A model generated the notes under the pieces. It was not told where the DNA came from, did no database searches, and saw only the letters and a program-made list of their open reading frames with translations. Position numbers and translations under genes: made by a program. DNA of 64,000 nucleotides from Paenibacillus borealis (lineage in GTDB: Bacteria > Bacillota > Bacilli > Paenibacillales > Paenibacillaceae), in NCBI RefSeq assembly GCF_000758665.1, contig NZ_CP009285.1, positions 4,526,001 to 4,590,000 on the forward strand. Direction: 5' to 3'. Below, one piece after another: positions 1 through 64,000 of the stretch (position 1 is the first letter of the stretch; each line of letters opens with the position of its first letter).

Positions 1-340
1 CCTGTGTTTTGAGTTTCACTTTCTGCTGGTCCGTGTTCAGCGTATCCAGCTCAATCGTTACATTCGGATGCTCTTTCTGGTACTGCTCGGTCAGCTCGTT
101 GATCATTTTGTAAGCTGGCGTTGCAGGGTCAGGGTAGATGTTCTGGAAAGTAATCGTTACTTTCTTGTCGCTTGGTGCAGTTGTAGCTGCGGCGTTTCCG
201 CTGTCCGTTGTGTTCGGTGCCGCGTTGTTCTTAGCGCCGTCGTTTGCGTTGTTGTTCGAGTTGCCGCATGCTGCAAGGCTTAATGCCATAACTGCGGTAA
301 ATGCGATGGTAGCGGATTGCTTAATTTTTCTGTTGACCAT
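1..340 (-). CDS. Sugar ABC transporter substrate-binding lipoprotein (N-terminal part, cut by window edge)
   Basis: Only the first 113 codons are inside the window. The reading frame starts at ATG 338-340, preceded by an AGGGGG ribosome-binding site. The first 25 residues form a lipoprotein signal peptide: basic MVNRKIK, a hydrophobic stretch and the lipobox LAAC. A low-complexity Asn/Ala/Thr linker follows, then the mature domain beginning KKVTITFQNIYPDP. This is typical of family 1 extracellular solute-binding proteins that deliver sugars to an ABC importer. The substrate cannot be told from this fragment. A cre-like palindrome 44 bases upstream fits a carbohydrate gene under catabolite control. 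The permease genes would lie beyond the left edge. Confidence 0.8.
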   Translation of the reverse strand, partial: MVNRKIKQSATIAFTAVMALSLAACGNSNNNANDGAKNNAAPNTTDSGNAAATTAPSDKKVTITFQNIYPDPATPAYKMINELTEQYQKEHPNVTIELDTLNTDQQKVKLKTQ

Positions 341-383
341 TAATTGATGCCCCCTGTGTTCGTGATATGCTTATTATCATCCG

Positions 384-397
384 GTGAAGCGCTTCCA
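384..397. promoter_or_regulatory. cre-like operator (CcpA-type palindrome)
   Basis: The sequence GTGAAGCGCTTCCA has a perfect 10-base palindromic core (GAAGCGCTTC) and resembles the catabolite-responsive element. It lies 44 bases upstream of the start codon of the sugar-binding lipoprotein gene, where CcpA repression would make sense. The assignment rests on the motif and the neighbour only. Confidence 0.45.
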
Positions 398-488
398 ACA
401 AGGTGGGAACTACAGAATAAAGGTTTGTTTTTTCTAGGTATGCCCACTTTGGAGTTCTAATTGCCGTTTTCTCTATAAAAAACCGCCC

Positions 489-640
489 GAATCCGCTGTT
501 TCGCTGTCGCTTTGGCGCGGTGCTTACGTCTGATTTCGCTTATCCCCTCTCCCTTTGGGGGTTAGAGGGATTTATCCCCTTGATTTTTCCGTTCCGCCCA
601 CTTTGAGCGGATTCAGAGGGATAAATCCCTTTAATCGTAT
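489..640. repeat. Intergenic structured region with nested inverted repeats
   Basis: The 341-1035 interval has no convincing gene. Within it, GAATCCGCT (489-497) and AGCGGATTC (606-614) are perfect 9-base inverted copies about 110 bases apart. Inside and next to them are two short palindromes, AGGGATTTATCCC near 574 and AGGGATAAATCCC at 617-629. This looks like an intergenic repeat element rather than a coding region. No promoter or RNA family was recognised. The rest of 341-1035 holds the cre-like site and the helicase operon terminator. Confidence 0.4.
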
Positions 641-900
641 TGTCTGCGCTGAAATAAAACAGCCGGAGGATAAATCAGTCATTTTTACTCACATTAATGG
701 TGCATTAATGCGTTAGGCGCGTCCCTGTTCATCACCAACCCAATAAGTGGATTTTGTACACTTCTATTCATGATTTTAGTCGCGCAGAGAATTTTAGGTG
801 GATAAAGGACTCCTCTTGTTTCCTCCTCTTGTTGATTGATGATTTTCCTTGAAAAAACGAAACATGAATAACCTGATCTGTAAAGCAGAAACAAGACAGT

Positions 901-934
901 AAAAAGCCCTCTCTACAAATTATTGCAAAGAGAG
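901..934 (-). terminator. Probable terminator of the helicase operon
   Basis: On the minus strand, CTCTCT and AGAGAG arms (909-914 and 929-934) form a short hairpin followed by GGGC and five U residues. It lies about 100 bases beyond the helicase stop codon. The stem is short, so this is a weak call. Confidence 0.4.
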
Positions 935-1035
935 CCTGCTGGACTATATAGTGCGTAGTTAGCCGTTTGCAGTGTAAAGTTGGCGGTGTGTATCTGGCAG
1001 CATGGATACTTCCGGCTACTTAGTGTGATTTGCAT

Positions 1036-3240
1036 TTACGGTGCAGGCGGCTGCTTCCACTGTTTAATTACGCTTAGCAATCCCGGTACATCCAGCCCGT
1101 CGAGCGAGAAAGCTTTGCGCAGCAGATCATGCGGGATGAATTCATCGTATTTGCCGAGGTAAGGTGCTTCATCCGGGCCAAGCAGCGCAATTGCATCCGT
1201 TGCAGCGGCGGTTTCGGCAATGATCTCTTCCTCCAGCGTCTCTGCATCCGCCTTACCGGCGACCACCATATAGTAAGGCTCCATCGGGACGACGGACCGC
1301 AGACCGAGCGGACCCTTCAGGTTATTCTTCAGCAGGCGCTCCAGCGTACGGAACTGGCGGCTGCCCGCCCACGGAAGGATGAACATGGAGTCTCCTCCGG
1401 CAGGCAGAACAGAACGCGTCAGCAATCCGCTCTCCTTGGCCAGTCTCCGTGCGCGCTCCAGTCTGGCGGCCGCGCTAGGTGCAAGATACGGATACAAGGC
1501 TGTCGATCCCAGCACTTCGCGGATCTTCGTCATGATCCGGGTATGGACATCCCCTCCGGCTCCAAGCCATAAGGTGTCCACCTTGCCGCGGGAGCCTTTG
1601 ACATAGACCGCCTTGTGGCGGTTGTCGACCTCTTCCACCTTCCACAGCTTGCCGGCCAGAGTGAAGCAGTAACCCGGTGGCGGCACTGTGGTAATTGAAC
1701 CGATCTCCTCGGTGCCGTTATAGACCACATGCTCTTCATCGTCTTTGAATACGGCATAGAAGCGGAAGTTGTTGACGATCTTCTCCCCCGCCATGCCGAT
1801 CAGAAGGCTGCCCTCATCCATCTTCTCAATATGGCCCATACCCTGCATGTATTCCATGAAGGCGTCATAATCGGCGGGATCGATACTGCGGAAGGAAGGC
1901 AGGCTCAGCACAGCCTCTTTCAGATCCTCCGGCTCAGCCTCCCCCATGCTCTTCAGGATGCTCATCGTCTGATGATACAGCAGCCCGACCGGCAGCTGGC
2001 GCACAACCAGCGGTTCCACCCATTTCTCGCGCACGTACAGCTCAATCACGGCAATGGCCCGCAGCAGCGTCCACGGCATCCGCGCAGGCAGCTGCGCCTC
2101 CTCGTCCTCCTCCTCGGGCGTGACGAAGATCATCTCGGAGGCTGCGTCCCCGCGCCTGCCCGAGCGGCCCAACCGCTGCACGAAGCTCGCGCAGCTGTAA
2201 GGCGCGCCCAGCTGCAGCACCCGCTCCAGCTCGCCCAGGTCAATCCCCAGCTCCAGCGTCAGCGTCGCTGCAGCTACAGCCGGCCCCGCACCCTGGCGGA
2301 GCGCGGCCTCCGTCTCTTCGCGCAGCATCGCGGAGATGCTTCCATGATGCACATGGAAGACATCCCGCTCGCCGCGCTTAGCGGCAATGCGCCGCATCTC
2401 CAGAATCGCCTCCTCGGCGTCGGTGCGGCTGTTCGTGAAGATCAAGGCCTTCTTCACATGCGTATGGTCATAGATGAAGCCGTAATAAGCCTGGCGTGCC
2501 CGCTCCAGGTGTTCGGCTTCCTCCTCATTCCGCGCATCCGGGAAAGAAAAGTGCTCCACGCTCAGGCGCAGCTTGCGCCCGCCTTGCGGCGCGCTGACCT
2601 CCACGCTCGCGCGCGTGCCTGCCGCCAGCCACTCCGTGACGGAAGCATAGTCGCTCAGCGTCGCGGAGAGGCCGATCCGCCGCGGATGACAGCCGGCCAT
2701 CCGCGAGATCCGGGCCAGCTGGCTCAGCACCTGAATGCCGCGGTCCGCGCCCATGAAGGCATGCACTTCATCGATCACGATGAAGCGCAGATCATGGAAT
2801 AGCGCCGGGATGGCATTCGGGCGGTTCATCAGCAGGCCTTCCAGCGATTCCGGTGTAATCTGCAGCACCCCGGAAGGGTTCTGCATGAGCTTCGTCTTAT
2901 CTGCCTGCGGCACATCGCCATGCCAGTGCCAGACCGGAATATTGCCTTCGCGGAGCAGATCATTTAACCGTGTGAACTGATCGTTGATCAGCGCCTTCAG
3001 CGGAGCGATATACAGGATACCTACGGATGCTGAGGGACGCTCATACAGTTCGGTAAGCGCAGGGAAGAACGCTGCCTCTGTCTTGCCCGAAGCGGTCCCG
3101 GAAGCAATAAGCAGATGATGCGGCGTGTCAAACAGCACCCGGCAGGCATCCACCTGGGCCTCACGCAGCGTATCCCAGCGGTTCTTATAGATGAATTCTT
3201 TGATGAACGGAGCCAGCCGGTAGAACGGGTTATCGCTCAT
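1036..3240 (-). CDS. SF2 DEAD/DEAH-box helicase, Lhr/BrxHI-like (third gene of TerB-ATPase-helicase operon)
   Basis: This 734-residue protein is a superfamily 2 nucleic-acid helicase. Visible motifs in order are the Walker A loop GTASGKT (48-54), DEVH (157-160), SAT (192-194), and motif VI QRLGRSGRRGD (355-365). The first 400 residues hold both RecA-like domains. The remaining 330 residues match the long C-terminal extension usual for Lhr-like helicases. The start ATG overlaps the stop of the upstream ATPase gene as ATGA, so the two are translationally coupled. The partners (a TerB_N/TerB_C protein and a BrxD-like ATPase) suggest a DNA-processing or phage-defence role, as BrxD and BrxHI work together in some BREX systems. 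That role is inference; no methylase, PglZ or nuclease gene is adjacent. Confidence 0.85.
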   Translation of the reverse strand: MSDNPFYRLAPFIKEFIYKNRWDTLREAQVDACRVLFDTPHHLLIASGTASGKTEAAFFPALTELYERPSASVGILYIAPLKALINDQFTRLNDLLREGNIPVWHWHGDVPQADKTKLMQNPSGVLQITPESLEGLLMNRPNAIPALFHDLRFIVIDEVHAFMGADRGIQVLSQLARISRMAGCHPRRIGLSATLSDYASVTEWLAAGTRASVEVSAPQGGRKLRLSVEHFSFPDARNEEEAEHLERARQAYYGFIYDHTHVKKALIFTNSRTDAEEAILEMRRIAAKRGERDVFHVHHGSISAMLREETEAALRQGAGPAVAAATLTLELGIDLGELERVLQLGAPYSCASFVQRLGRSGRRGDAASEMIFVTPEEEDEEAQLPARMPWTLLRAIAVIELYVREKWVEPLVVRQLPVGLLYHQTMSILKSMGEAEPEDLKEAVLSLPSFRSIDPADYDAFMEYMQGMGHIEKMDEGSLLIGMAGEKIVNNFRFYAVFKDDEEHVVYNGTEEIGSITTVPPPGYCFTLAGKLWKVEEVDNRHKAVYVKGSRGKVDTLWLGAGGDVHTRIMTKIREVLGSTALYPYLAPSAAARLERARRLAKESGLLTRSVLPAGGDSMFILPWAGSRQFRTLERLLKNNLKGPLGLRSVVPMEPYYMVVAGKADAETLEEEIIAETAAATDAIALLGPDEAPYLGKYDEFIPHDLLRKAFSLDGLDVPGLLSVIKQWKQPPAP

Positions 3241-4556
3241 AGGTCAAACTCCGCCAGGAAGCCGTCCAGTTCATTCTGCCCGGCCTCGGCAGGCCGCGGA
3301 GTCCGCTCCCCAACCAGCTTCTCGAACGACATATCCGGATGCTGGTTCAGCGTATGCAGCAGATCCATGAAATCGCGTACGACCTCACGCGCGGTAAGCA
3401 GCTCATCTGCACCCAGCCGGTTCACAGCCTCTTCCATGAAATGCACCAGCTGCTCCTGCGTCAGTCTGGCTTCATACCCGTAGTGCAGCGCGTGAATATC
3501 CCGCAGCTTCTGCAGCAGGATCAGAATTTCTTCGTGGGAGAGCATATCCAGCGCAATGATCGGTCCGGTGAAGTTGTTCAGGCCGGCACCGGCATACCGC
3601 CCGGCGACCAGCCTGGAACGCAGCGCCTCATAACTGAACAAACCGCGGCGGTGGTCTTCAACAAATTGCGGTGTGCCGCCGACGAAGATACCCAGCCGTT
3701 CTGCCTTGCCCTGCATCGTGTCGTTGAACATGGTCAGCAGCTTCTCGTAATTGCTCTGGCGGGAGATACTGTTCGTTATCTTGTAGAGATTGACTCCCTC
3801 GTCGATGAACAGCAGCAACCCCTTATAACCGATGGCTCCGGTGAATTCCGCCCACAGCTTCATATAGTCATACCAGTTGTCGTCGTCGATAATGACGCCG
3901 ACACCCAGCGCCTTGCGCGCTTCCGTACGAGTCGAGAACTCGCCTCGCAGCCAGCGCAGCGAATCCTGCTTCAGTGCGTCATCGGCCAGCTTATGCCCGT
4001 TCCAGTAAGAGGCCAGCACCTTCGCGAAGTCGAAGCCATGCACCAGCCCGCGCATCTCCGAGGCTACCGCATAGATCCGCTGTTCCACTTCTTCGCCAAG
4101 CTCCGGCGAATCAGGCCCGCAGCCCTTCTCCTGCATCACTGCCTGCTGAAGCGTCATAATCCACTTCTGCAGTATAATCTCAAGCGCGCCTCCATCGGGG
4201 CGCGTACGGGTCGACAGGTGGCTCATCAGCTCACGATAGGTGGCCAGCCCCTGCCCCTTCGTACCGACGAGCCGCCGCTCCGGCGACAGGTCGGCATCCG
4301 CGACCACAAAGTCGCGGTCCATTGCATAATTACGGATGATCTGCAGCAGGAAGCTTTTGCCGCTGCCGAATTTACCCGTAATTAACTTAAAGGCGGCTCC
4401 GCCCTCGGCGATATTATCCATATCGCGGAGAATGGCTTCTACCTCCGGCCGGCGGCCGACGGCAATATGTTCAAGACCGATACGCGGCACGACTCCCGCT
4501 GTCAGCGAGTTGACTAGAGCGGTGGTCATCCGCTTCGGTATTTTAAGTGGGTTCAT
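3237..4556 (-). CDS. BrxD-like P-loop ATPase (BREX ATP-binding domain family)
   Basis: This protein of 439 residues has the Walker A loop GKFGSGKS (61-68) and a Walker B strand LLLFIDE (247-253), followed by a GGTP sensor-like segment. The overall layout matches the ATP-binding family that includes BrxC/BrxD (DUF2791). I chose ATG 4554-4556 because AGAGGTG lies nine bases upstream; a GTG at 4568 overlapping the previous stop is also possible. It sits eight bases after the TerB gene and overlaps the helicase by four bases. The family is known to couple ATP hydrolysis to DNA-associated complexes. The exact job here is unknown and is inferred from its neighbours. Confidence 0.82.
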   Translation of the reverse strand: MNPLKIPKRMTTALVNSLTAGVVPRIGLEHIAVGRRPEVEAILRDMDNIAEGGAAFKLITGKFGSGKSFLLQIIRNYAMDRDFVVADADLSPERRLVGTKGQGLATYRELMSHLSTRTRPDGGALEIILQKWIMTLQQAVMQEKGCGPDSPELGEEVEQRIYAVASEMRGLVHGFDFAKVLASYWNGHKLADDALKQDSLRWLRGEFSTRTEARKALGVGVIIDDDNWYDYMKLWAEFTGAIGYKGLLLFIDEGVNLYKITNSISRQSNYEKLLTMFNDTMQGKAERLGIFVGGTPQFVEDHRRGLFSYEALRSRLVAGRYAGAGLNNFTGPIIALDMLSHEEILILLQKLRDIHALHYGYEARLTQEQLVHFMEEAVNRLGADELLTAREVVRDFMDLLHTLNQHPDMSFEKLVGERTPRPAEAGQNELDGFLAEFDL

Positions 4557-4564
4557 TCCTAATT

Positions 4565-6196
4565 TCACCTCTTTAAATAATGCAGCATGGAGATACTTTC
4601 TTCGGTCAGCTCTTCGCCATCGATGATGAGGTCCCCCAAACTGTCCATGGCAAGTTCATTAATCTCATCAAACAGCAGCTCTGCCATTGTTCCTCCGCCC
4701 GCTGCAAGCCGGTGCACCTTCGCCAGGCCGTCATCATCGGCCAGCGCAAGGACTACATCCCGCTGCAACGGACTCAGCTCAGAAGCGAAGAGCGTCCAGC
4801 TGTTCGCTTCGCTATCTATGATTGGCAGCAGGGAATTGGCTTGTCCCTGCACAGCAGGCTCTTCAACGATAGCCTTCTGCTTCTCTTGATCATTCTCCCC
4901 AGCCGCAGGCTCCTCAGTCCGGGCGTACACGTCAGCCACGGCACTTCCCGGCTCAGCTTCATCCGCGTCCTGATTCGCCGAATCCGTTTCATCCTCGTTC
5001 TCTGCTGCCTCTTCTACCGTAAGCAGCGACCGCACGACCTCAGAGTCATTCTCCAGCTGCTCCAGCTTCCGCTGGTCAATCACAACTGCCGGACCTTTCT
5101 CCTCCTGCTCCGCCTTGCGGAATTCACGCTGCAGGAACCGGGTCACCAGATCCTCCATGTCCGCGTCAACTTTGACATCCTTGAGCCGTCCGCGATAACC
5201 CATAAGCGCCCGCAGCTTGTTCTCGGTCAGCCGGAATAAGCGTGTAATCAGGCTGCGCAGCGGAGGCGATTTACTGATTCGTACGACGGGTACAAGAACA
5301 GAGTAGCCATAGAGGGAGATATCATATACTGCGCTGCGGAACAAATACCGCTCACGGACAACCGGCGGACCGGGCGGGAACATCGTGATCAGATTCGAGC
5401 CGTGCCTCCGCGCGACATACGCATCAATTAATGCCACAACTTGGGGAATATACTTGTCCGCAGCTGCTTTTCCTTCACCGGCATAGAACTTCGATTTGCT
5501 GATATCATAATCCGACATCACACTCAGCACCTCAATGCTTAGCTGCTCCGGAGCAGCAGTCAGGCAGCGGACAAGCTCAATTTCAGCCAAATCCCCGGCA
5601 AGACCGCGTGTACGGGCGACAATCTCCGAGAGGGGGATATCCAACTTATGCACGAAAGAGAAATCCGCAATCCATCCGCCAAGATATTGATCCAGACGTT
5701 TGTACTTGTCACGGTAGGCTTCCCATAGCAAGCCGAGCTGGCGGCAGCCATCCTGAGGCTCGTCCCAGCCCACACCGTTAATCAGCTCATAAATATGCAG
5801 AAAGATATACGAGAGATCGGTCTTCGGGTATCTCCCTTGCCGGACTTCATCCCGCCAGAAGAAATACCATCTGCTCTGCGCACCTGTCATATGGCCATAA
5901 GTCGGCCAATAGCTCTTAAAGGGGACAAATAAAGCCGCAGGCTCCTTATGATCCGCAAGCTCCCGGGCCCGCTGGACAAATTGGCTCTCCGTAGTGGTTA
6001 CCGGCTCCTGGGTCTCTTCCATATCCCATAACTGGAGCTGTACTGTGTTATATTGAGACGGCTTCTTGTTGCCCGGACCTGCCGGAGGCTTCGGTATAAC
6101 CGCTTCTGCGGAACTGCGCGGCGGAATCGCCATATTCTGCTCCGTGCTCTCCCAGACCAGCTCCGTGAAATGCAGGCCCTGCCTGTCTTTAGCCAT
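4565..6196 (-). CDS. TerB_N / TerB_C domain protein
   Basis: This protein of about 543 residues opens the operon. After a Pro-rich N-terminal stretch it shows a TerB_N-like segment with WYFFWRDEVRQGRYPKTDLS and YIFLHIYELINGVG. A charged Glu/Asp-rich linker follows (around 390-450). The last 75 residues (LSPLQRDVVLAL to the end) resemble TerB_C. These domains are known from tellurium-resistance-linked stress systems and are often encoded with ATPases and helicases, suggesting a scaffold for a DNA-acting complex. The start ATG 6194-6196 has GGAG eleven bases upstream; ATG 6211 lacks a ribosome-binding site. No metal-resistance genes are nearby, so a tellurite role is not supported here. Confidence 0.78.
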   Translation of the reverse strand: MAKDRQGLHFTELVWESTEQNMAIPPRSSAEAVIPKPPAGPGNKKPSQYNTVQLQLWDMEETQEPVTTTESQFVQRARELADHKEPAALFVPFKSYWPTYGHMTGAQSRWYFFWRDEVRQGRYPKTDLSYIFLHIYELINGVGWDEPQDGCRQLGLLWEAYRDKYKRLDQYLGGWIADFSFVHKLDIPLSEIVARTRGLAGDLAEIELVRCLTAAPEQLSIEVLSVMSDYDISKSKFYAGEGKAAADKYIPQVVALIDAYVARRHGSNLITMFPPGPPVVRERYLFRSAVYDISLYGYSVLVPVVRISKSPPLRSLITRLFRLTENKLRALMGYRGRLKDVKVDADMEDLVTRFLQREFRKAEQEEKGPAVVIDQRKLEQLENDSEVVRSLLTVEEAAENEDETDSANQDADEAEPGSAVADVYARTEEPAAGENDQEKQKAIVEEPAVQGQANSLLPIIDSEANSWTLFASELSPLQRDVVLALADDDGLAKVHRLAAGGGTMAELLFDEINELAMDSLGDLIIDGEELTEESISMLHYLKR

Positions 6197-6235
6197 ACTT
6201 ACCCGCTCCATTAGTGTGCCATTATAATTTCTAAC

Positions 6236-6241
6236 ATTATA
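6236..6241 (-). promoter_or_regulatory. Extended -10 promoter of the TerB-ATPase-helicase operon
   Basis: On the minus strand TGT directly precedes TATAAT, giving an extended -10 element about 40 bases upstream of the TerB start. A TTGCGT lies about 20 bases farther upstream as a poor -35. The operon is insulated from upstream transcription by two terminators. Confidence 0.5.
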
Positions 6242-6315
6242 ACATATGCCCTGTGCCGGCGACGCAACCGTCTCCAGCCCTGTACAAACGCATACTTTCT
6301 TATATTCTAAAAAAA

Positions 6316-6343
6316 GACCTTGAGAGACTGGCTCCTCAAGATC
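6316..6343 (-). terminator. Rho-independent terminator
   Basis: On the minus strand a 9-base-pair stem (GATCTTGAG with CTCAAGGTC) with a 10-base loop is followed by seven U residues. It is the second terminator after the MFS gene and separates it from the TerB operon. Confidence 0.7.
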
Positions 6344-6490
6344 CTAGATTAGAGTGTCTGTCACCGCATATTGCCGGATAATGAGAACGTTCGTTTGTGT
6401 CTTCATTAAGAATATACTATATTCACCCTATGGGCTGCAATAGCGGAGGCAGGATCGTGCAAGGTTCCCTGAATTTCAGCAGCATGCTAA

Positions 6491-6518
6491 AGGCCAGCCG
6501 GAAGGATCCGGCTGGCCT
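6491..6518 (-). terminator. Terminator of the MFS transporter gene
   Basis: AGGCCAGCCGG and CCGGCTGGCCT form an 11-base-pair stem, followed on the minus strand by three U residues. It lies about 40 bases after the transporter stop codon. Confidence 0.65.
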
Positions 6519-6554
6519 GATTGGAGTGTAGCTCCAGATGTATTCGGCTTCTGC

Positions 6555-7772
6555 TTACAGCAGTTCTGTACCCTTCGTTTCCTTCCCCAGCAACAGCACG
6601 GCAAGTGCACCGATTACAATCGTCACGAAGAACAGCATGAATATGGTACTGATCCCTACTGAGTTGCCGACCATTACACCAACCAGCGTAGGTGCAATAA
6701 TGCCTCCGATTCGTCCAAAAGAGGTCGCAAGGCCGGCACCTGTCGAACGGATGGCAGTCGGATACAGCTCCGGTGTATAAGCATACATCCCGCCCCATGC
6801 CCCCAGGTTGAAGAAGGACAGGCAGATCCCGGCTGCCATCAGCATGCCTTCGGTTGTGGAATTCCCGAACCAGGCCGCGCTGACCGCGGTCAGCAGCAGA
6901 TAGATCACAAGCACGAACTTCCGGCCGAATTTCTCGATGAAATAAGCGGCGGTGAAATATCCGGGAAGCTGGGCAAGCGTCATGATCAGCACATACTCGA
7001 AGCTTTTGACCAGACTGAAGCCCTTAAGCACCATAACCGTCGGCAGCCACAGGAACATTCCATAATAAGAGAACACCACGGTGAACCACAGAATCCACAG
7101 CATAATCGTTGAACGGCGGTATTCCGCAGACCAGACTGCCGCAATACGGTTCCGCAGGGATACCGCCGGAGCCTTCTTGATCTCGGCGAATTTCGGCGAG
7201 TCGTCGATCGCCTTACGCAGGTAGAGTGCATACAGCGCCGGCACCGCACCAATCGCGAAGGCAATCCGCCAACCGTAATCCGGAATAACGAAATAAGCGA
7301 TCAGCGCTGACAGAATCCAGCCTACCGCCCAGAAGCTCTCCAGCAGCACGACGGCCCGTCCTCTATCTTTTGCCGGCATACTCTCGGACACCAGTGTGGA
7401 GGCAACCGGCAATTCACCGCCCAGCCCGAAGCCGGCAATGAAGCGCAGCACGCACAGCATTACGTAACCTGCGGCGAACGCCGACAGGCCGCTTGCTATG
7501 GAGAAGATCAGCAATGTCCACAGGAGCACGGATTTGCGGCCGAACCGGTCCGCGAGAATCCCGGCTGCAGCGGCTCCTACCGCCATCCCCACCGAGTTAA
7601 TACTGGTTAAATATCCGATCTTCTCCGGCCCCAGCGCCCACTCCTTGGCAAGCGCAGCCACCACAAAAGATATCATCCCCACATCCATCGCGTCGAACAT
7701 CCAGCTGAGTCCTGCACTGAAGAGCAGTTTTCTTTGCTTCGGATTCTGCAGCAGTGACATTTGATTCATCAT
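6555..7772 (-). CDS. niaP: MFS transporter, NiaP-like (putative niacin uptake)
   Basis: This 405-residue protein is a 12-helix major facilitator. It carries the MFS loop motif GILADRFGRKS between helices 2 and 3, and GLGGELPVASTLVSE and VLLESFWAVGW segments that closely resemble Bacillus subtilis NiaP (YceI), a nicotinate transporter. I chose ATG 7770-7772, nine bases after AGAGGG; a GTG at 7779-7781 is the longer alternative. The gene is alone, ends in its own terminator, and has an 18-base inverted repeat upstream that could be a regulator site. Substrate is by similarity only; related sugar-acid carriers share the fold. Confidence 0.75.
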   Translation of the reverse strand: MMNQMSLLQNPKQRKLLFSAGLSWMFDAMDVGMISFVVAALAKEWALGPEKIGYLTSINSVGMAVGAAAAGILADRFGRKSVLLWTLLIFSIASGLSAFAAGYVMLCVLRFIAGFGLGGELPVASTLVSESMPAKDRGRAVVLLESFWAVGWILSALIAYFVIPDYGWRIAFAIGAVPALYALYLRKAIDDSPKFAEIKKAPAVSLRNRIAAVWSAEYRRSTIMLWILWFTVVFSYYGMFLWLPTVMVLKGFSLVKSFEYVLIMTLAQLPGYFTAAYFIEKFGRKFVLVIYLLLTAVSAAWFGNSTTEGMLMAAGICLSFFNLGAWGGMYAYTPELYPTAIRSTGAGLATSFGRIGGIIAPTLVGVMVGNSVGISTIFMLFFVTIVIGALAVLLLGKETKGTELL

Positions 7773-7809
7773 AACAAGCACCCTCTTCCCTGATTCCGCT
7801 AAGTCTCGG

Positions 7810-7827
7810 AGTAAGACTAGTTTTACT
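7810..7827. promoter_or_regulatory. Inverted repeat upstream of the NiaP-like gene
   Basis: AGTAAGACTAGTTTTACT has complementary ends AGTAA and TTACT around an ACTAGT centre. It sits 38 bases upstream of the transporter start, in an operator position. It does not match a motif I can assign to NiaR. Confidence 0.35.
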
Positions 7828-7850
7828 TACACATTCTAGAATCGGACGGT

Positions 7851-8618
7851 TCAAAAATCAAGGAATAACACCGCATTGAAATATTGCCGGGCCATCGCCT
7901 GAAAATAACAGGTCTGAACCGATATGGCGGCGATCAGGAGCATATTCTGTACGGCATCCCGCTGTGACCGGGTCAGATGGCTGAGCCGCTTCATCATTCC
8001 GTCCATCGCCGATTTGAGCGCACTGTCTGATTTCGACAAATACTCTTTCGGGCTGCCAGGCTGAGCCTGTCCCTGCACCGGCATCGGGGAACGGGTCTTG
8101 ATCTCCTCGAACAGCTCAGCATACCCGTGATACAGCTGTGCCGGTTCGACCAGATCATCATCATCACGTTCAGGCGCGAGGAACAGCATACGGAAGAGCT
8201 GGCGGATGCTCTCGAAATCGAGTGCAGCCTTGAGATCATCAATTATAAATAGAAGCGCCGCCTGATTAATCGAATACTTCTTTCCTTGGCGCGGCGACCC
8301 TAGATATTCCTTGAAGTCACGTTTCACCCAGTTTTGCATAGCCGTCACTGATAATGTGGAATACTCAATCAGACTGCCGAGCGAGGCGATTTCACCAAGG
8401 GATAGCCCTTTGATGCCGCTGCCTTTAATCAGTTTCTGCAGGATCGGGGGAATGTCCGTCGAGAGAAAAGCGGGCAGCGATGTCCCCTCCCGCACTTCTT
8501 CACGGTGGAACTTGGTCCAGGCTTCCTGCAGAATATGGAGCGGCTTCCGCTCCGAATTTTCGCTTAGAGACAGTAATAGTCCGGACATCTCTATCCGGCT
8601 AAGTGTAAATGCTTCCAT
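7851..8618 (-). CDS. DUF1836 domain protein (MerR-like helix-turn-helix)
   Basis: The protein has 255 residues from ATG 8616-8618, chosen because GGAGGG lies eight bases upstream; the longer frame to 8675 has no ribosome-binding site. The central part (around 85-160) resembles the DUF1836 family, with a MerR-like DNA-binding segment including YSTLSVTAMQNWVKRDFKEY. Members are thought to be transcription factors, but targets are unknown. The gene is divergent from the CNNM/CBS transporter at 8734, and the shared region holds palindromes that could be its binding sites. Confidence 0.7.
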   Translation of the reverse strand: MEAFTLSRIEMSGLLLSLSENSERKPLHILQEAWTKFHREEVREGTSLPAFLSTDIPPILQKLIKGSGIKGLSLGEIASLGSLIEYSTLSVTAMQNWVKRDFKEYLGSPRQGKKYSINQAALLFIIDDLKAALDFESIRQLFRMLFLAPERDDDDLVEPAQLYHGYAELFEEIKTRSPMPVQGQAQPGSPKEYLSKSDSALKSAMDGMMKRLSHLTRSQRDAVQNMLLIAAISVQTCYFQAMARQYFNAVLFLDF

Positions 8619-8670
8619 AGATGGCAACCCTCCACCATTTGATATTTCATTGAAAAGTTCGTACAATAGG

Positions 8671-8694
8671 TTCATATGAACTCATAATATGAGT
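8671..8694. promoter_or_regulatory. Tandem palindromes in divergent promoter region
   Basis: TTCATATGAA (8671-8680) is a perfect 10-base palindrome. Overlapping its end, ACTCAT-AAT-ATGAGT (8680-8694) has perfect 6-base arms. They lie between the divergent DUF1836 and CNNM genes, just upstream of a TATAAC element, and may be operator sites. Confidence 0.45.
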
Positions 8695-8733
8695 ATAACC
8701 TATTTTAGGGACGAAAGGGATGGTAAAGATTAT

Positions 8734-10056
8734 ATGGGTATAGGACTTAGTTTGACGCTCGTGGCAATTTTGATTATTTTAACCGCATTTTTTGTAGCAA
8801 CGGAGTTTGCAGTAGTGAGATTAAGAGGAAGCCAGGTCAGCCAGATGGTACTCGACGGGAAGAAGAATGCGCTAGCGGTACAGCGGGTATCTGCTAACCT
8901 CGACGGATATCTGTCTGCTTGTCAGCTTGGAATCACCATTACTGCACTCGGGATCGGGGCATTGGCAGAGCCTGCATTTGAGCAGCTGCTGATACCATTG
9001 TTCGACCTGACGAACCTGAGCCACAGCGTTAGTGAGCCTATTGCTTTTGCACTGGCCTTCATTATCGCGACATTCCTGCATGTCGTTGTCGGTGAACTTG
9101 CACCGAAGACGGCCGCTATAAACATTCCGGAGAAAATCGGTCAGATTACCGCACCGCTGATTATTTGGTTCTACAGAGTATTGTACCCTTTGATTTGGAT
9201 CATGAACGGTTCCGCCAACCTGCTCGTCCGTATGTTCGGAATGAAGCCGGCCAGTGAACATGGCGATGCCCACAGTGAAGATGAGATCCGCCTGATCTTG
9301 TCCGAGAGCTATGAGAGCGGCAAAATCAACAAAGCTGAATACGGTTATGTGAACCGGATCTTCACCTTTGATGAAATGCTGGCCAAGGAAATCATGGTTC
9401 CCCGGACCGATATGGTATGTCTGTTCACCGACCACTCGCTGCTGGAGAATATCGCTATTATCCGCAAGGAGCAGTATACACGTTTCCCTGTAGCAGACGG
9501 AAGCAAAGACAATATCATCGGTATGATTAATACCAAGCAGCTGTACCTGCAATATGATAACAACCCGGATTTTGATTTCAAAAGCCTGATTCTGCCGATT
9601 CTTACGGTTTCGGAAGTAACACCTGTGAAAACCCTGCTGACCCGTATGCAGAAGGAGCGGGTGCATATCGCCCTGCTGCTGGATGAATACGGCGGAACCT
9701 CCGGCCTCATTACGATTGAAGACATTCTGGAAGAGATTGTCGGTGAGATCCGTGATGAATTCGACGGTGACGAACGCAGAAATGTAGAGATGCTGAGCGA
9801 GACCCATTATCTGTTTGACGGCAATGTATCTCTTCTGGAGATCAAAGATCTTACAGGTCTCGATTTCCACGACGACGAAGTCACTACGATCGGCGGATGG
9901 CTGTACAGTCACCTGGAAGAGCCGGTGGTCGGCAAAAGCCATGTGTATGAGCATGTCACACTGACTGTGCGTGAGATGAACCGCCACCGTATCCGTAAGG
10001 TTGAGATCAAGATTGATCTTCCGGTCACCGAAGATTCTACAGTGCACAGCGAGTAA
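8734..10056 (+). CDS. CNNM/CBS-pair membrane transporter (hemolysin family)
   Basis: The 440-residue protein has the layout of the hemolysin C/CorC-associated family: an N-terminal CNNM domain of about four membrane segments (1-190, including VVGELAPKTAAI), a CBS pair (around 205-330, starting EIMVPRTDMV), and a C-terminal CorC_HlyC domain (around 350-430). Related proteins export magnesium or other divalent ions. ATG 8734 begins right at the membrane domain; an upstream in-frame ATG at 8689 would add 15 polar residues. A paralogue is encoded at 46131-47447. The gene ends in a symmetrical hairpin terminator. Confidence 0.85.
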   Translation: MGIGLSLTLVAILIILTAFFVATEFAVVRLRGSQVSQMVLDGKKNALAVQRVSANLDGYLSACQLGITITALGIGALAEPAFEQLLIPLFDLTNLSHSVSEPIAFALAFIIATFLHVVVGELAPKTAAINIPEKIGQITAPLIIWFYRVLYPLIWIMNGSANLLVRMFGMKPASEHGDAHSEDEIRLILSESYESGKINKAEYGYVNRIFTFDEMLAKEIMVPRTDMVCLFTDHSLLENIAIIRKEQYTRFPVADGSKDNIIGMINTKQLYLQYDNNPDFDFKSLILPILTVSEVTPVKTLLTRMQKERVHIALLLDEYGGTSGLITIEDILEEIVGEIRDEFDGDERRNVEMLSETHYLFDGNVSLLEIKDLTGLDFHDDEVTTIGGWLYSHLEEPVVGKSHVYEHVTLTVREMNRHRIRKVEIKIDLPVTEDSTVHSE

Positions 10057-10085
10057 AGCGAATAGATACGCTGCAATAATACAGA

Positions 10086-10111
10086 AAGGCGCTTCCCCAG
10101 GGAAGCGCCTT
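10086..10111. terminator. Bidirectional terminator
   Basis: AAGGCGCTTCC and GGAAGCGCCTT make an 11-base-pair stem with a four-base loop between the convergent CNNM and acetyltransferase genes. Confidence 0.7.
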
Positions 10112-10147
10112 AATTGCATATTTTGGTGAGTACTAAAGTAATCACAC

Positions 10148-10172
10148 CTATAATTAATACCATTAATTATAG
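10148..10172. promoter_or_regulatory. TTAAT-type palindrome (site 3 of the motif)
   Basis: CTATAATTAAT-ACC-ATTAATTATAG has perfect 11-base arms around ACC. It overlaps the stop codon of the acetyltransferase gene. The same TTAAT-ACS-ATTAA core occurs upstream of that gene and upstream of the gene at 33629. Confidence 0.5.
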
Positions 10173-10685
10173 AGAGGCGGGGTTAAATATTTTACTCATA
10201 TAATATTCGTCCACCCATTCCCCGTCCACCAGCAGCGACTTCCTCTTCTCCCCCTCAATCTCAAAGCCATGCGTCGTATATAATGCAACAGCCCGTTCAT
10301 TATGCTTCATCACCGTAAGCTCCAGACGCACAATGCCGCTCCGCTTCGCCCATAAGTCCATCTCATGGAACAATCCGCTGCCGATTCCGATGCCCTGATA
10401 TTGCTTCAGGATACCGATGACAATATAAGCACTATGCTTATTGCGGCTTACGCTTCCTCCCCTGACTGACAGATAGCCTGCCAGATCACCGTCTGCTTCG
10501 GCTCCAATCAGGATAGAGGTTGGTGCATTCGCGAAGCTTGCGATCATCTCTTCCACCTGCGGAATTCCGGTCTGCCTCTCTCCGGGTGCAAGCAGCATGT
10601 ACGAAGTTTCCTGATCCAGCCGGTGCTGCAGACTTAAGAGTGCGGCGGCGTCTTCAGGAATCAGTTCCCTCAGTGTGATATCCAT
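10167..10685 (-). CDS. GNAT family N-acetyltransferase
   Basis: The 172-residue protein matches GCN5-type acetyltransferases that move acetyl from acetyl-CoA to an amine. The CoA-binding region is visible as GILKQYQGIGIGSGLF (Q/R-x-x-G-x-G/A), followed by LELTVMKHNERAVALYTTHGFEIEG, the usual end of the domain. The acceptor substrate cannot be told. The promoter region (10743-10783) carries two copies of a TTAAT-type palindrome centred 22 bases apart, and a third lies at the 3' end of the gene, so specific regulation is likely. Confidence 0.8.
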   Translation of the reverse strand: MDITLRELIPEDAAALLSLQHRLDQETSYMLLAPGERQTGIPQVEEMIASFANAPTSILIGAEADGDLAGYLSVRGGSVSRNKHSAYIVIGILKQYQGIGIGSGLFHEMDLWAKRSGIVRLELTVMKHNERAVALYTTHGFEIEGEKRKSLLVDGEWVDEYYMSKIFNPASL

Positions 10686-10742
10686 TTCATTCCTCCTGCA
10701 TTTAGAGCGCTTCTCTTATCATTCGCAATACTCCCTGTATTA

Positions 10743-10783
10743 TAATTAACACCATTAATTAATATAGTTAATACGATTAATTA
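10743..10783. promoter_or_regulatory. Double TTAAT-type palindromic operator
   Basis: TAATTAAC-ACC-ATTAATTA (10743-10761) and TAGTTAAT-ACG-ATTAATTA (10765-10783) share the core TTAAY-ACS-ATTAA. Their centres are 22 bases apart, two helical turns, as for cooperative repressor binding. They lie in the promoter of the acetyltransferase gene. Confidence 0.55.
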
Positions 10784-11140
10784 ATTGGTTGAACGGCAAA
10801 TCATCAGCACATTCCCGTCCGGGTCTTTGAAGTTAAACCAGTGGTCATGCTCAATATCCGTGAGGATCTCTGCTCCGCTGGCTTTGACATAATCATAGGC
10901 AGCATCAATGTCGTCGGTAAGCAGATGGAAGGAAGGGACCTTCAGCACAGCCTCGGCTGTAAAAATTCTGCTGTCCAGCACGATTCCCGGACCCTGCATC
11001 GGCACGTCATACAGATGTCCGAACAGGATTTCACCGTCAAGCGGCAGTCCGAGCAAGCTGCAATACCAGTTTTTGGACCTTTCGATATCACTAACCGGGA
11101 TGAAGACAGCGCCAACCTGATTCCGTATGGGACTTGTCAC
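10781..11140 (-). CDS. VOC family protein (glyoxalase/bleomycin-resistance fold)
   Basis: This single-domain protein of 119 residues has two beta-alpha-beta-beta-beta modules: VGAVFIPVSDIERSKNWYCSLLG at the start and KVPSFHLLTDDIDAAYDYVKA plus FNFKDPDGNVLMICRS at the end. The last segment is the typical C-terminal VOC signature. Members include lyases, dioxygenases and binding proteins; the substrate is unknown. The gene runs in the same direction as the acetyltransferase, but the 95-base gap holds operator-like palindromes, so they may not form an operon. Confidence 0.78.
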   Translation of the reverse strand: MTSPIRNQVGAVFIPVSDIERSKNWYCSLLGLPLDGEILFGHLYDVPMQGPGIVLDSRIFTAEAVLKVPSFHLLTDDIDAAYDYVKASGAEILTDIEHDHWFNFKDPDGNVLMICRSTN

Positions 11141-11291
11141 AGCAAGTAGAGCCTCCTCTTATAGTGCAAGTAGTAGGTAGAGCCTTTAATCATTTCGATA
11201 AAATATGTCAATTTCCTGCCTCTTTAGTGACGGGAATATAAGTTATGCTATAATCTTGTCAGATCCTATCCAGATGTCAGGAGAATGAGAC

Positions 11292-12638
11292 TTGGCTAAC
11301 CTATCCTTTGGGCATCTCAGGCTGACGCCGCCCAAAATACTATCACTGGGCTTTGTAGTACTAATCGCTGCCGGCACCCTGCTTCTGTGTCTGCCTGCTG
11401 CTTCCACCGGCGGAAGAATCTCTTTCATTGATGCGCTGTTCATGGCAACCTCAGCAACCTGTGTAACCGGACTTGCTGTCATTGACACAGGCACGCAGCT
11501 GACGGCCTTCGGACAGATTGTACTGCTGGTGTTATTCCAGTTCGGCGGTCTCGGGTTCGTTACAATGGCGACGCTGATCACGCTGGTGCTGAACAAACGG
11601 ATCTCATTGAAGGAGCGCCTGCTGCTGCAGGAATCCATGAACCAGAATTCCATGCAGGGGATTGTGAAGCTGATCCGCCGGGTGCTGATCTACTCGCTGG
11701 TGATTCAGCTGACCGGGGCCATCCTGCTGGCCGCGAGATTTATGATGGACATGCCTTTTGGCAAAGCGGCGTATTACGGAGTATTCCATAGCATTTCAAT
11801 CTTCAACAATGCGGGATTTGATCTGTTCGGCGATGTTCACGGGCCCTTCAGCGGATTAACCCGGTATGTGGAAGACCCGGTTGTGAATATTACCTCCATG
11901 CTGCTGATTTTCCTGGGCGGTATCGGCTTTATTGTATTATCTGATGTAATTGATTTTCCTAAGCGCAAGCGTCTGACGCTCCATTCCAAGGTCGTGCTGT
12001 CCACTTCCGCCGCACTCATTGTCATCGGCGCGGCTATCTTCTTCTGGCTGGAGCTGAACTCCACGCTTAAGCCGCTGCATGCCGGGGGCAAGATCATGGC
12101 CTCCTTCCTGCAGGCGATTACACCACGTTCCGGAGGCGTAACAACCATCGAGATTCCGCTGCTGCGTGAATCCACGCAATTCCTGATGATTCTGCTGATG
12201 TTTATCGGGGCAGCTCCAGGCTCCACCGGCGGCGGGATCAAGATTACCACCTTTGCGATTCTGGCCAGTACAGCCTACGCCAGGCTCCGGGGCAAAGAAG
12301 ATATCGTGATGTTCCGCCACCGGATCTCGAAGGAGAATGTCTACAGGGCGATTACAATGACCCTGCTGTCATTGATGCTGGTAGTGATCTCGACCATGCT
12401 GCTGTCCGTGACGGAGAGTGCGGATTTTCTGACCGTGCTGTTCGAGGCAGTATCCGCATTCGGCACTTCAGGTATTACTATGGGACTGACTACTGAGCTG
12501 ACGACAATCGGTAAAGTGCTGGTGATCATTCTGATGTTTGTCGGCCGGACAGGACCGCTTACTCTGGCCTATGCGCTCAAGCCGAAGAACAGCAAGGAGC
12601 TCTACAGATACCCTGAAGGCAATATTACCATCGGCTAA
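11292..12638 (+). CDS. ktrB: KtrB-like potassium channel subunit (TrkH/KtrB family)
   Basis: The 448-residue protein has the four membrane-pore-membrane repeats of the Trk/Ktr family. Each selectivity-filter loop can be seen: TCVTGLAV, FNNAGFDLF, TPRSGGVTT and FGTSGITMG. It conducts K+ (with Na+ coupling in some members) and normally needs a KtrA/KtrC RCK subunit, which is not encoded nearby, so the partner must be elsewhere. The start is TTG 11292, nine bases after GGAG; no ATG fits as well. A strong hairpin follows at 12672. Whether it is KtrB or KtrD type cannot be decided here. Confidence 0.83.
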   Translation: MANLSFGHLRLTPPKILSLGFVVLIAAGTLLLCLPAASTGGRISFIDALFMATSATCVTGLAVIDTGTQLTAFGQIVLLVLFQFGGLGFVTMATLITLVLNKRISLKERLLLQESMNQNSMQGIVKLIRRVLIYSLVIQLTGAILLAARFMMDMPFGKAAYYGVFHSISIFNNAGFDLFGDVHGPFSGLTRYVEDPVVNITSMLLIFLGGIGFIVLSDVIDFPKRKRLTLHSKVVLSTSAALIVIGAAIFFWLELNSTLKPLHAGGKIMASFLQAITPRSGGVTTIEIPLLRESTQFLMILLMFIGAAPGSTGGGIKITTFAILASTAYARLRGKEDIVMFRHRISKENVYRAITMTLLSLMLVVISTMLLSVTESADFLTVLFEAVSAFGTSGITMGLTTELTTIGKVLVIILMFVGRTGPLTLAYALKPKNSKELYRYPEGNITIG

Positions 12639-12671
12639 ATACTGCGTTGCCTGTGAAATACGGTGAAATAC

Positions 12672-12726
12672 GAAATGCGACCCTGTGCGGCAAGGTTATC
12701 CTGCCGGAACGGGGTCGCATTTTTTA
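12672..12726. terminator. Terminator after ktrB
   Basis: AAATGCGACCC and GGGTCGCATTT form a long stem followed by a run of T on the plus strand. It lies between convergent genes and may work in both directions. Confidence 0.75.
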
Positions 12727-12781
12727 ATAACAGGTTGTACATAGAAAGGCTATTGTATGACAAGGCTATCCGGGAGAGGTT

Positions 12782-13063
12782 CTAAGCTTCTTCTTCCGGA
12801 ATCTCCTGGGTGTCGAGTGCCGCGTCCAGCAGCTGATTATATACATCGTCATCATTTTCCAGCAGCGCATCCACCTCCAGGAACTGCTCTTCACTTCCCG
12901 GTTCGCCGGCGAAGCTCAGGCTGTAATCCCATTCGGTTCCCCGTGTGCTGAAGAAAGTGATCTCATAAGGGGAGCTGTGATTCTCCAGTGTAAACACCGT
13001 GCTCCCGACAAAACTTCTATCCTCTACGCGTTTCATATCTGCTTTGATGATTTCTAGGTTCAT
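12782..13063 (-). CDS. Hypothetical acidic protein, 93 residues
   Basis: I do not recognise this family. The ATG at 13061-13063 is preceded by AAGGAAGG at good spacing, so it is probably a real gene. The protein is acidic (many Glu/Asp in the last 40 residues), has no membrane segment, and includes an ITFFSTRGTEWDYSLSFAG stretch of likely beta strands. It lies between ktrB and the aminopeptidase pair and faces both. Confidence 0.6.
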   Translation of the reverse strand: MNLEIIKADMKRVEDRSFVGSTVFTLENHSSPYEITFFSTRGTEWDYSLSFAGEPGSEEQFLEVDALLENDDDVYNQLLDAALDTQEIPEEEA

Positions 13064-13229
13064 ACTCTTTCCTTCCTTTCATCTGATCATGCCCACAATA
13101 TTCAGTATAACATTGATATGTAAGCAATTCCTTTCCTTTTGCGCTGTAATTGACTTTTTTCATCCGGCGGTTAATAATTTAATACAATGCTTATTCCGAG
13201 CTAAAATAATGGTAATGGAGGAAATCACA

Positions 13230-14468
13230 ATGACTCAAACAGAGCTACAATCCAAGCTAAGTAAATATGCGGATTTGGCTGTGCAGATTGGTGTAAATGT
13301 TCAGCCGGGACAAATCCTGGTCGTGAACGCCCCGATTACCGCAGCCGAATTCGTCCGCCTGATTACAGCCAAAGCTTATGCCATCGGCGCCAGCCAGGTC
13401 AAGGTTAACTGGAGTGACGAGTTCATTACGCGCCAGCAGTTCGAGCATGCCGCACCGGAAGTGTTCACCAAAGCGCCAACCTGGTTTGCGGGTGAAATGA
13501 CTGAATTCGCAGAGAACGGTGCAGCATTTCTGAACGTTATTGCCGAGAACCCGGACGCACTCAAAGGCATTGATCCTGAGCGGATCGCCAATTTCCAGAA
13601 GACCCGGGGAGCTGCACTTACGAAATACCGCGAAATGCAGATGTCCGACAAAGTCAGCTGGAGCATTGTAGCCATCCCGTCCCAGCCTTGGGCAGACAAG
13701 GTATTTCCTGACGTTCCTGCCGAAGAGCGCGTAGACAAACTCTGGGAAGCGATCTTCCACACTGTCCGCCTGGACCGTGAAGATCCTGTAGCCGCCTGGC
13801 AGGAGCACCTGGATACGCTGGAGCAGAAAGCGGATGTTCTCAATGCGAAGAAGTACAAAAGCCTGCATTACATAGCACCTGGAACCGACCTTAGTATCGA
13901 GCTGCCTGAAGGCCATTTATGGGCGCAGGGCGACAGCATCAATGCTAAAGGTCATTCTTTTGTAGCCAACATGCCAACCGAAGAAGTGTTCACGGCTCCG
14001 AAGAAAACCGGCGTTAACGGTACTGTCAGAAGCACGAAGCCGCTCAGCCACGGCGGGAATATAATTGACGGCTTCTCGATTACCTTTGAACAGGGACGGA
14101 TTATCAGCGTAAGCGCCGAACAAGGCCAGGAAGCCCTGGAATATCTGATCAGTATGGATGAAGGCGCCAAGTACCTGGGTGAAGTCGCACTTGTGCCGCA
14201 CAACTCGCCGATCTCCGATTCCAATATCCTCTATTTCAACACCTTGTTTGACGAGAATGCGTCCAACCATCTGGCGATTGGCACTGCATATGCCTTCTGT
14301 CTGGAAGGCGGCAAAGAGATGAACCAGGATGAGCTGATTGCCCATGGTCTCAACACGAGTGTAACCCATGTCGATTTCATGATCGGATCGGCTGAGATGG
14401 ATATCTATGGTATCACGGCTGACGGTACGCGTGAGCCTGTATTCCTGAAGGGAAACTGGGCATTCTAA
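13230..14468 (+). CDS. M29 family aminopeptidase (first of two)
   Basis: The protein has 412 residues and matches thermophilic-type (AmpS/AmpT) metalloaminopeptidases that remove N-terminal residues from peptides in the cytoplasm. Likely metal ligands are in conserved segments: Glu in MPTEEVFTAP, Glu in GEVALVPH, His in NHLAIGTAY and His/Asp in THVDFMIG. ATG 13230 follows GGAGGAAATCAC; the frame is open far upstream but without ribosome-binding sites. The next gene is a paralogue, 53 bases downstream and in the same direction, so the two probably form an operon born by duplication. Confidence 0.85.
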   Translation: MTQTELQSKLSKYADLAVQIGVNVQPGQILVVNAPITAAEFVRLITAKAYAIGASQVKVNWSDEFITRQQFEHAAPEVFTKAPTWFAGEMTEFAENGAAFLNVIAENPDALKGIDPERIANFQKTRGAALTKYREMQMSDKVSWSIVAIPSQPWADKVFPDVPAEERVDKLWEAIFHTVRLDREDPVAAWQEHLDTLEQKADVLNAKKYKSLHYIAPGTDLSIELPEGHLWAQGDSINAKGHSFVANMPTEEVFTAPKKTGVNGTVRSTKPLSHGGNIIDGFSITFEQGRIISVSAEQGQEALEYLISMDEGAKYLGEVALVPHNSPISDSNILYFNTLFDENASNHLAIGTAYAFCLEGGKEMNQDELIAHGLNTSVTHVDFMIGSAEMDIYGITADGTREPVFLKGNWAF

Positions 14469-14521
14469 TGCCTTCTCTACTCCATATTACAAAATAGAAG
14501 ATAGTGAAAGGAGCTGAAATC

Positions 14522-15751
14522 ATGCTGGATTTTAAGCAAAAGCTGGAAAACTACGCCCTCCTCGCTGTGAAGATCGGCGTCAATATTCAGCCCGGTCAGA
14601 CGCTTGTAGTCAATGCCGATATTGTCTCCGCGGAACTGGTGCGGCTCATTGTACGCCAAGCCTATGAAGCAGGAGCGAAGCTGGTAAAGGTTAATTATAC
14701 CGATGAGCTCGTCACACGGACACGTTATGATCTTGCTCCATCCGAGAGCTTCCTCGAGCCGCCAAAGTGGCAGGCGGATGAGCTGGAGGATCTGGCACGT
14801 AACGGCGCCGCGTTCCTGACGATTATCTCGGCTAATCCGGACTTGCTGAGCGGTGTGGACCCAAGCCGCATCGCTGACAACCAGAAGACTGCCGGCCAGG
14901 CTATGGCCCCTTACCGGGAGATGATGATGGCTAACCATGTCAGCTGGAGCGGGATTGCCTTCCCTTCTCCTTCCTGGGCCGCCAAAGTATTCCCGGACGC
15001 TGCGCCAGAGCAGCAGATTGAACTGCTATGGGACGCGATCTTCAAGGCTGTGCGCGCAGACCAGGAGAACCCGGTGGCAGCCTGGAGCAGCCATCTGGGC
15101 GGCCTCAAGCAGCGCTGTGATCTCCTGAATGCTAAGAAATACCGCAAGCTTCACTACACTGCACCAGGCACTGATCTGACGATCGAGCTGCCCGATGGCC
15201 ATATCTGGTGTCAGGCCGGTGCGGTGAACAGCCGTGGCATGTCCTTCCTGGCCAACATTCCGACCGAGGAAGTATTCACGGCTCCGTTGAAGTCCGGTGC
15301 TAACGGCAAGGTCAGCAGCACGAAGCCGCTTAGCTACGGCGGCAACATCATCGACCGCTTCACCCTGACCCTGGAGAACGGTAAGGTTACAGACTTTACC
15401 GCAGAGGTCGGACAAGAAGCGTTAGCCTCCCTGCTGGCTATGGATGAAGGTGCGGCCTACTTCGGTGAAGTGGCTCTAGTGCCTTTCCACTCTCCGATTT
15501 CGGAGAGCGGCATTCTCTACTACACCACACTGTATGATGAGAATGCTTCCTGCCACCTTGCGCTGGGTGCTGCGTACGCCTTCACTCTGCAGGACGGCAT
15601 CAACATGACCAAGGAACAGCTTGCCGAGAGAGGCATGAACCAGAGCCTGACGCATGTTGACTTCATGATGGGCTCCCCGGAGATGAACATCGACGGGATT
15701 GCCGATGATGGTTCCGTGGACCCGATCTTCCGCAACGGAGACTGGGCTTAA
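14522..15751 (+). CDS. M29 family aminopeptidase (second of two)
   Basis: This 409-residue paralogue of the preceding gene keeps the same ligand segments: IPTEEVFTAP, GEVALVPFHSPI, CHLALGAAY and THVDFMMG. The ATG at 14522 has AAAGGAG eight bases upstream. Both copies have intact metal-binding residues, so both are likely active, perhaps with different peptide preferences. The pair is followed by a repeated hairpin element and a strong terminator. Confidence 0.85.
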   Translation: MLDFKQKLENYALLAVKIGVNIQPGQTLVVNADIVSAELVRLIVRQAYEAGAKLVKVNYTDELVTRTRYDLAPSESFLEPPKWQADELEDLARNGAAFLTIISANPDLLSGVDPSRIADNQKTAGQAMAPYREMMMANHVSWSGIAFPSPSWAAKVFPDAAPEQQIELLWDAIFKAVRADQENPVAAWSSHLGGLKQRCDLLNAKKYRKLHYTAPGTDLTIELPDGHIWCQAGAVNSRGMSFLANIPTEEVFTAPLKSGANGKVSSTKPLSYGGNIIDRFTLTLENGKVTDFTAEVGQEALASLLAMDEGAAYFGEVALVPFHSPISESGILYYTTLYDENASCHLALGAAYAFTLQDGINMTKEQLAERGMNQSLTHVDFMMGSPEMNIDGIADDGSVDPIFRNGDWA

Positions 15752-15788
15752 GCTTTTGCTTGTCAATTGTGGTTTTTGAAGTTACTAA

Positions 15789-15885
15789 GCAAGTGGAAAC
15801 GGCTTTGCCGTCCTTCTGAAGGACGGTACCGTTTCAGCGAGAAATAGAAGGATTAGTTATCGTGTAAAACATATAAATCCTTATA
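15789..15885 (+). repeat. Hairpin intergenic repeat, copy 1
   Basis: This 97-base element is closely repeated at 53005-53100. It begins GCAAGTGGAAACGG, has an outer stem AAACGG/CCGTTT with inner stem CCGTCCTTC/GAAGGACGG, then TTTCAGCGAGAAATA, and a second stem AAGGATT/AATCCTT. It lies between the aminopeptidase stop and its terminator. Confidence 0.75.
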
Positions 15886-15895
15886 TTTTGAAATA

Positions 15896-15935
15896 AGACC
15901 CCGCCGTCCCCTTAAGGGAATGGCGGGGTCTTTTT
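15896..15935 (+). terminator. Terminator of the aminopeptidase pair
   Basis: AGACCCCGCC and GGCGGGGTCT form a 10-base-pair stem followed by TTTTT. Confidence 0.85.
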
Positions 15936-16088
15936 GTATAAGAGAATTCTAGTGTTTTTCTCCAGTTCCTGTGTGGCCTAGGGCAGCAGGGTGTTTGAAG
16001 AAGCACATGAATCAGCATCTCCCCCCTGCAGCATCTTGCGGACTGGAATGCCGTTATTCCCGCAAAACTCATCATTCTGAGGGCCATA

Positions 16089-16215
16089 CGGACTCAGATG
16101 CACTCTAGTAACCCATTAGCCTTCATTTTAAGCTCCAAAATACAAGATAAGGGCTCCCGAGTCCGCAACACGCAGTAAAGCAGAATTTTTGGCAAAATAG
16201 CGTCATCTCAGTCCG
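16089..16215. repeat. MITE-like element with imperfect terminal inverted repeats
   Basis: CGGACTCAGATG (16089-16100) and CATCTCAGTCCG (16204-16215) are inverted copies with one mismatch, bounding a 127-base segment. No gene is seen in 15936-16360. Whether other copies exist in the genome is unknown from this window. Confidence 0.4.
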
Positions 16216-16361
16216 TTAACCCCTTAGCCGCCTCATTAAATCCCTTATGGTTTTTCTGTTAAAGCCGCCACAGATAGCCATATAACATTCCGCCTACAGA
16301 ACGCTCTTTTTCTTTGCAAATTCTAAAGATAGCCCAAATTTGAAGATATATTCAAAGAATA

Positions 16362-16401
16362 TTCACAATATTGTTGAATTTAATTCACAAATATGTCACA
16401 A
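16362..16401. promoter_or_regulatory. Phased TTCACAA half-sites (ResD- or Rex-like)
   Basis: TTCACAA occurs at 16362-16368 and 16384-16390, and GTCACAA at 16395-16401. The TCACAA cores start at 16363, 16385 and 16396, steps of 22 and 11 bases, so they fall on one face of the helix. ATTCACAAA resembles the reverse of the reported ResD motif TTTGTGAAT, and TTGTTGAA-N4-TTCACAA resembles a Rex site. They lie upstream of the leader of the small membrane protein gene. Confidence 0.4.
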
Positions 16402-16449
16402 TACAATTAAGGATTGTATTTACAAGTCCAGCATCCCGCCTTATCTCGA

Positions 16450-16514
16450 ATGCTTCCGCTAGCAAATACTGCGAAACGTCTCAAGAAGCTTATGCTTACC
16501 AAACACTTAGGAGG
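16450..16514 (+). promoter_or_regulatory. Repeated SD-containing leader, copy 1
   Basis: This 65-base segment runs from ATGCTTCC to the ribosome-binding AGGAGG of the small membrane protein gene. It is about three-quarters identical by eye to segments before pstB (20359-20423) and pstS (23295-23361). Shared blocks are ATGCTTCCGNTAGCAA, TGCGAA, CAAGAAGC, ATGCTNAC and TTAGGAGG. Confidence 0.65.
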
Positions 16515-16522
16515 GAATCCTG

Positions 16523-16696
16523 ATGAAAGAATCTTTTAACCAAGAAGTGGATTCGACTGAACCGGAACGTCTGGAAGTCCAGGCTCCCAAAGACTTAAGT
16601 ATCGTAGCCTCTGATGCAATCAAGTACACAGCCTATATCATGCTGCTGTTCGGATTCTTGTACTTTCTGATTGCATATCTCGCCCCTATGCTATAA
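16523..16696 (+). CDS. Small membrane protein, 57 residues
   Basis: This short gene has an ATG at 16523 eight bases after TTAGGAGGG. The first 30 residues are polar and acidic (MKESFNQEVDSTEPERLEVQ...), followed by one hydrophobic helix, TAYIMLLFGFLYFLIAYLAP, ending near the C-terminus. It is probably a single-pass inner membrane peptide with the tail anchored. I do not recognise the family. It is preceded by phased TTCACAA sites and by the same leader found in front of pstS and pstB, which suggests dedicated regulation. Confidence 0.7.
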   Translation: MKESFNQEVDSTEPERLEVQAPKDLSIVASDAIKYTAYIMLLFGFLYFLIAYLAPML

Positions 16697-16721
16697 GGCT
16701 GCTTCAATATATACGCTTTCG

Positions 16722-16735
16722 CGTAAGCGCTTACG
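16722..16735. promoter_or_regulatory. cre-like perfect palindrome
   Basis: CGTAAGCGCTTACG is a perfect 14-base palindrome differing from a strong cre only at its two end bases. It lies just after the small membrane protein gene, not in an obvious promoter. Confidence 0.25.
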
Positions 16736-16836
16736 GCCAGTCTGTTCCTGCGGGAAATGGATTAGCCGTTTTATTTTGGAGATGCCGGTTCTGGAATCCG
16801 CTTCTCATTTCTGGCAGCTACGCCTGTACAAAAAAA

Positions 16837-16863
16837 GTAGCCCCCGCAGAACTTGAGGACTAC
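16837..16863 (-). terminator. Terminator of the 230-residue protein gene
   Basis: On the minus strand GTAGTCCTC pairs with GGGGGCTAC (two G-U pairs or more), followed by seven U residues. Confidence 0.75.
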
Positions 16864-16873
16864 CGTTATTTCC

Positions 16874-17566
16874 TTATTTCCAGCCTAATGCCTTGCTGAT
16901 CCAGGCAACCGCTTCCGGTGTCCAGCTCCCGTCCATCCTTGAACGCAGCCACTCCACAGCCTCTTCTCGTGATCCTTCAAAGGACCCGATCCCGGCTTCG
17001 CTCATCCAGTGGCCCGTGGTTTCAAACGAGGTACTGTTCCACCCGTTAGGCTCTCCGTCCGCATTCAGCCGCTGCTTAACTCCGGAGATTACAATATCCA
17101 GAGTGCCCTGAAGCTCGGTTACGGCGTTGTCAAAGGCTGTTTTCTTTTCTTTGGCTTTCATATCGGCCATAGAACGCAGCTGCCGTGTCTCTATACCTTC
17201 GTGTTCACGGATAATCTGCAGCAGGGTCAGCGCTTCTCTGGTAGCAAGACCGCTGTCATACCGCTCCTCCAGGGACTGCGGACTGCCAGCCGCCGCCAGA
17301 TACGCGGGAAGCCACTCACGGGATACCAGAACGGCTTTTTTCTTAATAAACTTTCCGTAGCCGGCTAATCCTTCTCCCGGAAATCTGACCCGCCAGCCCC
17401 AAGGGTCCAGCTCGGAACCGGTATGCCAGTTCTCCGCCAGGGTCAGCCCATTCACAGATGGATGCCCAGGGATCATCGGGGCAAGAGGAACGATTCCCAG
17501 CTTGGCCACAACCTCAGCCATCTCCTCAAATGTGGTAATACTCTCTTGGCTTTCAAGACTCCCCAC
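16874..17566 (-). CDS. AlkZ-related protein (tentative)
   Basis: This 230-residue soluble protein resembles proteins named AlkZ-related (YcaQ-like winged-helix glycosylase relatives). Features seen are a central block KKKAVLVSREWLPAYLAAAG, a helix-rich segment around MADMKAKEKKTAFDNAVTELQ, then LDIVISGVKQRLNADGEPNGWNS and a C-terminal helical part with two WLRSRMDGSWTPEAVAWISK-like turns. It is shorter than true AlkZ glycosylases, so catalysis is uncertain. The gene stands alone with its own terminator. The family call is from memory of similar sequences and is moderate only. Confidence 0.5.
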   Translation of the reverse strand: MGSLESQESITTFEEMAEVVAKLGIVPLAPMIPGHPSVNGLTLAENWHTGSELDPWGWRVRFPGEGLAGYGKFIKKKAVLVSREWLPAYLAAAGSPQSLEERYDSGLATREALTLLQIIREHEGIETRQLRSMADMKAKEKKTAFDNAVTELQGTLDIVISGVKQRLNADGEPNGWNSTSFETTGHWMSEAGIGSFEGSREEAVEWLRSRMDGSWTPEAVAWISKALGWK

Positions 17567-17654
17567 TCATTCCGCCTCCTCAGAGTTTAAATAGCATACG
17601 CTTCTGTAATTCCACTTCACTAAAGCCACTTCGGAAACATGGAGCTGATGTAAA

Positions 17655-18239
17655 TCAGCCAAGCTCATCTGCTTCCTGCCCCATACAGCGGATTCCGGCA
17701 ATATAAGTGCGGATTAGCCGGGTAAGACTGACATTCAAATCCAGCGGCATTCCGAAACCGCCTTGATTCTCAAGGGTTGAGAATCCATGCAGAATGCTGC
17801 GTAATCCCCGGACTGCATGCAGGTTCCCCTCCTCATCCAGCCCGAAGCAGGACAGCACCTGAATAATCAGCGACAGGACCTTCCCGCCCGCAGCTTCCAG
17901 TGCTGTATCCCCTTGTTCAGGTGCTCTTAGGGTCGTTTCATACAGTCCCGGATGTTGTCTGGCAAATCCGATGTATGCCTGGCTCAGCGCATGGACCGCC
18001 TCTTCGCCCCGTGCGCCTTCCGCTGCCGCTGACATGGCGTCATAGAGCTGCTCAAGCCCATGAATCGCCAGCAGTGTCCGCAGACCCGCCAGTCCGTTAA
18101 TGTGATTATACAACGACGGCGGCCGAACGCCCAGCTTGGCCGCCAGGGCGGCCAGCGTCACCTCCTGAACACCCTGTGCGTCAGCCAGCTCTGCTGCTGC
18201 CAGCACCAGAGTATGTGTGTCTAAACCGGCTCTAGCCAT
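17655..18239 (-). CDS. TetR/AcrR family regulator with WHG-type C-terminal domain
   Basis: The 194-residue protein begins with the usual three-helix DNA-binding domain (about 5-55): TLVLAAAELADAQGVQEVTLAALAAKLGVRPPSLYNHI. The C-terminal part, GFARQHPGLYETTL and later GLRSILHGFSTLE, matches the WHG ligand-binding type. The start overlaps the end of the MBL hydrolase gene by eight bases. Since the operon promoter contains two near-identical palindromes, this protein most likely represses its own operon and responds to a small molecule handled by the hydrolase. Confidence 0.85.
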   Translation of the reverse strand: MARAGLDTHTLVLAAAELADAQGVQEVTLAALAAKLGVRPPSLYNHINGLAGLRTLLAIHGLEQLYDAMSAAAEGARGEEAVHALSQAYIGFARQHPGLYETTLRAPEQGDTALEAAGGKVLSLIIQVLSCFGLDEEGNLHAVRGLRSILHGFSTLENQGGFGMPLDLNVSLTRLIRTYIAGIRCMGQEADELG

Positions 18240-18960
18240 GCACTCTCCCTCCCTTCAGTAATACTCTGCCAGCTTCTGCAGCCGCATGTCTCATGGCTTC
18301 AACCGGGTCCATCACCAGATTGCCGTGACCCACAGCCAGCACTGAAGGGGCAAGCTCAATCAGCTTATACGCACTGGCCAGTGCCTGCTCCAGACTCCAT
18401 GTCGCCATAGCCGGAAAAGGAAACAACGGCACCTTCTTGCCGGACACAGCTGTTGCCCGGAAGGTCTGGAACGCATCCCCTACAATCAGGGCTCCGCTGC
18501 GCTGATCGCGGAAAGACATAGATCCTGGAGTATGCCCCGGCGTACTAATGGTGGTAAGTGAGCCGATGGTATTCCCATCGTACAGCAGCACATCGGGCTT
18601 GGTTGCTATCTTGGCCGGTACGCTGCCCTTGATCGGGGTCTGCAGCTCACCAGCTCTTAATGAGCGGTCACCGGCAAGGAGTGCGGCATCCCGTTCCGAG
18701 ATATAGACCTTCGCCTCTGGAACATGCTTCTTGAGCGCATCCAGCGCCCCGACATGATCCATATGGCCATGGGTTAGCACAATGCGGGTAAGCGGCTTCT
18801 GAAGCTTGGCAGAATATTGTAGAATACCTTGTAAGCTGTATGACATACCTGCATCTATTAAAGTAAGTTCCTCTTCTTCTTCAACCAGATAACAATTGAC
18901 GGGGAATAAGCGAGGCAGCCAGGTAAGCTGGTGCAGATAACCTTCTTGAGTCACTCTCAT
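18232..18960 (-). CDS. MBL-fold metallo-hydrolase
   Basis: The 242-residue protein has the metallo-beta-lactamase metal motif THGHMDHVG (HxHxDH) plus later ligands in STPGHTPGSM (His), IVGDAFQ (Asp) and VGHGN (His). It probably hydrolyses an ester or thioester; the substrate is unknown. I chose ATG 18958-18960 because GAGGAGG lies six bases upstream. It is the first gene of an operon with the TetR regulator and its promoter is overlain by two TetR-type palindromes. Confidence 0.85.
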   Translation of the reverse strand: MRVTQEGYLHQLTWLPRLFPVNCYLVEEEEELTLIDAGMSYSLQGILQYSAKLQKPLTRIVLTHGHMDHVGALDALKKHVPEAKVYISERDAALLAGDRSLRAGELQTPIKGSVPAKIATKPDVLLYDGNTIGSLTTISTPGHTPGSMSFRDQRSGALIVGDAFQTFRATAVSGKKVPLFPFPAMATWSLEQALASAYKLIELAPSVLAVGHGNLVMDPVEAMRHAAAEAGRVLLKGGRVHG

Positions 18961-18975
18961 AAGGATCCTCCTCAA

Positions 18976-19023
18976 AACTAATGTGATTAGTTACAATATA
19001 AACTAATCACATTAGTTTTGCAA
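18976..19023 (-). promoter_or_regulatory. Promoter with twin TetR-type operators
   Basis: On the minus strand TTGCAA (-35, 19018-19023), a 17-base spacer, and TATATT (-10, 18995-19000) form a good sigma-A promoter. The spacer is exactly the palindrome AACTAAT-GTG-ATTAGTT (19001-19017). A second copy (18976-18992) overlies the expected start point. Repressor binding at either would block transcription of the MBL-TetR operon. Confidence 0.8.
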
Positions 19024-19199
19024 GAGGCGCTTGTATTTTCCATACCTGTACCCAGCCATAATTTCATATCCCAATTCAGTACAAACACCTTCACCGCCAG
19101 ACTGATCATCAATCCTGCCAAACAAATCGCGAATCCATGCGAATTAAGCTTTTGAAACCCGGTAATGATCCGTTCATCCTTGATTCCCTGCCGGTTCAT
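18987..19199 (-). pseudogene. Truncated small membrane protein gene downstream of XRE regulator
   Basis: The frame begins by ATGA overlap with the XRE regulator stop codon, as in the common XRE-regulator/membrane-protein pair. Residues 1-48 (MNRQGIKDERIITGFQKL..., then an ICLAGLMISLAVKVFVLNW membrane helix) look like the start of a DUF6773-like multi-pass protein. The expected further helices are missing. The last 20 codons read through the promoter and operator of the MBL-TetR operon. I infer a deletion or insertion joined the two loci and cut this gene short. Confidence 0.5.
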
Positions 19200-19405
19200 T
19201 CTTCTTCCTCCCAGAAAATATCATTTAACGTTGTACCCAGCACTCTGCAAATGGCAATACACAATCGGATCGTCGGGTTATAGTTGCCCGCTTCGATCAG
19301 ACCGATGGTCTGTCTCGTTACCCCTACCGCATCTGCCAGCTGCTCCTGCGACAGGTCTTTCTGCACCCGCGCCAGCTTCAATCTGATGTTCTTATGCTCA
19401 CCCAC
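19196..19405 (-). CDS. XRE family (Cro/CI-type) transcription regulator
   Basis: This 69-residue protein is almost entirely a helix-turn-helix: NIRLKLARVQKDLSQEQLADAVGVTRQTIGLIEAGNYNPTIRLCIAICRVLGTTLNDIFW. The pattern is that of the small YgzD/YvaO-like regulators that sit before a membrane protein gene. The GTG start at 19403-19405 has GGAGGA upstream. Its partner gene is truncated, so its remaining target may be just its own promoter. Confidence 0.85.
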   Translation of the reverse strand: MGEHKNIRLKLARVQKDLSQEQLADAVGVTRQTIGLIEAGNYNPTIRLCIAICRVLGTTLNDIFWEEEE

Positions 19406-19500
19406 GCGGAATCCTCCTGGAATGATATGTATTTCTTACATATTGTAATCTATATCAATCATTATATACATTATACATTGCATTCAGGGTATAAAATAAA

Positions 19501-19521
19501 CACCATCCGCAAGGGATGGTG
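19501..19521 (-). terminator. Terminator of the pst operon
   Basis: CACCATCC and GGATGGTG form an 8-base-pair stem with a five-base loop, followed on the minus strand by TTTATTTTAT. It lies 53 bases after the pstB stop. Confidence 0.75.
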
Positions 19522-19573
19522 CCTATTCTACTATGATGCCTGTGGCTTCTGCGGCTTCCGTGATGCTTGTCTG

Positions 19574-20350
19574 TCAGCCGAAACGGCCCATAATGTATTC
19601 CTGGGTCATTTGATTCTCGGGATTACTGAAGACCTTCTCGGTCTTGTCATATTCCACAAGCGAGCCCAGATAGAAGTAAGCTGTGTAATCTGAGATCCGC
19701 GCTGCCTGCTGCATGTTATGGGTAACAATTACGATACGCAGCTCTTCCTTCAGTTCCTTAATCAGCTCTTCCACCTTACCTGTCGATACAGGGTCAAGTG
19801 CTGAGGCCGGCTCATCGAGCAGCAGGATCTGCGGGTTAACCGACAACGCCCGGGCAATACACAGACGCTGCTGCTGTCCGCCGGACAAGGCCAGTGCGGA
19901 GTCCTTCAAGCGGTCTTTGACTTCGTCCCACAGAGCGGCGCGGCGCAGGCTGCTCTCCACGATTTCATCCAGTGCTTTTTTGCCTTTAATTCCATGATAC
20001 TTAGGACCAAAGGCGATATTGTCATAAATGGATTTATAGAACGGGTTCGGCTTCTGCCAGACCATGCCGATTTTTTGGCGCAGCTTGATCACATCTGTTC
20101 CGGATGCGTTGATATCTATACCGTCAATCCAGATGCTGCCTTTGGTTGTCGAGCCGGAAATATCATCATTCATCCGGTTAAGGGAACGGAGAAAGGTTGA
20201 TTTCCCGCAGCCTGAAGGTCCGATCAGTGCCGTTACCGTATTCTGGGCGAAGGGAAGACTGATTCCCTTAACCGCCTCATATGTGCCATAAAAAATACTC
20301 AGATCCTCAGTTTGAAATGATTCGCGTACCATCGGTTCCGCTATGCCCAT
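19574..20350 (-). CDS. pstB: Phosphate ABC transporter ATP-binding protein PstB
   Basis: The 258-residue ATPase energises high-affinity phosphate import. Walker [10 protein letters not shown] (43-51), the signature LSGGQQQR, Walker B ILLLDEP with the following ASALDP, and the switch histidine in VTHNMQQA are all present. Length is normal for PstB. It is the last gene of pstS-pstC-pstA-pstB. The ATG follows AGGAGG, which ends a 65-base leader repeated before pstS and a small membrane protein gene. Confidence 0.95.
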
Positions 20351-20358
20351 CTCTTACT

Positions 20359-20423
20359 CCTCCTAAAAGTTTTGTCAGCATCCGCTTCTTGCATCACCTT
20401 CGCAAAACTTGCTACGGAAGCAT
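20359..20423 (-). promoter_or_regulatory. Repeated SD-containing leader, copy 2
   Basis: Minus-strand 65-base segment from ATGCTTCCGTAG to the AGGAGG of pstB. AGTTTTG near its start can pair with CAAAACT just before the ribosome-binding site. It resembles the segments at 16450-16514 and 23295-23361. Confidence 0.65.
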
Positions 20424-20442
20424 CTCTCTTTGTCTTATTAGC

Positions 20443-21339
20443 CTAGTTCATTCTCTTGGAAGCGGTAAGCTTGCGGTAGATGAATCTGCCGAAGTAACGT
20501 GCCGCCAAATTAAATATTAATACAGTAATTACCAGCACCGCTGAAGCACCAGCAGCGATCTGAATCGCATCAGGTGCCAGGCCTTCACTGTTGACCTTCC
20601 AGATATGCACCGCCAGCGTTTCTGCCGGACGGAACGGGTTCAGGGGTGAAGAAGGACTAAGCGGATTCCAGTTGCTGAAATCCAGGCGCGGACTGCTCAT
20701 CCCCGCCGTGAACATCAAAGCTGCCGCTTCACCGAATACGCGTCCGGCGGACAGGATCGTTCCTGTGATGATCGTCGGCAGAGCGACCGGGAGCAGTACG
20801 GAGGTAACAATCTTCCATTTGGATAGTCCAAGGGCGAAGCCGGCTTCCTTCTGCTGCTTAGGTACCGTGCGGAAGGCCTGCTCGGTAATACGGACCATCA
20901 GCGGAAGATTGAAGAAGGTAAGCGCGAGCGCTCCCGAGATCAGCGAGAACCCGAGATTGAAGGTATTGACGATCAGCAAGAGACCGAACAGACCGACGAT
21001 GATGGACGGGAATGAGGATAACACTTCCACAACCAGACGGATGAAGTTAGTCAGCCTGCCGGGACGTGCATATTCTGCCATGAAGATTCCCGCACCCAGT
21101 CCAAGCGGTATAGTAATGATCAGGGTCAGGACCAGCAGGAACAAGGAGTTGAACAGCTGCGGTCCTACCCCGCCTCCTGCACGGATCTTCTGCGGTGCCG
21201 AAGTCAGGAAGTCCCAGCTGATATGACTCATGCCGCGGATGAGAATATATCCGAGCAGGCCAACCAGAATAGCTACGATAAGTAAAGCGAACGTTACAAT
21301 AATAGCAGTGGCAATTTTGTCTGCAGTTCTCGGCTTCAA
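20443..21339 (-). CDS. pstA: Phosphate ABC transporter permease PstA
   Basis: The 298-residue permease has six membrane helices and the binding-protein-dependent transport motif around EAGFALGLSKWKIVTSVLLP, which contacts PstB. It also contains LFGLLLIVNTFN and a long loop VHIWKVNSEG typical of PstA. The start overlaps the stop of pstC by four bases (ATGA), so the two permeases are coupled. pstB follows after 92 bases. Confidence 0.93.
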   Translation of the reverse strand: MKPRTADKIATAIIVTFALLIVAILVGLLGYILIRGMSHISWDFLTSAPQKIRAGGGVGPQLFNSLFLLVLTLIITIPLGLGAGIFMAEYARPGRLTNFIRLVVEVLSSFPSIIVGLFGLLLIVNTFNLGFSLISGALALTFFNLPLMVRITEQAFRTVPKQQKEAGFALGLSKWKIVTSVLLPVALPTIITGTILSAGRVFGEAAALMFTAGMSSPRLDFSNWNPLSPSSPLNPFRPAETLAVHIWKVNSEGLAPDAIQIAAGASAVLVITVLIFNLAARYFGRFIYRKLTASKRMN

Positions 21340-22238
21340 ATTTTATTTCTCCTTTCGAGCATTCTAACAAGCAGTACGAATACAAAGGTCATCAGCATCA
21401 GCACCAGGGCCATGCTCCACAGCGCGTTGTTCTGCGGTGAACCCATCGTCGTGTTACCCATGCCCAGCGTAATTACACTGGTCAGTGTGGACGCAGATTC
21501 AAACAGTGAACGGGGTACAAAAGGAGCATTACCGATAACCATCTGTACAGCCAGTGCTTCACCGAATGCACGGGCCATCCCCAATACCACACCCGTCATA
21601 ATAGCCGGGAAGGTCGTTGGAAGAATGACACGGGAGATCGTCTGCCAGCGTGTGGCACCGAGCGCAAAGGAGGATTCTTTCAAGTTTTGCGGCAAAGAAG
21701 CAAGCGCGTCTGCAGCCACGCTGGTAATGGTCGGCAGGATCATTACCGACAGCACTAGCGCGCCTGCAGCAACCCCGATGCCCTGACCGGGCAGAGTATT
21801 CCGCAGAAAAGGCACAATAACACTTAAGCCTACGAATCCGTATACGACGGATGGAATGCCTGAGAGCAGCTCAATAACCGGCTGCAGCAGTTTTTTGCCC
21901 CAGCCAGGGACGATCTCAGTCATGAATAATGCGGCGCAGATGCTAAGCGGACTAGCGATAAGCGCGGCAAGCAGCGTAACCAGGAAGGAGCCGGAGATGA
22001 ACGGAAAAGCTCCATAGGAAGGTGTGTCTGCTTCAGGCGACCATTTTGTGCCGAACAGGAACTCGGAAACCTTCACTTCACCGTTTACAAAGTTGGCAAT
22101 CCCTTTAGACGCTACGAAATATACCATTGAAACAATAATGACGATCAATAGCATTACACAAAAGGACATATAAATACGTCCGACCATATTTTCTATATGA
22201 TGTTTTTCAAACCGCGTTTTCTTTGGCTTTACCCTCAA
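21336..22238 (-). CDS. pstC: Phosphate ABC transporter permease PstC
   Basis: The 300-residue permease pairs with PstA to form the phosphate channel. Visible features are a first membrane helix (CVMLLIVIIVSMVYFVASKGI), GIPSVVYGFVGLSVIVPFLR, and the coupling loop ESSFALGATRWQTISRVILP. It lies 95 bases after pstS; that gap holds a small hairpin that may reduce read-through so that PstS is made in excess. Confidence 0.93.
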   Translation of the reverse strand: MRVKPKKTRFEKHHIENMVGRIYMSFCVMLLIVIIVSMVYFVASKGIANFVNGEVKVSEFLFGTKWSPEADTPSYGAFPFISGSFLVTLLAALIASPLSICAALFMTEIVPGWGKKLLQPVIELLSGIPSVVYGFVGLSVIVPFLRNTLPGQGIGVAAGALVLSVMILPTITSVAADALASLPQNLKESSFALGATRWQTISRVILPTTFPAIMTGVVLGMARAFGEALAVQMVIGNAPFVPRSLFESASTLTSVITLGMGNTTMGSPQNNALWSMALVLMLMTFVFVLLVRMLERRNKI

Positions 22239-22265
22239 GATGCTCCCTCTTTCTAAAGTGAAAAG

Positions 22266-22288
22266 AGAGGCAGAAGAAATCCGCCTCT
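22266..22288 (-). terminator. Partial terminator between pstS and pstC
   Basis: On the minus strand AGAGGC and GCCTCT flank an 11-base loop, followed by CTTTTC. The short stem and weak U tract fit partial termination or 3'-end protection of the pstS message. Confidence 0.5.
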
Positions 22289-22333
22289 AATCACTTGAAG
22301 TTCTAATGGATGATACCTGTGAATGAATGGGTA

Positions 22334-23284
22334 TTACTTGGCTGTTACAGTTCCTGCTACATCACGGGATACCTGCATCTGCGAAGCCGGAATGTAACCA
22401 AGCTCTACAACATCGCCAGTCTGTACTTCATCAGTCAGGAAGTAGTCGAGGAAAGCTTTTACCGTTTCATTAGGTTCACCGTTAGTATACATGTGCTCAT
22501 AAGCCCATACCGGATACTTACCTGCAATTACATTGTCTACGGAAGGCTCAACACCGTCGTAGCTCAAAGTTTTAACGGAATCATCCAGGTAAGACAGTGC
22601 CAGATAACCGATAGCTCCTGGTGTTTCGCCGATGATCTTCTTAACAGTACCGGAGGAATCCTCTTGGATTGATCCTGGCAGGTCTTCAGTTTTGGTACCA
22701 AGTGCGAAGCTCTCGAAGGTTGCGCGTGTACCCGAGCTTGCCGGACGGTTGATGATCTGGATCGCCTGGTCAGCACCGCCAACTTCGCTCCAGTTCGTGA
22801 TTTTACCAGTGAAGATGTCAATCAGCTGCTGCTTAGTCAGTGTATCTACACCTGCATCCGGATTGCTTACAGCAGCGATGGCTACTACGGCTACCTGATG
22901 ATCAACGAGTGCTGCCGCTTTTTCAGCATCAGCATCTTTCAATTTCTCTTCTGCGAATACGTCGGAGTTACCGATATCGACTTGCTTCTCAGCCACTTGT
23001 GTCAGACCAGTGCCGCTACCGCCGCCTTGAACCTGAATATCTACACCTGCATTAGCATCCATGAATTTCTCTGCTACCTGCTCTACGAGCGGCTGTAGTG
23101 CTGTGGAGCCCGAAGCCAGGATAGATCCGCTTAATTCGGCACCGCTGCTGTTTTGTGTATTTGTTGCAGCTGCATTGCCTCCGTTATTGGTTGCCGCATT
23201 ATTTCCCCCGTTGTTGCCACATGCCGAAAGTGCTACTACGCTTGTTAATGCCAAAGCCATGATCCAAGATTTTCTGAATTGCAT
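22334..23284 (-). CDS. pstS: Phosphate-binding lipoprotein PstS
   Basis: The 316-residue protein captures phosphate outside the membrane and delivers it to PstCA. It has a lipoprotein signal peptide (MQFRKSWIMALALTSVVALSAC), an Asn/Ala linker, and phosphate-binding loops SGSTALQPL, GGGSGTGL and SSGTRATF. I chose ATG 23282-23284 after AGGAGG; the frame extends 30 codons upstream through the repeated leader but that part is not signal-peptide-like. A divergent LysR gene lies upstream. Confidence 0.93.
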   Translation of the reverse strand: MQFRKSWIMALALTSVVALSACGNNGGNNAATNNGGNAAATNTQNSSGAELSGSILASGSTALQPLVEQVAEKFMDANAGVDIQVQGGGSGTGLTQVAEKQVDIGNSDVFAEEKLKDADAEKAAALVDHQVAVVAIAAVSNPDAGVDTLTKQQLIDIFTGKITNWSEVGGADQAIQIINRPASSGTRATFESFALGTKTEDLPGSIQEDSSGTVKKIIGETPGAIGYLALSYLDDSVKTLSYDGVEPSVDNVIAGKYPVWAYEHMYTNGEPNETVKAFLDYFLTDEVQTGDVVELGYIPASQMQVSRDVAGTVTAK

Positions 23285-23294
23285 TGTTTTTTTT

Positions 23295-23361
23295 CCTCCT
23301 AAAGGTTTTGTGAGTGTCTGCTTCATTGGTCTGCTTCGTACAAAACTCACTTTGGAAGCAT
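23295..23361 (-). promoter_or_regulatory. Repeated SD-containing leader, copy 3
   Basis: Minus-strand 67-base segment from ATGCTTCC to the AGGAGG of pstS. GTTTTG and CAAAAC can pair and would place the ribosome-binding site at the foot of a hairpin. It resembles the segments at 16450-16514 and 20359-20423. Confidence 0.65.
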
Positions 23362-23419
23362 TTGTTTGCATCATGTCAGCTTCTCATCTGACTCTTCTTA
23401 TTCTAGGGCTCGTTCGTTA

Positions 23420-23442
23420 TGTAAAAGTACTGAGTTTGTAAA
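23420..23442 (-). promoter_or_regulatory. Possible PhoP-type hexamers upstream of pstS
   Basis: Two TTTACA hexamers (minus strand, 23437-23442 and 23420-23425) are spaced 17 bases apart in an AT-rich region. The PhoP box in Bacillus uses 11-base spacing, so this is only suggestive. Confidence 0.25.
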
Positions 23443-23544
23443 ACGGAAGATAAAAGTTATAATAGATTTTGAATAATGCCATAGATATAATCTATATATA
23501 AGCAACAAACGTTAATTTATTGCGGTCTAACCGGAGGAATCAGC

Positions 23545-24447
23545 ATGAATCTTGTGAAATTACAAATTGTAGTCCTGATTGAAAAATATAAAAAGGTAAC
23601 GGACGTAGCCGCTGAAATGGGACTTAAGCAGCCGACCGTTTCCTTCCATATGAAGAGTCTCGAGAGTGAGCTTGGTGCTTCACTTTTCCAGTTCCGGAGC
23701 GGCCGGGTGCTGCTGACGGATGCCGGACGGGCGCTGTATCAATATGCAGTGCGGATTGTATCCCTTACAGCAGAAGCAGAGCGGACTGTTAAGCAGTTCA
23801 CGTCACTGGCCTCAGGGAACCTGGAGCTTACAGCAAGTGATATCCCCGGTAATTATCTTGTGCCTAAACTGCTGTCCCAATTCACCGGTCTGCATGACGG
23901 TATTGATGTGTTTCTGTCCATCCTGCCGGATGATGCTGTCAGGGAGCGTCTGCGGAGCCGGGAAATCCAGCTGGCTGTGCTGCACAGCGCGGACGGACAA
24001 GATGATTCCTTCCATACTCAAGTGATTGCCAGAGATGAAACGGTGCTGGTCTTTGCGCCTGGACATCCCTTTGCCGGAGCAGAGGAAATTACCGTGGAAG
24101 CGGCAGCACGAGAACCCTGGGTACAGCATGAAGCCGCCTCGTTCCTCCGCGGAATAGCCGACAAGTGGACGCAGCTGAATCATGTAAAAGTGTGGAACCA
24201 TGCCGTACTCGGCTCACCGGAGGCGGTCAAACGTATGATTAGCGGAGGAGGGATGGTCGGAGTATTCTCCAAATCGGGGATTGAGGCTGAGGTGGCAGCC
24301 GGAATTCTAAGCTATGCCCCGCTACCGGGACTTCATCCCGGCGATGGCGCATTTGTGCTGGCCTGGCGCAAAGATTACACCCTCTCTCCGTTACAGAAGG
24401 CTTTTGCCGGAATGGCTGGTGGTGTCGGAATACAGGAGGAGAATTAG
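23545..24447 (+). CDS. LysR family transcription regulator
   Basis: The 300-residue protein has an N-terminal winged helix (1-60; VTDVAAEMGLKQPTVSFHMKSLESELGASLFQF) and a C-terminal effector domain starting near LELTASDIPGNYLVP. The sequence is CysB/CysL-like in type, but the effector is unknown. The ATG has GGAGGA upstream. It is divergent from pstS, with about 180 bases between the starts, so control of pstS is possible but not shown. Confidence 0.85.
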   Translation: MNLVKLQIVVLIEKYKKVTDVAAEMGLKQPTVSFHMKSLESELGASLFQFRSGRVLLTDAGRALYQYAVRIVSLTAEAERTVKQFTSLASGNLELTASDIPGNYLVPKLLSQFTGLHDGIDVFLSILPDDAVRERLRSREIQLAVLHSADGQDDSFHTQVIARDETVLVFAPGHPFAGAEEITVEAAAREPWVQHEAASFLRGIADKWTQLNHVKVWNHAVLGSPEAVKRMISGGGMVGVFSKSGIEAEVAAGILSYAPLPGLHPGDGAFVLAWRKDYTLSPLQKAFAGMAGGVGIQEEN

Positions 24448-24592
24448 CGCGATGGCCTGGAAAGAATGCGCAGTGAGAAGCTTATGGTAGTTTCATCCCT
24501 GTGTATAGTTGGTCTTCCGGGCGGCTGGTGCTGTAGCAGGAATTTCTCGATTCATCCGTTATCCAGAGCAGAAATCTGGTGACTTTATATAA

Positions 24593-24772
24593 AATCCTGC
24601 CCATAATACAACATTCCCCTCATCCTATCGGCCCAAATCCAAATTTGTTGTAAAAAAGGCAGCATTTTTCCTTTTCCAAGCGGCCTAGCAGGATTATTCA
24701 TGTATTTCATACAACAATCCTTCTAAACACATCGATATCCATACACCAAAGTTGTAAAACGTACAACACTTC
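24593..24772. repeat. TACAACA-rich intergenic repeat, copy A
   Basis: About 180 bases related by eye along their length to 55467-55646. Shared landmarks in order are AATCCTGC, AATACAACATT, TTGTTGTA, CAGCATTTT, TACAACA and CGTACAACA. The 24448-24937 interval otherwise holds only the methyltransferase terminator. Confidence 0.7.
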
Positions 24773-24853
24773 ACTCTCAAGTACGTACTTTGAAGTCTCC
24801 ATTCTGCCGTAACGATTCAAATGCACAGAACTGAAATTTACATTTCCATAACA

Positions 24854-24905
24854 AAACGGTATCCCTTAGCGCACGAACGTAACCGCGCTTCAAGAGATAC
24901 CGTTT
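24854..24905 (-). terminator. Terminator-like hairpin after the methyltransferase gene
   Basis: AAACGGTATC and GATACCGTTT are perfect 10-base inverted copies with a 32-base loop, followed on the minus strand by TGTTATGG. The loop is long, so termination strength is uncertain. Confidence 0.5.
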
Positions 24906-24937
24906 ATTGAAATATAGAATCCATACCACTTTGTTTA

Positions 24938-25774
24938 TTATCTTTTTCCCGCAACCAGGGTGAAGGTCTTGGGGATTCCCTTATCATATACATCTGACGA
25001 CAGGTTGGGCTCTTCCACCAGCTCCTGAATAACAAGTCCGCTGGCCGCAGCAGCCGTTACAATCTCGCCGAGTGTCCAGCGCCGCCAGGAGACCACATTA
25101 GGTTTGTCTGAACCCGCTGCTTCTCCGGAAGAAGGCATATACTTGGAGTAGGACACCTGCTTCTCTTCCAATGCCGTATCGAAATAATCCCCGCTCACCT
25201 TATGCTTGCGCACCTTGGCGGTTGAACCCTTGGAGGAGATCAGCTTGGTCGTTACCGGGTGGAAATCCCGCAGTACGAACTTCCCTCCGGGTGCCAGCAG
25301 CTTGTATGCCGTAGTCATAAACGGAGTCAGGTCGGTAAAATAGTGGACAATCCCCATTTCCGCAAATACCAGGTCATACGTGCTGTCCAGTACAGCTTCA
25401 GGCAGTTCCAGTACATCTGAGACGATATAATTCAGCTGCACACCGGCTTCCTGCGCCAATTCAGCAGCATACCGCGCATTAGCCTCGGAGAAATCGGCAA
25501 CGGTGACTTCCGCCCCCAGCAGCCCCAGCGCTACCGCCTTCATGCCGTTGGAACCCATCAGGTTCATAATCTTGCGGCCCTGCACTTCTCCCAGATAGGC
25601 ATTAAGCGGGAACAGCTTCCCTGCCGGATCTTTGGCCAGTTTACCTGCTGCCTCTGCAGGGGTTCCAAACCGGCTTGTCCAAGCCGCATAAGTATCCTCA
25701 TTCCACAGCTCTTCGCTGGAAGGAGCAGCCTCACCGTTTAGACCTGCCGGTCCGTTCTGATCTTGTTCATTCAT
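24938..25774 (-). CDS. Class I SAM-dependent methyltransferase
   Basis: The protein has 278 residues from ATG 25772-25774. It carries a degenerate motif I (IMNLMGSNGMKAVALGLLGAEVTVADFS), motif II-like YDLVFAEMGIVHYF, and LLAPGGKFVLRDFHP after it, as in small-molecule methyltransferases. The substrate is unknown. The start is chosen after the EamA gene; a frame reading farther upstream overlaps it. GGGG lies 12 bases upstream, a poor ribosome-binding site, so the start is uncertain. Confidence 0.75.
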   Translation of the reverse strand: MNEQDQNGPAGLNGEAAPSSEELWNEDTYAAWTSRFGTPAEAAGKLAKDPAGKLFPLNAYLGEVQGRKIMNLMGSNGMKAVALGLLGAEVTVADFSEANARYAAELAQEAGVQLNYIVSDVLELPEAVLDSTYDLVFAEMGIVHYFTDLTPFMTTAYKLLAPGGKFVLRDFHPVTTKLISSKGSTAKVRKHKVSGDYFDTALEEKQVSYSKYMPSSGEAAGSDKPNVVSWRRWTLGEIVTAAAASGLVIQELVEEPNLSSDVYDKGIPKTFTLVAGKR

Positions 25775-25841
25775 TGCTTTCGTTGCCCCTTTATATGTGT
25801 TCTGAAAAAATAATGTCATCGGTCTGCCTGTATGACGCTTA

Positions 25842-26756
25842 TTATGATGCGTTCGGCAGACTGTCCTGAAGCTTGAGCGCCTTCCTGCGTCCGGAATACA
25901 AATAGACTCCAAGGCCGGCCATGACCAGCACGCCTCCTGCCCACTGCAGACCGCTCAGCTGTTCACCCAGCAGCAGGAAAGCGAGAATACTCGCGCCGAC
26001 CGGCTCTCCGAGAATATTCATTGAGACTGTAGTCGCAGACGCATACTGCAGCAGCCAGTTAAACAGAATATGGCCGAATACGGTCGGCACCACTGCCAGC
26101 AGTACAAAAATGCCCCATTCCCGGGCCGGATAATTGAAGAAAGGCGTACTTGTTACCAGATTGTAAACGGCAAATACGATAGCCGCAGAGATGAATACAA
26201 TCAGGCTGTACAAGTACGAAGGCATACGCGCCACCAGCTTCTGACCGATCAACAGATGCGCCGCTACAGCAACGGTTCCGCCCACAGACAGCATATCACC
26301 CTTCAGGTTCTCGGCGGACAGCCCGATGTCGCCCCAGCCGATAAAAACTACCCCAAAGATTGCAATAGCCATCCCCAATATGGCAGAGGCGCTGTTTCGC
26401 TCTTTATACAGTATGTACGCACCGAGCATAATGAATAACGGCTCCAGGGCCATGATCATCGTCGAGCTGGCCACGGAAGTGTAATTCAGCGAGCCCATCC
26501 AGAGCAGGAAATGAAGGGCCAGCATCACACCGGAAGCCCCCAGCAGCAGCCAATCCTTCAGGCGCAGGGCACAAGCTGCCCCGCTGTAAGGACGCGCGAA
26601 CGGCAGCATCAGGAGCGAGGTGAACAGCAGCCGGTACATCCCCTGAACGGACACCGGAGCAGACGACCATTTAATGAAGATAGAAGAAAAGGATATGGCC
26701 ACAATTCCGATTACCATCAGCAGAGGAACGGGAACGGGCGGTTTTTTGGGATTCAT
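25842..26756 (-). CDS. EamA/DMT family transporter
   Basis: The 304-residue protein has ten predicted membrane helices in two EamA repeats (about 8-140 and 155-290). Recognisable pieces are FSSIFIKWSSAPVSVQGMYR in repeat one and LGEPVGASILAFLLLGEQL in repeat two, as in drug/metabolite exporters. The exported molecule is unknown. It precedes the methyltransferase gene by 67 bases in the same direction and may be co-transcribed. Confidence 0.85.
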   Translation of the reverse strand: MNPKKPPVPVPLLMVIGIVAISFSSIFIKWSSAPVSVQGMYRLLFTSLLMLPFARPYSGAACALRLKDWLLLGASGVMLALHFLLWMGSLNYTSVASSTMIMALEPLFIMLGAYILYKERNSASAILGMAIAIFGVVFIGWGDIGLSAENLKGDMLSVGGTVAVAAHLLIGQKLVARMPSYLYSLIVFISAAIVFAVYNLVTSTPFFNYPAREWGIFVLLAVVPTVFGHILFNWLLQYASATTVSMNILGEPVGASILAFLLLGEQLSGLQWAGGVLVMAGLGVYLYSGRRKALKLQDSLPNAS

Positions 26757-26842
26757 AGCGGGATGCCCCTTCGTGTTTGTGTAAGACTCATTATGTTAAT
26801 TTAACGCAAATTACAGAAAAAAGCAGCAGTTTTTCATTAATA

Positions 26843-26881
26843 AAGGCATGAACTCCGTCTTCCGGCGGATTCCATGCCTTA
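26843..26881 (-). terminator. Terminator of the alcohol dehydrogenase gene
   Basis: AAGGCATG and CATGCCTT arms with inner CGG/CCG pairing are followed on the minus strand by TATTAATG. Confidence 0.6.
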
Positions 26882-26917
26882 TATGAGCCTATATCCCGTG
26901 CTAACAAGCAGCTTCGG

Positions 26918-28054
26918 TTACGGCTTAAGTACAACCTTGATACAGTCTTCTTCCTTCTCCTGAAATACCTTGTACCCGTGCTCCGCTCTGCTGATCGGCA
27001 GCCGGTGGGTGATGATATCTGTGGGATCGAACTTATTCTCCTTAATCATTCTATACAATGCCGGCATGTAATGAATGACCGGAGCCTGGCCCATCTTCAG
27101 TGTGATATTGCGCTCAAAGAGCTGCCCCAGCGGGAACAAATTATAGTTCAAGCCGTAGACTCCTACGAGCTGGATCGTGCCGAACTTGCGGACCACTTCA
27201 GTGGCAATGCGGAATGCACCCAGTGAACCGCCCTGCAGCATTAAGGCTGTCTCCACCTTTTCTGCCACCGTCTTCTTCGCATCAAGGCCTACACAATCAA
27301 TGACCACATCCGCCCCGCCGCGCGTAATCTCCTTCATGTGCTTCTCGAACTCTTTAATTTTCTCGAAATTAAAAATTTCCACATTATTCGTCTGCTTCGC
27401 ATGCTGCAGCCGGTAAGGAACATGGTCTACAGCTATCACACGGGATGCGCCTTTCATCCAGGCGAACTTCTGTGTCAGCAGGCCTACCGGCCCGCAGCCA
27501 AGCACGATTACGGTATCCCCGGGCTTCACACCGGCATTCTCTACCCCCCACCAGGCGGTAGGAACAATATCCGAGAGGAACAGCAGCTTCTCGTCCTCCA
27601 TTTCGGCATCCTCCGGAACGACAAAAGGACCGAAATTACCGTACGGTACCCGCAGCAGTTCGGCCTGTCCTCCGGCAAAACCGCCGTAAGTATCGGAATA
27701 TCCCAGATACCCGCCGGTATCCTTGGCATCGTTCGCGTGGTCACACTGGCTCTCCATCTCATGCTGGCAGAAGAAGCATTGGCCGCAGGCTACATTAAAA
27801 GGAATAATAACACGGTCGCCCTTCTTCACCCTGGTAACCTCCGGTCCTACATCTTCTACAATTCCCATGGGCTCATGCCCGATAATGTAATCATCATGCA
27901 TTCCGGGAAGTTCTCCATTATAGATATGCAGGTCCGATCCGCAAATGGCAGTTGAGGTAACACGTATTAGGATGTCATCCTTCTTCTCAAGCCGCGCATC
28001 GGCGACTTCCTTAACTTCGACTTTCTTCTTACCCTGGTAGGTTACTGCCTTCAT
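26918..28054 (-). CDS. Zinc-dependent alcohol dehydrogenase (MDR family)
   Basis: The 378-residue enzyme is a medium-chain dehydrogenase, likely oxidising an alcohol or an aldehyde hydrate with NAD. It has the catalytic zinc segment AICGSDLHIYNG, GHEPMGIVEDVG, and the structural zinc cysteines CGQCFFCQHEMESQCD. The NAD-binding fold is VIVLGCGPVGLLTQ. The layout resembles glutathione-independent formaldehyde dehydrogenase-type proteins. ATG 28054 follows AAGGAGTG; the upstream extension is ignored. The gene stands alone with its own terminator. Confidence 0.88.
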   Translation of the reverse strand: MKAVTYQGKKKVEVKEVADARLEKKDDILIRVTSTAICGSDLHIYNGELPGMHDDYIIGHEPMGIVEDVGPEVTRVKKGDRVIIPFNVACGQCFFCQHEMESQCDHANDAKDTGGYLGYSDTYGGFAGGQAELLRVPYGNFGPFVVPEDAEMEDEKLLFLSDIVPTAWWGVENAGVKPGDTVIVLGCGPVGLLTQKFAWMKGASRVIAVDHVPYRLQHAKQTNNVEIFNFEKIKEFEKHMKEITRGGADVVIDCVGLDAKKTVAEKVETALMLQGGSLGAFRIATEVVRKFGTIQLVGVYGLNYNLFPLGQLFERNITLKMGQAPVIHYMPALYRMIKENKFDPTDIITHRLPISRAEHGYKVFQEKEEDCIKVVLKP

Positions 28055-28145
28055 GTTGAGCGTCACTCCTTCAGAAGTAGGGTTATGGACATAGCCGGCT
28101 GTACAATTCAAGCTACACTATGTTATAACCCTAAATCCTCCGGCT

Positions 28146-28964
28146 TTATCCGTGCAGCAGCGGAGAATACATCATAAGCGCATGGTTCTCGGCGATGGCC
28201 TCATCACCCGCCAGCTCCCCTGTATGGGTAAGCACCCTGCGGCGGATGGCGTTGCTGCGTACGTACCCTCCCCACGGCTCCAGCCGGATTACATGGCCGT
28301 CTTCATAGACCTCATAATTGTAGAGCTGCCGGCTGTCACAACGCCACTCCCCGTGCAGGTGAGTCTCATCCAGATGCAGCTTCAGCTGGTATGCATACTC
28401 CGTATCATTTCTAAGCTGCAGATCCAGATAGTTATAGGAACAGGTTGCCCCGCTGCCAAAAGGCTGGGTCCGCTGCTCATCAGGAAAAACATCATAGCTG
28501 TGCCGGTGCCGTTCAGTAACCGTGAGCGGTGTATGCAGCGCCATCCAGTAGATCAGATTCGATAATTGGCAGAGTCCGCCTCCCGTTCCGGAACGGAAAC
28601 CGCCATAATGCAGTACCATGCCATCCAGATACCCTTTCCTGCGGGTCGGCTTGCCGATACTCCGCCAATAGGAGAAAGTCTCGCCGGGGCGTATTACAAG
28701 CCCGTCCAGCTTGGCAACAGCCAGGCGCAGATTCGTTATTTTATTGTATTGAAGCTGCATATCGACATTGCGCAGGCTCCGAAGCAGGGGGGTGGCATGG
28801 CTGGCCGCCTCATAAGGCAGAGCTTCCGGGTGAAGTTCCTTGGCGAGTACACCTGGTGCTGTGATCCATTTCCAATATCTTTTCCAGATAAAATAGCGCT
28901 TGCCTGCGAATAATCTCAGTCTGGAGCGGCGGATGGGCTTCATTGCGGAAATCACCGGATTCAT
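28146..28964 (-). CDS. VanW family protein
   Basis: The 272-residue protein matches VanW, named after a gene in vancomycin-resistance clusters whose function is unknown. The diagnostic segment is visible: VIRPGETFSYWRSIGKPTRRKGYLDGMVL, then GTGGGLCQLSNLIYWMALHTPL and ERHRHSYDVFPDEQRTQPFGSGATC. No van resistance genes are nearby. The start overlaps the stop of the upstream isochorismatase-like gene by four bases, so they are co-translated. Confidence 0.88.
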   Translation of the reverse strand: MNPVISAMKPIRRSRLRLFAGKRYFIWKRYWKWITAPGVLAKELHPEALPYEAASHATPLLRSLRNVDMQLQYNKITNLRLAVAKLDGLVIRPGETFSYWRSIGKPTRRKGYLDGMVLHYGGFRSGTGGGLCQLSNLIYWMALHTPLTVTERHRHSYDVFPDEQRTQPFGSGATCSYNYLDLQLRNDTEYAYQLKLHLDETHLHGEWRCDSRQLYNYEVYEDGHVIRLEPWGGYVRSNAIRRRVLTHTGELAGDEAIAENHALMMYSPLLHG

Positions 28965-29485
28965 CGGAACGTTACTTCCTCTTCTGAGCGCAGCGTAACC
29001 AACCCGGAGCCAAGCGCATCATTATGCTGCTTTACGATTTCTTCACCAGTGAGATTGTTATTATCGAAGGTACTATGTGCATCCTTAACCAGTACACTAG
29101 AATACCCGAGGCTATGTGCGCGTCTGCTGGTGGCATTTACACAGTAATCTGTCTGCATCCCGCAGATGACCAGATCCGTAGCTCCAAGCCGTTCAAGCTC
29201 CCCCTGAAGTCCGGTGAGGTGAAAAGAATCCGGTGTTGTCTTCCCGATTACCTTCTCCCCTGCCTGAGGTGTGATCCGGCTGCTGATCTCCCAGGTAGGT
29301 GTCCCCTTCACAAATTCACCCTCTTCTTCGGTATGCTGGATGTAAATCACCGGAATCCCGGCCGAACGGGCCTTGTCCAGCAGTGAGCTGATCCGCTCCA
29401 GAACACCTGCTTCGTCATACAGCTTCATATCGGGATAAGAAAACATCGCCTCTTGAACATCAATGATCAGTAGTGCGGTTGACAT
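28961..29485 (-). CDS. Isochorismatase-like cysteine hydrolase
   Basis: The 174-residue protein has the fold and catalytic set of the isochorismatase/nicotinamidase family: Asp in ALLIIDVQEAMF, Lys in VIGKTTPDSFHLT, and Cys in LVICGMQTDYCVNATSRRA. It hydrolyses an amide or ester of a small molecule; which one is unknown. Three start codons lie together at 29485-29491; the last ATG is eight bases after AGGAGG. It is translationally coupled to the VanW gene. Confidence 0.82.
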   Translation of the reverse strand: MSTALLIIDVQEAMFSYPDMKLYDEAGVLERISSLLDKARSAGIPVIYIQHTEEEGEFVKGTPTWEISSRITPQAGEKVIGKTTPDSFHLTGLQGELERLGATDLVICGMQTDYCVNATSRRAHSLGYSSVLVKDAHSTFDNNNLTGEEIVKQHNDALGSGLVTLRSEEEVTFR

Positions 29486-29604
29486 CATCAATTCCTCCTC
29501 GGCTTGTCTTTTTGTATAGTGTTAGGGTATGACCTGTTATTCTCCTGCCGCAGACCTTCTCCTGCATACCAGCACTAATGCTCCCTAATATTATAACTGA
29601 TAAT

Positions 29605-29766
29605 TCACTCCGGAAGCTTATCCGAGATCACAAGGATAAAGGTAGCAAGCGGTCCCAGCAGCAATGACAGCAGAAACCAGTTCAATCCGCTCCGGTTTTT
29701 CCCTTGGGCAATTCCGGCGTTGATCAGTGCCAGCGTCCCCCACCCGGCGTAATATCCGTTTTCCAT
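29605..29766 (-). CDS. Small membrane protein, 53 residues
   Basis: This short frame begins at ATG 29764-29766 with GGGGGG seven bases upstream. The protein, MENGYYAGWGTLALINAGIAQ..., has a weakly hydrophobic first part, a GKNRSG turn, then a clear helix (LNWFLLSLLLGPLATFILVI). It ends SDKLPE. Such two-part small proteins occur in Bacillales, often without a name. It stands alone between the isochorismatase-like gene and the que operon terminator. Confidence 0.65.
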   Translation of the reverse strand: MENGYYAGWGTLALINAGIAQGKNRSGLNWFLLSLLLGPLATFILVISDKLPE

Positions 29767-29867
29767 TTCAATCCCCCCAATATTTCATCATTCTTTCAAG
29801 TATATTACAGCTGGAAATACAGAGGTTTCCGTTGTTGTTGCGAAAATCCGAATTTATACAATGAAAA

Positions 29868-29890
29868 GGACGTCCGCAATGCGGACGTCC
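29868..29890 (-). terminator. Terminator of the que operon
   Basis: GGACGTCCGC and GCGGACGTCC form a perfect 10-base-pair stem with a three-base loop, followed on the minus strand by TTTTC. It lies 29 bases after queE. Confidence 0.85.
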
Positions 29891-29918
29891 CGTCTCAGGT
29901 TTATATCATGGCCAAGCC

Positions 29919-30641
29919 CTACTTACCGCGTTTATTATGCCAGATCAGCGCATGCAGCTGCGGCAGCACCCGCGCCCGGTTCATCTGCGGGTCGGCAATT
30001 ACCAGATTGAACAGCCATTCCAGCCGGCCCAGCAGACGGCCTGAAATGTCGCCTTCCTCCGTGACATTGTCGTTGCCCGGCTGAAGAAACAGCGGGACCT
30101 CCGGGTACTTGAAATGTACCTTCCGGGCATATTCATAATCCTCCTGGTTAAATACAACCACCTTCAGGCTATGAGCAGCCTTACCATGGTTACCGACTCT
30201 AAGCATGATCTCATGCAGCTTATCCCAGTCAGTCTTCATCCCTGAGCTTGGCGGCTTGGGGCTGATCGTCAGCACATCAACATCGTTAAACCAATCCTGC
30301 CAACGGCTGCCCTGTGTCTCGATAGCCGCCTGGATACCGCGTTCGTGGAGCAGGGTGATGAATTCGCCTATGGCCTCCCCGATCAGCGCCGGATTGCCTC
30401 CGGAGATGGTTACGCAATTGAAATTCTCACCTGCCAGCTCAAGCAGCCCGGCGAGAATCTCCTGGGGTTCCATCATCGTTACTTTATCTTTCGCCGAGCC
30501 ATCCCAGGTGAAGGCGGAGTCACACCAGCTGCAGCGGTAATCGCAGCCGTAGGTGCGGACGAACATCGTTTTGACGCCAATGACTGCCCCTTCCCCCTGG
30601 ATGGTCGGGCCGAACATTTCAATAACAGGTATTTTACTCAT
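29919..30641 (-). CDS. queE: 7-carboxy-7-deazaguanine synthase QueE
   Basis: The 240-residue radical SAM enzyme turns 6-carboxytetrahydropterin into 7-carboxy-7-deazaguanine. The iron-sulfur cysteines are C33, C37 and C40 (CDYRCSWC, the CxxxCxxC pattern). VTISGGNPAL is the usual SAM-binding segment. The start overlaps queD by eight bases. It is the last gene of queF-queC-queD-queE, controlled by the preQ1 riboswitch at 32505-32538. Confidence 0.93.
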   Translation of the reverse strand: MSKIPVIEMFGPTIQGEGAVIGVKTMFVRTYGCDYRCSWCDSAFTWDGSAKDKVTMMEPQEILAGLLELAGENFNCVTISGGNPALIGEAIGEFITLLHERGIQAAIETQGSRWQDWFNDVDVLTISPKPPSSGMKTDWDKLHEIMLRVGNHGKAAHSLKVVVFNQEDYEYARKVHFKYPEVPLFLQPGNDNVTEEGDISGRLLGRLEWLFNLVIADPQMNRARVLPQLHALIWHNKRGK

Positions 30642-31116
30642 GGTCGCAGCCTCCGTACAGACGATAAGACGGTCCCTCTTCCGGAATATCTGCAGCCAGC
30701 ACCTCTGCCCAGGAGGTCGGAGTCTCCCACAGCTTAACCGAGTACACCGGCAATGAAGCCCGCTTCAGCTCATAAGCGATGTATGCTGACATGTTCTCCG
30801 CCGTCGTGCGGAACGACAGCAGCGCCACCTTGGAGCCGGTAGCCGTAAGTGTCTCCAATACAGGCTCATTGCCCATGGCCAGAAAAGCATGATCCAGACG
30901 GTCGACTACAAGCTGCTTCACGGTCGCTTTGATATCGCTGAAATCGATGACAAACCCCTCATCCGACTGGCCGTGCTCCAAGGACGGAACGCCCTTCAGC
31001 ACAACTTCCAGCTTGTACGTATGCCCGTGCAGATTGCTGCATTTCCCCTTGTGTCCGATCAGCTGATGGGCAGCATCGAAGGTGAATATTTTGCAGACAG
31101 ATACTTCACCCTGCAT
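30634..31116 (-). CDS. queD: 6-carboxytetrahydropterin synthase QueD
   Basis: The 160-residue enzyme converts dihydroneopterin triphosphate to 6-carboxytetrahydropterin. Zinc ligands H17, H30 and H32 and catalytic C26 are visible in FDAAHQLIGHKGKCSNLHGH. Its start overlaps the last base of queC. It is in the middle of the queuosine precursor operon. Confidence 0.93.
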   Translation of the reverse strand: MQGEVSVCKIFTFDAAHQLIGHKGKCSNLHGHTYKLEVVLKGVPSLEHGQSDEGFVIDFSDIKATVKQLVVDRLDHAFLAMGNEPVLETLTATGSKVALLSFRTTAENMSAYIAYELKRASLPVYSVKLWETPTSWAEVLAADIPEEGPSYRLYGGCDHE

Positions 31117-31778
31117 TACAGACCCGCCCCCTGGCGCTCCGCCTCATATTGCTCAAGGCCGCGCTGGCGCAGCAGACATGCCGGGCAGGTGCCGCAGCCG
31201 CTGCCGATGATCCCGTTATAGCAGGTCAGTGTCTGCTCGCGGATATAGTCGAAGTACCCAAGCTCATCGGCCATTTTCCAGGTTTCTTTTTTGTCCAGCC
31301 ACATCAGCGGGGTATGAATCACGAACTCATAATCCATCGACAGATTGAGGGTAACATTCAGTGATTTTACAAACACATCCCGGCAGTCCGGATATCCGCT
31401 GAAGTCCGTCTGGCAGACACCGGTGATGATGTTGCTATAGCCCAGCTGTTTGGCCAGAATCGCTGCAAAGGACAGGAACAGCAGGTTCCGCCCATCTACA
31501 AATGTGCTCGGGAGCTCCTCCCCTTCACCGGCAGCGATTTCGATATCGTCCCGGGTCAGAGCGTTCGGGGCCAGCTGATTCAGCAGTCCCAGATCCAGAA
31601 TATGCTGCTTCACCCCAAACTTAGCGGCAATCTCCTTGGCGACTTCAATCTCAGCGGCATGCCGCTGATTATAATTAAAAGTAACAACCTGAACCTCCTG
31701 GAACTGCTGCAAAGCCCATACCAGGCAGGTCGTGCTGTCTTGGCCGCCGCTGAAGACGACCAGTGCTTTTTTATTCAT
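31116..31778 (-). CDS. queC: 7-cyano-7-deazaguanine synthase QueC
   Basis: The 220-residue ATP-dependent enzyme makes preQ0 from 7-carboxy-7-deazaguanine. The PP-loop SGGQDS (10-15) binds ATP, and the zinc-binding cysteines are near the end in [13 protein letters not shown]. It follows queF after 47 bases and overlaps queD by one base. Confidence 0.93.
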
Positions 31779-31825
31779 CGTAATTCTCTCCTCCTTATTG
31801 TTCTGTGTGCGGGGAAACTGCCGGA

Positions 31826-32326
31826 TTAACGGTTATCCACTTTCTCCGGATACAGGTCATGATTCATCAGCCGGTGCTCGGCCATGGCCTCATATTTGGT
31901 CCCCGGGCGCCCCCAGTTGCAGTAAGGATCGATGGAAATGCCGCCGCGCGGCGTGAACTTGCCCCAGACTTCGATGTAACGGGGCTCCATCAGCGAGATC
32001 AGATCATTCATAATAATGTTGACACAGTCTTCATGGAAATCCCCGTGATTGCGGAAGCTGAACAGATAGAGCTTCAGGGATTTGGATTCAACCATTTTGA
32101 TATCTGGAATATACGAGATGTACATCACACCGAAATCCGGCTGTCCGGTAACGGGACACAGGCTGGTGAACTCCGGGCAGTTGAATTTGACAAAATAATC
32201 ACGGCCGGGATGCTTGTTATCGAACGCCTCCAGAATCTCCGGAGCATAGCCGAACTTATACTTCGTACCTTGGTTGCCCAGCAGGGTAACCTCCTGCATT
32301 TCCTCTTTCAGTCTGCCTTCTGACAT
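31826..32326 (-). CDS. queF: preQ0 reductase QueF
   Basis: The 166-residue NADPH-dependent nitrile reductase turns preQ0 into preQ1. The catalytic Cys and Asp are in [18 protein letters not shown], and the NADPH-binding [20 protein letters not shown] is present. It has the length of the short (Bacillus) type. I chose ATG 32326 by alignment with Bacillus QueF and a GAGGGG site upstream; a longer frame to 32359 reads into the leader. Being first in the operon differs from the queC-first order of B. subtilis. Confidence 0.93.
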
Positions 32327-32436
32327 GACAAAAAACCCCTCTCTTTTCCCTAGGCTCAAGGCCTGAACTGGAAAGAAGAACGAGATTCCGAAAACCTGGC
32401 TCTACTAAGATGAGACACGCGGCATAACAAGAAATA

Positions 32437-32458
32437 AGTACAGGCAAATGCCCGTACT
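32437..32458 (-). terminator. Riboswitch-associated terminator hairpin
   Basis: On the minus strand AGTACGGGCA and TGCCTGTACT make a 10-base-pair stem with a two-base loop, followed by TATTTCTT. It lies between the preQ1 aptamer and queF and fits the expression platform, though the link to the aptamer has about 45 bases between. Confidence 0.6.
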
Positions 32459-32504
32459 CTTTAAGCCCCCGGGTATCCGGTAAGCTGATCCTGCCTCTGG
32501 CGGT

Positions 32505-32538
32505 CTTAGTTTTTTATAGAGGGAGTTTGCGAACCTCT
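32505..32538 (-). ncRNA. preQ1 class I riboswitch aptamer
   Basis: The minus strand reads AGAGGTTCGCAAACTCCCTC followed by TATAAAAAACTAAG. This has the P1 stem AGAG/CTCT, the loop, and the A-rich tail ending AACTAA that forms the pseudoknot, as in the known type I aptamer. It sits in the queF leader, and binding of preQ1 would lower expression of the que operon. Confidence 0.92.
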
Positions 32539-32600
32539 CCTGCGCTTGTGCACGCAGATTTCTTCTTTATGCTTATGACTATACATATGGTGCGTCTTGA

Positions 32601-32630
32601 ACTATACCATGATTGCAGGAGGGTTGACAA
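32601..32630 (-). promoter_or_regulatory. Promoter of the que operon
   Basis: On the minus strand TTGTCA (32625-32630) and TATAGT (32601-32606) are separated by 18 bases. A start near 32594 would leave about 55 bases before the aptamer. The -35 overlaps a hairpin after the ZIP gene. Confidence 0.6.
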
Positions 32631-32633
32631 CCC
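32617..32633 (-). terminator. Short hairpin after the ZIP transporter gene
   Basis: GAGGGTTG and CAACCCTC pair directly after the ZIP stop codon. There is no U tract, so it may act as a weak terminator. Confidence 0.4.
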
Positions 32634-33383
32634 TCACAGCTGATCCAGAATCAGCGAGCACAGCAGCCCCATGGCAGCAATAAATCCCGTAAGCGGTCCG
32701 CCGTCCTCATAGGCTTCAGGCATCATGCTGGAGGAGACCATCGCGATAATTCCGCCCCCGGCAAAAGAAGCAATCAGCGCCTCCGTATATCCGCTTGCAT
32801 GGTCCATAAACGAATAGCCGGCTCCCGAAGCTGCGGTGGAAATAACCAGAACGCCGAGCCACAGCAGCATAATTTTTCTTTTGCCGTAGCCGTCCTGCTT
32901 CAGCCCTGCCGTGCTCGACAACCCTTCCGGAATATTGCTGATAAAAATAGCGATGACCAGCAGCAGACTTACACCTTGGCCGGCAATCAGGCTTGCTCCG
33001 ATCATGATCGACTCAGGAATAGCATCCAGTACGGTTCCGGCAAAAATAGCCAGGCCGCTGCCGCCTTTACTCTCCGTCTTCCCTGAAGCTCTGGCTGAGC
33101 GTTTGCGGCCGGCGCCGCCTTTTCGCGAGATATACCAGTCAAACAGCGTGAATACCAGCGCTCCCGCAGTAAAACCGATGATCGTCGGGGCCAGCCCGCC
33201 GTCACTCGCGGAATCCTCCAGCAGCTCATAAGCAGCTGCACCAATCAGTACGCCTGTTCCAAAGGCCATAATGAATCCGATCAGCTTGTTTGGAATGGAC
33301 AGGAACAACGCCAGCAGTGCCCCGAGTAATACAGCAGAGCCGGAAATGGCTCCCCACATCAATGCACCCCACATTAGGCTCAC
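32634..33383 (-). CDS. ZIP family metal transporter
   Basis: The 249-residue protein has eight likely membrane helices and a basic cytoplasmic loop (KGGAGRKRSARASGKTESK) between helices 3 and 4. Signature segments are TVLDAIPESIMIG in helix 4 and FISNIPEGLSS in helix 5, which carry the metal-binding residues of zinc/iron permeases; the first usual His is Asp here. It probably imports a divalent metal. It is upstream of the que operon with the same direction but a separate promoter exists. Confidence 0.85.
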   Translation of the reverse strand: MSLMWGALMWGAISGSAVLLGALLALFLSIPNKLIGFIMAFGTGVLIGAAAYELLEDSASDGGLAPTIIGFTAGALVFTLFDWYISRKGGAGRKRSARASGKTESKGGSGLAIFAGTVLDAIPESIMIGASLIAGQGVSLLLVIAIFISNIPEGLSSTAGLKQDGYGKRKIMLLWLGVLVISTAASGAGYSFMDHASGYTEALIASFAGGGIIAMVSSSMMPEAYEDGGPLTGFIAAMGLLCSLILDQL

Positions 33384-33519
33384 CTTCCCCGTTTATGTAT
33401 TGTTAATAGAAGTGCATAGATGTAGTTTACACTCTAATGGGGAACTGCAAACAATGTATCTTCCGGCGGACGGCTGCAGCTCCCCGATTAAAGCGCGAAT
33501 TTTCTTTTTATGCCATGAA

Positions 33520-33545
33520 ATATTAATACCGTTAATTAATACGAT
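33520..33545. promoter_or_regulatory. TTAAT-type palindrome (site 4 of the motif)
   Basis: ATTAAT-ACC-GTTAATTAAT-ACG-AT repeats the TTAAT-ACS-RTTAAT core seen around the acetyltransferase gene at 10148-10783. It lies about 85 bases upstream of the gene at 33629. Confidence 0.45.
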
Positions 33546-33628
33546 GTGGCGAACCTATGGATTCAATTGCCCGGAAACGGGTAACTTAGAATTAACAATC
33601 TCTTACTAACCAAAGGATGGGATCCTAT

Positions 33629-33964
33629 ATGGAACAAAACGTACAGAAGCTTATAGATTGGCTGGAGGCGCAGGAACATGCAACCCTGGTAATCAAGAAA
33701 CAGGAGCTGGATGACCAGGATACTGTCCACTTTAATCTGGAGACTGTAGACTACCGAAACGCCGAGGATGTCCTTGATGAATACCTGGACAGTGCACTGA
33801 TTCTGCGGGGTTCGGGGAATACCCTGAATGCTGACGGTGAGCTTGTGCCGCTTCCGCAGCCAAATTATGAGATCGCAGTGAGCGGGCTGAAGCTGAATTC
33901 AGTAGCAGAAGATAATGTCGAGCTGCAGACGGACAGAGCGAAATATTCGCTGGCCTTGAGCTGA
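33629..33964 (+). CDS. Hypothetical protein, 111 residues
   Basis: I do not recognise this family. The start ATG 33629 is eight bases after AAAGGATGG; an ATG at 33617 has no proper ribosome-binding site. The protein is acidic and soluble, with repeated beta-like stretches (HATLVIKKQEL, DTVHFNLETVDYRNAED, YEIAVSGLKLNSVAEDNVELQTDRAKYSLALS). Its promoter region contains the TTAAT-type palindrome shared with the acetyltransferase locus. Confidence 0.65.
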   Translation: MEQNVQKLIDWLEAQEHATLVIKKQELDDQDTVHFNLETVDYRNAEDVLDEYLDSALILRGSGNTLNADGELVPLPQPNYEIAVSGLKLNSVAEDNVELQTDRAKYSLALS

Positions 33965-33991
33965 ATGAACTAGTACTACCTTAGACACATA

Positions 33992-34022
33992 AAGGCCATG
34001 GGTGAAGCTTACCCATGGCCTT
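33992..34022. terminator. Bidirectional terminator
   Basis: AAGGCCATGGGT and ACCCATGGCCTT form a 12-base-pair stem with a seven-base loop between convergent genes. Confidence 0.8.
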
Positions 34023-34064
34023 ACATACGTCTATTGATTCAAATATAAGAAATTATCAGCTTAA

Positions 34065-34979
34065 TTATACTTCTTCGCCGAGAATCTCAACTTCCGTCTC
34101 CAGCTCAACATTGAATTTATCCTTAACTGTTGCACGCACATGCTGAATCAGTCCGATATAATCACTTGCCGTCGCATTATCCGCATTAACGATGAATCCG
34201 GCATGCTTGCGCGATACCTCTGCTCCGCCGATGCGGGTCCCCTGCAGTCCGCTCTCCTGAATCAGCTGGCCGGCATAACGGCCCGGCGGCCGCTTGAATA
34301 CACTGCCGCATGAGGGATATTCCAGCGGCTGTTTGGATTCACGGAGATAGGTCAGCTCATCCATGGAGGACTTGATCGCCGCAGGATCACCCGGCTGAAG
34401 CGCAAATCTGGCCTCCAGCACAATATACTCTCCGCTGGCAAAGATGCTTTTGCGGTATCCCCACTGAAGCTGATCGCCCTGCATAATCACGAGCTGTCCG
34501 TCCTTGTTGATTACAAGTGCACTTTGCAGCACATCCTTAACCTCACCGCCGTAAGCTCCCGCATTCATATACAGCGCCCCGCCTACCGTTCCGGGAATAC
34601 CGCAGGCGAACTCCAGACCCGTCAGCTCCTGCTCCAGCGCATACCTCGAAGCGTCGATAATCTTCGCCCCGCACTGCGCGTAGAGCAATCCGTCCCGGAT
34701 GCCCATTTCCGTCATGTCAGAGGTCTGAAGCACAATGCCGCGGATGCCCCCGTCCCGGATAATGACATTCGAGCCGTTTCCGAGTACCGTAAGCGGTATA
34801 TGATGATCATGCGCATATGTAGATATTCTCTGAATTTCATCGTAAGTAGCGGGTGCGGCCCAAATATCCGCTCGACCGCCCATGCGGGTATATACCAGAT
34901 CCTTAAGATTCTCGTGGCGCTTCAGCGAGCCTGCTGTGACCAGCTGCTGCAAGTCCTCATATATGTTGTCAATATTCAT
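34065..34979 (-). CDS. murB: UDP-N-acetylenolpyruvoylglucosamine reductase MurB
   Basis: The 304-residue flavoenzyme makes UDP-MurNAc for peptidoglycan in the cytoplasm. FAD-binding segments are LGNGSNVIIRDGGIRGIVL and ACGIPGTVGGALYMNAGAYGGE. The catalytic Ser is in YPSCGSVFKRP and a Glu near the end (VELETEVEILG) completes the site. The length fits the short, type IIa MurB lacking the extra loop. It stands alone here rather than in a mur cluster. Confidence 0.95.
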   Translation of the reverse strand: MNIDNIYEDLQQLVTAGSLKRHENLKDLVYTRMGGRADIWAAPATYDEIQRISTYAHDHHIPLTVLGNGSNVIIRDGGIRGIVLQTSDMTEMGIRDGLLYAQCGAKIIDASRYALEQELTGLEFACGIPGTVGGALYMNAGAYGGEVKDVLQSALVINKDGQLVIMQGDQLQWGYRKSIFASGEYIVLEARFALQPGDPAAIKSSMDELTYLRESKQPLEYPSCGSVFKRPPGRYAGQLIQESGLQGTRIGGAEVSRKHAGFIVNADNATASDYIGLIQHVRATVKDKFNVELETEVEILGEEV

Positions 34980-35006
34980 TCTTCATGCTCCTAACTCTAT
35001 GAAAAT

Positions 35007-35022
35007 GATGATCGTGATCATC
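35007..35022. promoter_or_regulatory. Small palindrome upstream of murB
   Basis: GATGATC-GT-GATCATC has perfect 7-base arms. It lies 28 bases upstream of the murB start, in a possible operator position. No known regulator is assigned. Confidence 0.3.
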
Positions 35023-35067
35023 TGCCTGCCTCACACGTGCATCGCGGCAACCACAACTTTAACAACG

Positions 35068-35100
35068 AACAGGCTCCCTTGTCAATGACAGGAGCCTGTT
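35068..35100. terminator. Hairpin after the iron transport locus
   Basis: AACAGGCTCC and GGAGCCTGTT form a perfect 10-base-pair stem with a 13-base loop. It lies 49 bases after the fhuF-like gene. Confidence 0.6.
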
Positions 35101-35148
35101 TGGAAGCAGCATACAGCATTATTATGTTTCATTATTCCCGATTATAAC

Positions 35149-35958
35149 CTATTTCCCGGCCGCAGCACGCTCTGAACGGAATTCTTCCCTTCTCTCAGCC
35201 CGCTCCCCCTCTTTCATCCGGGGACAGGTATAGCAGAGACGGCCGCCTTCAGTCCGGTAATACATACAGCAGCGGTTGCGCATCTGTACAGTCTGCTCCG
35301 GATCCGTGAGTGATTCAATCCTCCGCACCTTCACATGAAACGGATTCCGGGGCATCTGGAATACTTCAGCAGACATTTCGTCTTTCAGATAGCCGTAATC
35401 TGCTTCAATCCGATTAAGCATCTTAGGATCTGTAAGTCCGGCTGCAAAGGAATCCACATAATAATTGAATTTGGACGGCATCTGTCCCCAGATCTCGCCG
35501 AGCGATAGACCGCTCACCTGTGAAATGCTGCGTACCAGCGGCCCGGCAGTTTCTTGATAGAAACGGGCAAATACATCATTACGCCACACTTCCCTGCCCT
35601 GTTCTGCCTCAGGCCCCTGCTCCGTCTTCCACTCGTGAAGGGAGAAGGCAATCCGGCAATATCCGTCTGCAGGTATGAGATGAATACTCAAATTCATGAG
35701 GCTGAGATCGGGAACGATTGATAATCCTGTAACTGAATACTGAACCGCAAGTGCAAGATTGGACAGATAGCCGCCGAAATATGCAGCAGCCGCTTTATCG
35801 TCCAGTGCTTTCATTAGCGGCCCGTAAGTGTCCACAAATGCCCTCATGCCTTGCTCCTGCACCAGATCAATCGCAGCAAAAGAGTGCAGGGCTCCCTCCG
35901 GTTCTTCAGGATGAAGATCAAACTTGTTGCCGAATTCCTTAATCAATAGATCGTTCAT
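35149..35958 (-). CDS. FhuF-like ferric-siderophore reductase
   Basis: The 269-residue protein ends with the FhuF iron-sulfur motif: RNRCCMYYRTEGGRLCYTC, which is CC-x10-C-x2-C and binds a 2Fe-2S cluster. Such proteins reduce Fe(III) in the cytoplasm after siderophore uptake. It is the last gene of the iron-siderophore ABC cluster, 42 bases after the ATPase gene. The first 230 residues are of the matching alpha-helical type. The exact siderophore is unknown. Confidence 0.85.
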   Translation of the reverse strand: MNDLLIKEFGNKFDLHPEEPEGALHSFAAIDLVQEQGMRAFVDTYGPLMKALDDKAAAAYFGGYLSNLALAVQYSVTGLSIVPDLSLMNLSIHLIPADGYCRIAFSLHEWKTEQGPEAEQGREVWRNDVFARFYQETAGPLVRSISQVSGLSLGEIWGQMPSKFNYYVDSFAAGLTDPKMLNRIEADYGYLKDEMSAEVFQMPRNPFHVKVRRIESLTDPEQTVQMRNRCCMYYRTEGGRLCYTCPRMKEGERAERREEFRSERAAAGK

Positions 35959-36000
35959 TGCGCTGCTCCTCTCCGCTCCACTGGCCTGTACAGCTCACAC

Positions 36001-36816
36001 TTACAGTCCGGCTGCCTTGTACGCGGCCAGTTCGTAAGGAAGGCACAGCGGCACTCCGGTACGCGGATCTGGTACAATATCAGCTTCAATGCCGAACACT
36101 TCACGCAGGACTCCCGGAGTCATTACATCAACCGGCGCTCCTTCACTGATTACATTGCCGGATTTGATCGCTACCATATGCTGCGCATAACGGGAGGCAT
36201 GGTTCAAATCATGTACAACCATGATAATTGTCCGGCCTTCTTCCTCGTTCAGCTTCTGCAGCAGCTGCAGTACCTCCAGCTGATGGGCCATATCCAGGAA
36301 TGTCGTCGGTTCGTCAAGGAATAGAATATCTGTCTGCTGTGCCAAAGCCATTGCAATCCAGGCCCGCTGACGCTGTCCGCCGGAGAGCCGGTCAATCGGA
36401 CGGTCGTGGAACTCTGTCATGCCGGTAACTTCGATTGCATTAGCGATGATGCTGCGGTCTTCAGGTGTCATTGTGCCGAAGCCCTTCTGATGCGGGTAGC
36501 GGCCGTAACCAACCAGCTCAGATACTGTCAGACCGTCAGGTGCAGTAGGATTCTGCGGCAGAATCGCCAGCTGCTTGGCCACCTCTTTGGTGGACAGGTT
36601 ATGAATGGATTTGCCGTCGAGCATGACGCTGCCGCTCTTCGGCTTCATGATGCGCGCCATCGTCTTCAGGATAGTAGATTTACCTGAGCCGTTCGCTCCA
36701 ACCAGTGCCGTAATCTTCCCTGTGGGAAGCGACAGGTTCAGCCCCTTTACAATCATCGCCTCTGCGTATCCGATACTCAGCTGTTCTGTATTCAAACGTT
36801 CCGACATGATACTCAC
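36001..36816 (-). CDS. Iron-siderophore ABC transporter ATP-binding protein
   Basis: The 271-residue ATPase has Walker [10 protein letters not shown], signature [10 protein letters not shown], Walker [13 protein letters not shown] and the switch His in VVHDLNHA. It is of the FecE/FhuC/YusV type that powers siderophore uptake. It lies 49 bases after the second permease gene and before the FhuF-like reductase. Confidence 0.9.
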
Positions 36817-36865
36817 TCCTTAGAATTATAATTTTTGATGAGAACTTCGCCTATGAATGCCTATA

Positions 36866-37897
36866 TTAAGCCTTCGATTTAGCCAAAAGATATAAAAAGT
36901 ACGGGGCTCCAATGATCGCCACAACAATACCCGTAGGGATCTCTGTAGGCTGCAGAATCCAGCGTCCGATGGTATCTGCCGTAAGCAGCAGCAGCGCGCC
37001 GATCAAAGCAGCAGCCGGCAGCATGATCTGATGCCGCGGGCCTACAAGCCTGCGCGCCAGATGCGGTGCAATCAGTCCAACAAAGCCGATGCCCCCGCTT
37101 ACCGAGACACAGGCACCTGCGAGAGCAACAGCGGCGGCCAGCAGCAGACGTTCCCGCTCCAGCGGCAGGCCAAGTCCCTTGGAGGTTTCATCCCCCAGGT
37201 TCAGTACGTTAAGCACCCGGGCTTTGTAGAATGCGAACGGCAGCAGGGTCAATATCCAGGGGAGCAGTGCCAGCACGAACCGCCAGTCTCCGCCCCAGAT
37301 TTTGCCGGCCAGCCAGATGGCTACGAACTGATAATTCTGCGGGTCCAGCCTTAATGACAGGATCAGCTGAAAAGCATAAATGCCGGCACCTACGGCAATC
37401 CCGATTAGGATAAGCCGTGTAGGCGAGAGTCCGTCTGCTCTCCGGTAGGAGAGGAAGTAGATCAGTGTGGCCGTAAGAGCTGCACCTGCCAGCGCCAGCA
37501 GCGGAAGAACAAAGATTGGTGCTGCCGTGGTTGCCGGGACAAATGAGATGAAGATCAGCACTGCAAAACCCGCTCCGGCGTTTATCCCTAAGGTTGAGGG
37601 TTCAGCAAGAGCATTGCGCGACAGGCCTTGCAGAATAGATCCGGATACTGCGAAGCCCGCCCCGATGAGCAGTGAGATCACTATACGCGGCAGCCGGAAA
37701 TCAAACAGAATCAGCTTCTGCTGTTGGGTTCCTTCTCCGAGTAGAGTATGTAGAACATCTAGTGGTGATAAGCGCATGAAGCCGGTATTCATACTGACTA
37801 TAAAAATAACAACGATAAGTACGCCAAGCAGCGCTAAAATGCTGGCTTCTCTGGTGCGGCGCGCTTTAGCAGAGGGTACTAACATGGTCCTGTTCAT
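36866..37897 (-). CDS. Iron-siderophore ABC transporter permease (FecCD family), second
   Basis: The 343-residue permease has nine to ten membrane helices. FecCD-type segments include FRLPRIVISLLIGAGFAVSGSILQGLSRNALAEPSTLGINAGA and GGIGFVGLIAPHLARRLVGPRHQ. It forms a heterodimer with the upstream permease. The first base of its stop-start region overlaps that gene at 37897. Similar pairs in B. subtilis are YfiZ/YfhA. Confidence 0.9.
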   Translation of the reverse strand: MNRTMLVPSAKARRTREASILALLGVLIVVIFIVSMNTGFMRLSPLDVLHTLLGEGTQQQKLILFDFRLPRIVISLLIGAGFAVSGSILQGLSRNALAEPSTLGINAGAGFAVLIFISFVPATTAAPIFVLPLLALAGAALTATLIYFLSYRRADGLSPTRLILIGIAVGAGIYAFQLILSLRLDPQNYQFVAIWLAGKIWGGDWRFVLALLPWILTLLPFAFYKARVLNVLNLGDETSKGLGLPLERERLLLAAAVALAGACVSVSGGIGFVGLIAPHLARRLVGPRHQIMLPAAALIGALLLLTADTIGRWILQPTEIPTGIVVAIIGAPYFLYLLAKSKA

Positions 37898-38955
37898 TAC
37901 AGCTCCCCCTTGCGCTTGCTGGCCAGATAGATGAAGAACGGTACACCGATTACAGCAATCAGGGCCCCAATTGGTGTTTCATAAGGCGCATTAATCATTC
38001 TCGCAGCGATATCGGCAAAGATAATGAGAATGCTGCCGAGTACAGCCGAGCAAGGAATAATCCAGCGGTAATCCACCCCAACGAGATAACGTGTAATATG
38101 CGGAATCATTAATCCGACAAAAGCAATCGGCCCCACCGTCGAGACCGCCGCTCCGGCAAGAATGACCACAATGATCATCCCTGCGGTCTGTACCAGCCGT
38201 GTACGCTGTCCCAGTCCTGCGGCAACATCCCGGCCCAGGCTTAACAGCGTGATAGAACGAGAGAGCACCAAAGACCCGATTAATGCTGCAGCGACCCAAG
38301 GAAACATAATCTTAAGCTGGGTCCAGTTCGCTCCGCCAATCCCGCCTGCCATCCAGAATGCGATATCCTGGGAGAGGTGGAACAGAATCGCGACGCCCTG
38401 GCTGACCGCCAGCAGCATGGCACTGACTGCTGCACCCGCAAGGGTCAGGCGAAGCGGGGTCAGCCCGCTGTGTGACAGCGAACCGATGCCGAAGACCAGC
38501 AGTGATGCTACTGCCGCTCCGATGAAGCAGTAGATCATGATATACATGAATGAGAGCGAAGGCGCAAAGGCGAACGCCAATGCCAGGCCGACGCCGGCTC
38601 CGGCGTTAAGTCCCAGCAGTCCGGAATCGGCCAGCGGATTGCGGGTCATTCCCTGCATAATCGAACCGGCAACCGCAAAACATGCACCGACCAGCGCTCC
38701 GGCCAGAGCCCGGGGAATCCGCAGCTCCCGGATGACCTGGTGCTGCGCCAGCTCCGGATTGAAGCGGAACACAGCTTCCCATACGGTAACCAGCCGGATA
38801 TCCGCTGCCCCTAACGATACGGATAACATCAGGCCAAAGACGATCGCGGCACTCCCCAGCAGTAGAATGGTGACTGCAGCTACCGGCCGGGACCTGACGG
38901 GCTTGTCCCCTGCAGCAGTTGAAGGATTAAGCGTAGAACGTGTGGATGAAACCAT
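37897..38955 (-). CDS. Iron-siderophore ABC transporter permease (FecCD family), first
   Basis: The 352-residue permease is the first gene of the operon. It has the FecCD pattern RELRIPRALAGALVGACFAVAGSIMQGMTRNPLADSGLLGLNAGA, and VGPIAFVGLMIPHITRYLVGVDYR near the end. A Fur box lies 39 bases upstream of its ATG, so iron repression of permease-ATPase-FhuF is likely. The binding protein gene upstream has its own terminator, so this operon has its own promoter. Confidence 0.9.
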   Translation of the reverse strand: MVSSTRSTLNPSTAAGDKPVRSRPVAAVTILLLGSAAIVFGLMLSVSLGAADIRLVTVWEAVFRFNPELAQHQVIRELRIPRALAGALVGACFAVAGSIMQGMTRNPLADSGLLGLNAGAGVGLALAFAFAPSLSFMYIMIYCFIGAAVASLLVFGIGSLSHSGLTPLRLTLAGAAVSAMLLAVSQGVAILFHLSQDIAFWMAGGIGGANWTQLKIMFPWVAAALIGSLVLSRSITLLSLGRDVAAGLGQRTRLVQTAGMIIVVILAGAAVSTVGPIAFVGLMIPHITRYLVGVDYRWIIPCSAVLGSILIIFADIAARMINAPYETPIGALIAVIGVPFFIYLASKRKGEL

Positions 38956-38993
38956 AAGCCGTCTCCTAACAGGATTATTACTTGCTTCTAATT

Positions 38994-39012
38994 GATTATC
39001 ATTCTCATTATC
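38994..39012. promoter_or_regulatory. Fur box upstream of the permease operon
   Basis: GATTATCATTCTCATTATC matches 15 of 19 positions of the Fur consensus GATAATGATAATCATTATC. It lies between the terminator of the binding protein gene and the permease start. Confidence 0.78.
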
Positions 39013-39092
39013 GCAAATATATGAATATTGTACAAGCAGATAGCACGTAAACTATGCTGTACTCTCTCAATCTTTAATTAATTTAAAAAAAG

Positions 39093-39130
39093 GTGCAGAT
39101 CATCGCATCCGGGGATACAATGACCTGCAC
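39093..39130 (-). terminator. Terminator of the iron-siderophore binding protein gene
   Basis: On the minus strand GTGCAGGTCAT and ATGATCTGCAC bracket an extended stem, followed by C and seven U residues. Confidence 0.85.
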
Positions 39131-39174
39131 ATTCTCTGCCGGCATAGGCTGATTACCGGCCCGTTAAGCGCCGC

Positions 39175-40197
39175 TTACTTCACAAGACTGCTCAGGGCAT
39201 CATCAATTGTTTTAGAGTTAGCTATAGGACCGCTGTACAGCCAGCTGGTTGCTCTGCCAAACTCATGAACATTCCCCGCCTTAACAGCCGGAATCCCCTT
39301 CCAGATCGCGCCATCCGTAATTTCAGCAGCATCCGCCCCGTCACTGTTCACAAGGATGATATGATCTGCAGTCAGCTCAGATAATTTCTCAAGTGAAATC
39401 GGGTTCCACGTTGCTCTGGACTCTGCAGGAATTTCGGTGACCAGATTCGGGAGCTTCAGTCCAAGATCTCCATACAATACCGCTCCGCTGCTGCGGGTTT
39501 CGTCTACAATGAAGAAACTCTTGGAGACCAGCCAGAGAATGGCAACCGACTCATCGCCGATCGCAGCAGAGATTTTGGCTTTAGCATCCGCCGCTTTTTG
39601 ATCATACGCTGTAATTGCTGCTTCTGCTTCAGGCGTTTTGTTCAATAGCTCGCCGATCTTGAGCAGCGATTTGCGCCAGTCCTTGCTGACTTCGTCGCCG
39701 AGTACATACGTAGGTGCAATTTTGTTCAACTGGTCATACAGGCCGTTCTGAACAGTACCTTCCGATTGTACGATGTGGAAGTCCGGTGCGAAGCTGGTTA
39801 CGGCTTCCAGTGGAAGGTCATAGCTGATGGTTGGAACATCTTTAAGCTCAGCTGTGAGGTATTCCATAGTACCGTTTGTAACGGACCATTGGGCAACCGG
39901 AGTCACGCCGAGTGCGACCAGATAATCTTCCAAATAAGAAGCAAGTACACGCTGCGGGTTCGCAGGGATAGTGACTTTATGTCCCATTGCATCAGTTACT
40001 GTTTGCTCTACCGCTGGAGCTGTTGTTTCTGCAGGTGCAGTTGTTGCTTCGGCAGTTGCTGCAGGTGCCGTAGTTGCAGCTGTTCCGTTATTGGCCGCAT
40101 TGTTATTTCCACATGCGGATAATAGCAGTGTTGTTGTCATGAGTCCGGCCATAGCCAGCTTCATGCTTGTTGATCTATGCAGGTTTAACGAAAACAT
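39175..40197 (-). CDS. Iron-siderophore binding lipoprotein
   Basis: The 340-residue protein has a lipoprotein signal peptide ending LLLSAC and an Ala/Thr linker. The mature domain starts VTDAMGHKVTIPANPQRVLAS, the usual start of FecB/FhuD-type class III binding proteins, and continues with LEDYLVALGVTPVAQW. It captures a ferric siderophore for the downstream permeases, with B. subtilis YfiY as a similar type. A strong Fur box lies 75 bases upstream. A terminator separates it from the permease operon. Confidence 0.9.
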   Translation of the reverse strand: MFSLNLHRSTSMKLAMAGLMTTTLLLSACGNNNAANNGTAATTAPAATAEATTAPAETTAPAVEQTVTDAMGHKVTIPANPQRVLASYLEDYLVALGVTPVAQWSVTNGTMEYLTAELKDVPTISYDLPLEAVTSFAPDFHIVQSEGTVQNGLYDQLNKIAPTYVLGDEVSKDWRKSLLKIGELLNKTPEAEAAITAYDQKAADAKAKISAAIGDESVAILWLVSKSFFIVDETRSSGAVLYGDLGLKLPNLVTEIPAESRATWNPISLEKLSELTADHIILVNSDGADAAEITDGAIWKGIPAVKAGNVHEFGRATSWLYSGPIANSKTIDDALSSLVK

Positions 40198-40271
40198 TAA
40201 AAAACCCCTCCTGTATGTACATTCATTTATTGGTCAAAGGTGATTGTGGCCTTCGCCTCACATAAACTGAT

Positions 40272-40290
40272 GATATTGATTCTCATTCTC
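40272..40290. promoter_or_regulatory. Fur box upstream of the siderophore-binding protein gene
   Basis: On the minus strand GAGAATGAGAATCAATATC matches 16 of 19 positions of the Fur consensus, with the palindromic centre preserved. It lies 75 bases upstream of the ATG. Confidence 0.85.
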
Positions 40291-40341
40291 TCTGTCAACT
40301 AAATTATAAGTAGTCCTGTATAAACATGCTGCGCAACACAA

Positions 40342-40380
40342 AAAACGGCTGTGTCCGCAACCTGCAGAAACAGCCGTTTT
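40342..40380 (-). terminator. Terminator of kimA
   Basis: AAAACGGCTGT and ACAGCCGTTTT form an 11-base-pair stem followed on the minus strand by TTG. It lies 18 bases after the kimA stop. Confidence 0.75.
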
Positions 40381-40397
40381 ACATATAAAGGGTATGT

Positions 40398-42215
40398 CTA
40401 TTTGTGCAAATGATATGGCACTGTTGCGATAACGATATCCTTCTGATTCATCAGATAAGAGCGGATGAACAAGCTGGTCTGATTATGCAGAATCGCCTGC
40501 CACCAGTGCTTCGTAACAAATTGCGGAATGAGTACCGTAATGTGGTCTGTTGAAGCGGTTTTCCACTCCACCGTATCGATGAATTTCACCAGCGGGCGGA
40601 TGATGCTGCGGTAACGCGAGCGGAGTACAATCAGGCGCACCCCGGGATTCCACTCTTCCCACTTCTGTTCCATTTTGTGAATCTCTTCTTCATCAAATCC
40701 GACATATACAGCCACTACATTCTCAGTCAATGACTTCGCATAGCTGATGGAATGCAGTACCGCGCGGGTAACACCGGCAACGGGAACCACCACTGTACTT
40801 CCTTTAATACAAGGTTTATCCGTTGCCGGACAAATGCGCAGCTGATCTGCAATGTTCATATAATGGCGGTGAATCCGGTGGAATACGATGATTACAAGCG
40901 GCAGGAAGATGAAGGCCATCCACACGCTCGAGAATTTAGTAATAATGAAGATCAGGGTAATCGTCAAGGTTGTGAGCATGCCGACCGTATTCACGGCGAA
41001 TTTGCTCTGCCAGCCCTTAGGCTTGGTTCTGTACCACTGTACCATCATGCCAAGCTGTGAAAGTGTAAATGGAATGAATACCCCAACTGCATATAATGGA
41101 ATCAAGCCTTCGGTATTTCCGTGAAAAGCAGCTACTAGCACAGCCGACATTACACCGAGGAAAATAATGCCGTTCGAGAATCCCAGCCGGTCGCCGCGCA
41201 CCATGAAGGCATGCGGTAAATATTTGTCTTTGGCGAACATGAACGCCAGCAGCGGGAAGGCCGAGTAGGCCGTATTTGCCGCCAGGAACAAGATTACCGC
41301 CGTGATCCCTTGAATGAAGAAGTACAAACCGCCGCGGCCAAAAGTAGACTCGGTAATCTGTGACACAACCGTTGCTTTCTCATCCGGCATGATGCCGTAC
41401 CAATAAGCCAGGAGCGTAATCCCTGTGAACATAATACCGAGAATCAGGCCCATCAGCATCAGCGTTTTGGCCGCATTTTTCTCAGCAGGTGCTTTAAAGT
41501 TAGGGATCGCATTGGAGACTGCTTCTACCCCGGTCAGGGCCGAACAGCCGGAGCTGAATGCCTTAAGCAGGAGGAACATACTGACATTCGATACCGCTGA
41601 TCCGATCTCCGGAACCTGGGCATGAGCTCCGCCGGTTGCATATTTGAAGACTCCGGCAATAATCAGCACAAAGATGGAGACTACGAACAGATATACCGGA
41701 ATGGCTATGAAGGAAGCTGATTCGGTAACACCCCGCAGATTGACAATCGTTAAGAGCAGAATAACAGAAACCGCTATAAGTACACTATGATTATGAAGAC
41801 CCGGGAACGCTGATGTGATCGCATCTGTCCCCGCCGAGGCGCTTACCGCAACGGTTAGAATGTAATCGACCAGCAGAGAACCGCCGGCCAAGAGACCGGT
41901 ATGCACACCGAGATTGGTTTTGGCGACGATATACGCGCCACCGCCCTGCGGATAAGCAAAAATGGTCTGCCGATAGGACAGGATTAAAATGGCCAGCAGG
42001 CCCAATACGGCTAGTGCAATTGGCAATGAGTACCAGATAGCTGTAAAACCTGCGGCTACGAGTACGATTAAGATTTGTTCTGTTCCGTAGGCTACAGACG
42101 AGAGCGCATCAGAAGACAGGACAGCCAGTGCTTTCACCTTGGATAACTTTTCATGATCGAGTTCGTTCGACTTCATCGGACGCCCGATCAATAGTCGTTT
42201 TACCTTGCTTACCAT
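40398..42215 (-). CDS. kimA: Potassium importer KimA (APC family)
   Basis: The 605-residue protein closely resembles B. subtilis KimA (YdaO, 607 residues), a high-affinity K+/H+ symporter. Shared segments are KVKALAVLSSDALSSVAYGTEQIL, AYPQGGGAYIVAK and LLLKAFSSGCSALTGVEAVSNAIP; the cytoplasmic C-terminal domain follows from about residue 470 (GSTVVVPVAGVTRAVLHSI). I chose ATG 42213-42215 by alignment; the ribosome-binding site AGAGG is 13 bases away. The leader carries a c-di-AMP riboswitch, so high c-di-AMP should switch off expression. Confidence 0.92.
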   Translation of the reverse strand: MVSKVKRLLIGRPMKSNELDHEKLSKVKALAVLSSDALSSVAYGTEQILIVLVAAGFTAIWYSLPIALAVLGLLAILILSYRQTIFAYPQGGGAYIVAKTNLGVHTGLLAGGSLLVDYILTVAVSASAGTDAITSAFPGLHNHSVLIAVSVILLLTIVNLRGVTESASFIAIPVYLFVVSIFVLIIAGVFKYATGGAHAQVPEIGSAVSNVSMFLLLKAFSSGCSALTGVEAVSNAIPNFKAPAEKNAAKTLMLMGLILGIMFTGITLLAYWYGIMPDEKATVVSQITESTFGRGGLYFFIQGITAVILFLAANTAYSAFPLLAFMFAKDKYLPHAFMVRGDRLGFSNGIIFLGVMSAVLVAAFHGNTEGLIPLYAVGVFIPFTLSQLGMMVQWYRTKPKGWQSKFAVNTVGMLTTLTITLIFIITKFSSVWMAFIFLPLVIIVFHRIHRHYMNIADQLRICPATDKPCIKGSTVVVPVAGVTRAVLHSISYAKSLTENVVAVYVGFDEEEIHKMEQKWEEWNPGVRLIVLRSRYRSIIRPLVKFIDTVEWKTASTDHITVLIPQFVTKHWWQAILHNQTSLFIRSYLMNQKDIVIATVPYHLHK

Positions 42216-42307
42216 TGTAGTAACAGTTCCTCTCTTTGTTAAGTTGAATCGGCAGTACCGCGCGCTGTTTTCATAAGTGGATTTCATAAATGCAGGCACA
42301 AAAATAA

Positions 42308-42330
42308 GCATACGGAAATGATCCGCATGC
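42308..42330 (-). terminator. Terminator of the kimA riboswitch expression platform
   Basis: On the minus strand GCATGCGGA and TCCGTATGC form a 9-base-pair stem (one G-U) followed by TTATTTTTG. Its 5' arm can pair instead with GCATG-rich sequence just upstream, allowing an antiterminator. Confidence 0.8.
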
Positions 42331-42356
42331 CTAAGTGCATGGTCATTATCCCACTA

Positions 42357-42493
42357 TTGCTTACGAGGTTAGCTGGCGGATTCGGGCTGTGGTAGCCCTA
42401 CGGATTTCGAGTCTGCTGACCCGCTTCCGATTCACCCCGTTGGCACTCGGCCAAGTTTGGTTCCCCCGTTTTTCCTTCCGGAAAATTCAGCGC
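42357..42493 (-). ncRNA. c-di-AMP riboswitch (ydaO-yuaA type)
   Basis: The minus strand of the kimA leader has the conserved ydaO blocks in order: GGGGGAACCAAACTTGG, GGGGTGAATCGG, GTAGGG and CCGAATCCGCCAGCTAACCT, ending CGTAAGC. These are the hallmarks of the c-di-AMP-binding aptamer. The ends are approximate. A terminator follows 27 bases downstream. Confidence 0.93.
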
Positions 42494-42517
42494 ATATTCA
42501 ACTTCTCACAAGGACTA

Positions 42518-42546
42518 ATATTAATCTACAATGCCTCTTCCGTAAA
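42518..42546 (-). promoter_or_regulatory. Promoter of kimA
   Basis: On the minus strand TTTACG (42541-42546), a 17-base spacer and TAATAT (42518-42523) lie just before the riboswitch. The remaining stretch 42547-42728 shows no other feature. Confidence 0.6.
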
Positions 42547-42728
42547 GCGTTGAAACAAATGAAAAAAGAATGAAAAACAACCAAAACAACCAAATCCATG
42601 ATCCGGTATGTCTTGATCTTTCATTCTCTTTCATTATCCCTTTATCGCGTGATTTTACAGCGTTTCTGCTGATTAATTTACACTTAATTTAAGGGAAATA
42701 TATACTCTTCATTCTGCCTGACGGCTTC

Positions 42729-43163
42729 TTACTCTCCTGCTTCCTCTTTGCGTCCAGTCCATAGCAGAATTGTGATCAAAGCGAACGCAATGAGTGCAAG
42801 CAGCGGGATGGTGATGAATCCGAAAAAATTCAGATAATCCGTGTTGCACGGCACACCAATCGTACATGGAAGCACCTTGCTGAGTGCCGGAATTTTTTGT
42901 TCCGCATAGTGGTAAATGGAAATGCTCCCGCCGATAATACTGAGGGGAAGTACATAAGGGATAATGCGTTTATCTCCCCGGTAAGTGGCAATTCCGAGCA
43001 AAAACAGCTGCGGGTACATGAATATCCGCTGAAACCAGCATAACTTGCAGGGCTCATATTTCAGTACTTCACTGAGATACAAACTTCCAGCTACAGCAAC
43101 AACAGAGACGAACCAGGCCAAGTAGAGACAGTTGCGACGGCAGAATGCAGAGAATTTATTCAT
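42729..43163 (-). CDS. bdbC: Disulfide bond formation protein BdbC (DsbB family)
   Basis: The 144-residue membrane protein has four helices. The two redox pairs of the DsbB type are visible: the CxxC in YEPCKLCWFQRI and the pair in LPCTIGVPCNTDYL. It reoxidises the thiol oxidase BdbD with quinone. It is co-translated with the bdbD gene: its ATG overlaps the bdbD stop by four bases. Confidence 0.92.
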   Translation of the reverse strand: MNKFSAFCRRNCLYLAWFVSVVAVAGSLYLSEVLKYEPCKLCWFQRIFMYPQLFLLGIATYRGDKRIIPYVLPLSIIGGSISIYHYAEQKIPALSKVLPCTIGVPCNTDYLNFFGFITIPLLALIAFALITILLWTGRKEEAGE

Positions 43164-43915
43164 TGTGCAGCCACAGCTTCCGCAGCTACTTGGATTTGAG
43201 CATCAATTTCCTCCATATTAAAAGGTTCATTCACCTTGACTCCATTTACAAACAAACTCGGTGTATTGGTTACTCCAGTGTCTGTGCCAAGCTGGATATC
43301 TCTCTCCAGTTCGCTTTCGTAGGTCTTGTCTTCAATATCTTTACGCAGCAGGTCGAAATCAATAGGCAGTTCTAATTGCTGTGCAAGACTTACCAGGAAG
43401 TCCGGTGTTGCCCATTCTTCCTTCTCTGCGCCTTGGTTAGCGTAAATGGCATCGAAGAATTTCCAGAAGGCCTCTTGGTTCTGATGGTACACGGAGAGTG
43501 CCGCAAGTGAGGCTGTTCTCGAATCCGTACCGATAAAGGCCAGGTTCACGAAATAAAAGGCTGCTTTATCCTGATTTACATACTCCTGAACGATTTGCGG
43601 TTTGATTACCCCGGTAAACTGGGCACAAGCCGGACATTTGTAATCGCCGAATTCGACGATTTTGACTGGAGCATCTTCTTTACCCAGCCGCGCCATTTCA
43701 CTGTAATTGAAATCCACCGGATCCGCAGTGGATCCTGCAGTTGAGCTGTCCTTCGAGGCTAGCATGAATAACCCTACAAAAATAATAACGACTAAGGCCA
43801 CTGTACTCACGATCAGAATTCTCGTTTTCTGCTTCTGCTGCTCCTGCTCTGCCCGGCGTTTCTCCTGCTTGCTCATCTGGGGAAGCGCGACATTGTTCTT
43901 TTTCGATTTGCTCAA
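43160..43915 (-). CDS. bdbD: Thiol-disulfide oxidase BdbD (DsbA family)
   Basis: The 251-residue protein has a charged N-terminus, one membrane anchor (ILIVSTVALVVIIFVGLFML), and an external thioredoxin-like domain. The active site is CPAC in VEFGDYKCPACAQFTGV, followed by the cis-proline region TNTPSLFVNG (here TPS). It oxidises protein cysteines outside the membrane and partners with BdbC. Confidence 0.92.
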   Translation of the reverse strand: MSKSKKNNVALPQMSKQEKRRAEQEQQKQKTRILIVSTVALVVIIFVGLFMLASKDSSTAGSTADPVDFNYSEMARLGKEDAPVKIVEFGDYKCPACAQFTGVIKPQIVQEYVNQDKAAFYFVNLAFIGTDSRTASLAALSVYHQNQEAFWKFFDAIYANQGAEKEEWATPDFLVSLAQQLELPIDFDLLRKDIEDKTYESELERDIQLGTDTGVTNTPSLFVNGVKVNEPFNMEEIDAQIQVAAEAVAAQ

Positions 43916-44008
43916 AGAGAGTTCCTTTCCGTCCGTAGGACTGTCGTGATAAAAGATAAGTTACTTTAAAATTATATAATTAAAGTTCTCTCCTTGGCAA
44001 ACCCTACA

Positions 44009-45928
44009 TTATACAGCTTTTGTTGCCGCAGCCTCTTCACTGTCTTCATTTTCTTTGTTGTAAACCAGCTCCGGCGATGGGTCCAGCGACTGTAGTATAA
44101 TTCTGAAAAAGAACTGGGTACCGCCGCCCGGCGCTGGCTCCGCCCATATTTCTCCTTGCATGAGCTCCACCAGCTTCTTACAAATGGCCAGCCCCAGACC
44201 GGTACCCGGATATTTGCGCGTGTGTGAAGCATCCACCTGAGAGAAGGATTGAAACAGCAGCTGCAGCTTATCCGGCGGAATGCCTATACCCGTATCATGC
44301 ACCATAAACTGAAGTGTTTGTGAAGCTCCCTTCATCCCACAGGACTCAACAGTTACTGTAACCGCTCCCGAATGAGTGAACTTCACCGCATTGCCGATTA
44401 AATTAACCAGGATCTGGCGGATGCGTGCAGTATCTCCCATGAACTTGCCGGGAAGCCCCTCTTCTACCGACAGTACAAGCGACAATTGCTTGTCTCTGGT
44501 GATTACTTCGAACAGATCCATACATTCCTGCAGCAGCACGGTCAGCTGAAAAGGCTCTTTGTTCAGCACGAGACCATCTGCTTCAAGGCGGGAGATATCC
44601 AGAACGTCACTCATTACATGGAGCAGCGCGTGGCTGCTGCTGCTCTGCAGCTTGAGCAGCTCCAGATGCTCAGGTTTGCTGAGCTCTTCGGCCAGCAGCT
44701 GATTGATGCCGATAATTCCGTTCAGCGGTGTGCGGATTTCATGGCTCATCGTTGCCAGGAACTCGCTTTTCATCCTGGCTGCACTTTCTGCCGCATCCTT
44801 GGCCTGGATCAGTTCATGCTGGTACTGCATCAGGGCTGTGACATCCTCGGCAACGAGATAGATCAGCTGCTCCTTATTATGAAGCAATGGAAATACCGTT
44901 ACGCTGCAGATCATCTGCTGGCCGTCCTTGGTGATGACCTTCAGTTCCAGCTTGGAGGACTTCCCTAATGAAGCTTGGCGCACAGCTTCTTTAACTGCGG
45001 ATTCATCTCTGTCGCTATACAGAACGTTCTTGAAGTTCCCCAGTTCTTCTATTCCGTATCCGGTGGTGTTCCACAGGGAAGGATTGGCACTGATGATCTT
45101 CTTAAGTGCGGGATCAATACACAACACCATATCCGGGCTATGCTCAAACAAGGCCATATACCGCTGCTCATTAAATGCTGCCGCCCTAAGCACACGCTGC
45201 CTGTCCCTGTACAACAGGCCAAGCACAATCGTCACAATGAACAGGAATGAGCCGCCCAGAATGATGCCCAGCAGTGAATCATCCAAGAGCGGGGCGCGTC
45301 CTGTATACAAGAATGAATCCACTACTGTAAAGGAGGCACCGGCCATTGCAGAATAATGTATACCAGTGAATGCGCCGGTCAGGGTCAGCACGAGCAGCAG
45401 TTTTTTGACGCTGAGCATATTGTACGCATTCTCCAGCCATTTCGGATCATAGGATGCGGTAATTACAGGGACAATCAGGGCGAATAGTATGGACAAGATA
45501 ATGGACGATACCCCTTGTTCATACGTTGCCGCAAGCTTCATCGCCAGAATTCCGCTATAATGCATAATCAGGATGCCGCTGCTGAACAGCAGGCCGCCAA
45601 GGCCCAGATATACACGGCTGCGGGTATGGGGATTCCCGAGCATTACGAACAGCATGTAAGAAGCCGCCACAGGAATGATCAGCGAGCACACAAGCAGCAG
45701 CAGATCATACGATACCGGAACGCCTATATCCATCGCACGCATCCCAATGAAATGCATACTCCACATCCCCGTGCCCAGCACTACAGAAATCAGCAGAATA
45801 TAGAGATTTCCCTTGCGGCCGCGGAGGAGCCGTTCCGCCAGATCCAGAGCTGTGAAGCAAGATAGAAAAGCTATAGCAACAGATAAGAGGACAAGCAGAT
45901 CATTGTAATGGTAATGATGATCCTCCAT
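44009..45928 (-). CDS. MHYT-domain sensor histidine kinase with PAS
   Basis: The 639-residue kinase starts with an MHYT sensory domain of seven helices; the repeated motifs are GMWSMHFIGM, GILIMHYSGILAM and FTGIHYSAMAG, which bind copper in proposed models for gas or redox sensing. A PAS domain (about 265-380; FNEQRYMALFEHSPDMVLCIDP), a HisKA domain (FLATMSHEIRTPLNGIIG), and HATPase boxes NLIGNAVKFT, DTGIGIPP and GTGLGLAICKKL follow. ATG 45928 is after AAGGAGAG. No response regulator gene is adjacent, so the partner is unknown. Confidence 0.9.
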   Translation of the reverse strand: MEDHHYHYNDLLVLLSVAIAFLSCFTALDLAERLLRGRKGNLYILLISVVLGTGMWSMHFIGMRAMDIGVPVSYDLLLLVCSLIIPVAASYMLFVMLGNPHTRSRVYLGLGGLLFSSGILIMHYSGILAMKLAATYEQGVSSIILSILFALIVPVITASYDPKWLENAYNMLSVKKLLLVLTLTGAFTGIHYSAMAGASFTVVDSFLYTGRAPLLDDSLLGIILGGSFLFIVTIVLGLLYRDRQRVLRAAAFNEQRYMALFEHSPDMVLCIDPALKKIISANPSLWNTTGYGIEELGNFKNVLYSDRDESAVKEAVRQASLGKSSKLELKVITKDGQQMICSVTVFPLLHNKEQLIYLVAEDVTALMQYQHELIQAKDAAESAARMKSEFLATMSHEIRTPLNGIIGINQLLAEELSKPEHLELLKLQSSSSHALLHVMSDVLDISRLEADGLVLNKEPFQLTVLLQECMDLFEVITRDKQLSLVLSVEEGLPGKFMGDTARIRQILVNLIGNAVKFTHSGAVTVTVESCGMKGASQTLQFMVHDTGIGIPPDKLQLLFQSFSQVDASHTRKYPGTGLGLAICKKLVELMQGEIWAEPAPGGGTQFFFRIILQSLDPSPELVYNKENEDSEEAAATKAV

Positions 45929-46088
45929 AGGCCTCTCTCCTTTCATGACTTCAAGATATTACATTCCACCTATTTACACTTTCTTACCCGGCGCGAATCC
46001 AGTCGAATCGTGGATTTCGTCTTATGGGCCCGGCAGTTTTTGCCTTGGGAGATCAAGGTGAATATATGACCCCTGAAATGCAAAAAAA

Positions 46089-46115
46089 AGCACAGCGCAA
46101 TAATAGCGCCATGCT
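46089..46115 (-). terminator. Terminator of the second CNNM gene
   Basis: On the minus strand AGCATGGCGC and GCGCTGTGCT pair (with two G-U), followed by seven U residues. Confidence 0.85.
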
Positions 46116-46130
46116 CTTGTCTTATCTCAA

Positions 46131-47447
46131 TTAAGCTCCGGCTTCCTCGGTCAAAAACTGCACCTTCAGCAGTTTAATCCGGGAAATCCGCTTATTATCC
46201 GTCTCTTCTACCACAAACAGATGATTATCGAACTCTACTGTCTGGCCCTTCTGGGGAGGATTGACCTCCAGCTTGGAGTACAGCCAGCCGCCTATCGTAT
46301 CGTAATCATCCGTCTCCATGTGGATTCCGAGGGTATCATTGATCTCCTCGATCAGCATCAGGCCGTCTATAGAGAACTCATCCTCCCCCAGCTTCTCGAT
46401 GCCGGGACGTTCCTCGTCGAACTCATCCTGAATCTCTCCGACGATCTCCTCCATAATATCCTCCAGAGTAACCATACCCGAGGTACCGCCATACTCATCA
46501 ATCAGGATAGCGATTTGGGTCTTGGCACGCTGCATGACCTTGAGGAGACTGCTAATCTGAATCGATTCCGGTACAGTTAGTATAGGGCGGATCAATTCGT
46601 TATACTTGGGTGCATTATCCCGGATCATATCCTTGATATGAATGAAGCCGAGAATATGGTCCTTGTCTCCGTCGCAGACCGGATAACGTGTTCTCATCCC
46701 GTCAAAGGCGATTTCCAGGTTCTCATCCGTCTCCAAATGTGTATTGAGACAGATCATCTCCGTGCGCGGAATCATAATCTCCCTGGCCATGGTATCGGCA
46801 AATTCGAAGATATTATCCACCAGGGTCATTTCTGTGTTGTCGATCAATCCGCTTTTGTTGCTCTCCTGCATCAGAATGCGTATTTCTTCCTCTGTATGTG
46901 CTGTAGCCAGCTCCGATGCCGGCGCCAGACGGAAGATACGCAGCAGGCCGCGTGCCAGGCCGTTGACCACCCAGATGAAGGGATACATGATCCGGTAGAA
47001 TACATTCATCGGACCTGCAGCAAGCAGAAGCACCGCCTCCGCTTTATTCACCGCAATGGTCTTCGGGGCAAGCTCGCCCAGTACAATATGCAGAACTGTG
47101 ATAAACATAAAGGCAATGATAAGCGAAACCACAAAAACAGTTGTTTCCCCGAAGCCGAGGTTCGTAATAAGCGGTCCTACAATCGTAGCAATCGCCGGTT
47201 CTCCGAGCCAGCCCAGCGCAAGCGAGGCAAGTGTAATGCCGAGCTGACAAGCGGACAGATAACCATCCAGATTATGAACGATGTTTCTTGCTGCAGGAGC
47301 TCTCTTGCTGCCTTCCTCAATCAGTGAATCGATGCGCCCGCTGCGCACCTTCACCATTGCATACTCAACCGAAACAAAAAAACCGTTAAGCAGCACAATC
47401 AAAATAATAAGACCTACATTTAATATACCGGGTAAAGGGTCGCTCAA
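46131..47447 (-). CDS. CNNM/CBS-pair membrane transporter (hemolysin family), second copy
   Basis: This 438-residue paralogue of the gene at 8734 has the CNNM domain (VLGELAPKTIAVNKAEAV), the CBS pair (from MAREIMIPRTEMICL) and a CorC_HlyC end. It likely moves magnesium or other divalent ions. The start is TTG 47445-47447, preceded by GGATAGGAG. That ribosome-binding site overlaps the 3' arm of a perfect 10-base-pair hairpin, and a stronger site (AAGGAGGTG) lies before the hairpin, so translation may be regulated. Confidence 0.85.
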   Translation of the reverse strand: MSDPLPGILNVGLIILIVLLNGFFVSVEYAMVKVRSGRIDSLIEEGSKRAPAARNIVHNLDGYLSACQLGITLASLALGWLGEPAIATIVGPLITNLGFGETTVFVVSLIIAFMFITVLHIVLGELAPKTIAVNKAEAVLLLAAGPMNVFYRIMYPFIWVVNGLARGLLRIFRLAPASELATAHTEEEIRILMQESNKSGLIDNTEMTLVDNIFEFADTMAREIMIPRTEMICLNTHLETDENLEIAFDGMRTRYPVCDGDKDHILGFIHIKDMIRDNAPKYNELIRPILTVPESIQISSLLKVMQRAKTQIAILIDEYGGTSGMVTLEDIMEEIVGEIQDEFDEERPGIEKLGEDEFSIDGLMLIEEINDTLGIHMETDDYDTIGGWLYSKLEVNPPQKGQTVEFDNHLFVVEETDNKRISRIKLLKVQFLTEEAGA

Positions 47448-47455
47448 TTTATACT

Positions 47456-47487
47456 CCTATCCGCCGTTTCCTGTGCGGGCGGATAGG
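47456..47487 (-). promoter_or_regulatory. Hairpin that masks the ribosome-binding site of the CNNM gene
   Basis: On the minus strand CCTATCCGCC and GGCGGATAGG form a perfect 10-base-pair stem with a 12-base loop. The 3' arm overlaps the ribosome-binding site eight bases before the TTG. AAGGAGGTGGG lies immediately before the 5' arm. Confidence 0.6.
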
Positions 47488-47687
47488 CCCACCTCCTTCG
47501 TTTGTTCAAAATGTCAGACTGGATCATGCCAACTGTCCCTTTCAGTATCAATTTCCCAATGCCCTCAGCTCCTGTACATAAATCACGGATTGTAAATAAT
47601 ACTTTTATTATATAAATATATTAGGTGAAACAGCAAGCATGCGTGTCCCCTCGAAAAATACAGCATATGCACGTACGATAGCATAAG

Positions 47688-47729
47688 AAACGGCTGACCG
47701 CCTTATAACAAAGGTGGACAGCCGTTTTT
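47688..47729 (-). terminator. Terminator after gerQ
   Basis: AAACGGCTG and CAGCCGTTT with inner CC/GG pairs form a stem about 35 bases after the gerQ stop. On the minus strand it is followed by CTTATG, so the U tract is weak. The 47488-47687 part shows no gene. Confidence 0.55.
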
Positions 47730-47760
47730 GCGTTATTCTATGGATAAATGGCCGGAAAGC

Positions 47761-48306
47761 TTATCGGCAGTTGCGCACCACAGCAGGATTTCCGATAACT
47801 CCCGGATATTGATAGACCAGCGGCTCTTCAAAGGTGGCATAATCGAAATTCACCATCAGCAGGACAACCCGCTGTCCGGTCGCCCGGTCACTGATAATCA
47901 GATGGTCGCGGCCTGCAGCTTCAAGCACACCGGTGTAGACCTTGGCGTTCCAGTCTTTGTTATTCTCATAGGTGAAGTAGAAGGTGCCGACCTTGCCAAG
48001 GTTAAGGCGGAAGATGTTCTCCACATAAGATTGTTCGAACACCGGTGCAGTTGTAGAGACCACTGCTCCGCTTGGTGTCATGGGGCTGCCGCTGGAGACT
48101 TGAGGCGGCATACCGCTCATGGTGCCCATAGTACCCATATTTCCAATGCTGCCCTTGTTGCTCATGGCACCCATAGTACTCATCGGGCCCATGCCGTTCA
48201 TATTGTTCATATTGTTCATATTGTTCATATTGTTCATGTTATTCATGCCACCTGCGGGGTTGCTGCCCATCATATAAGTAACGGGACGGTAGGGTTGAAC
48301 GATCAT
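47761..48306 (-). CDS. gerQ: Spore coat protein GerQ
   Basis: The 181-residue protein ends with the GerQ domain: FEQSYVENIFRLNLGKVGTFYFTYENNKDWNAKVYTGVLEAAGRDHLIISDRATGQRVVLLM. GerQ locates CwlJ in the spore coat and is cross-linked there. The N-terminal part is low-complexity, with four or more MNN repeats from a 9-base DNA repeat (48197-48248), followed by MGxM repeats. It is downstream of cwlJ, as in B. subtilis. ATG follows AGGAGG. Confidence 0.88.
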   Translation of the reverse strand: MIVQPYRPVTYMMGSNPAGGMNNMNNMNNMNNMNNMNGMGPMSTMGAMSNKGSIGNMGTMGTMSGMPPQVSSGSPMTPSGAVVSTTAPVFEQSYVENIFRLNLGKVGTFYFTYENNKDWNAKVYTGVLEAAGRDHLIISDRATGQRVVLLMVNFDYATFEEPLVYQYPGVIGNPAVVRNCR

Positions 48307-48441
48307 TTACGAATAACCTCCTAAAATTTGTGTTAGCGACACCTAAGTAATGTGACCATTAGCTTCCTTGAGATGCAGCCCGGGAGAACAAGTTGCTGCC
48401 TGCAGCTTCTGTAAACCCTATCTTCTCCGGGCTGCCCTTGC

Positions 48442-48864
48442 CTAGAATAGTGACGGGCAATCCACCTGGGTCGGAGTGAAGAAGCAGTGTGCCTTATAGC
48501 GGCCGGTGTTCTGCTGATTGTACCAGTTGGCCGGGCAGTCCCCGACAGGCCGGAAGAACCACAGCGCATTCGATGCAGGCCAGGTTCTTTCACCATTGAT
48601 GGCGCGTTTAGCCAGACGGATGTCGGCCTCCCGTGCACGCTGATAGAAGTACCCTTTCTGCGGAGCTTCAAAGCCGCCCGGGCTCTGGTACACCATATCA
48701 TTCACACTGCGGATGTTGTTGAAGTCCAGACAGTTGCCAAGAATCCGGTTGACCCCGACATTGCCGACCATCAGCATACCTGACTCCCCATCCTCCTCGG
48801 CCTCGGCCCGCATCAGCCGCGCAAGCACCCTTACATCCTCCGAGTTCGTTTTGATGACGGCCAC
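48442..48864 (-). CDS. cwlJ: Spore germination cell wall hydrolase CwlJ
   Basis: The 140-residue hydrolase has the Hydrolase_2 domain seen in CwlJ and SleB: VRVLARLMRAEAEEDGESGMLMVGNVGVNRI at the start and NGERTWPASNALWFF in the middle. It degrades spore cortex on germination when Ca-dipicolinate is released. There is no signal peptide, as in known CwlJ proteins that rely on GerQ for spore location. The GTG start at 48862-48864 follows AAGGAGG. gerQ is 135 bases downstream. Confidence 0.92.
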   Translation of the reverse strand: MAVIKTNSEDVRVLARLMRAEAEEDGESGMLMVGNVGVNRILGNCLDFNNIRSVNDMVYQSPGGFEAPQKGYFYQRAREADIRLAKRAINGERTWPASNALWFFRPVGDCPANWYNQQNTGRYKAHCFFTPTQVDCPSLF

Positions 48865-49073
48865 GCGTTCTCCTCCTTGTAATCACTTCATTAACAGTTA
48901 TGGAACAAAGCTGTAACGCCAAGCATCCGTTGTTCTTTACTGCTCGCTGTATTGTATGTGCATTCGCCTAAGAGGTGACTGTCCCAGCCCAATTTCCTGC
49001 GAGTCTGCAGCAATACTTTTGGATACCGTGATTACCTGCTCTGAGCCGTGGACACAATACAAACACCCCCATG

Positions 49074-49098
49074 CTCCGCTGCCGGTAACGAGGGGGTG
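49074..49098 (-). terminator. Terminator after the DUF2500 gene
   Basis: CACCCCC and GGGGGTG flank an 11-base loop; on the minus strand TTTGTATT follows. The interval 48865-49073 shows nothing further. Confidence 0.6.
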
Positions 49099-49151
49099 CT
49101 ACTGAACGCTTTTCAAATAATCATCACACTATAAAAGAACAAACCTGTAAG

Positions 49152-49544
49152 CTACTCTGCCGTGGAGTAATGCGGGCGCCGCTGAAAGCCGTGATACCTC
49201 GTACCCTGATACGTAAGCATCCCCTTGTCACCTTCTGCACTCATGCCATATTCATGGCCATCCACCTTGAACTCTCTCCGGACGCCATCCTCCGCTTCAT
49301 ACGTTAGGTAGTAGGTTGTGCTGGTACGGCTGCTCTCATCCTGGGCCTGCTGCTGGCGCACTTCGCTGCGTTTACTGACGATGCGGGCGGGTATGGACTG
49401 CAGGGGGGCGTTATTGTTCCGGCTCCACTGAAGCAGTCCTCTGCCTGCAGACACAGCGATAATCCCCACGACTACAGCGAGGAATATCGGCAATACCGTT
49501 CCTGTAAAATCAAACATCCAGGATGGATCCGGTCCCGTTCCCAT
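49152..49544 (-). CDS. DUF2500 family membrane protein
   Basis: The 130-residue protein has one N-terminal membrane helix (FTGTVLPIFLAVVVGIIAVSAG) and a soluble domain with IPARIVSKRSEV, TTYYLTYEAEDGVRREFKVDGHEYGM and GDKGMLTYQGTRYHGFQR. This is the usual layout of DUF2500. Its role is unknown. It is a single gene with its own terminator. Confidence 0.78.
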   Translation of the reverse strand: MGTGPDPSWMFDFTGTVLPIFLAVVVGIIAVSAGRGLLQWSRNNNAPLQSIPARIVSKRSEVRQQQAQDESSRTSTTYYLTYEAEDGVRREFKVDGHEYGMSAEGDKGMLTYQGTRYHGFQRRPHYSTAE

Positions 49545-49697
49545 TGTCTCTTCCCCCTTGTTCCCATGTAGTAAGTTTCCTGCCTATTCAGGTCTGCTCT
49601 ACATGTATATGCCTCTTCCCTTCAAGACAGCATAACAAAAGTGTAACAACAGCCGCTGCTTAGACAGAATCTTCACAGGAATGATGACTGCACGCCA

Positions 49698-49744
49698 AAA
49701 AGACCACCCAAATCCCCCTATATCCGGGAACTTAAATGGTCTTT
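49698..49744 (-). terminator. Terminator of the small Cys-rich gene
   Basis: AAAGACCA and TGGTCTTT are perfect inverted copies with extra inner pairing (CCC/GGG), followed on the minus strand by TT. Confidence 0.6.
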
Positions 49745-49768
49745 ATTATTTCAAAAGAGGCAATCACA

Positions 49769-49945
49769 TTAAGCATGTACGAGGTCTAACAATTGTCTGG
49801 TTTCGCTTGTTTCTTCCGGCAGCATACCGCTGTCCGCCCAGCATGCTCTGCATTGTTCTTCCGTTTCACACAGGTGAGCATCGTCACAGTTGTAGCACAA
49901 TTGCAGCAGGTTTCTTGTCATATAATCCGTTTCAAATGTTTTCAT
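49769..49945 (-). CDS. Small cysteine-rich protein, 58 residues
   Basis: This gene begins at ATG 49943-49945 after AGGAGAG. The protein contains five cysteines in CYNCDDAHLCETEEQCRACW (C-x2-C-x6-C-x5-C-x2-C), a layout that could bind zinc. The tail is acidic and ends LLDLVHA. I do not recognise the family. It is likely a real single-gene unit because a ribosome-binding site and terminator flank it. Confidence 0.6.
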   Translation of the reverse strand: MKTFETDYMTRNLLQLCYNCDDAHLCETEEQCRACWADSGMLPEETSETRQLLDLVHA

Positions 49946-50123
49946 AATAATCTCTCCTATTCGGGATGAAAGTTTGTGAAAAAATGAACTTGTTCTCTAT
50001 GTGTTAAATATATCACAGGAATGAAAGTTTGTCATGTGATTTTTTTCACATTTTTAAAGAAAATTTTAAATAAGTTTTTTCCTTATATTAAGAGGGCTTT
50101 TACGCGCGGATATCAAAAGAAAA

Positions 50124-50147
50124 GGCTGCCCGCTATTGCGGACAACC
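50124..50147 (-). terminator. Terminator of the propeller lipoprotein gene
   Basis: GGTTGTCCGC and GCGGGCAGCC pair (10 base pairs with G-U) with a four-base loop, followed on the minus strand by TTTTCTTTT. The region 49946-50123 has no gene. Confidence 0.8.
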
Positions 50148-50160
50148 TCTTAATTAACAA

Positions 50161-51453
50161 TTACATAACCCGCCAGCTCACGCCGCCGTTCGTAGTCTGC
50201 AGCAGGATAGATCTGCGGTCTTCTTCCTTCTGTATCAGCAGCCAGCCTACATCACTAGAGATGAATTGGAGCTTCACTACCTCCGGATATTCAAGCAGCT
50301 TAGACTGCAGCACACTGCTGGCCGGAAGTGCCGTCCAGGTCTCCCCCTGATTCATCGTCTTGTACAAAAGGTTCCCCTCTAACGACCAGCCTACCTGCGA
50401 GCTGAGAAATTCAGGAGCCACATGCCGGTTAATTCCGGTCAGCGCCGGCCGGCTGAAGCTGATAAACTTCCAGTTCTCTCCCCCGTTTGCGGTGAAATAG
50501 CCGTTGTAGGCCATGCTGCCTTCTTTCTCTTTTTGACACCCTACAGACAGCCATCCGCTAGTATGGTCGGAACCGAAGAATTCAGGTTCACCGGCAATGA
50601 CCCGGTCACAGCCTCCGAAGCTCTCGTTGACAAGAAACTCAGCTCCTGCAGCCCAGGTCGAACCGCCGTCTTTGGTCACATAGATCTTGGGCAGCGCCCC
50701 GGTCTGCAGCGTTACGAATCCGCGGCTCTCATCCTTAAAAATCATTCCGGTCGTTACGCCCGGCAGCGGAATTGTATTATTAGGCAGGTTTGGATTATAC
50801 TGCTCATTCTGCATCAACAGAGACCAGGTTGCCCCTCCGTCCTCCGTAGCATACAGGGCTTTGCTCTCTTTGGTGGAACTGGCATCCCACGAGGTCATCA
50901 GCCAGCCATGGGTAGGTGAACTGAAGTAGAAGGAAGACAAGGTGTTGGAGTCGTGAAAGGCAGATATTTTCCAGCTTTGTCCGCCATCTGTTGTGCGCAG
51001 TACAACCGTCTCCGTCGTGCCGAAGGAGCTTCGCATAATCCAGCCGTTACTCGGATCCGTAAAGAAAATCTCTTTGCCATACACCGGATTGCTCAGAAAC
51101 TGCACAGTCTTAGCCGGCGAAATATTGGTCCAGGTCTTGCCGTTATCCAGGGTCATATACATGCGCAGCTCGTTTTTGGTGACCCCCCACGCTATTCCCG
51201 CTGAAGGGTTAAGCAGCCTGAAATCCGTCAGACGGGTCTGAATCTGATATTTCGGGGCATTCTCATTGTCGACGTTCTTCGCATCCGGTGTGATAACCGT
51301 AATCATCTGCCCCTCTTCCGGCGCTTCCGTCGGCTGCGGGGGCTGGGAAGGCTCGGGAGCAGGAGCAGAAGAACAAGCCGAGAGAATAAGTAAGGTCATG
51401 AGAAGCAGGAGCACCATTCTCAGAACCTTGAAACCTGAAGCTGTGGATGACAA
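50161..51453 (-). CDS. Lipoprotein with BNR/Asp-box beta-propeller
   Basis: The 430-residue protein has a lipoprotein signal peptide ending LLILSAC and a Pro/Glu-rich linker. The rest is a propeller built from Asp-box repeats: LDNGKTW, TDGGQSW, EDGGATW, KDGGSTW, ANGGENW, MNQGETW and TNGGVSW. Such domains resemble YCF48 and sialidase-type propellers and bind or display partners at the cell surface. The function is unknown. The start is TTG 51451-51453 after AGAGGAGAG. It lies 28 bases after the APC permease gene, so they may be co-transcribed. Confidence 0.75.
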   Translation of the reverse strand: MSSTASGFKVLRMVLLLLMTLLILSACSSAPAPEPSQPPQPTEAPEEGQMITVITPDAKNVDNENAPKYQIQTRLTDFRLLNPSAGIAWGVTKNELRMYMTLDNGKTWTNISPAKTVQFLSNPVYGKEIFFTDPSNGWIMRSSFGTTETVVLRTTDGGQSWKISAFHDSNTLSSFYFSSPTHGWLMTSWDASSTKESKALYATEDGGATWSLLMQNEQYNPNLPNNTIPLPGVTTGMIFKDESRGFVTLQTGALPKIYVTKDGGSTWAAGAEFLVNESFGGCDRVIAGEPEFFGSDHTSGWLSVGCQKEKEGSMAYNGYFTANGGENWKFISFSRPALTGINRHVAPEFLSSQVGWSLEGNLLYKTMNQGETWTALPASSVLQSKLLEYPEVVKLQFISSDVGWLLIQKEEDRRSILLQTTNGGVSWRVM

Positions 51454-51481
51454 TGTTCTCTCTCCTCTTCCCGTTAATCCA

Positions 51482-52867
51482 TTATTTCTTCGTATTCAAA
51501 TTACTGCGTTTGTATCCGTACAGTCCGTAGATTAGCAGTCCTACCGCGAGCCAGATCAGGAAGCCTATCCAAGTTTCTCTTCCCAGATTATACATTAAAT
51601 AACCGCAGGCTGCCGCACTAAGGAGTGGAATAAAGGGAACCCAGGGAACCTTAAAGCCCCTTCTGAGATCTGTTTTGGTGCGGCGGAGCACAATAACACC
51701 CAGCGAAACCACCAGGAAGGCAAATAAGGTCCCGATACTGGTCAGATTCGCCAGCCGGTCGAGCGGCACGAAGCCGGTAAGAACAGCGATCAGTCCGCCG
51801 ACCATCCATGTGCTGCGCACCGGCGTGTGTGTTTTGGGGCTTACCTTGGACAGGCTCTGCGGCAGCAATCCGTCACGGGAAATGGCAAACAGCAGACGGG
51901 TCTGTCCGAACAGCATAACGAGCAGAACCGTAGTCATCCCGGCAATCGCACCTACAGAGATTAAGCCGGCGATCATATTCTGATCAACGAACCGCAGGGC
52001 GAACGATACCGGATCACTAACATTCAGGTTCTGATAAGGAACAATGCCTGTCAGTACCAGGGATACAGCGATATAGAGAACGGTACAAATTGCGAGCGAC
52101 GAGATAATTCCGATCGGCAGATCGCGCTGCGGCCGCTTCACTTCCTCAGCAGCAGTCGAAATCGCATCAAATCCGATATAGGCAAAAAATACGGTGGCCG
52201 CACCATTCACCACACCATGGAAACCAAACGGCAGGAACGGGGTCCAGTTCTCCGGCTTCACATAGAACACACCGGTGACGAGGAACAGCAGCACCACCGA
52301 TATTTTGATCGCAACCATTACTGCATTGAAACGGGCGGTCTCCTTAACCCCGCGTGTCAGCAGATAGGAGATAAGCAGAATAATGACGACTGCAGGCAAA
52401 TTAATAATGGTTCCTTTATCTGCATTATACGCCCCTGACAAAGCGGTGGGCAAATGAATGCCGAAGCCTTCCAGCAGCCCCTGGAAATAACCGGACCACC
52501 CGCTGCTTACCGCCGCCGCGGCTACGCCGTATTCAAGCACCAGATCCCAGCCGAGAACCCAGGCAAGCAGCTCGCCGAAAGCGACATAGCTGTATGCATA
52601 AGCACTGCCGGATACGGGCAGTGTGGAAGCAAATTCGGAGTAACACAGCGCGGACAGTACACAGGCAAAGCCCGCGAGGATGAAGGAAATCACAAGTCCC
52701 GGTCCGGCATGCTCCGCCGCAGCCACTCCCGTCATTACAAATATTCCGGTGCCGATAATGGCCCCTACACCGAGCATGGTCAGATCCATTGCACCCAGTG
52801 TCTTGCTAAGTTTCTCCGCTCCGGTATTCTGGGGAATAGCCAGCGGTTTTTTGCGGAATAAATCCAT
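51482..52867 (-). CDS. Amino acid permease (APC superfamily)
   Basis: The 461-residue protein has about 12 helices and matches the cationic-type CAT/YfnA amino acid permeases. The helix 1 motif is LTMLGVGAIIGTGIFVMTG, followed by AAAEHAGPGLVISFILAGF; the middle has FFAYIGFDAISTAAEEVKRPQRDLPIGI. I chose ATG 52865-52867, 11 bases after AGGAG. The amino acid carried is not known. The short gap to the lipoprotein gene downstream suggests a shared message. Confidence 0.85.
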   Translation of the reverse strand: MDLFRKKPLAIPQNTGAEKLSKTLGAMDLTMLGVGAIIGTGIFVMTGVAAAEHAGPGLVISFILAGFACVLSALCYSEFASTLPVSGSAYAYSYVAFGELLAWVLGWDLVLEYGVAAAAVSSGWSGYFQGLLEGFGIHLPTALSGAYNADKGTIINLPAVVIILLISYLLTRGVKETARFNAVMVAIKISVVLLFLVTGVFYVKPENWTPFLPFGFHGVVNGAATVFFAYIGFDAISTAAEEVKRPQRDLPIGIISSLAICTVLYIAVSLVLTGIVPYQNLNVSDPVSFALRFVDQNMIAGLISVGAIAGMTTVLLVMLFGQTRLLFAISRDGLLPQSLSKVSPKTHTPVRSTWMVGGLIAVLTGFVPLDRLANLTSIGTLFAFLVVSLGVIVLRRTKTDLRRGFKVPWVPFIPLLSAAACGYLMYNLGRETWIGFLIWLAVGLLIYGLYGYKRSNLNTKK

Positions 52868-53004
52868 TCTAAAGTTCGCTCCTGTCAAGTGATTGAGTGG
52901 ATAATAAGAAATACTTTGTTAGCATACCCATTTTGGGGTAATGGATTAAAAGCGGGCAGCTTGAAAACACTATCCCTAGAGATTATGATGGATAAGATTG
53001 GACC

Positions 53005-53100
53005 GCAAGTGGAAACGGCTTCTCCGTTCTTCTGACAGACGGTACCGTTTCAGCGAGAAATATAAGGATGATTAATGGAGTGAACCTTATAAATCCTTAT
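53005..53100 (+). repeat. Hairpin intergenic repeat, copy 2
   Basis: Near-identical to the element at 15789-15885: both start GCAAGTGGAAACGGCTT, share GACGGTACCGTTTCAGCGAG and end with TATAAATCCTTATA. The outer stem AAACGG/CCGTTT and the TATAAGGAT/ATCCTTATA pair are kept. It lies 34 bases upstream of the ldh start, inside a likely leader. Confidence 0.75.
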
Positions 53101-53134
53101 ACCGTAAAATTCGAAAGCTGGAGGAGATGTAACA

Positions 53135-54058
53135 ATGGCCCCATTTAAGCCCAATCGTGTCGTAGTGATCGGCACCGGTGCAGTCGGAACCACGACAGCC
53201 TATACGCTGCTGCTGCGTAAGCGTATGCCCGAACTTGTACTGATCGATGTTAACCACCAGAAGGCGCTTGGTGAAGCGCTGGATATGAATCATGGCATGC
53301 CGTTTGTCGGCGGTGTGAAGCTATGGGCCGGCACCTATGAGGATTGCAAGGAAGCCGACATCATCATCGTCACTGCCGGAGCCTCCCAGAAGCCAGGTGA
53401 AACCCGGATCGACCTGCTGCGTAAGAACATCTCGATCTTCAAAGATATCATCCAAAAAATCACGAAATACAATCATCACGCCATCCTGCTGATTGCCACA
53501 AATCCGGTCGATATTCTTTCCTATGCCACCCTGAAGATCAGCGGCTTCGACCGCAGACGGGTTATCGGTTCCGGTACAGTACTGGATAGTGCCCGCTTCC
53601 GTTACCTGATCGGGCTTCACAAGGAAATCGATCCGCGCAGTATCCATGGACAAATCATTGGTGAACATGGCGATTCCGAGCTGCCGGTCTGGAGTCTCGC
53701 CAATGTCGCGGGAATTGATCTGGGCTTCGATGAAGCGGAACGTGATGAGATCTTCGAGGACACCAAGAATGCCGCCTATGAGATCATTGATGCCAAAGGA
53801 TCTACCTCTTATGCCATCGCACTTGCCCTGGACCGGATTGTCGCATCCATCCTGAACAATGAAGGCTCTGTCCTGAATGTATCCACACTGCTGAACAACT
53901 ACAACGGTGTGTCAGATGTATTCCTCGGTGCTCCGTGTGTCGTAGACCGCTCCGGCGTACGTGAAGTGCTCGACCTTCCGCTCAGTGACGAAGAACAGCT
54001 TCTGTTCCAGCAATCTGCCGATAAGCTCAAAGGCGAGATCGCCAAGCTGGAGCTGTAA
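53135..54058 (+). CDS. ldh: L-lactate dehydrogenase
   Basis: The 307-residue enzyme interconverts pyruvate and L-lactate with NADH. The NAD fold is VVVIGTGAVGTTTAY, the substrate Arg is in KPGETRIDLLRKN, and the active His is in GEHGDSELPVWS. The length and motifs suit LDH, not malate dehydrogenase (Q in GASQKPG marks LDH). ATG follows GGAGGAG. A repeated hairpin element sits just upstream and a strong terminator follows. Confidence 0.93.
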   Translation: MAPFKPNRVVVIGTGAVGTTTAYTLLLRKRMPELVLIDVNHQKALGEALDMNHGMPFVGGVKLWAGTYEDCKEADIIIVTAGASQKPGETRIDLLRKNISIFKDIIQKITKYNHHAILLIATNPVDILSYATLKISGFDRRRVIGSGTVLDSARFRYLIGLHKEIDPRSIHGQIIGEHGDSELPVWSLANVAGIDLGFDEAERDEIFEDTKNAAYEIIDAKGSTSYAIALALDRIVASILNNEGSVLNVSTLLNNYNGVSDVFLGAPCVVDRSGVREVLDLPLSDEEQLLFQQSADKLKGEIAKLEL

Positions 54059-54078
54059 TTTCTGCGCATGGACAAGCC

Positions 54079-54107
54079 AGCCGCCAATCCTCTATGGATT
54101 GGCGGCT
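54079..54107 (+). terminator. Terminator of ldh
   Basis: AGCCGCCAATCC and GGATTGGCGGCT form a 12-base-pair stem with a five-base loop, followed by ATTTTATTT. Confidence 0.85.
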
Positions 54108-54126
54108 ATTTTATTTGAATAAGAGA

Positions 54127-54276
54127 TTATACTCTCCTTCTTCTCCAGCCCTCCCTGTCATCAGACGCGCGAAGACGCGTTAACTGATTAAAGTCAGGAT
54201 TACTGTCCAGCTCATGGCCGGGCTTCCGGAGACGTTCAAGTTCCACCGGAGTCCGCCAGGTATGCATATTCTTCAT
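54127..54276 (-). CDS. Possible small basic protein, 49 residues
   Basis: A short frame, MKNMHTWRTPVELERLRKPG... to RRRRV, begins at ATG 54274-54276. The ribosome-binding site is weak (GAGAATGGA). The sequence is not low-complexity, and its regular pattern of Leu, Arg and Asp suggests a real small protein. I do not recognise it. The 54277-54468 remainder has no other feature. Confidence 0.4.
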   Translation of the reverse strand: MKNMHTWRTPVELERLRKPGHELDSNPDFNQLTRLRASDDREGWRRRRV

Positions 54277-54468
54277 TATCCATTCTCTGCTCTTTGTGTA
54301 TACGACTTCGAGGCTTGTCCCTCTCTGCCTTCTACCCTGAATAATAACCCCTTCTCATGTTAGCAATTCACGGCGGTATTGTCATTATAAAAATGCACAT
54401 TACGTGTGATTTATGCGTTATGTTTTGAACAAAAGTTCATAGTGTGTATTAACGCTATTAGCTGCAGT

Positions 54469-55401
54469 TTATTTATCGCCGCTGCCTGTCTTATAAGGCA
54501 TACCTATCTGCAGTCTGGACATGGCTTCTTCCTTCTCACGGCTCGTAATATGTGTGTATACAGTGGTTGTCTGGATCGAGGAATGACCCAGCAGTTCCTG
54601 TACTGTGCGCAGATCTGCACCCTTACGCAGCAGCATGGTGGCAAAGGAGTGCCGCAGCTTATGGCTGGAGTATGGCCGGCGCTGGGACGAAGGCACTTCA
54701 CTCTGGAAGCGGCTGAAGGTATCGGCAGCAATCCCTTGAATTCCGCGGATCGAGAGCCTGCGGCCTTTCTGCGAGATGAACATCGCCTCCTCCTTGCTGC
54801 GCCATGGTGTTAGTCGGTCCGCCATCGCCTGGTCAAGATAAGGAGCGATATCCTCCGGAACCGGGACGTTGCGCCATTTGCGGCCTTTGCCGAAGACACG
54901 CAGGGAACGTCTTTCTACATTATAATCATTCTGATTCAGTGTATGTACTTCCCCTACCCGTAGCCCCATATATGACATCAGCAAGAAGACAGCCAGATTG
55001 CGGCTTCTGTACTTGCCGTCCACCGCAGACAAGAACCGCTGCAGGTCTTGTTCATCCAGATAGACCGGTTCACGGTTTTTTTCGGTCTTGGACTTCTTGA
55101 TTCCGGCAGCCGGGTTAATATTCAGCAGCTCCAGCTCCGTCAGTGCCTTGAACAGGCAACTGATGGAGGCATGCTTGCGGTTACGTGTCGCATCACTTAC
55201 CCCGCGTTCCCGCACGGAAGTCAGGTAAGAGACAACATGCAGCTTTTTAACGTTCCCCAGCTCACGTCCGTTTAAGCTATTCAGAAACTCCCGCACATCG
55301 GCAAGATAGGACTTCTGGGTATAAGCTGTATAACCGGCGTCCTTCATCCAGATCAGGAAGGCGTCCAGCTCTTCTTCGTAGTCAAGCCCTAGTTCATTCA
55401 T
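54469..55401 (-). CDS. Tyrosine recombinase/integrase
   Basis: The 310-residue protein has a SAM-like N-terminal DNA-binding domain (about 5-90) and a catalytic domain (about 110-300). Catalytic residues are R in MGLRVGEVH, K in GKGRKWRNVPV, HKLRH (H-x-x-R), LLGHSS (H) and TVYTHI (nucleophile Y). The length is that of XerC/XerD-type recombinases. It stands alone, without attachment sites, other phage genes or odd base composition, so it could be a stand-alone Xer-like or orphan integrase. ATG follows AGGAGGAG. Confidence 0.88.
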   Translation of the reverse strand: MNELGLDYEEELDAFLIWMKDAGYTAYTQKSYLADVREFLNSLNGRELGNVKKLHVVSYLTSVRERGVSDATRNRKHASISCLFKALTELELLNINPAAGIKKSKTEKNREPVYLDEQDLQRFLSAVDGKYRSRNLAVFLLMSYMGLRVGEVHTLNQNDYNVERRSLRVFGKGRKWRNVPVPEDIAPYLDQAMADRLTPWRSKEEAMFISQKGRRLSIRGIQGIAADTFSRFQSEVPSSQRRPYSSHKLRHSFATMLLRKGADLRTVQELLGHSSIQTTTVYTHITSREKEEAMSRLQIGMPYKTGSGDK

Positions 55402-55466
55402 GCTCTGTGCTCCTCCTCTTATATAAACTACCTATTGTATCGTAGATAGATCTGTTAATATTATTG

Positions 55467-55646
55467 AATCCTGCACGAAATACAACATTTCCCTCTCTAT
55501 CCCGGCTAAAACCCGGAATTGTTGTAGAAAATACAGCATTTTCACCTCTTCAAGTGGCTTGGAGGAGAAATTCTTGTATTTTGTACAACATCTTTAACAA
55601 ACACCCGAGTATCAAGGACTCAAAATTGCAATACGTACAACATTTT
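55467..55646. repeat. TACAACA-rich intergenic repeat, copy B
   Basis: Related along its length to 24593-24772, sharing AATCCTGC, AATACAACATTT, AATTGTTGTA, CAGCATTTT, TGTATTTTGTACAACA and CGTACAACATTTT. It fills the 55402-55691 space between the recombinase and the LysR gene. Confidence 0.7.
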
Positions 55647-55691
55647 GGCCTAAACTGAGTGAACGGAAACTCAAGAACTTCAATCCTGTCG

Positions 55692-56603
55692 TCACCCCTT
55701 GCCCTCCTCTTCCCTCCACATTACAGCATGCTTCTGCACCGTTCCAAGAAACTCACTGAGCGCTGGTGATTTCCACTTCTTACTGTGGTAAGCGATCTGG
55801 GTAGCCACCCGCTGTGATTCATCATTCCAGTTCAACCGGGCCAGCTTGCCTTCGGCCAGTTCCCTCCGTACCGTAATCAGCGGCAGGAATGAAATGCCGA
55901 GTCCGGCCATCACACACTGCTTAATCGCTTCAATGCTCCAGAACTCCAGATTCGGATCGGGGAATACCCCATGGCTGTTCAGATGACGCTCGAACAACGT
56001 GCGGTAGGTGCAGCCTGTTTCGGTATGCAGAATCGTTACATTTTTAAGATGAAGCGGCTCTACCTCTGCCAGTTCCAGCAGCGGATGATCGAGCGGAGCG
56101 ACCAGCGTCATGGCTTCGTGGATTAAAGTATTGCAGTACATATCCTTGTACTCTGTTTCCGGCTGGAGAAGAAAGGCCATATCAAGTTCACCTGAGCGGA
56201 CGAATTCCGTCAGTTCCCAACAGGCTCCCGGCTTCAGTGTAATCTGCACCTGCGGATGACGGCTGCGGAATTCCTTAATAATTCCCGGAAGGCGGAAGGC
56301 AGCCAAAGATTCAGGCGCACCAATCCGCAGCGAACCGGATATTTCCGTCTCAGACCGCAGGGCGTTCTCAGCCATGGTGTGCATCTTGGAGATTTCCTGG
56401 GCATACGGCAGCAGGCGGCGGCCGGCATCGGTGAGAATGATCTTTTTGCTGATCCGGTCAAACAGCGGCTGCTCCAGTTCTGCCTCCAGCGCCTGTATCT
56501 GTGCAGTAATGCTGGACTGGGCGTAATCAAGCTTCTGGGCTGCGCGGGTAAAGCTGCCGGTCTCGACCACAACGAGAAAGGTGAACAGATGCTTAGACTC
56601 CAT
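55692..56603 (-). CDS. LysR family transcription regulator
   Basis: The 303-residue protein has the standard N-terminal winged helix (MESKHLFTFLVVVETGSFTRAAQKLDYAQSSITAQIQALEAEL) and a C-terminal effector domain from about residue 90. The start ATG 56603 follows AAGGAGGT. It is divergent from the APC exporter at 56722 and the shared region has a 19-base palindrome, so it most likely controls that transporter in response to an amino acid. Confidence 0.88.
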   Translation of the reverse strand: MESKHLFTFLVVVETGSFTRAAQKLDYAQSSITAQIQALEAELEQPLFDRISKKIILTDAGRRLLPYAQEISKMHTMAENALRSETEISGSLRIGAPESLAAFRLPGIIKEFRSRHPQVQITLKPGACWELTEFVRSGELDMAFLLQPETEYKDMYCNTLIHEAMTLVAPLDHPLLELAEVEPLHLKNVTILHTETGCTYRTLFERHLNSHGVFPDPNLEFWSIEAIKQCVMAGLGISFLPLITVRRELAEGKLARLNWNDESQRVATQIAYHSKKWKSPALSEFLGTVQKHAVMWREEEGKG

Positions 56604-56630
56604 AGGGACCTCCTTCAACCTATCGGTTAT

Positions 56631-56670
56631 TCGAATGGATTCCATTCGATAATTCCGTTTTTCCAATGGA
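56631..56670. promoter_or_regulatory. Palindromic LysR-type operator
   Basis: TCGAATGGA-T-TCCATTCGA (56631-56649) has perfect 9-base arms, and TTCCAATGGA (56661-56670) is a related half-palindrome 21 bases from it (centre to centre about 25). The pair lies between divergent LysR and APC transporter genes and suits a LysR recognition and activation site. Confidence 0.7.
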
Positions 56671-56721
56671 TCTATTATCTGATACTCTATATTTAAATAC
56701 AAGGAAAGCGGGACTATTTAT

Positions 56722-58038
56722 ATGAAGGAAAATAAATCATTACAACGGAATATCGGAATGCCGCAGGCGATTGCCCTGTACATAGGAGCCGTCCTCGGCT
56801 CAGGTGTATTAATCGTACCCGGATTGGCAGCCGAGATGGCCGGCCCCGCTTCGCTGCTCGCCTGGGGTTTCATGACCCTGCTGATCCTACCGCTCGCGCT
56901 GTCCATGGGTCTGCTCTCGGCTAAATTCCCTAATGCCGGAGGGGTGTCCCATTTCGTCACCCTGGCCTTCGGTCCGAAGGCCGGCGCACTGGTCGGCTGG
57001 TTCTTCCTGATGTCGGTGCCGATCGGCGGTCCTGTCGCTGCTTTGACCGGTGCGGGTTATATGACAGCCGCCATGGGCTGGGGCGATCCGGCTAGAATTG
57101 CCATCGCTGCAGGGATGCTGGCCATTGGCCTGATTATCAACGTGATCGGTATGAAAGTGGCCGGAAAAGTACAAATCGCCGTTGTGATCGCGATTGTTGC
57201 CGTACTGGTCTTCTCTTTTGCTGCGGCTCTGCCAAGAATGGAGAGTGTCCACTTCACACCATTTGTTCCGCATGGCTGGATGAGCGTCGGGCAGGCGGCA
57301 GCGATCCTCTTCTGGTGCTTCATCGGCTGGGAGGCCGTTTCGCATCTGTCTGAGGAATTCAAGGACCCGCAGCGCGCTGCAGTCAAGGGTGTTACCATCG
57401 CTGCGGTCATTGTCGGAATCCTCTATTTCCTCTCGGCACTCGCTACTGTCGGTACGCAGAGCTATCTGCGCGGAGGTGCCGACTCTTCGCTGGTCTGGAT
57501 CATCAGCCAGCCGCTCGGAGCCTGGGGCGGATTCATTGCAGGACTCACCGGACTCTTCATATGTACGGCCACGATCATCGCCTATTCAAGCGCTGCATCA
57601 CGCGTAGCTTATGCCTTGTCTCGCCAGGGATACGCTCCGAAATGGATGGGCCGTCTATCCGACCGCTATCAGACACCTGTCGGAGCGATCGGCTTCCTGA
57701 CCTTCTGCTTCGCAGCAGTGTTATCGCTGTATGGCAGCGGCCTGCTCTCGATTACGACATTGATTAAATTTCCCAATGCCACTTTTATCCTCACCTATAT
57801 TGGCGGTTGTGCTGCAGGAATCCGCCTCTTGCGGGGCAGCCGGGCAGGCGTAACGATCAGCTGGATTTCTTTTGCCGCTACGGTAGCCGTGTTTCCGTTT
57901 ACAGGCTGGGCAATCGTCTATCCGCTGCTGATTACCGTGCTGTTTGTTCTGGTGGATTATTTAAGACATGGACGTAAGCGTGGAGGAAATACTGCTATAG
58001 TTACAGATGCTGAAGAGATTTCCCGGCGCGCATTATAA
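56722..58038 (+). CDS. Amino acid exporter/permease, YjeH-like (APC superfamily)
   Basis: The 438-residue protein has about 12 helices and begins QAIALYIGAVLGSGVLIVPGLAAEMAGPASLLAWG, like E. coli YjeH, which exports methionine and branched-chain amino acids. Its position opposite a LysR regulator resembles amino-acid export pairs. The substrate is only by similarity. The start ATG 56722 has AAAGCGGG upstream, a weak ribosome-binding site. A hairpin terminator follows. Confidence 0.8.
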   Translation: MKENKSLQRNIGMPQAIALYIGAVLGSGVLIVPGLAAEMAGPASLLAWGFMTLLILPLALSMGLLSAKFPNAGGVSHFVTLAFGPKAGALVGWFFLMSVPIGGPVAALTGAGYMTAAMGWGDPARIAIAAGMLAIGLIINVIGMKVAGKVQIAVVIAIVAVLVFSFAAALPRMESVHFTPFVPHGWMSVGQAAAILFWCFIGWEAVSHLSEEFKDPQRAAVKGVTIAAVIVGILYFLSALATVGTQSYLRGGADSSLVWIISQPLGAWGGFIAGLTGLFICTATIIAYSSAASRVAYALSRQGYAPKWMGRLSDRYQTPVGAIGFLTFCFAAVLSLYGSGLLSITTLIKFPNATFILTYIGGCAAGIRLLRGSRAGVTISWISFAATVAVFPFTGWAIVYPLLITVLFVLVDYLRHGRKRGGNTAIVTDAEEISRRAL

Positions 58039-58051
58039 GAATGATTAAATA

Positions 58052-58092
58052 AACAGGCCGCACTCATCCTTAGTTGGACGAGGCAGCCTGTT
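58052..58092 (+). terminator. Terminator of the YjeH-like gene
   Basis: AACAGGC and GCCTGTT arms with further GC pairing are followed by TTTTTT. Confidence 0.7.
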
Positions 58093-58122
58093 TTTTCGAT
58101 ATGAAACGGTGAGTTTCTGGCA

Positions 58123-58759
58123 CTATTCGTTCCACTTAAGCGGAATCCGCAGCCGGAATTGCTGTCTGTCCGCCGGATATGAATAGTGCTGTGGTATAAT
58201 ATCAAGCTTATCTGACGGCTGCACCGGCGGGAAAATCAGCTTAAATGCCAGCTTATCTCTGCTTGTCCGAACCGGTTGTCCTGTGGGGAAGATTAATCAC
58301 CTTGTCCCCCTGCAGTGATAGCTGCGTAAACTGACTCATCGCCTGACTGGCCTCATAGTACACAACTGTCTGCTTGTCCTCGTAATCAACAGCGGTGACC
58401 GTAACCGTTCTTCCCTGATCGCCCTACAAAGTTACCGGGAATGACCCGGTCAGGCTCTTATGCTCTTTACCTTGCTCCAGTTCCTCAACGTGAAGTGTCT
58501 CAGAGACAATCAGCGTTACATATTCCGGCTTGGGGTTCAGCTCCGTCAGCGGCGAGAAGTTAAAGTAATAGTAGTCTGCGGTGCCCCCGTCTCCTCCTTG
58601 ATTCATATACAAGGTTCCAATATCATCTTCAAGCACTGCACCCATCCAGATGTTCGGAAGCGCAATGCCGTAAATGTAGGAAGAGTGCGCTTCGAACATT
58701 TCTTGGGCCTGCTGCTCTGTGATGGGATAATCCTTCACTCCCTCTTCCTCCTTCTTCAT
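58123..58759 (-). pseudogene. Decayed gene, C-terminal part of DUF4179/DUF5643-like protein
   Basis: From 58759 the minus strand reads 111 codons (...EHKSLTGSFPVTL) to a TAG at 58424. The same frame continues without gap as GDQGRTVTVTAVDYEDKQTVVYYEA... to LPHRTTGSDKQR and a TAA. A +1 shift then gives DKLAFKLIFPPVQPSDKLDI...LRIPLKWNE and a true-looking stop at 58123. The sequence of three pieces makes one protein, so one nonsense and one frameshift change have broken it. The N-terminal part is missing too. WMGAVLEDD-type segments suggest the C-terminus of DUF4179/DUF5643 proteins; the family is tentative. The first piece might still be expressed. Confidence 0.6.
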
Positions 58760-58878
58760 TCACTAGATATACGCTTTGACCAAGGGCTTCCGTTCGCTTT
58801 ACGTTTCAGAAAAGTGTCAGGTGGTTATGGATGAAGGAGAGCTGACCTAAATCAGAACTAAGAAGGAGACTGTAAACC

Positions 58879-59829
58879 ATGCCAGAAGACAAGAAGATTG
58901 TTCTCGAACCCGCAGCCCAGAAATTCGCTGATGACAACTCCGAGCCTCCCTTTCTGCCCGATCTCGGGCCTGAGAAAGGCCGCGAAACTGTAAATACAGT
59001 CCAATCCAGTGATATATTCAAACCCGAAGCCGATATCCAGGATCTCACCGTATCCGGTGGTCCCAGCGGCGAGGTTAAGGTTCGTATCGTCCGCCCCATC
59101 GGCTCGGCTCCGACTTCTCTTCCGGTTATTCTCTATATTCATGGAGCCGGCTGGGTATTCGGGAACAGCCATACGCATGACCGCTTGATCCGCGAGCTGG
59201 CTACTGGTGCTGAAGCAGCTGTCGTATTCCCGGAATACAGCCTGTCCCCTGAAGCCAAATATCCTACAGCCATTGAAGAAATCTACGCCGTATTGGAATG
59301 GATCGGACAAGAAGGCTCCACTTATGGACTTGATGCGTCCAGGCTTAGCGTTGCCGGGGACAGTGTAGGCGGCAATATGACCGCTGCCATTACACTCATG
59401 GCCAAAGAGCGGAGCGGCCCGGCCATCTCCAAGCAGCTGCTCTTCTATCCTGTAACCGATGCGTCCTTTGATACAGAATCATATCACCTGTTCGCCGAAG
59501 GATATTTCCTGCAGCGCACCGGAATGAAATGGTTCTGGGATCAATATACGACTGATCCTGAGGAGCGGGCACAGATTACCGCATCACCGCTGCGGGCCAG
59601 CCTGGAGCAGCTTAGCGGTCTGCCGGAAGCCTTAATCATCACCGGCGAAGCGGATGTTCTCCGGGATGAAGGCGAAGCCTACGCAGCCAAACTCCGCGAA
59701 GCAGGAGTACCTGTTACGGCAGTCCGGTTCCAGGGCATCATCCACGATTTCGTGATGCTCAACGCCCTGGCAGAGACTCATGCCAAAAAAGGGGCCTTGC
59801 TGCTGGCAACGGCTTGGCTCAAGCACTAA
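58879..59829 (+). CDS. Alpha/beta hydrolase (hormone-sensitive lipase type esterase)
   Basis: The 316-residue protein has the HSL pattern: oxyanion segment YIHGAGWVFGN (HGAG where HGGG is usual), nucleophile in GDSVGGNMT, Asp in ITGEADVLRDEGE, and His in FQGIIHDFVM. It hydrolyses short-chain esters or related compounds in the cytoplasm. ATG 58879 has AAGGAG ten bases upstream. A strong terminator follows. Confidence 0.88.
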   Translation: MPEDKKIVLEPAAQKFADDNSEPPFLPDLGPEKGRETVNTVQSSDIFKPEADIQDLTVSGGPSGEVKVRIVRPIGSAPTSLPVILYIHGAGWVFGNSHTHDRLIRELATGAEAAVVFPEYSLSPEAKYPTAIEEIYAVLEWIGQEGSTYGLDASRLSVAGDSVGGNMTAAITLMAKERSGPAISKQLLFYPVTDASFDTESYHLFAEGYFLQRTGMKWFWDQYTTDPEERAQITASPLRASLEQLSGLPEALIITGEADVLRDEGEAYAAKLREAGVPVTAVRFQGIIHDFVMLNALAETHAKKGALLLATAWLKH

Positions 59830-59840
59830 CCCATATTAGA

Positions 59841-59884
59841 AAAGCGGCAGCTATGGACGATATCCGTCCTTGGCTGCCGCTTTT
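59841..59884 (+). terminator. Terminator of the esterase gene
   Basis: AAAGCGGCAGC and GCTGCCGCTTT form a long stem, followed by TTTT. Confidence 0.82.
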
Positions 59885-59920
59885 TTATTTACTTGCTATT
59901 CCCGCACAGTGGGCAAGCTC

Positions 59921-60277
59921 TTACTTCCGCTGCGAATAGAACTCCGCCGCTTTGACCAGCATATCCTTCAGTGAACTGAAGGAGGTGGTTTTCGTGACAT
60001 GCTCGTTCAGCTGATCCTGCGGCAGCGCCTTCAGCTCCTCTGCCGATCCGGCAGAGAATCCCCCGCTTTGCAGAAGCTCCGTCAATGATTCGAACGGTGT
60101 GAACTTTTGCAGAAAAGATCCCGACAGCAGTTGATCCAGCGGCAGCTTCTCCAGCAGCTGGTCAACAGGCAGCTGGTCTAACGGCAGCTTTTGCAGCAGT
60201 TCACCGGCTCCGCCCTCTTTGAATGTATCAACTAATCCTTGTATTTTATCGCCAAAGCCTCCGAAATTGAATCCCAT
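59921..60277 (-). CDS. Hypothetical protein with LPLDQL repeats, 118 residues
   Basis: I do not recognise a family. The protein starts MGFNFGGFGDKIQGLVDTF and contains a repeated helix-turn unit: LLQKLPLDQLPVDQLLEKLPLDQLLSGSFLQKF and again LKALPQDQLNEHV. The repeats are about 10-15 residues apart and may form a small helical bundle. No signal peptide is seen. AGGAGG lies eight bases before the ATG, so expression is likely strong. It is divergent from the PQQ-type protein gene. Confidence 0.7.
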   Translation of the reverse strand: MGFNFGGFGDKIQGLVDTFKEGGAGELLQKLPLDQLPVDQLLEKLPLDQLLSGSFLQKFTPFESLTELLQSGGFSAGSAEELKALPQDQLNEHVTKTTSFSSLKDMLVKAAEFYSQRK

Positions 60278-60345
60278 AAAGGCAACCTCCTGATAACTGT
60301 AGTTGCTCCTTATTACCCCAAATTCCGGTTAACGAATTAACAGGT

Positions 60346-60404
60346 TAACATAATATATATTATGTTACGTTATGGTTTTGGTTATGGTTTTGGTTATCGT
60401 TTTG
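60346..60404. promoter_or_regulatory. 22-base perfect palindrome and 12-base tandem repeats
   Basis: TAACATAATATATATTATGTTA (22 bases) is perfectly self-complementary at 60346-60367. Directly after it, GTTATGGTTTTG is repeated (60369-60380, 60381-60392) with a third copy GTTATCGTTTTG (60393-60404). They lie between divergent genes. Base composition is far more AT-rich than the flanks. Confidence 0.6.
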
Positions 60405-60506
60405 TCTGCACCTATGGTTACAATATTGTCTTCCTTATTTTAGCAACCTATCGTTTTCTCCCGCGTCTTATTCATTAGATTAACAACCTTCAAGGAGCTG
60501 AATCCA

Positions 60507-61832
60507 TTGCCGACAATCAAACCTATCCTCTCCAGCTTACTAGCCATTTCCCTGCTGTCATCCGCCATCGCCATCTCTTCCCCCAACCTGCTGCCGGGTA
60601 CAGCGCATGCTGCGTCCGCAAACAATACAGTCACTTCGATTTCCAAAGATCTGCTGCTGCCGCTGAAGTGGCAGGTAGCCACGAATGGCATGGGCATGTA
60701 TGACAGCATACCGCCTATTATGAACGGAATCCTCTACTTCTCAGAGAGCATTACACTGTATGCCAAAAATATAGCCACTGGCAAAACCCTGTGGTCGTAC
60801 AAACAGGGAGCGCATCCGCAAATTGTCACGAATAACTCCGTATTCTTCATCGACAATAAGGAACAGCTTGTCAAAGTATCCGCTGCAACCGGAAAGCTGA
60901 TCTGGAAGGTTAAGGTGTCGGAGCGGCCGATAGAGATTGGTGCACAGGCCCGGCTGATTAACGGAAAAGTCTATTTCGCCAATGAGTATGGCGTTGTCGC
61001 GGCCTATAGCCCGGTTACCGGCAAGAAACTATGGGAGAACAAGGATATTCCTATGTATGCAGGGACCATCTATGGAGAATATTCAGGTGTATTCGTCGTT
61101 TCCAGCACGGTCGATAATATCCGCACCCAATTCTACGGCCTTGATCCGGCTACCGGGAAGCGGCTGTGGAGAATTGAGGGTTTATACAATTATGTGACTT
61201 CCCAGAATGGACAACTATTACTTCGCGAACAAGCAAAAGCTGCAGCGGGGAATACGGCAAAGGCCGTGCCGGGTTACCAGCTGACTCTAGTACAGCTAAA
61301 TCCCGCTACAGGCAAAGTTTCAGGCCGCGAAAACTATAACCCGCTGGATGACATCTCCAGATTGGGGAGTTACGCTACCTCCATCCAGAACTCCTATGTT
61401 TATACGGTAGACGGGAATCTCGACCAAGATGAATACATCCTGACCCGCTTTACGCGTGGAACCTATGCCGTTACGGCCCCCGCAAGCTATGCAAGCTTCG
61501 GCAACTGGCTGGCCGGTCCGTCGGGCGGAATGGCCTTCTTTCAGCATGAGACACAGATTAGCGGAATAAATCTTGCCAACGACAGTGTCGTTCCATTCGA
61601 TCAGCCGGCAGACAAGGTTGAGCACCTGCAGCGCGTTGGCAAGGCAGTATTCGCCATTTACAAGAATGGCTATATCTCGATCAACCATTCCGATACCGGC
61701 GCACTGCTGGGGATGATCAACAGCGGCGCAAAGTCTCCATACTTCGGCAATATAACCATCGATCATGGAACCGCACTGATTCCTACTGAACACAACATAC
61801 TAGCCGTTGCCCTGCCACAAGAATATCAGTAG
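60507..61832 (+). CDS. Secreted PQQ-type beta-propeller protein
   Basis: The 441-residue protein has a signal peptide (TIKPILSSLLAISLLSSAIAIS, with AHA before cleavage). The mature part repeats the ATGKxxW motif of PQQ/BamB-type propellers: ATGKTLWSYK, ATGKLIWKVK, VTGKKLWENK and ATGKRLWRIEG, in blades of about 40 residues. Function is unknown; such propellers act as surface binding or scaffold proteins. The start is TTG 60507, nine bases after AAGGAG. A divergent partner at 59921 shares the palindromic promoter region. Confidence 0.78.
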   Translation: MPTIKPILSSLLAISLLSSAIAISSPNLLPGTAHAASANNTVTSISKDLLLPLKWQVATNGMGMYDSIPPIMNGILYFSESITLYAKNIATGKTLWSYKQGAHPQIVTNNSVFFIDNKEQLVKVSAATGKLIWKVKVSERPIEIGAQARLINGKVYFANEYGVVAAYSPVTGKKLWENKDIPMYAGTIYGEYSGVFVVSSTVDNIRTQFYGLDPATGKRLWRIEGLYNYVTSQNGQLLLREQAKAAAGNTAKAVPGYQLTLVQLNPATGKVSGRENYNPLDDISRLGSYATSIQNSYVYTVDGNLDQDEYILTRFTRGTYAVTAPASYASFGNWLAGPSGGMAFFQHETQISGINLANDSVVPFDQPADKVEHLQRVGKAVFAIYKNGYISINHSDTGALLGMINSGAKSPYFGNITIDHGTALIPTEHNILAVALPQEYQ

Positions 61833-61841
61833 TCCCCGGGT

Positions 61842-63062
61842 TTAAACGTCCGTACGCAGAAACTCCCCTATCCTCCGGGTGGCTTCCAGGAGCCGCTCTT
61901 CATCCTCAACCAGCGCTATTCTGACGAACCCCTCTCCCTGGCTCCCAAAAGCACTTCCGGGAATAACCGCTACCCCGGTCTTCAGCAGCAGATCATGGGC
62001 GAAATTCAGCGATCTTCCCGCTTCACCGTTCACCCCATAGGTCTCCGGCAGCCTCGCCCAGATAAACATCGTTGCTTCCGGCAATGGCACACTCCAGCCT
62101 TCACGAGCCAAAGCTTCCACAAAGATATCCCGCCGCCGCTCATACAGCGCAGCCACTCCCTGCTCCGGTCCGGCAGTCATTGCCTGCTCCAGCGCTACGA
62201 CTGCCGCTTCCTGGATGGGATCGAAGACACCGTAATCCACATTGCTCTTCAGCTCCCGCAGCGCCCCGACGGCGTGAGCGTTGCCTGTCATGAAGCCGAT
62301 GCGGCAGCCAGCCATATTGAAGCTTTTGGAGAAGGAATGAAATTCAACAGCCGTATCCTGCGCACCAGAGACCTGAAGGATGCTGACCGGCCGGTAGCCA
62401 TCGAAGCCCATTTCCGAATAAGCCAGGTCATGTATGATTAGTACATCCCATTTACGGGCGAGCTCTACTAACCGCTCCATATAAGCCAGATCTACCGTGA
62501 CGGAAATCGGATTGCCGGGAAAGCTGAGTAATATAAATACCGCTTCGCGCCATACCTCATCAGGTATGCTCTCCAGGTCGGGCCGGAATGCATTCTCTTC
62601 CAGCAGCGGCAGCGGCCAGGCCCTAACACCTGCTATAGCCAGTGACCCTGAATATATCGGGTAACCGGGATCCGGAACTATTGCCAGATTCCCCGGATTG
62701 CAGACCGCGAGTGCCAGATGCGCCAGTCCGTCCTGCGAACCCATCAGAGACACGATTTCTTCATCCGGATCGACCTCCACACCGAACCGCCACTTCATCC
62801 ACATCGCCGCCTGCATGCGGAATGCTTCGCTTCCTTTGGAGGCGGGATAGGAGTAACTATCCTCCCGCAGCACCGCTTCACTTAAGGCTTGGCGGATCTC
62901 AGGCAGAGGCGCCCGGTCCGGACTGCCAATTCCGAGATCGATCACTTCTAGTCCAGACTTACGTGCTTCCGACTTCCAGGCGGCCACCTCAGCAAAAATC
63001 GACGACCCCAGATGAGACAGCTTGTCCGATCTCCATTTATGTTCCGGGCTGCTATGTATCAA
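61842..63062 (-). CDS. PLP-dependent class I/II aminotransferase
   Basis: The 406-residue enzyme has PLP-binding segments MGSQDGLAHLALAVCNPGN, DPGYPIYSG, FPGNPISVT and the Schiff-base Lys in FHSFSKSFNMAGCRIGF. It resembles LL-diaminopimelate aminotransferase-type and related amino-acid aminotransferases. The substrate cannot be fixed. I chose TTG 63060-63062 six bases after GGAGGT; a frame open to 63164 has no such site. It faces the propeller gene, ending ten bases from it without an obvious terminator. Confidence 0.85.
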   Translation of the reverse strand: MIHSSPEHKWRSDKLSHLGSSIFAEVAAWKSEARKSGLEVIDLGIGSPDRAPLPEIRQALSEAVLREDSYSYPASKGSEAFRMQAAMWMKWRFGVEVDPDEEIVSLMGSQDGLAHLALAVCNPGNLAIVPDPGYPIYSGSLAIAGVRAWPLPLLEENAFRPDLESIPDEVWREAVFILLSFPGNPISVTVDLAYMERLVELARKWDVLIIHDLAYSEMGFDGYRPVSILQVSGAQDTAVEFHSFSKSFNMAGCRIGFMTGNAHAVGALRELKSNVDYGVFDPIQEAAVVALEQAMTAGPEQGVAALYERRRDIFVEALAREGWSVPLPEATMFIWARLPETYGVNGEAGRSLNFAHDLLLKTGVAVIPGSAFGSQGEGFVRIALVEDEERLLEATRRIGEFLRTDV

Positions 63063-63245
63063 TGAAATACCTCCAGCGTTTGTTTTCCAATTATTATAGC
63101 ATGCGTACCGGGCCGGGAAACTATGAAAGAATAAGCAAAGCTCGTAAATGGGATTATATAACATTAATATATTATTATTCTACTTAATTGACTCTATTTA
63201 AGCTGATCACTAGTGCCGGAACTCATATAAAAGTCCATATAAACT

Positions 63246-63280
63246 AAAACGGCGTATAATTTATGTTATACGCTGTTTTT
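63246..63280. other. Orphan hairpin in the 63063-63415 gap
   Basis: AAAACGGCGTATAA and TTATACGCTGTTTT form a near-perfect stem with a six-base loop, followed by TTTTT-like sequence on the plus strand. No gene ends near it on that strand. The rest of the gap shows only AT-rich sequence. Confidence 0.5.
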
Positions 63281-63415
63281 CCGGGGCAAATTTCGGCCAT
63301 TTCAGCCCCTTTTTCAACGGCCGTCTCTTCCCTTCAAATGATTTCAGCGCCGGCAGAACCGTAAGTTCCCTCTGGGCATATGATAGGCGTATACATTACA
63401 AAGGTGGGACGTATC

Positions 63416-63589
63416 ATGGCCAAAAACAAGCGCGGCAAGGCACTCTGGCGCACCCCTTCCAGAGCAAGAGGCACCTGCCCGATCTGCGGGAGCACCCGTA
63501 TTAAGCTGTTGTATTTCGGCAAAGGTCCGGCGGGCGAGAAGCTCACCGTCTGCAAGAAATGTGACGGCAAGCAGCAGACTGCAGTCTGA
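63416..63589 (+). CDS. Small zinc-ribbon protein, 57 residues
   Basis: The protein has two CxxC pairs 22 residues apart, RGTCPICGSTRI and VCKKCDGKQQ, which form a zinc ribbon. The first 18 residues are strongly basic (MAKNKRGKALWRTPSRAR), fitting nucleic-acid or ribosome binding. ATG 63416 follows AAAGGTGGG; an earlier in-frame ATG at 63380 has no good site. The family is common in Bacillales but I do not know a name. Terminator downstream. Confidence 0.72.
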   Translation: MAKNKRGKALWRTPSRARGTCPICGSTRIKLLYFGKGPAGEKLTVCKKCDGKQQTAV

Positions 63590-63611
63590 GCTAACCGCAG
63601 CTTCGCCTGCA

Positions 63612-63658
63612 CAAAGAAACGGCTTGCTTGTCCCCTTCGGGCAGCAGCCGTTTCTTTG
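63612..63658. terminator. Bidirectional terminator
   Basis: CAAAGAAACGGCT and AGCCGTTTCTTTG are perfect 13-base inverted copies between the convergent zinc-ribbon and CDF genes. Confidence 0.82.
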
Positions 63659-63691
63659 TTAATCATTTTTTCAATTCAGATTAAGCTTAGC

Positions 63692-64000
63692 TCATTGCAG
63701 CTCATGCTGCGGTACCCAGTTCTGAATTCCATTATCCTCGAGTATGCCGAGCGTCACATCCGAAATATGCGGGTCTGCAAGCAGCTTGTCCCGGACCTTG
63801 AACTTGATGTCATCGGCATCTGCCAGCGTCAGTCCCCGTTTCAGCTCAATAAGTCCTTCGACGTGGTAATAACGCCCTTCCTGCAGAATCCGCATCTGAT
63901 AAATATCCGTCACCCACGGGTCATCAAAAATAATCTTCGCCACCCGCTCCTCAATCTCCGGCGGTGCAGCCACACCGATCAACCCGACCATGTTGTCGTA
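63692..64000 (-). CDS. Cation diffusion facilitator (CDF) transporter, C-terminal part
   Basis: 103 codons are inside the window and the frame runs on past the right edge, reading YDNMVGLIGVAAPPEIEERV. This is the cytoplasmic ZT-dimer domain of CDF metal exporters: EIEERVAKIIFDDPWVTDIYQMRILQEGRYYHVEGLIELKRGLTLADADDIKFKVRDKL. The membrane domain with the metal site lies outside. It would export Zn, Fe, Mn or Co from the cell. The internal ATG is not taken as a start because the family needs the membrane part. Confidence 0.75.
   Translation of the reverse strand, partial: YDNMVGLIGVAAPPEIEERVAKIIFDDPWVTDIYQMRILQEGRYYHVEGLIELKRGLTLADADDIKFKVRDKLLADPHISDVTLGILEDNGIQNWVPQHELQ

Follow-up and report, generated by a model that had tools for sequence, protein, structure and literature searches.

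A Shango operon of Paenibacillus borealis with the distribution of a core operon

RESULTS

Organization and identity of the operon

Three closely packed genes on the minus strand (positions 1036-6211) form the sngABC operon in the window, by which we mean the whole 64,000-nucleotide stretch of P. borealis DNA that was analyzed. The first gene, sngA (4565..6211), encodes a 548-amino-acid protein with TerB_N and TerB_C domains. It is followed by sngB (3237..4568), which codes for a BrxD-like AAA+ ATPase of 443 amino acids if translation begins at the GTG at 4568, or 439 amino acids from the likelier ATG at 4556. The last gene, sngC (1036..3240), encodes a Lhr/BrxHI-like SF2 helicase of 734 amino acids. 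Alignments with sngB relatives mostly start at the fourth or fifth residue of the GTG-initiated protein, which favors the ATG start. With this start, sngA and sngB are separated by eight bases, and sngB and sngC overlap by four. The gene order and domain assignments of a first-pass annotation were thus confirmed by open reading frames and Pfam matches, as were the gap and overlap it described.

The sequence identifies the operon as Shango (SngABC), a known anti-phage system, rather than a new system or a BREX fragment. The reference for Shango is reportedly Millman et al. 2022. Each protein is matched best by its Shango profile in PADLOC (PDLC03958/03959/03960). SngA scores 356 bits (1.2e-106) and matches no other PADLOC family. 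SngB scores 678 bits (2e-204), with BrxD as runner-up (160 bits, 3.6e-47), and SngC scores 797 bits (7.6e-240), with BrxHI as runner-up (403 bits, 4.7e-121). The window holds every component by which Shango is defined: a TerB-domain SngA, a BrxD-like ATPase SngB and a DEAD/DEAH helicase SngC, adjacent in the order A-B-C. Among 80 loci fetched, 59 named loci have all three genes, and this adjacent order is found in 52 of them. The operon is present as a single copy in the genome. The first-pass annotation, which proposed a poorly described anti-phage or DNA-repair unit, was right about the parts and their order, but the unit had already been described as anti-phage. According to the sections of PMC10250203 that treat Shango, the copy from strain PA14 has anti-phage activity in P. 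aeruginosa, and a finding made by others in E. coli is mentioned.

Domains and conserved motifs

Pfam places TerB_N (PF13208, 1.2e-34) and TerB_C (PF15615, 5.1e-08) in SngA, both above their cut-offs. TerB_C is the part common even to the cyanobacterial partners of SngB, whose loci include SngC in 3 of 11 cases. In an AlphaFold2 model of SngA (mean pLDDT 79.9) the folded parts are almost entirely helical, and residues 1-68 and 402-464 are of low confidence and probably disordered. A Foldseek search with this model found no structural match in the PDB at E<=0.001, and the SngA and SngB profiles found no relative better than E 0.03 among PDB sequences. A degenerate SNF2 domain, guessed by eye in long SngA N-termini, was unsupported in Pfam or PDB sequences.

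SngB matches BrxC_BrxD (PF10923, 1.5e-163), and its Walker A and Walker B residues are invariant in 12 sequences. Its structural matches are to generic AAA+ proteins (HslU, TnsC, ORC), with a query TM of at most 0.40 among the best 50 listed. SngC matches PF00270 (5.6e-25) and PF00271 (6.9e-15), and also WH_Lhr (PF19306, 8.5e-04) below that family's cut-off. Walker A GKT, DExH, SAT and motif VI QRxGRxGR are all intact, and the helicase motif residues are invariant in 14 sequences. The top PDB sequence matches of SngC are 5v9x and 7lhl, which we take to be Lhr, and 6znp (YprA). No nuclease was recognized among the three proteins.

Transcription signals and LexA-like sites

An extended -10 element, TGTTATAAT, is seen in the sequence at 6236..6244 (minus strand), 33 bases upstream of the SngA start. 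Such a promoter had been noted before; the element is present, but a consensus promoter scan has no entry there. Likewise, only one of two upstream terminators previously proposed is listed by the scan. This minus-strand hairpin, at 6314..6345, probably ends the transcript of the upstream MFS gene. The other, near 6493-6519, can be made out by eye; its T run is short, and the scan does not list it. A further terminator-like hairpin lies at 904..937 (minus strand), about 100 bases past the sngC stop codon. Terminator-like sites are no commoner than chance in the scanned region (7 found, 5.6 expected).

A site resembling a LexA/SOS box, CAAACGAACGTTCT, is located at 6384..6397 (minus strand) and scores 14.8 with a position weight matrix (PWM) that gives 13.7-18.8 for the lexA sites of 30 genomes. 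It is badly placed, 140 bases upstream of the -10 element with the hairpin in between. Among the core loci, sites with a PWM score of at least 11 lie upstream of SngA at 14 of 35 loci, compared with 9 of 268 other genes; the remaining 21 core loci have none at this threshold. At a score of at least 8, sites are found for 11 of 20 representatives (SngC under 88% identical) and 20 of 268 background genes. The strict core RAACN4GTTY occurs at 9/35 SngA loci versus 8/268. Allowing up to two mismatches, Fisher's test yields 2.5e-10, which is overstated, since the rows are mutually related and the consensus was assumed; building the matrix from sites chosen with this assumed consensus inflates the significance as well. 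In a first pass over 36 loci, letter shuffles gave 1/720 at up to one mismatch and 34/720 at up to two. We regard the excess of LexA-like sites upstream of SngA as a lead toward possible DNA-damage control.

Distribution and inheritance

Within Paenibacillus, SngA and SngB are each present in 100 of 100 genomes and SngC in 99. In the lone genome without an SngC match, a P. forsythiae draft, the contig stops after the first 1.2 kb of SngB. By comparison, the BREX gene PglZ occurs in 6 of these 100 genomes. In the family sample, SngA and SngB are found in the identical 90 of 197 genomes, and 11 of the 19 genera sampled do not carry the operon. In the phylum sample, SngB is present in 25 of 398 genomes, including 18 from other families, and absent from the remaining 373. 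At least three sister species (genomes G252, G351 and G178) gave no match to the operon, which indicates that it is dispensable in some sister species. A divergent Shango type is found in its place in two genomes labeled g6. In two genomes, about 15 kb of other genes separate SngA from SngBC, yet all three reading frames are open. The best reading of this pattern is that Shango is a core operon of Paenibacillus and several sister genera.

Except for three divergent copies, the SngB proteins of the family form one clade (support 100/98), and a P. peoriae plasmid copy falls inside it. Whether the core copies form a clade without this plasmid copy is neither shown nor rejected (p 0.151). In 31 of 37 cases, RpoB and SngB plus SngC point to nearest relatives from a single genus; in 6 the trees disagree. 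Mantel tests against RpoB give modest correlations (0.47 and 0.49), which 0 of 2000 permutations reached. The RpoB tree is a quick tree, in which one row with a wrong reading frame and a very long branch (G111) was disregarded. These comparisons suggest that inheritance has been mostly vertical.

Relative to the window copy, dN/dS ranges from 0.012 to 0.078 for SngC and from 0.029 to 0.091 for SngB, and from 0.105 to 0.152 for SngA, for which it could be computed in 5 of 6 relatives. The neighboring MFS gene gives 0.037-0.074, so SngB and SngC are not under tighter constraint than MFS. These values point to strong purifying selection on SngB and SngC, similar to that on neighboring genes.

Genomic neighborhoods

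At 12 of 21 genus loci, including the window, the MFS gene is found upstream of SngA, either immediately next to it or no more than two open reading frames away. The position of the operon varies across the genus, and its neighbors are constant just among closer Paenibacillus. The first-pass annotation had held that conservation as a housekeeping locus with constant neighbors and no island association would speak against defense. Conservation in 100 genus genomes and the absence of a clear island signal go in that direction, but the constancy of neighbors stops at closer Paenibacillus.

PADLOC found no clear excess of defense genes among the flanking proteins of the genus (81 of 114 picked proteins scanned) or the family (77 of 100). 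The flanks of Shango in other phyla (70 of 101) are likewise without clear excess, and so a missing island alone cannot distinguish the core copies. Most of the proteins excluded were near-duplicates or very long. The window copy was found in neither a defense island nor a mobile location, which is the usual association of Shango but not its definition. The 40 proteins flanking the three divergent family copies fall into 38 Pfam families, and the 25 listed include an rve integrase-core protein (Pfam scan only); these three copies may be mobile. None of 50,697 phage records matched Shango, and a search of viral contigs with six exact peptide patterns taken from the window protein found no close relatives. 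Neighbors of Clostridia Shango that had been guessed from gene sizes to be AddAB-like are actually MMPL and GLUG proteins. Among the neighborhoods viewed, a nuclease and UvrD pair occurs on a Sulfitobacter plasmid alone.

DISCUSSION

A possible role in genome protection

In these soil bacteria the operon behaves as a lasting core component and not as a defense gene that is gained and lost, which suggests that it has a constant DNA-protecting job. The explanation we put forward, and hold about evenly poised, is that SngABC is a DNA-surveillance ATPase-helicase machine for core genome protection, and that Shango became, or always was, core in these bacteria. SngB, as an ORC/Cdc6-like AAA+ ATPase, would assemble on DNA and load or activate SngC, the Lhr-type SF2 helicase. 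Such a loader-helicase pair is proposed because BrxD and BrxHI rank second among the profiles and form a known linked dyad. SngA might be an adaptor whose TerB_C domain docks on SngB, with its faster-evolving remainder recognizing the trigger. The machine could monitor abnormal DNA, such as phage replication forms and stalled or damaged forks, and remodel it by unwinding or translocation. Since no nuclease is recognized in the three proteins, the remodeled DNA would then pass to host nucleases. Phage defense and DNA-damage tolerance may thus be dual uses. Counting against a role in DNA maintenance, the Shango experiments described in those sections of PMC10250203 concern anti-phage activity, not repair.

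A bolder and rather doubtful extension is that Paenibacillus Shango is a LexA-linked core genome-maintenance machine, of which mobile anti-phage Shango is the traveling form. If true, the same apparatus would serve both for immunity and for the response to DNA damage, either through domestication of defense or through mobilization of repair.

Several other explanations could account for the data. The operon might be ordinary anti-phage Shango, never lost since immunity is so useful or cheap, and have no housekeeping role. Shango does defend P. aeruginosa, and dN/dS of SngA is about two to thirteen times that of SngC, as an arms-race sensor might show; losses in sister lineages and the divergent type in the two g6 genomes also fit. 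We consider this a serious contender, if on the unlikely side, because presence in 100/100 genomes, against 6/100 for PglZ, is joined by the lack of clear defense-gene excess nearby and of relatives in phage records and viral contigs. Solved relatives in the Lhr/YprA group include repair helicases. With these as the nearest solved structures to SngC, and with a single-copy core operon under strong constraint and preceded by LexA-like sites, one could instead suppose a Paenibacillus housekeeping DNA-repair operon that has no immune role and is called Shango by homology only. This is improbable given the PADLOC scores of SngB and SngC and an architecture identical to that of plasmid-borne Shango; moreover, absence from 11/19 family genera and 373/398 phylum genomes would be odd for a basic repair system.

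Two further readings can be given very little weight. The TerB_N and TerB_C domains might suggest a scaffold cluster for tellurite or metal stress, which is highly improbable: the operon partners are DNA-acting enzymes by family, and no ter operon appears among the commonest 25 of 49 Pfam families of the 47 other window genes, in agreement with the earlier remark that tellurium genes are not adjacent. A leftover BrxD-BrxHI piece of type 2 BREX, to which the runner-up profiles of SngB and SngC could point, is almost certainly wrong. SngB and SngC favor their Shango profiles by 678 versus 160 and 797 versus 403 bits, and SngB misses the BrxD equivalog cut-off (164 versus 350 bits). The genome has no PF08665 (PglZ) match and one PF10923 (BrxC/D-family) gene, best matched by the SngB profile, so that a BrxC and BrxD pair is not found. 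This gene content means that there is no BREX and refutes a BREX remnant; it also agrees with the first-pass statement that no PglZ or BrxC gene is adjacent.

As a genus in which the operon is never lost, Paenibacillus provides a natural setting for studying what the operon does day to day, beyond its effect on phage plaques. The distribution also calls for caution, as profile-based tallies of "defense systems" can count core genes. Our literature search found no paper on the mechanism of Shango, and none that treats Shango and Paenibacillus jointly in substance.

Comparison with known systems

Among PDB sequences, SngC matches Lhr and YprA (MrfA) best. Unlike them, SngC adjoins an AAA+ ATPase and a TerB protein, and it scores far under related NCBIfam cut-offs (e.g., TIGR04121, 215 versus 850 bits). 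In type 2 BREX, a homologous ATPase and helicase adjoin as in the window, and BrxD and BrxHI are presented in the relevant part of PMC12839542 as a linked dyad of proposed loader and helicase. The window operon differs from type 2 BREX in its TerB_N/TerB_C partner and in the absence of a genomic PglZ.

The closest likeness is to other Shango copies, with which the proteins, the A-B-C order and the catalytic motifs all agree. The identity of SngB is about 38-45% with the plasmid copies listed from outside Paenibacillus, 44-47% with the family's divergent copies and 42-63% with those of other Bacillota. What differs is that the window type is present in every genus genome examined, appears to be mostly vertically inherited and has no clear defense island. 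The system itself is already known, and it is the inheritance pattern that stands out as unusual.

The operon is a Shango defense system

The operon comprises three minus-strand genes in the P. borealis genome (8.16 Mb, single contig): sngA (positions 4565-6211), sngB (3237-4568) and sngC (1036-3240). The first-pass annotation had described the gene set as a TerB_N/TerB_C protein, a BrxD-like ATPase and a helicase, and this is borne out by Pfam (TerB_N and TerB_C; BrxC_BrxD; DEAD and Helicase_C, respectively) and by PADLOC. The best PADLOC profiles for the three genes are SngA (356 bits), SngB (678 bits, versus 160 for BrxD) and SngC (797 bits, versus 403 for BrxHI), and therefore the operon is Shango. 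The operon is confirmed as an already known system, found here in an unusual evolutionary state. The earlier view of a poorly described anti-phage or DNA-repair unit is supported in part: PADLOC assigns the genes to an anti-phage system, but one that has already been described.

Shango is a three-gene system encoding a TerB-like protein, an ATPase and a DEAD/DEAH helicase (PMC10250203). In that report, Shango of PA14 lowers plating 10- to 100-fold on solid medium for many but not all phages tested and protects liquid cultures, and Shango in E. coli is cited as a finding of others. The catalytic motif residues of SngB are invariant in an alignment mixing Paenibacillus, proteobacterial, archaeal and other Bacillota copies, as are those of SngC in an alignment mixing Paenibacillus, proteobacterial and archaeal copies. 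Pfam recognized no nuclease domain in SngA, SngB or SngC. Among the 47 other window genes examined are a QueC gene and one related to AlkZ (PF24741).

Shango is core in Paenibacillus

SngA and SngB were each matched in all 100 genus genomes and SngC in 99, the sole miss (G021) corresponding to a P. forsythiae draft in which a contig ends inside SngB. By the listed places of the matches, the three genes adjoin on one contig, except at contig breaks in G021 and one other genome (G089). Genomes of the genus normally hold a single copy, with doubled rows reflecting split frames and not second copies. For comparison, PglZ of BREX was matched in 6 of these 100 genomes. Shango is core, not accessory, in Paenibacillus. 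The copy in P. phytohabitans is 98% (SngB), 99% (SngC) and 90% (SngA) identical to that of the window. In Paenibacillus cellulositrophicus, the core-type operon (locus L120) is carried by an 897 kb replicon that the annotation labels a plasmid. Frames apparently split into at least two pieces were seen for SngB in genomes G028, G043, G052, G063 and G079 and for SngA in G043, G061 and G217; these may represent assembly error or decay, as several of the genomes are drafts.

SngA and SngB occur in an identical 90 of 197 family genomes, representing 8 of 19 genera. SngB was found in 55 of 149 genomes of the order sample, all Paenibacillaceae (4 of 38 genera), and in 25 of 398 genomes of the phylum sample, of which 18 belong to other families. 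An SngB match is missing from at least three genomes (G252, G351 and G178) whose genera are otherwise positive.

Inheritance and mobile copies

Most family SngB copies are at least 71% identical to that of the window, and three are at 44%-47% (G172, G224 and G237); G172 holds both kinds. In the SngB tree, the family copies minus these three, plus one P. peoriae plasmid copy, form a single clade (support 100/98). The three divergent copies lie far off, grouped with another Bacillota genome, and a separate group unites proteobacterial and archaeal plasmid copies with a further Bacillota genome. When the P. peoriae copy is dropped, holding the core SngB rows as one clade gives a p value of 0.151, which neither establishes nor rejects strict vertical descent. 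Other Bacillota copies are 42%-63% identical.

The nearest relative by RpoB and by SngB plus SngC falls in one same genus for 31 of 37 genomes, and the rank correlations of distances in this comparison (0.47 and 0.49) were reached by none of 2000 permutations. On these results, the operon seems to have been inherited mostly vertically and transferred in some cases (genomes G184, G201, G106 and others). A quick RpoB tree places the genomes sampled from seven genera (g2, g3, g4, g5, g10, g12 and g17) together in a supported group, and G184 alone among them has a core-type copy.

SngB relatives (E ≤ 1e-20) are present in 684 of 72,556 plasmid records; 682 of the 684 are less than 60% identical, and 541 are on plasmids predicted to be conjugative. 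No phage record matched, and a search of viral contigs that was limited to close relatives was negative. The P. peoriae plasmid locus (L121) holds a core-lineage Shango whose SngB is at 65%; a phospholipase D-like protein is encoded downstream of it, and a Dcm-type methyltransferase lies nearby. On a Sulfitobacter faviae plasmid (L123), a PD-(D/E)XK nuclease protein and a UvrD-type helicase directly follow SngABC.

Comparing the window with six relatives, dN/dS is 0.012-0.078 for SngC and 0.029-0.091 for SngB; it is 0.105-0.152 for SngA (computable for five of the six) and 0.037-0.074 for the neighboring MFS gene. Constraint on SngB and SngC is thus similar to that on an ordinary neighbor, and constraint on SngA is weaker. 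Two genomes (G104 and G134; loci L188 and L189) have a split operon, with SngA ∼15 kb from SngB-SngC and nine other ORFs between, judged by eye to be sugar-transport and glucosidase-like. All three genes remain open in both.

Neighborhood and candidate regulatory sites

At 12 of 21 genus loci, including the window, the MFS gene is found on the upstream side of SngA, either immediately adjacent or within two ORFs. Beyond it are mostly DUF1836 and CNNM genes, whereas other loci have different neighbors. Neighboring defense genes had been suggested as a check, and PADLOC scans (1e-10) revealed no clear excess around the core operon: six families, one member each, among 81 genus flanking proteins and five among 77 family flanking proteins, versus six for the 47 other window genes. 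Nor was there a clear excess in the small sample of 70 other-phyla flanking proteins (14 families, mostly CARF/Csx1 models matched by a single protein each).

The 300 bases upstream of SngA were searched for LexA-box-like sites using an assumed consensus. The positive control was lexA itself, where all 30 genes in these genomes carry a site with two or fewer mismatches. A matrix built from 17 distinct lexA sites (own scores 13.7-18.8) gave scores of at least 11 upstream of SngA at 14 of 35 core loci, versus 9 of 268 other genes of the same loci. The window has a candidate LexA box, CAAACGAACGTTCT (score 14.8), with CAAAC/GTTCT half-sites as in several lexA sites; a terminator-like hairpin lies between it and the extended -10. 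For the three divergent copies, even the best sites show 3-5 mismatches, and 12 of 56 other-phyla copies have a site with two or fewer. Because the sequences share ancestry and the search started from an assumed consensus, this enrichment is suggestive, a regulatory lead and not proof.

Variant loci and proposed mechanism

At 11 cyanobacterial loci (Nostoc and others: L215, L220, L221, L225, L226, L230, L235, L247, L218, L238 and L269), the protein preceding SngB has a coiled coil, TerB_C and what looks like a membrane segment, but no TerB_N. SngC follows SngB in L218, L238 and L269 and was not found in the fetched stretch of the other eight. These loci possibly represent a variant of Shango. 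Elsewhere (Saccharibacillus and others: L086, L087, L088, L084, L083, L067, L121 and L199), SngA carries an N-terminal extension of 350-900 amino acids ahead of TerB_N. No Pfam family was recognized in six extensions scanned, and their profile has no relative among PDB sequences.

The gene before SngB in cyanobacteria has only the C-terminal TerB_C part in common with SngA, which suggests that TerB_C is the part of SngA that meets SngB. The predicted SngA model (pLDDT 79.9) is mostly helical with low-confidence stretches, and has no structural match in the PDB at E ≤ 0.001. That of SngB (mean pLDDT 86.8) matches general AAA+ structures, TnsC and ORC among them. We infer that SngA would act as an adaptor through this putative contact, and that SngB would load or activate SngC, by homology with BrxD and BrxHI. 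BrxD may itself load or activate BrxHI, as proposed in PMC12839542, and SngC, BrxHI, DruE and DpdJ possibly form one clade of defense helicases, according to PMC12278908.
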